From a bacterium (lineage in GTDB: Bacteria > T1Sed10-126), in assembly GCA_003557545.1 (NCBI GenBank), contig PWOD01000051.1, positions 1-10,078 on the forward strand: a DNA stretch of 10,078 nt, read 5' to 3'. A program made the position numbers and the translations under genes. A model generated the notes under the pieces. The model was given only the letters and a program-made list of their open reading frames with translations. It was not told the origin of the DNA and did no database searches. Position 1 is the first letter of the stretch, and the number at the start of each line of letters is the position of its first letter. This document shows, piece by piece, positions 1 to 10,078 of this stretch.

Positions 1-2120
1 TACTGAAAATTAACCGGCACACTCTCACCCAACGGCAGAACAATATCGGTCTTATCAACAAACTCTCCGGCAAAATAAAATTCAATCCGCTGACCGTACA
101 ACACCCCCTCCTCATTTATTACATAAGCCCGCAGTTGACCCGAATCTCCCTCAATTACCTGCAGATCAGTCGCTGCATCATCTATCTCGATGGAAAAAGC
201 CGGATCATCCAGCACCGTCAGCTGACGGCTGTCAGAATAATCATCACTGCTCACCTTAACCTCCACGCCGTCCAGTTCATCAGTCATTAGATAGTTAAAC
301 TCCAGCCGCTGGCTCTCGCCGGGCGCCAGGGTTAACGGCTGTTGATCAATCAAATCGCCCGCCTTTTCAAACAGGATATCCTGGGTATACTCCACCTGGT
401 TGATATTCTCCACATCAACCACCAGGTTCCCGGTAATCCCGGCACCACCCGCTGCGGCCAATAGACTGGCCGATTCATCTATATCCACGGTAAACTCGGG
501 CGGACGGATCAACGACAGACTTTCCACCACCGGAGAGGTCTGTTCATCCAGACTGCGCAGAATAATCCGCAGTTGAAACTCCGAATGATAGTTGTTCCAG
601 TTTAACTCCTCCGCGGTCTGACCGGTAAGGCTAACCAACGGACGAACCTCCTCATCAAATCCACCCGGACTGCCGATTACCTCCACTTCAATCTCCTGAT
701 CGTTTAACTGATAATCCAGCCAGGCCAGCTCCGGTTTTGAGGAAACCATCGTTTGGGGGGCAGTTAGCAGATAGCCCTGATCTGAACGATTACCGATGAT
801 TTCAAACTCCAGAGAATCCAGCTCCGGCACCACCTGATCAATATCCTCCGTATACAGAGTTGCCCGCAGCCAGAGATTTTTGGTGGAAAGATCATCACCG
901 TAAGAGATCCCGGGAATAGTATCTCCACCCACGGCTTCCAGCCACTGTTCCTCCTCAGTTGGAGGCTCCTGAGCATCCTCGGTTACTGCCGTATGTATTG
1001 TGACCTGAGTCCCATCAGGTTCTACTGACTGCCAGTCAATACTGGTCTCCACAACATCATAAATCTCAGCCAGCGAAAACGGCTGCATAACACGCTGAGC
1101 TTCAACTTCAGCAAGTTCTTTACCTTCTATTTCTACAAGCCCGTGACCGGTTCTTACGCCGGCTTGATTGTCCTGATTCTCACCGTCGTTATAAGATTCA
1201 CCACCCTGATTAGGACCATTTCCACCAGTATAACCCCCACCACTACCTGAATCATTTGCTCCCGCTCCCCCTCCCCCAAATCCCCCATTATTAATATTAC
1301 TGGGAGTATTCCCACCCTGACCACCCGCCAGCGGCCGAATTCCTCCTGTATGACTTCCACGACCTGTCGCTCCATTTGAATTCCATCCAGCCCCACCTGC
1401 TCCCGTATTTCCAGCTGACCCACCAGACCCATCCCCCTGAGTAATCCTTCCGGCGTTACCAGTTTGAGAATAATTATTGCCCGCTCCACCCCCGGCTGCA
1501 ATCAACAAATCCTCCGTTGTTTCTTCCCACACAAAAGAACCTCCACCTCCACCTCCTGCACGATGCCAACCGACAGTTTGACCATTTGAACCCCTCTGCC
1601 CCACAAGAATCCGTAGATCCTGACCTTCAGTTAATTCAAACACCCCGGACATTCTTGCTCCACGACCACCTATATTATTGTTTTGATCACGCCCACCCTC
1701 GGCACCATATGCTGTTATTCTATACGTCCCCGAAACCGGAACAGTCCAATCCTGAATAGTACCGGTCCGACCGGTGGACGTATTAGTGAAAGTTTCATCA
1801 TATTCACTCGGATCTGACAGATTATCTTCATCAATGATTAAAAGATTATTTTCACATTTAGTTGCGTCATCCGAATAAAAACTATCCCAGTCTCCACAAT
1901 CCTGTAGTCCCCAACTTAATGTCTCCTCTAATTTCCACATCAACCGATCCCCGTCAACCTGATAGTTTTCTCCCTCTACTCCGGCCAACCAGTCAACCTC
2001 ACCGGCCCAGGTAATAGTCTCCCCACCAATCGCTTCTGCTGCCACAGGGTTAATTAGAAACAGACAGATAACAGCTATAATGCAGCTGATTAACCGATAA
2101 TTTTTAGCTGAAAAGCTCAT
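1..2120 (-). CDS. Gene A: large secreted glycine-rich/CARDB surface protein, N-terminal 706 residues (3' end beyond the window)
   Basis: The reading frame is open from an ATG at 2120 to the left edge, where the codon after residue 706 is split. The start has a GGGAG Shine-Dalgarno site at 2129-2133, 8 nt upstream. Residues 1-30 form a signal peptide (hydrophobic ISCIIAVICLFLINP, then VAAEA). Next come an N-terminal segment with TITWAGEVDW (35-44) and two cysteines (75 and 89), a glycine-rich domain (about 131-331) opening GTYRITAYGAEGG and closing GHGLVEIE, and two beta-sandwich-like segments (about 346-445 and 448-538). A CARDB-like repeat starts at 543, and a second (from about 642) is cut by the edge. 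The order matches gene B throughout, so the missing part probably holds further CARDB repeats, GLUG repeats and a YPNP...TIIR C-terminal domain. Likely role: extracellular adhesin or envelope structural protein, with no enzymatic motif seen. The CDS is certain; the function is inferred from domains. Confidence 0.93.
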   Translation of the reverse strand, partial: MSFSAKNYRLISCIIAVICLFLINPVAAEAIGGETITWAGEVDWLAGVEGENYQVDGDRLMWKLEETLSWGLQDCGDWDSFYSDDATKCENNLLIIDEDNLSDPSEYDETFTNTSTGRTGTIQDWTVPVSGTYRITAYGAEGGRDQNNNIGGRGARMSGVFELTEGQDLRILVGQRGSNGQTVGWHRAGGGGGGSFVWEETTEDLLIAAGGGAGNNYSQTGNAGRITQGDGSGGSAGNTGAGGAGWNSNGATGRGSHTGGIRPLAGGQGGNTPSNINNGGFGGGGAGANDSGSGGGYTGGNGPNQGGESYNDGENQDNQAGVRTGHGLVEIEGKELAEVEAQRVMQPFSLAEIYDVVETSIDWQSVEPDGTQVTIHTAVTEDAQEPPTEEEQWLEAVGGDTIPGISYGDDLSTKNLWLRATLYTEDIDQVVPELDSLEFEIIGNRSDQGYLLTAPQTMVSSKPELAWLDYQLNDQEIEVEVIGSPGGFDEEVRPLVSLTGQTAEELNWNNYHSEFQLRIILRSLDEQTSPVVESLSLIRPPEFTVDIDESASLLAAAGGAGITGNLVVDVENINQVEYTQDILFEKAGDLIDQQPLTLAPGESQRLEFNYLMTDELDGVEVKVSSDDYSDSRQLTVLDDPAFSIEIDDAATDLQVIEGDSGQLRAYVINEEGVLYGQRIEFYFAGEFVDKTDIVLPLGESVPVNFQ
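1128..1730 (-). repeat. Glycine-rich domain of gene A (ALK/LTK-like GRD type)
   Basis: This covers residues about 131-331 of gene A. It has the family pattern: a GTYRITAYGAEGG entry strand, GRGARMSGVFEL, an ILVGQRG strand, a poly-Gly run before SFVW, LLIAAGGGAG, then loose Gly/Asn/Ser loops, ending SYNDGENQDNQ and GHGLVEIE. The same landmarks occur in gene B, but the Gly loops are about 40 residues shorter here. Off-frame readings of this GC-skewed stretch give spurious ORFs. The match to the bacterial glycine-rich family (Pfam Gly_rich, PF12810) is by recognition and has not been searched. Confidence 0.75.
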
Positions 2121-2239
2121 GTTAAACACTCCCGAATTAAGTTGTTATGGTGAAATACAATTTGATCAGGCTGGAAAGTTACAAACAAACGGTAGACATA
2201 CTGTCCCTGTAGATACTGATGATTGTTTTTTATAAAAAT

Positions 2240-2272
2240 GTTAAATAAAAATTTAACGAGCATTTCAAGCTC
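2240..2272 (-). terminator. Paired small inverted repeats, possible terminator or leader structure
   Basis: Two adjacent inverted repeats occur: GAGC (2258-2261) with GCTC (2269-2272), and GTTAAAT (2240-2246) with ATTTAAC (2251-2257) around a four-base loop. On the minus strand the second hairpin is followed by ATTTTTAT, which resembles a U-tract. The low GC content makes a stable RNA hairpin doubtful, and chance symmetry in AT-rich DNA is possible. Confidence 0.3.
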
Positions 2273-2279
2273 CCATAAA

Positions 2280-2305
2280 AGCTGTTTTTTTAATAAAAAC
2301 CAGCT
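2280..2305 (-). terminator. Possible weak intrinsic terminator downstream of the paralogue remnant
   Basis: Read on the minus strand, AGCTG (2305-2301) pairs with CAGCT (2284-2280). The stem continues, after a mismatch, as a T5/A5 pairing around a short ATT loop. The 3' arm ends in four T residues (2280-2277). The stem is AT-rich and the U-tract is short, so termination would be weak. It lies about 180 nt beyond the remnant's stop codon and could instead belong to a structured gene A leader. Confidence 0.35.
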
Positions 2306-2366
2306 AACTCGCTACTCCAATTATCATAGATTGAATTGCTAATATGATATATTACCAACTAGTAAA

Positions 2367-2395
2367 AACATACCACTAATGACAGGATAATTCAA
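2367..2395 (-). promoter_or_regulatory. Candidate sigma-70-type promoter for gene A
   Basis: On the minus strand, TTGAAT (2395-2390, 4/6 to TTGACA) is separated by exactly 17 nt from TATGTT (2372-2367, 4/6 to TATAAT). A TGG precedes the -10 element, as in an extended -10 promoter. Use of this site would give a leader of about 240 nt that includes the hairpins at 2240-2305. A competing -10-like TATAAA lies in the palindrome near 2230 and would give a leader of about 100 nt, but its -35 is poor. Confidence 0.35.
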
Positions 2396-2486
2396 GTTTT
2401 TTACGACTTAGGCCCAATCTCTATCGGAAGGTAAAAATATTTAAAATGATCTATACATCATAGACAAAAACAGGCGAAAATTTAAA

Positions 2487-3008
2487 TCACCTGATTATGG
2501 TAAAATTCCCACTGCTGGAATAACCGCCGCCCTTTATCAGATAGATATAAGTGCCCGATGACAGCTCCGGATTCCAGCTTGCCTCCTCATTACTCACCTC
2601 AAGAGTCCTGCTCAGTATCCTATGGCCAGTTAAACTATATAGTTCTAAAGTTATTCTTTCGCCATAGTCGACCGGCACATAAAAGGTCAACGGGTCTCCC
2701 CCGCCCGCAACAAACGGATTTGGATAGGAATATACCTCGGTCACCGGTTCCGACGGCTGTTCCGGATCAACAAAACTTGTTGGCCAGTTGTGATGATCAG
2801 GCCCCGTTATATACCAGGTCGGCGAATTACGACCCGCTTTCCAGGACAGATAGGGATAAGCTTCATTTCTTAGCTCACTGCTCTGTTCTATATCCCAGCC
2901 CGCTGTTTCATAAGTCCGGGGATGCCGCATCTGTTTCGGGTTTCTTCCGGTCCCCCCAGCACTTTCTACCTGCCCACTCTTCTCAATATCCCAGAAGCTG
3001 TCTTCCAC
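2487..3008 (-). pseudogene. C-terminal remnant of a fourth paralogue (SFWD block plus C-terminal sorting-type domain)
   Basis: This is an open frame of 173 codons ending TGA at 2487-2489. It corresponds to the last 166-170 residues of genes B and C: DSFWDIEKSGQ, AGWDI, EAYPYLSW, NSPTWYIT, YSYPNPF (from residue 93), SGTYIYLIKG and terminal TIIR. The only plausible initiator is a GTG at 3008 with no Shine-Dalgarno site. That GTG aligns with the Val of GEVSDSFWD in gene C, so it is probably an internal codon of a former GLUG repeat. Homology stops about one codon further upstream, and an in-frame TGA lies eight codons before the GTG. There is no signal peptide and there are no upstream domains. 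The frame is otherwise intact, so loss of the 5' part was recent, or the cassette is retained for expression by readthrough from gene B (74 nt upstream) or as a recombination donor. A real small protein is less likely. Confidence 0.75.
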
Positions 3009-3082
3009 TTCGTAGATGACTATTACTAATCAGGCATAAACAAACCCCTAAAATAAGCCTCTTAGACCGATATTCAACAATC
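3009..3082. other. Short spacer between gene B and the remnant
   Basis: These 74 nt separate the gene B stop from the homologous part of the remnant. They hold clustered stop codons on the minus strand (TGA, TAG, TAA and TAG across frames around 3019-3035). The only symmetry is a weak CTAAGA/TTTTAG pairing near 3048-3065. I see no Shine-Dalgarno site, promoter or convincing terminator, so transcription from gene B may run into the remnant. Confidence 0.6.
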
Positions 3083-6000
3083 CTACCGAATGATCGTCAG
3101 GGTGCTGGAGCTACTGTGGCCGGAACCAGTTATTAGGTAGATATAGGTGCCGGATGCCAGGTCCGGCTGCCAGGTTACCTGATTGTCCTGGTTAACATCC
3201 AGCCGCTTACTGAGCAGACGACGACCCGCTATGTTGTAAATCTCAAGGTTTATCGACCCACCGTAGCGGGCCGGTACATCAAATATCACCCCGGGGGATA
3301 CTCCGGCGACATAGGGATTAGGATAGGAATATAACTGCTCAACCGGTTCTTCCAGGTCGGCTCTTGCCGCCCAGCTGTGATGATCTTCAGAAGTAATATA
3401 CCAGACCGGCGAGTTGGTTCCTAACTCCCAGGATAAAAAGGGATAAGCTTCATTATGGACTATCTCCGTTCTTTCAATATCCCAGCCCGCCTCCTGATAG
3501 ATCCTGAAAAAGCGCATCTGGGCGGGGATTAACGGATCGCCACCGGCACTGGAAAACTGACCGCTGTTTTCTTCATCCCAGAAGCTGTTTGTCACAACAC
3601 CCTGCCAGCTGTTGCCTACCAGACCACCGGTCATACCCTGCGCTTGGACCGGACCTCTGGAGTAGGATCTATCTATTTCACCGGCATTATAACCAACCAG
3701 TCCACCCGCCTGGAAACCGGTCGCTTCAACCGCAACATCGGCATAAACATTGTGGATCTGTCCACCCTGGTTCTGCCCAACCAACCCGCCCACCCGATAA
3801 AATCCAGCTGCTTCACCACGGGCCAGAGAATTGGTCAATAAACCGGTATTACGTCCGGCAACTGCCCCCACGTGCAGCCCCTCACCGCTGACCTTAACAT
3901 CGGCCTCCAACATCGACAGATCAGCTTCGTCGGACTGTCCAACAACTCCTCCAATATAATTACCATCGCCACTTACAGCCCCGCTGACAGAAATTCGGCG
4001 ACCTTCAGCAGCGCTAATTAGCCCGGCAACTCCACCGACATTCTCTCCACCGGTTACAACCAGATCAATCATTTCGATATCATGCAGGTTAGCACCGTCA
4101 CCGACCGCCCCAAACAATCCAACATCACTGGCCTCAGGACGGTTGATATGCAGCCCCTCAATCCGCTTGCCACTGCCATCAAACACCCCGTAAAAAGGTT
4201 CTGCCTGATGACCAACCGGATGCCAGCCACGACCTCCATCAGCCGCCTGACCGGCAATATCTTCATAGCCGAGCACTGTATCATCAAGATCTACAGTAAG
4301 CTGAAAGTTGGCCGACTTGTCCCGGTGCAGCTCGTCCAGCTGTTTCCAACTCTCGATACGATAGGGATCAGCCGGTGTTCCCCAACCACCAGCCAGATTA
4401 AGCACCGTCAACAGTGCGGTATCAGAGTTGTCAGCAAACTGCGGTTCAAGGCTGGTTAGTTTAACTTCCGCTCCATCATCCCGCTCAAGTTCAGTCGAAT
4501 AATCAAACACCAGCGTGCCGCTGGCTTTCGGCCCAAGATTTTTATGCTGACTGCCAATATTAGTTCCATCAACCTCAAAAACTATCTCCCGCGTCGCTTC
4601 ATAGTCACCAAGATTCTCCAGCCCCACAACAATCTCCGCAACATACCCCTTTGCCACCTGCAGAGCACTGGCCGCGTGGTCAATCGTCACTACAAACTCC
4701 GGATACCATAAGACTCGCAGTTTCACGCTATAACTATCATTATCAGTACTAACCCCTGCTTCCCGGCCATCATCTTCACGTTCGACTGAATAAAGAAATT
4801 CTACAGTCTCACCGGTTTGACCGGACAAGGTCAACTCCTGGTCTTCAATTAACTGACCGTCCACAGAGAACTCAATCTGCTGGGTTCCCTCCAGACATCC
4901 CCGGTTAAAGATCCAGGAACGAACCAGTGCAATCTCTCCCTGGTTGATCGTATCAGCACCATCAACAGAGTTTACCACCTCAACCATCTCTACCTCAAAA
5001 TAGGGCAGAGCAAACACCCTTAACTGACGGGTGTCATAAATATCATCTCGACCCACCCACATTTCAGCACCATCCTGGCCGGCGGCACACTCCTCGTAGA
5101 CAAACTCCACCGGAACTGTTTCGCCAGCAATTAACTCGAGGTTCTGACTGGCCACAAACTCGCCATCAAAATAAAACTCGATCGGCAGCCCATAGTCAAC
5201 CGACTCATAGTTTCTTATTGATGCCCGCAGATTAAACGGCTGCCCCTCAACCACCTCCAGGTCGGTTGCTTCGTCCTCAATCTCAACTGAAAAGGCGGGA
5301 TCCTCTATTACACCCAGCATCCGAGTTTCAGTCTCGTTGTTACTGCTGATTGCCGCTTCAACAAGTCCTTCTTCAACTGCTGGAGTATAGGTGAACTGAA
5401 CAGTATTACTATGCCCACCGACCAAGTTTAACACCTGGCTGTCAACCACGGTAGAATCAACTTTGAACATAATATCCTGGCTGTAGGTTACCTCGTTGAT
5501 ATTGGTAATCTCCGCCGTAACATACAGCTCATAACCTTCCACACCACGATAAAGACTTTCGTCATCCTGGATCTCGACGCTAAATTCAGCCGGGCGCAGA
5601 AGTGTCATACTGTGTAATTCTGGCGCAGTTGTGCCATCTAAACTTTCCATATTAACCTGAATTTGAAATTCAGAGTGACTCGCCGACCAGGGCAGCACCT
5701 GCTCGGTCTGACCGGTCAGCTCAACAGCCGAAATCGTCTCTTCAGCGGGGGTTCCCGGACTGCCAATAATATCCAGTTCGATTACCTGACCATTTAAATC
5801 ATACTCCAGCCCAACCAGCTCCGGCTTACCCGCCATCATCGACTCCGGGGCAGTCAGCAGATGTCCGGTTGTAGATTTATTCCCAACTATTTCAACCGCC
5901 AGTGAATTGAGCTCAGGATTTGCAACAAACACATCATCGGTTTCGAGCAGCTGACGTACCCAGAGATATTTTTCGGTCAGATCATCACCTGGAACAATTT

Positions 6001-7408
6001 CCGGGATTGAATCTCCATTGGTTGCTTCCGTCCAGCCGGACGGGTCAGCCGGTGGATTATTTCCATCATTGGTTACAGCCGTCTTTATTTTTACCTCAGT
6101 TTGGTCTATCGACGGATAATCCCAACTAATAGTTGACTCAAAAACATCATAAATCTCGGTAAGGTTAAGCGGTCGGGAAATTCGTTCGAAGTTTGCATCA
6201 GGAACCTCAATTTCTACTCGGCCATGTCCCGAATTATACCCTCCCTGGTTATCTTGGTTTTCACCATCGTTGTAGGAACCTCCACCGCCGCCCCAGGCAC
6301 TAAAAGCATTTTGCCAATTAGTTGCAGTACGATTGTGGTGCCCGCCACCGCCGCCGGAATAACCACCACCACCACCGGCACCGGATTGTCTTCGATAGTT
6401 CCATGACGGCCATTGATACCAGGAATGTTGCTCTTCCCGGGCTGCACCTCCGCCGCCAAAACCACCATCAGATGAATAACTACCTCCCGCTCCACCATTT
6501 AAAAAGGCCAGACCTCCACGGGTAGCGTTGTTGGAATTACCGGTAAATCCGCCGCCGCCATAACCATACGAATTGGCGGCATTTCCTCCTTCTCCACCGA
6601 TTCCACCTGAACCCGAAGTAGTAGTCCCACTGCCGTCATTAGCATCTTGAGAGGTTGTTCCGTGGGTTATATCGTTGTCATTATAAGCGCCGCCGCCGCC
6701 ACCGGCGACTACCAGTGGATTGTCAGCTTCATTCACAACAAAGCTTCCTCCACCTCCACCAGCTCGAAATCGACCGCCGGGCATCGAATAAATACCTTGT
6801 TGTCCAACAAGTATCTGTAGTTCATCCCCCTCTTCCAGCTCAAACTCACCGCTCATTTTGGCTCCGCGACCCTGTGAGTTAAGCCGGGTTCCACCCTGGG
6901 CTCCATAGGCGGTTATTCGATAAGTACCAGTGGCCGGCACCTCCCAATGTTGAATCCCATCCACTACGGTTACATCTCCCGCCAGATTTGTCCCCGAGTA
7001 TGCATTGTCAACATTGGCCTGGGAAGGGCCCAACCGTCCGGTATTACCAGCGTTAGTAAAATTGTATGTTTCACCAATAAATGGGATGATACCGCCCTCA
7101 TAAACCTTTAAAATACCATCATCGAAAACCAAATGCTGTAGACTATAGGAATCACCCCAATCGGCCTCGGTATTTTCCTGGAAAGTTAATATTTCGGACA
7201 GCTGCCATTTCAAGCTATTTCCGTCTATTTCAACATTTGCCTCGTCAGCTGCAGCAGACCAGTCGGCAGCTTCCGACCAGGTTATTGTTTCATTAGTGGG
7301 AGCTGCTTCGGCAGCCGCTGGAACAAATAGCAGCCCCAGAATAAATAACGAAATCAAAACGGAACTGATAGTACTTAATGATTTTGACGACCCGGAAAGA
7401 AATTTCAT
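3083..7408 (-). CDS. Gene B: complete 1441-residue surface protein (signal peptide, Gly-rich, CARDB repeats, GLUG repeats, C-terminal sorting-type domain)
   Basis: It starts at the ATG at 7408 with AGGAG at 7420-7424 (11 nt spacing) and stops at TAG 3083-3085. Residues 1-35 are a signal peptide with likely cleavage after A-E-A. Then: N-terminal segment 38-150; glycine-rich domain about 161-401; beta-sandwich-like segments about 412-510 and 512-605; four CARDB-like repeats starting near F609, F706, F804 and F905; the AGGWGT linker at 1006-1011; a GLUG array about 1096-1284; the SFWD...WYIT block 1275-1338; and the C-terminal domain 1360-1441 (YSYPNPY to TIIR). The mature protein has only two cysteines, C774 and C838. 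It is D/E-rich. The C-terminal domain resembles the FlgD Ig-like and type IX sorting domains, which suggests export to the surface of a diderm cell. Likely role: adhesin or envelope/matrix protein. No active site is seen. It sits in a same-strand array with paralogues A and C. Confidence 0.95.
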   Translation of the reverse strand: MKFLSGSSKSLSTISSVLISLFILGLLFVPAAAEAAPTNETITWSEAADWSAAADEANVEIDGNSLKWQLSEILTFQENTEADWGDSYSLQHLVFDDGILKVYEGGIIPFIGETYNFTNAGNTGRLGPSQANVDNAYSGTNLAGDVTVVDGIQHWEVPATGTYRITAYGAQGGTRLNSQGRGAKMSGEFELEEGDELQILVGQQGIYSMPGGRFRAGGGGGSFVVNEADNPLVVAGGGGGAYNDNDITHGTTSQDANDGSGTTTSGSGGIGGEGGNAANSYGYGGGGFTGNSNNATRGGLAFLNGGAGGSYSSDGGFGGGGAAREEQHSWYQWPSWNYRRQSGAGGGGGYSGGGGGHHNRTATNWQNAFSAWGGGGGSYNDGENQDNQGGYNSGHGRVEIEVPDANFERISRPLNLTEIYDVFESTISWDYPSIDQTEVKIKTAVTNDGNNPPADPSGWTEATNGDSIPEIVPGDDLTEKYLWVRQLLETDDVFVANPELNSLAVEIVGNKSTTGHLLTAPESMMAGKPELVGLEYDLNGQVIELDIIGSPGTPAEETISAVELTGQTEQVLPWSASHSEFQIQVNMESLDGTTAPELHSMTLLRPAEFSVEIQDDESLYRGVEGYELYVTAEITNINEVTYSQDIMFKVDSTVVDSQVLNLVGGHSNTVQFTYTPAVEEGLVEAAISSNNETETRMLGVIEDPAFSVEIEDEATDLEVVEGQPFNLRASIRNYESVDYGLPIEFYFDGEFVASQNLELIAGETVPVEFVYEECAAGQDGAEMWVGRDDIYDTRQLRVFALPYFEVEMVEVVNSVDGADTINQGEIALVRSWIFNRGCLEGTQQIEFSVDGQLIEDQELTLSGQTGETVEFLYSVEREDDGREAGVSTDNDSYSVKLRVLWYPEFVVTIDHAASALQVAKGYVAEIVVGLENLGDYEATREIVFEVDGTNIGSQHKNLGPKASGTLVFDYSTELERDDGAEVKLTSLEPQFADNSDTALLTVLNLAGGWGTPADPYRIESWKQLDELHRDKSANFQLTVDLDDTVLGYEDIAGQAADGGRGWHPVGHQAEPFYGVFDGSGKRIEGLHINRPEASDVGLFGAVGDGANLHDIEMIDLVVTGGENVGGVAGLISAAEGRRISVSGAVSGDGNYIGGVVGQSDEADLSMLEADVKVSGEGLHVGAVAGRNTGLLTNSLARGEAAGFYRVGGLVGQNQGGQIHNVYADVAVEATGFQAGGLVGYNAGEIDRSYSRGPVQAQGMTGGLVGNSWQGVVTNSFWDEENSGQFSSAGGDPLIPAQMRFFRIYQEAGWDIERTEIVHNEAYPFLSWELGTNSPVWYITSEDHHSWAARADLEEPVEQLYSYPNPYVAGVSPGVIFDVPARYGGSINLEIYNIAGRRLLSKRLDVNQDNQVTWQPDLASGTYIYLITGSGHSSSSTLTIIR
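3557..4126 (-). repeat. GLUG repeat array of gene B (7 units)
   Basis: Gene B residues about 1095-1284 contain seven G-[LIV]-x-G cores: VGLFG, VGGVAG, IGGVVG, VGAVAG, VGGLVG, AGGLVG and TGGLVG. They are followed by short strands such as IHNVYADVAVEA and IDRSYSRGPVQA, at a period of about 26-28 residues. This is the GLUG motif family (PF07581), seen in bacterial surface proteins and predicted to stack as a beta-solenoid. The preceding stretch (NFQLTVDLD, GWHPVG, FYGVFDGSGKRIEGL) is the usual entry to such arrays. Confidence 0.8.
3684..3707 (-). repeat. 24-nt DNA segment identical to 8327-8350 in gene C
   Basis: This stretch encodes the conserved GLUG core GGLVGYNA of gene B. It is identical over 24 bases to gene C at 8327-8350 in the same orientation. 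It marks local nucleotide identity between paralogues that are otherwise clearly diverged, and so is a candidate recombination point. Constraint on the protein motif could explain part of it. Confidence 0.7.
6206..6928 (-). repeat. Glycine-rich domain of gene B (ALK/LTK-like GRD type)
   Basis: Gene B residues about 161-401 begin GTYRITAYGAQGG, continue GRGAKMSGEFEL and LQILVGQQG, then poly-Gly with SFVV, PLVVAGGGGG, several runs of five glycines, and end SYNDGENQDNQGG and GHGRVEIE. A Trp/Tyr/Arg-rich insert (HSWYQWPSWNYRRQ, about 328-341) and a second aromatic insert (TNWQNAFSAW, about 363-372) interrupt the glycine loops and have no counterpart in gene A. Tandem GGN codons make the DNA repetitive and prone to slippage. 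Confidence 0.78.
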
Positions 7409-7419
7409 TAAAACACACG

Positions 7420-7499
7420 CTCCTGTCCCAGAAGGGGTTTGAAATAGATGACACTATATGATCCTGTCAATCAATATCTGTATCTATTAATCTCCTGTC
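7420..7499 (-). promoter_or_regulatory. Three direct GACAGGA repeats in the gene B upstream region
   Basis: On the minus strand GACAGGA occurs at 7499-7493, 7468-7462 and 7427-7421. The first two extend to TTGACAGGA. The offsets are 31 and 41 bp, near three and four helical turns, so all three would face roughly the same side of the DNA. The first overlaps the -35 element, the second the predicted start site, and the third contains the gene B Shine-Dalgarno site. They may be operator half-sites, or chance reuse of promoter and ribosome-binding sequences. Confidence 0.3.
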
Positions 7500-7501
7500 A
7501 A
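7473..7501 (-). promoter_or_regulatory. Candidate sigma-70-type promoter for gene B
   Basis: On the minus strand, a perfect TTGACA (7501-7496) lies 17 nt upstream of GATATT (7478-7473, 4/6 to TATAAT). Transcription would start near 7466 and give a leader of about 58 nt before the ATG at 7408. The -35 element is embedded in a TTGACAGGA that recurs 31 bp downstream at 7470-7462. Confidence 0.5.
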
Positions 7502-7563
7502 ACTCATGCGAAACCAGTTACATACCCAATTAACTGCAGCGGTAACATTAGCAGACGAAAATA

Positions 7564-10078
7564 TTAACGGATTATCGTCAGGGTACCAGTGCTGCTCTGA
7601 CCGTTACCTTTTATCAAGTAAATATATGTCCCGGAAGCCAGATCCGGTTCCCATTCAGCAACGGACCCGGCATTTATCTCAAGCTTATCCTCTGCAATCC
7701 GATTACCATTCAACCGGTAAATTTCCAGTGTTACCCGATCACCGGGTTCCCCGTAGGCGGGCGGAACAAGAAACTCAATCTGCTGCCGGCGGTCGGCCCG
7801 GAAAGGATTGGGGTAAGAATAGGGTTCAGAAATTTGCTCAGCCGCATCACTGAGACTCTGTAAATGTTCATCGGTAATATACCAGACCGGTGAGTTGGTC
7901 TCGACCTCCCAGGCAAGGAATGGATAGCCCTCGTTATGGCTGCCGGCAATCAGCTCGATATCCCAGCGGCTTTCTAAAAACAGCGGGATCCGTTTTAACT
8001 GAGAGGAACGCCGGCCGACTCCGCCGTCACTAACCGACTGACCGGATGAGTCAACATCCCAGAAACTATCTGAGACCTCACCATCCTGGTTATGGCCAAC
8101 AAGCCCACCGGCTTCACCACTGGCGTTAACTTTACCTTTAGAATAGGAAGAATAAATCTGACCATCACGGTTCCAACCAACCAATCCGCCAATTTGATTT
8201 TCTTCTCCCCGCACATCGCCACTTGCATAACAGTCTTCAACCGCTCCCCTATTTCTTCCAACTAATCCACCAAGCACTCGGTTTCCACTAACATTACCGG
8301 TCGCATAACAGCGACTGATTGATGCCGCATTATAACCAACCAGTCCACCCAGATCATTCCCTGAACCGGTGATCTCTGCCGTCGAATATGATTCGGTTAT
8401 CGCTCCGGACTGACTCCAACCAACCAGTCCACCAACACGGTTATCTCCCGACAGCTGACCTGCACTGGCAGAAGCGGTTATCTCAGCCGTACTGTAGCCC
8501 AACAAACCACCAACATACCAGCCAGTTCCGCTGATCGTTACATCGGCTGTACCGCCGCTCAGCGCACCACCCACCATATAACCGGCAACTCCTCCGATAT
8601 AGCGACCATCCCCGGACAGCTCGCCGCTGACTTCAACCGCCTCAAGCTCGGCCAGCTCAGCCCCACCGGCAACTATTCCGACCTTTTCCTGCCCGACCAC
8701 AACAGCTGCGGGCAGCTGCAACTGCTCGACCCGGCCCTGGGGCCCCAGGTAACCAAACAGTCCAACAGCATCTTCAGAGGGACGCTGGATGTTTAACCCG
8801 GCTATCTGATAACCGTCACCGGCTAACACTCCGGTAAAAAACTCCTGCTCAGAACCGACCGGCTGCCAGCCGGCTCCGCCATTAGCGGTAGGCCCGGCCA
8901 ACTCATCATAACCAACAGTGCTCTGATCAAGATCCTCGGCTAACTGATAATGGGCCTGCAGATTACGGCGCAGTTCGTTAAGATTACGCCAGTTTTTCAC
9001 CAGGTAGGGGGACTGTTCAGTTCCCCAACCACCAGCTACGTCAAACACATCGAAAATCCGGCTGTCCTCATCATCGTCAGTTACTATCCCGGCCGGCTTA
9101 CCATCATCTCCCAGGGTTGTTTCAAAATTAAACTCAACCGTGGTGCTGTCCCAACCGTCTAGATATACTTCGCGGCTGTCGACGATAAAGTTGTCAACTT
9201 TGAACCAGACGGTCTGCCGATCGGAAAAATCACCATCATTTTCCACATTTCCCACAAGTTTTATCGAATTACCTTTGGCCACTTCCAGAAGGCTAGCCTG
9301 CATATCTATATCAATCAGGAAACGGGGTAACCAGTAGACTCTTAGCTGCTCTGAATCAGCCATCACCTCCCCAACAACCGCAGCAACTGCTGCTTCATCA
9401 TCACGTTCTGTTTGGTAGCTAAACTCCAGGTATCCAGTGGTATCGCCACCGGAAAAGCCAGCCCGACCATCAAGGGTTAATTCAACCGTCTTTAAAAGCT
9501 GATCATTAATCCTGAATTCGATCAGTTCCGATCCTTCCAGACAACCAATATTTTCTACTACTGCCCGGATAACCGCCGTTTCACCCTCAGTTACCTCAAG
9601 CTGACTGGCCTGCCTGTCTATATCAATGGCAAAAACCGGCAGGGCTAAAACTCTCAAAGTTCTTTCATCATATCTGTCAGCTCGACCTACCCGGAGAATC
9701 AAACCATCGTCGCCAGCAGCACATTCAGAGTATTTAAAAGTTACAGTAACAGTTTCTCCCACCGGCAAAAATAGATTTTTTTGGGCGAAAAGATCAGGAC
9801 CATAATAAAACTCGATCAACTGATTATAGTCAACTCCCTGTTGATTAATAACATTTGCTGTTACAACAACAGTTTCTCCCTCACGGACCACCAATTCACT
9901 TAACTGTTCATCGATTTGTACTAAAAATTGGGGATCATCTAAGACTTCTATAAAGTCCGAGACCTGATCATTATCGGTTAACAACTTCACTACGGCACCG
10001 TCATCTGCTTCCTCTGCCAAATAACTGAATTCAACCAACTGGGTTTCTCCACCCTCCAGAGTAACTGTTTGAGAATCA
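7564..10078 (-). CDS. Gene C: large surface protein, C-terminal 837 residues (5' end beyond the window)
   Basis: The frame stays open to the right edge. The first complete codons encode DSQTVTLEGGETQ, which aligns with the middle of the first CARDB repeat of gene B (DSQVLNLVGGHSN), so the start lies outside. A TTG at 10038 is an internal Leu. Numbering residue 1 at that codon: the end of CARDB repeat 1 (to about 37), CARDB-like repeats from F38, F136 and F240, the AGGWGT linker (335-340), a GLUG array (about 425-667, nine units), the SFWD...WYIT block (658-721), and the C-terminal domain (740-824) from YSYPNPF to TIIR, ending at TAA 7564-7566. Cysteines 106 and 166 match the only two in mature gene B; two more, 577 and 603, sit in neighbouring GLUG units. 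The missing part probably holds a signal peptide and glycine-rich domain as in A and B. Likely extracellular adhesin or envelope protein. Confidence 0.94.
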   Translation of the reverse strand, partial: DSQTVTLEGGETQLVEFSYLAEEADDGAVVKLLTDNDQVSDFIEVLDDPQFLVQIDEQLSELVVREGETVVVTANVINQQGVDYNQLIEFYYGPDLFAQKNLFLPVGETVTVTFKYSECAAGDDGLILRVGRADRYDERTLRVLALPVFAIDIDRQASQLEVTEGETAVIRAVVENIGCLEGSELIEFRINDQLLKTVELTLDGRAGFSGGDTTGYLEFSYQTERDDEAAVAAVVGEVMADSEQLRVYWLPRFLIDIDMQASLLEVAKGNSIKLVGNVENDGDFSDRQTVWFKVDNFIVDSREVYLDGWDSTTVEFNFETTLGDDGKPAGIVTDDDEDSRIFDVFDVAGGWGTEQSPYLVKNWRNLNELRRNLQAHYQLAEDLDQSTVGYDELAGPTANGGAGWQPVGSEQEFFTGVLAGDGYQIAGLNIQRPSEDAVGLFGYLGPQGRVEQLQLPAAVVVGQEKVGIVAGGAELAELEAVEVSGELSGDGRYIGGVAGYMVGGALSGGTADVTISGTGWYVGGLLGYSTAEITASASAGQLSGDNRVGGLVGWSQSGAITESYSTAEITGSGNDLGGLVGYNAASISRCYATGNVSGNRVLGGLVGRNRGAVEDCYASGDVRGEENQIGGLVGWNRDGQIYSSYSKGKVNASGEAGGLVGHNQDGEVSDSFWDVDSSGQSVSDGGVGRRSSQLKRIPLFLESRWDIELIAGSHNEGYPFLAWEVETNSPVWYITDEHLQSLSDAAEQISEPYSYPNPFRADRRQQIEFLVPPAYGEPGDRVTLEIYRLNGNRIAEDKLEINAGSVAEWEPDLASGTYIYLIKGNGQSSTGTLTIIR
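8038..8766 (-). repeat. GLUG repeat array of gene C (9 units)
   Basis: Nine cores are seen: VGLFG, VGIVAG, IGGVAG, VGGLLG, VGGLVG, LGGLVG, LGGLVG, IGGLVG and AGGLVG. The later five follow a regular consensus, GGLVGxNxxGxIxxSYSxGxV, at about 25-28 residues per unit. That is two more units than gene B. The extra units lie in the most regular, C-terminal half of the array, consistent with recent gain or loss by recombination. The array matches the GLUG family (PF07581), here part of a presumed beta-solenoid stalk. Confidence 0.82.
8327..8350 (-). repeat. 24-nt DNA segment identical to 3684-3707 in gene B
   Basis: This is the partner of the identical stretch in gene B. Here it also encodes GGLVGYNA, in the unit that precedes SISRCYATG. 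Same orientation, about 4.6 kb apart. Confidence 0.7.

Follow-up and report, generated by a model that had tools for sequence, protein, structure and literature searches.

A probable 5'-truncated remnant of a fourth paralogue in a tandem array of GLUG/T9SS genes

Introduction

Silent cassettes of the pilS/vls type are promoterless partial copies located beside an expressed gene, with which they share high identity and repeated short conserved blocks. In tandem paralogous families, 5'-truncated pseudogenes are recognized by homology that breaks off abruptly within the gene, together with the loss of the start signals. In orphan cdiA-CT fragments, initiation signals are likewise generally missing, and the sequence starts at a boundary motif (PMC3150448). 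An orphan CT module of this kind comprises a toxin domain with a linked immunity gene. Effectors of the T9SS, on the other hand, carry a Sec signal peptide in addition to a C-terminal sorting domain (CTD) (PMC10202324). Our literature searches retrieved no papers on GLUG proteins in combination with the T9SS or on silent cassettes in Bacteroidetes.

Here, we analyze a short open frame that shares features with all these systems, located within a tandem array of GLUG/T9SS genes. The window studied (10,078 bases) is the entire contig C80, one of the 239 contigs that make up a 2.15-Mb MAG. This genome seems to be a member of the candidate phylum T1Sed10-126 (“Candidatus Busufiota”), for which two genomes of 2.15 to 2.2 Mb, from hypersaline soda-lake sediment, are listed (PMC11382960).

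Results

Organization of the contig

The three large genes of the contig are all encoded on the minus strand, in the order C, B, fragment, A (Table 1). A preliminary description had placed the fragment between two full-length copies, but B is the only complete one, given that A and C both run off the contig. Gene B combines a signal-peptide-like N terminus, a Gly-rich region, GLUG repeats, an SFWD module, and a type A CTD. The tail of gene C, scored as a whole protein, reached 21.7 bits in TIGR04183. For gene A, ATG 2120 was favored over 2129 as the probable start. The N-terminal Gly-rich region is found in both A and B, and that of A matches Pfam ALK_LTK_GRD (7.8e-10), a domain that takes its name from animal receptor kinases. 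Beyond the 3' end of the fragment, positions 2130 to 2486 lack any frame of at least 60 aa on the minus strand, and a genome-wide search for matches to this flank gave nothing beyond 16 to 29 nt.

Much of the coding capacity of the genome is devoted to GLUG/SFWD proteins, with open frames of up to 5487 codons. A second tandem pair is found on contig C4, which breaks off within an A-like gene after its N-terminal part; the gene preceding it on the same strand ends in an SFWD/CTD tail.

Table 1. Features of the window
Feature	Coordinates	Strand	Description
Gene C	10077-7564	minus	Paralogue with its 5' end beyond the contig end; six GLUG stretches and sorting tail
Gene B	7408-3083	minus	Complete, 1441 aa; Shine-Dalgarno AGGAG
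Spacer	3009-3082	minus	74 nt after the stop of B; contains stops in frame with the fragment
Fragment	3008-2487	minus	GTG 3008 to TGA, 173 aa; probable 5'-truncated tail of a fourth GLUG/T9SS paralogue
SFWD...GWDIE...YPYLSW module	2838..3008	minus	Residues 1-57; in the paralogues, the closing segment of GLUG arrays
Type A T9SS C-terminal sorting domain	2490..2738	minus	Residues ca. 91-173; complete Ig-like fold
Gene A	2129/2120 to 3	minus	N-terminal part of a paralogue; contig ends before any tail

Homology and its 5' boundary

The fragment matches the last ca. 170 residues of B and C along its whole length, in agreement with the proposal that it is the tail of a fourth paralogue. Identity was 54% over 172 aa with the tail of B (E value of 4e-54) and 49% over 177 aligned columns with that of C (E value of 9e-47), values that exclude a chance resemblance. 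In the paralogues, the GLUG array closes in GGLVG, with SFWD some ten residues further on, while the homology of the fragment starts at E/V-E-D-SFWD, its VEDSFW being identical to that of tails on contigs C164, C4, and C136. Thus, the statement that the frame begins where the GLUG array of the paralogues ends was right to within a codon or two, and the GTG does stand opposite an internal Val of C, pairing with Val668. We considered whether a GLUG remnant was hidden in the spacer and rejected it, since the similarity of positions 3009 to 3082 to the GLUG-end DNA of ten paralogues was no higher than that of shuffled sequences (best P value of 0.027 among 10 tests). Together, the abrupt loss of homology inside the gene and the lost start signals (see below) are those of a 5'-truncated pseudogene.

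Encoded modules

The SFWD-GWDIE-YPYLSW module with which the fragment opens also recurs within the giant GLUG proteins of the same genome. The sorting domain reached 29.4 bits in TIGR04183 (cut-off of 23), although Pfam PF18962 gave 14 bits, below its cut-off of 27. In an AlphaFold model built with 40 sequences, this part had pLDDT values of >90, and the best structural matches of the predicted fold in VIA-align were T9SS CTDs (8glk_D, Z score of 10.3 and rmsd of 2.1 over 74; 8qb1_A, Z score of 10.1 and rmsd of 2.0 over 75; 8glj_D, Z score of 9.7; 5m11, Z score of 9.3). These correspond to NucA and FspA (bound to the T9SS), mirolase, and PorZ, with Z scores of 10.3 to 9.3, a range whose lower end (9.3) some unrelated Ig-like domains (AaCel9A) reach too. 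The fragment thus resembles the type A CTDs both in its fold, closest to those of these four proteins, and in having the complete set of motifs (SYPNPF, YG, SSGTYIYLI, and TIIR). However, unlike the substrates that carry such domains, it has neither the N-terminal Sec signal peptide of a functional T9SS substrate nor any cargo, which precludes its being an exported substrate in its present form.

This genome probably encodes a T9SS, judging from the PorV family (six matches over the cut-off) and 33 matches to TIGR04183 (21 over the cut-off), although SprA is represented only by three partial matches, all below the cut-off. The six PorV-family matches, which exceed the NCBIfam cut-off, are outer-membrane proteins encoded on contigs C73, C231, C119, C136, C77, and C53 and are possibly several specialized T9SS shuttles.

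Frame and start signals

The frame runs uninterrupted to TIIR, as originally described, with 173 codons from GTG 3008 to the stop at 2487 and zero internal stops. It is actually open for 180 codons, the seven additional upstream ones (LVIVIYE) following a TGA, and these contain no ATG, GTG, or TTG and no secretion signal. The frame therefore opens as (LVIVIYE)VEDSFWD after a TGA, with no upstream start codon, which bears out the lack of a signal peptide. GTG 3008 lies in a different reading frame from B, 75 nt past its stop; since a TGA also intervenes, we discarded the fragment as a continuation of B by frameshift or readthrough.

Along similar lines, the reported absence of a Shine-Dalgarno site held up when anti-Shine-Dalgarno pairing was computed over the 20 nt preceding each start. 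The value was 0.1 kcal/mol for the fragment versus −10.3 for B and −7.7 for A (from ATG 2120), and 90% of random places match or exceed the fragment start in pairing strength. The next internal ATG (Met27, which would give a 147-residue product) had −3.5 kcal/mol versus a background mean of −4.4. No promoter-like site for the fragment was found on the minus strand between 3008 and 3083, consistent with its description as promoterless, and no terminator-like site was found between B and the fragment. “Promoterless” need not mean untranscribed, and given both results, the fragment is probably part of the 3' untranslated RNA of B.

Age and constraint

In order to estimate the age of the fragment, we compared it with ten other tails with full-length coverage. 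Nucleotide identity to them was 48 to 60%, and synonymous sites were saturated against every paralogue (NG86 dS of at least 1.96 or not computable), indicating that the fragment was not copied recently from any present gene. In the tree, it grouped with B (85% ultrafast bootstrap), and its terminal amino acid branch was 0.40, compared with 0.16 to 0.65 for full-length tails. The fragment keeps 33 of the 35 columns that are invariant in the other tails and 42 of 46 nearly invariant ones, while full-length tails miss 0 to 2 and 1 to 4, respectively.

The comparison of dN/dS with homologues that had been suggested gave no usable ratio. A codon model with omega equal to 1 over the entire fragment branch was rejected (LRT, 21), and freeing omega on that branch gave no better fit (LRT, 0.03), but with omega near 0.003 and branch lengths close to their bound, the model was saturated and its ratios cannot be read as numbers. 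We also simulated neutral drift of the fragment and counted the runs that kept an open frame with three or fewer new violations. They amounted to 12% at 0.05 substitutions per site, 1.6% at 0.075, and 0.1% at 0.1. The simulation thus allows roughly 0.05 to 0.075 neutral substitutions per site for a fragment in this state.

The saturated divergence, together with the intact frame and the normally conserved residues, indicates that the sequence was in a working gene until recently; that is, for almost the whole of its history it evolved as part of a functional protein. A partial tandem duplication of the 3' end of B, dead from birth, was rejected on these grounds, since neutral decay over a time long enough to saturate synonymous sites would have destroyed the frame. 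Either the truncation is recent or some selection persists, and continuing selection would look identical to recent truncation.

Search for similar fragments and for the intact gene

Among 81 tail loci from other genomes, we found zero contig-internal frames consisting of a tail only; the shortest internal tail frames had 268 and 285 codons, and both included further sequence. In the genome itself, the other short orphan tails (C42, 67 aa; C197, 38 aa; C211; C215) have frames cut by contig ends and so give no support to an array of cassettes. The look-up in related genomes, also proposed at the outset, did not locate the orthologous locus. The single-sequence scan of contigs was empty, the profile scan recovered only tails of other proteins, and G001, the only genome of the same family searched, had no match to gene A and only weaker matches to the tail. 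No full-length gene was found at the same spot in these relatives.

Discussion

The most economical reading of these data, to which we assign a probability of about 0.7, is that an old fourth paralogue lost its 5' part fairly recently and that the fragment is what remains of it. A fourth, long-diverged GLUG/T9SS gene would once have been located directly downstream of B in the tandem array. A deletion would then have taken its promoter, start, signal peptide, N-terminal repeats, and GLUG array, leaving the 3' end 75 nt past the stop of B. We infer this deletion, since no relative was found with a full-length gene at the site. Of the two origins offered in the preliminary description, the recent deletion product is the one that fits, with old, saturated divergence and yet an intact frame and normally conserved residues. 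The remnant is probably copied within the 3' untranslated RNA of B and would not be translated to any useful degree. Even if made, its CTD presumably could not reach the T9SS, given that there is no Sec signal, and the sequence should now drift neutrally towards loss. The fragment resembles other 5'-truncated pseudogenes of tandem paralogous families in the abrupt start of homology inside the gene, the missing start signals, and the adjoining intact paralogue; it differs from them in that the frame is fully open, with no frameshift, which implies that it is either young or still under selection.

An assembly artefact, with the tail of an intact gene wrongly joined to the 3' flank of B or with strain variants collapsed, would also explain the preserved frame and conserved residues, which are what the tail of an intact gene would show. 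Many of the 239 contigs end inside members of the GLUG/T9SS family, including both ends of this one. However, the junction DNA (2440 to 3085) has no second copy in the assembly, and no repeated k-mer was visible that would explain a wrong join, which counts mildly against this explanation, and the spacer matches neither a GLUG end nor the 3' flank of another paralogue; we consider it unlikely. The fragment might also be an expressed small protein, i.e., a free-standing type A CTD translated from GTG 3008 or Met27 off the transcript of B and acting, for example, as a cytoplasmic T9SS decoy or regulator. The intact frame, the normal conservation, and the lack of a terminator-like site after B would all suit it, but a Shine-Dalgarno site is absent at both starts (0.1 and −3.5 kcal/mol, against the background mean given above), the frame encodes no signal peptide, whereas T9SS effectors have one (PMC10202324), and no comparable contig-internal tail-only frame of <268 aa appeared among the 81 loci of other genomes or elsewhere in its own. 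This makes such a protein very unlikely, and we give slightly less credit still to a maintained orphan secretion-tail cassette of an uncultured phylum, selected in frame and occasionally recombined onto neighboring GLUG surface proteins or translated as a T9SS-modulating free CTD.

The other origin originally offered, a silent donor cassette that could recombine into A, B, or C and alter their C-terminal part, found no support and is the reading that we regard as least probable, with hardly any chance of being right. Its appeal is the formal likeness to orphan cdiA-CT/rhs-CT genes, in which a 3' piece without initiation signals likewise lies behind a full-length homologue and starts at a recognizable boundary motif (PMC3150448). 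Nevertheless, the fragment encodes a secretion tail and has no toxin, no immunity gene, and no conserved recombination arm; it is a single copy rather than an array, and its tail is homologous to that of its neighbor. As a promoterless partial copy beside an expressed gene, it also recalls pilS/vls-type cassettes, but the high identity and repeated short conserved blocks of those are missing. The longest identical tract shared with any paralogue tail was 18 nt (16 with B and 10 with C), and the best 60-nt window reached 80%, against the low overall identity reported above. There was no upstream homology arm, no near-identical copy of the fragment in the genome, and no second contig-internal orphan tail. 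Thus, the high-identity tracts or homology arms that a silent cassette shares with its expressed copy were not found. Moreover, the part that would be donated is a secretion tag common to dozens of proteins, not a variable effector.

Taken as a remnant, the fragment is probably a fairly ordinary piece of a gene that does nothing now. Automatic annotation would probably label it “T9SS type A sorting domain-containing protein,” and it illustrates that the presence of a complete T9SS sorting domain does not by itself prove that a protein is secreted. If it were instead a maintained cassette, it would be a first indication that the tails of T9SS substrates are exchanged as modules. As a probable remnant, it would mainly document how an expanded family of surface proteins turns over in a little-known phylum.
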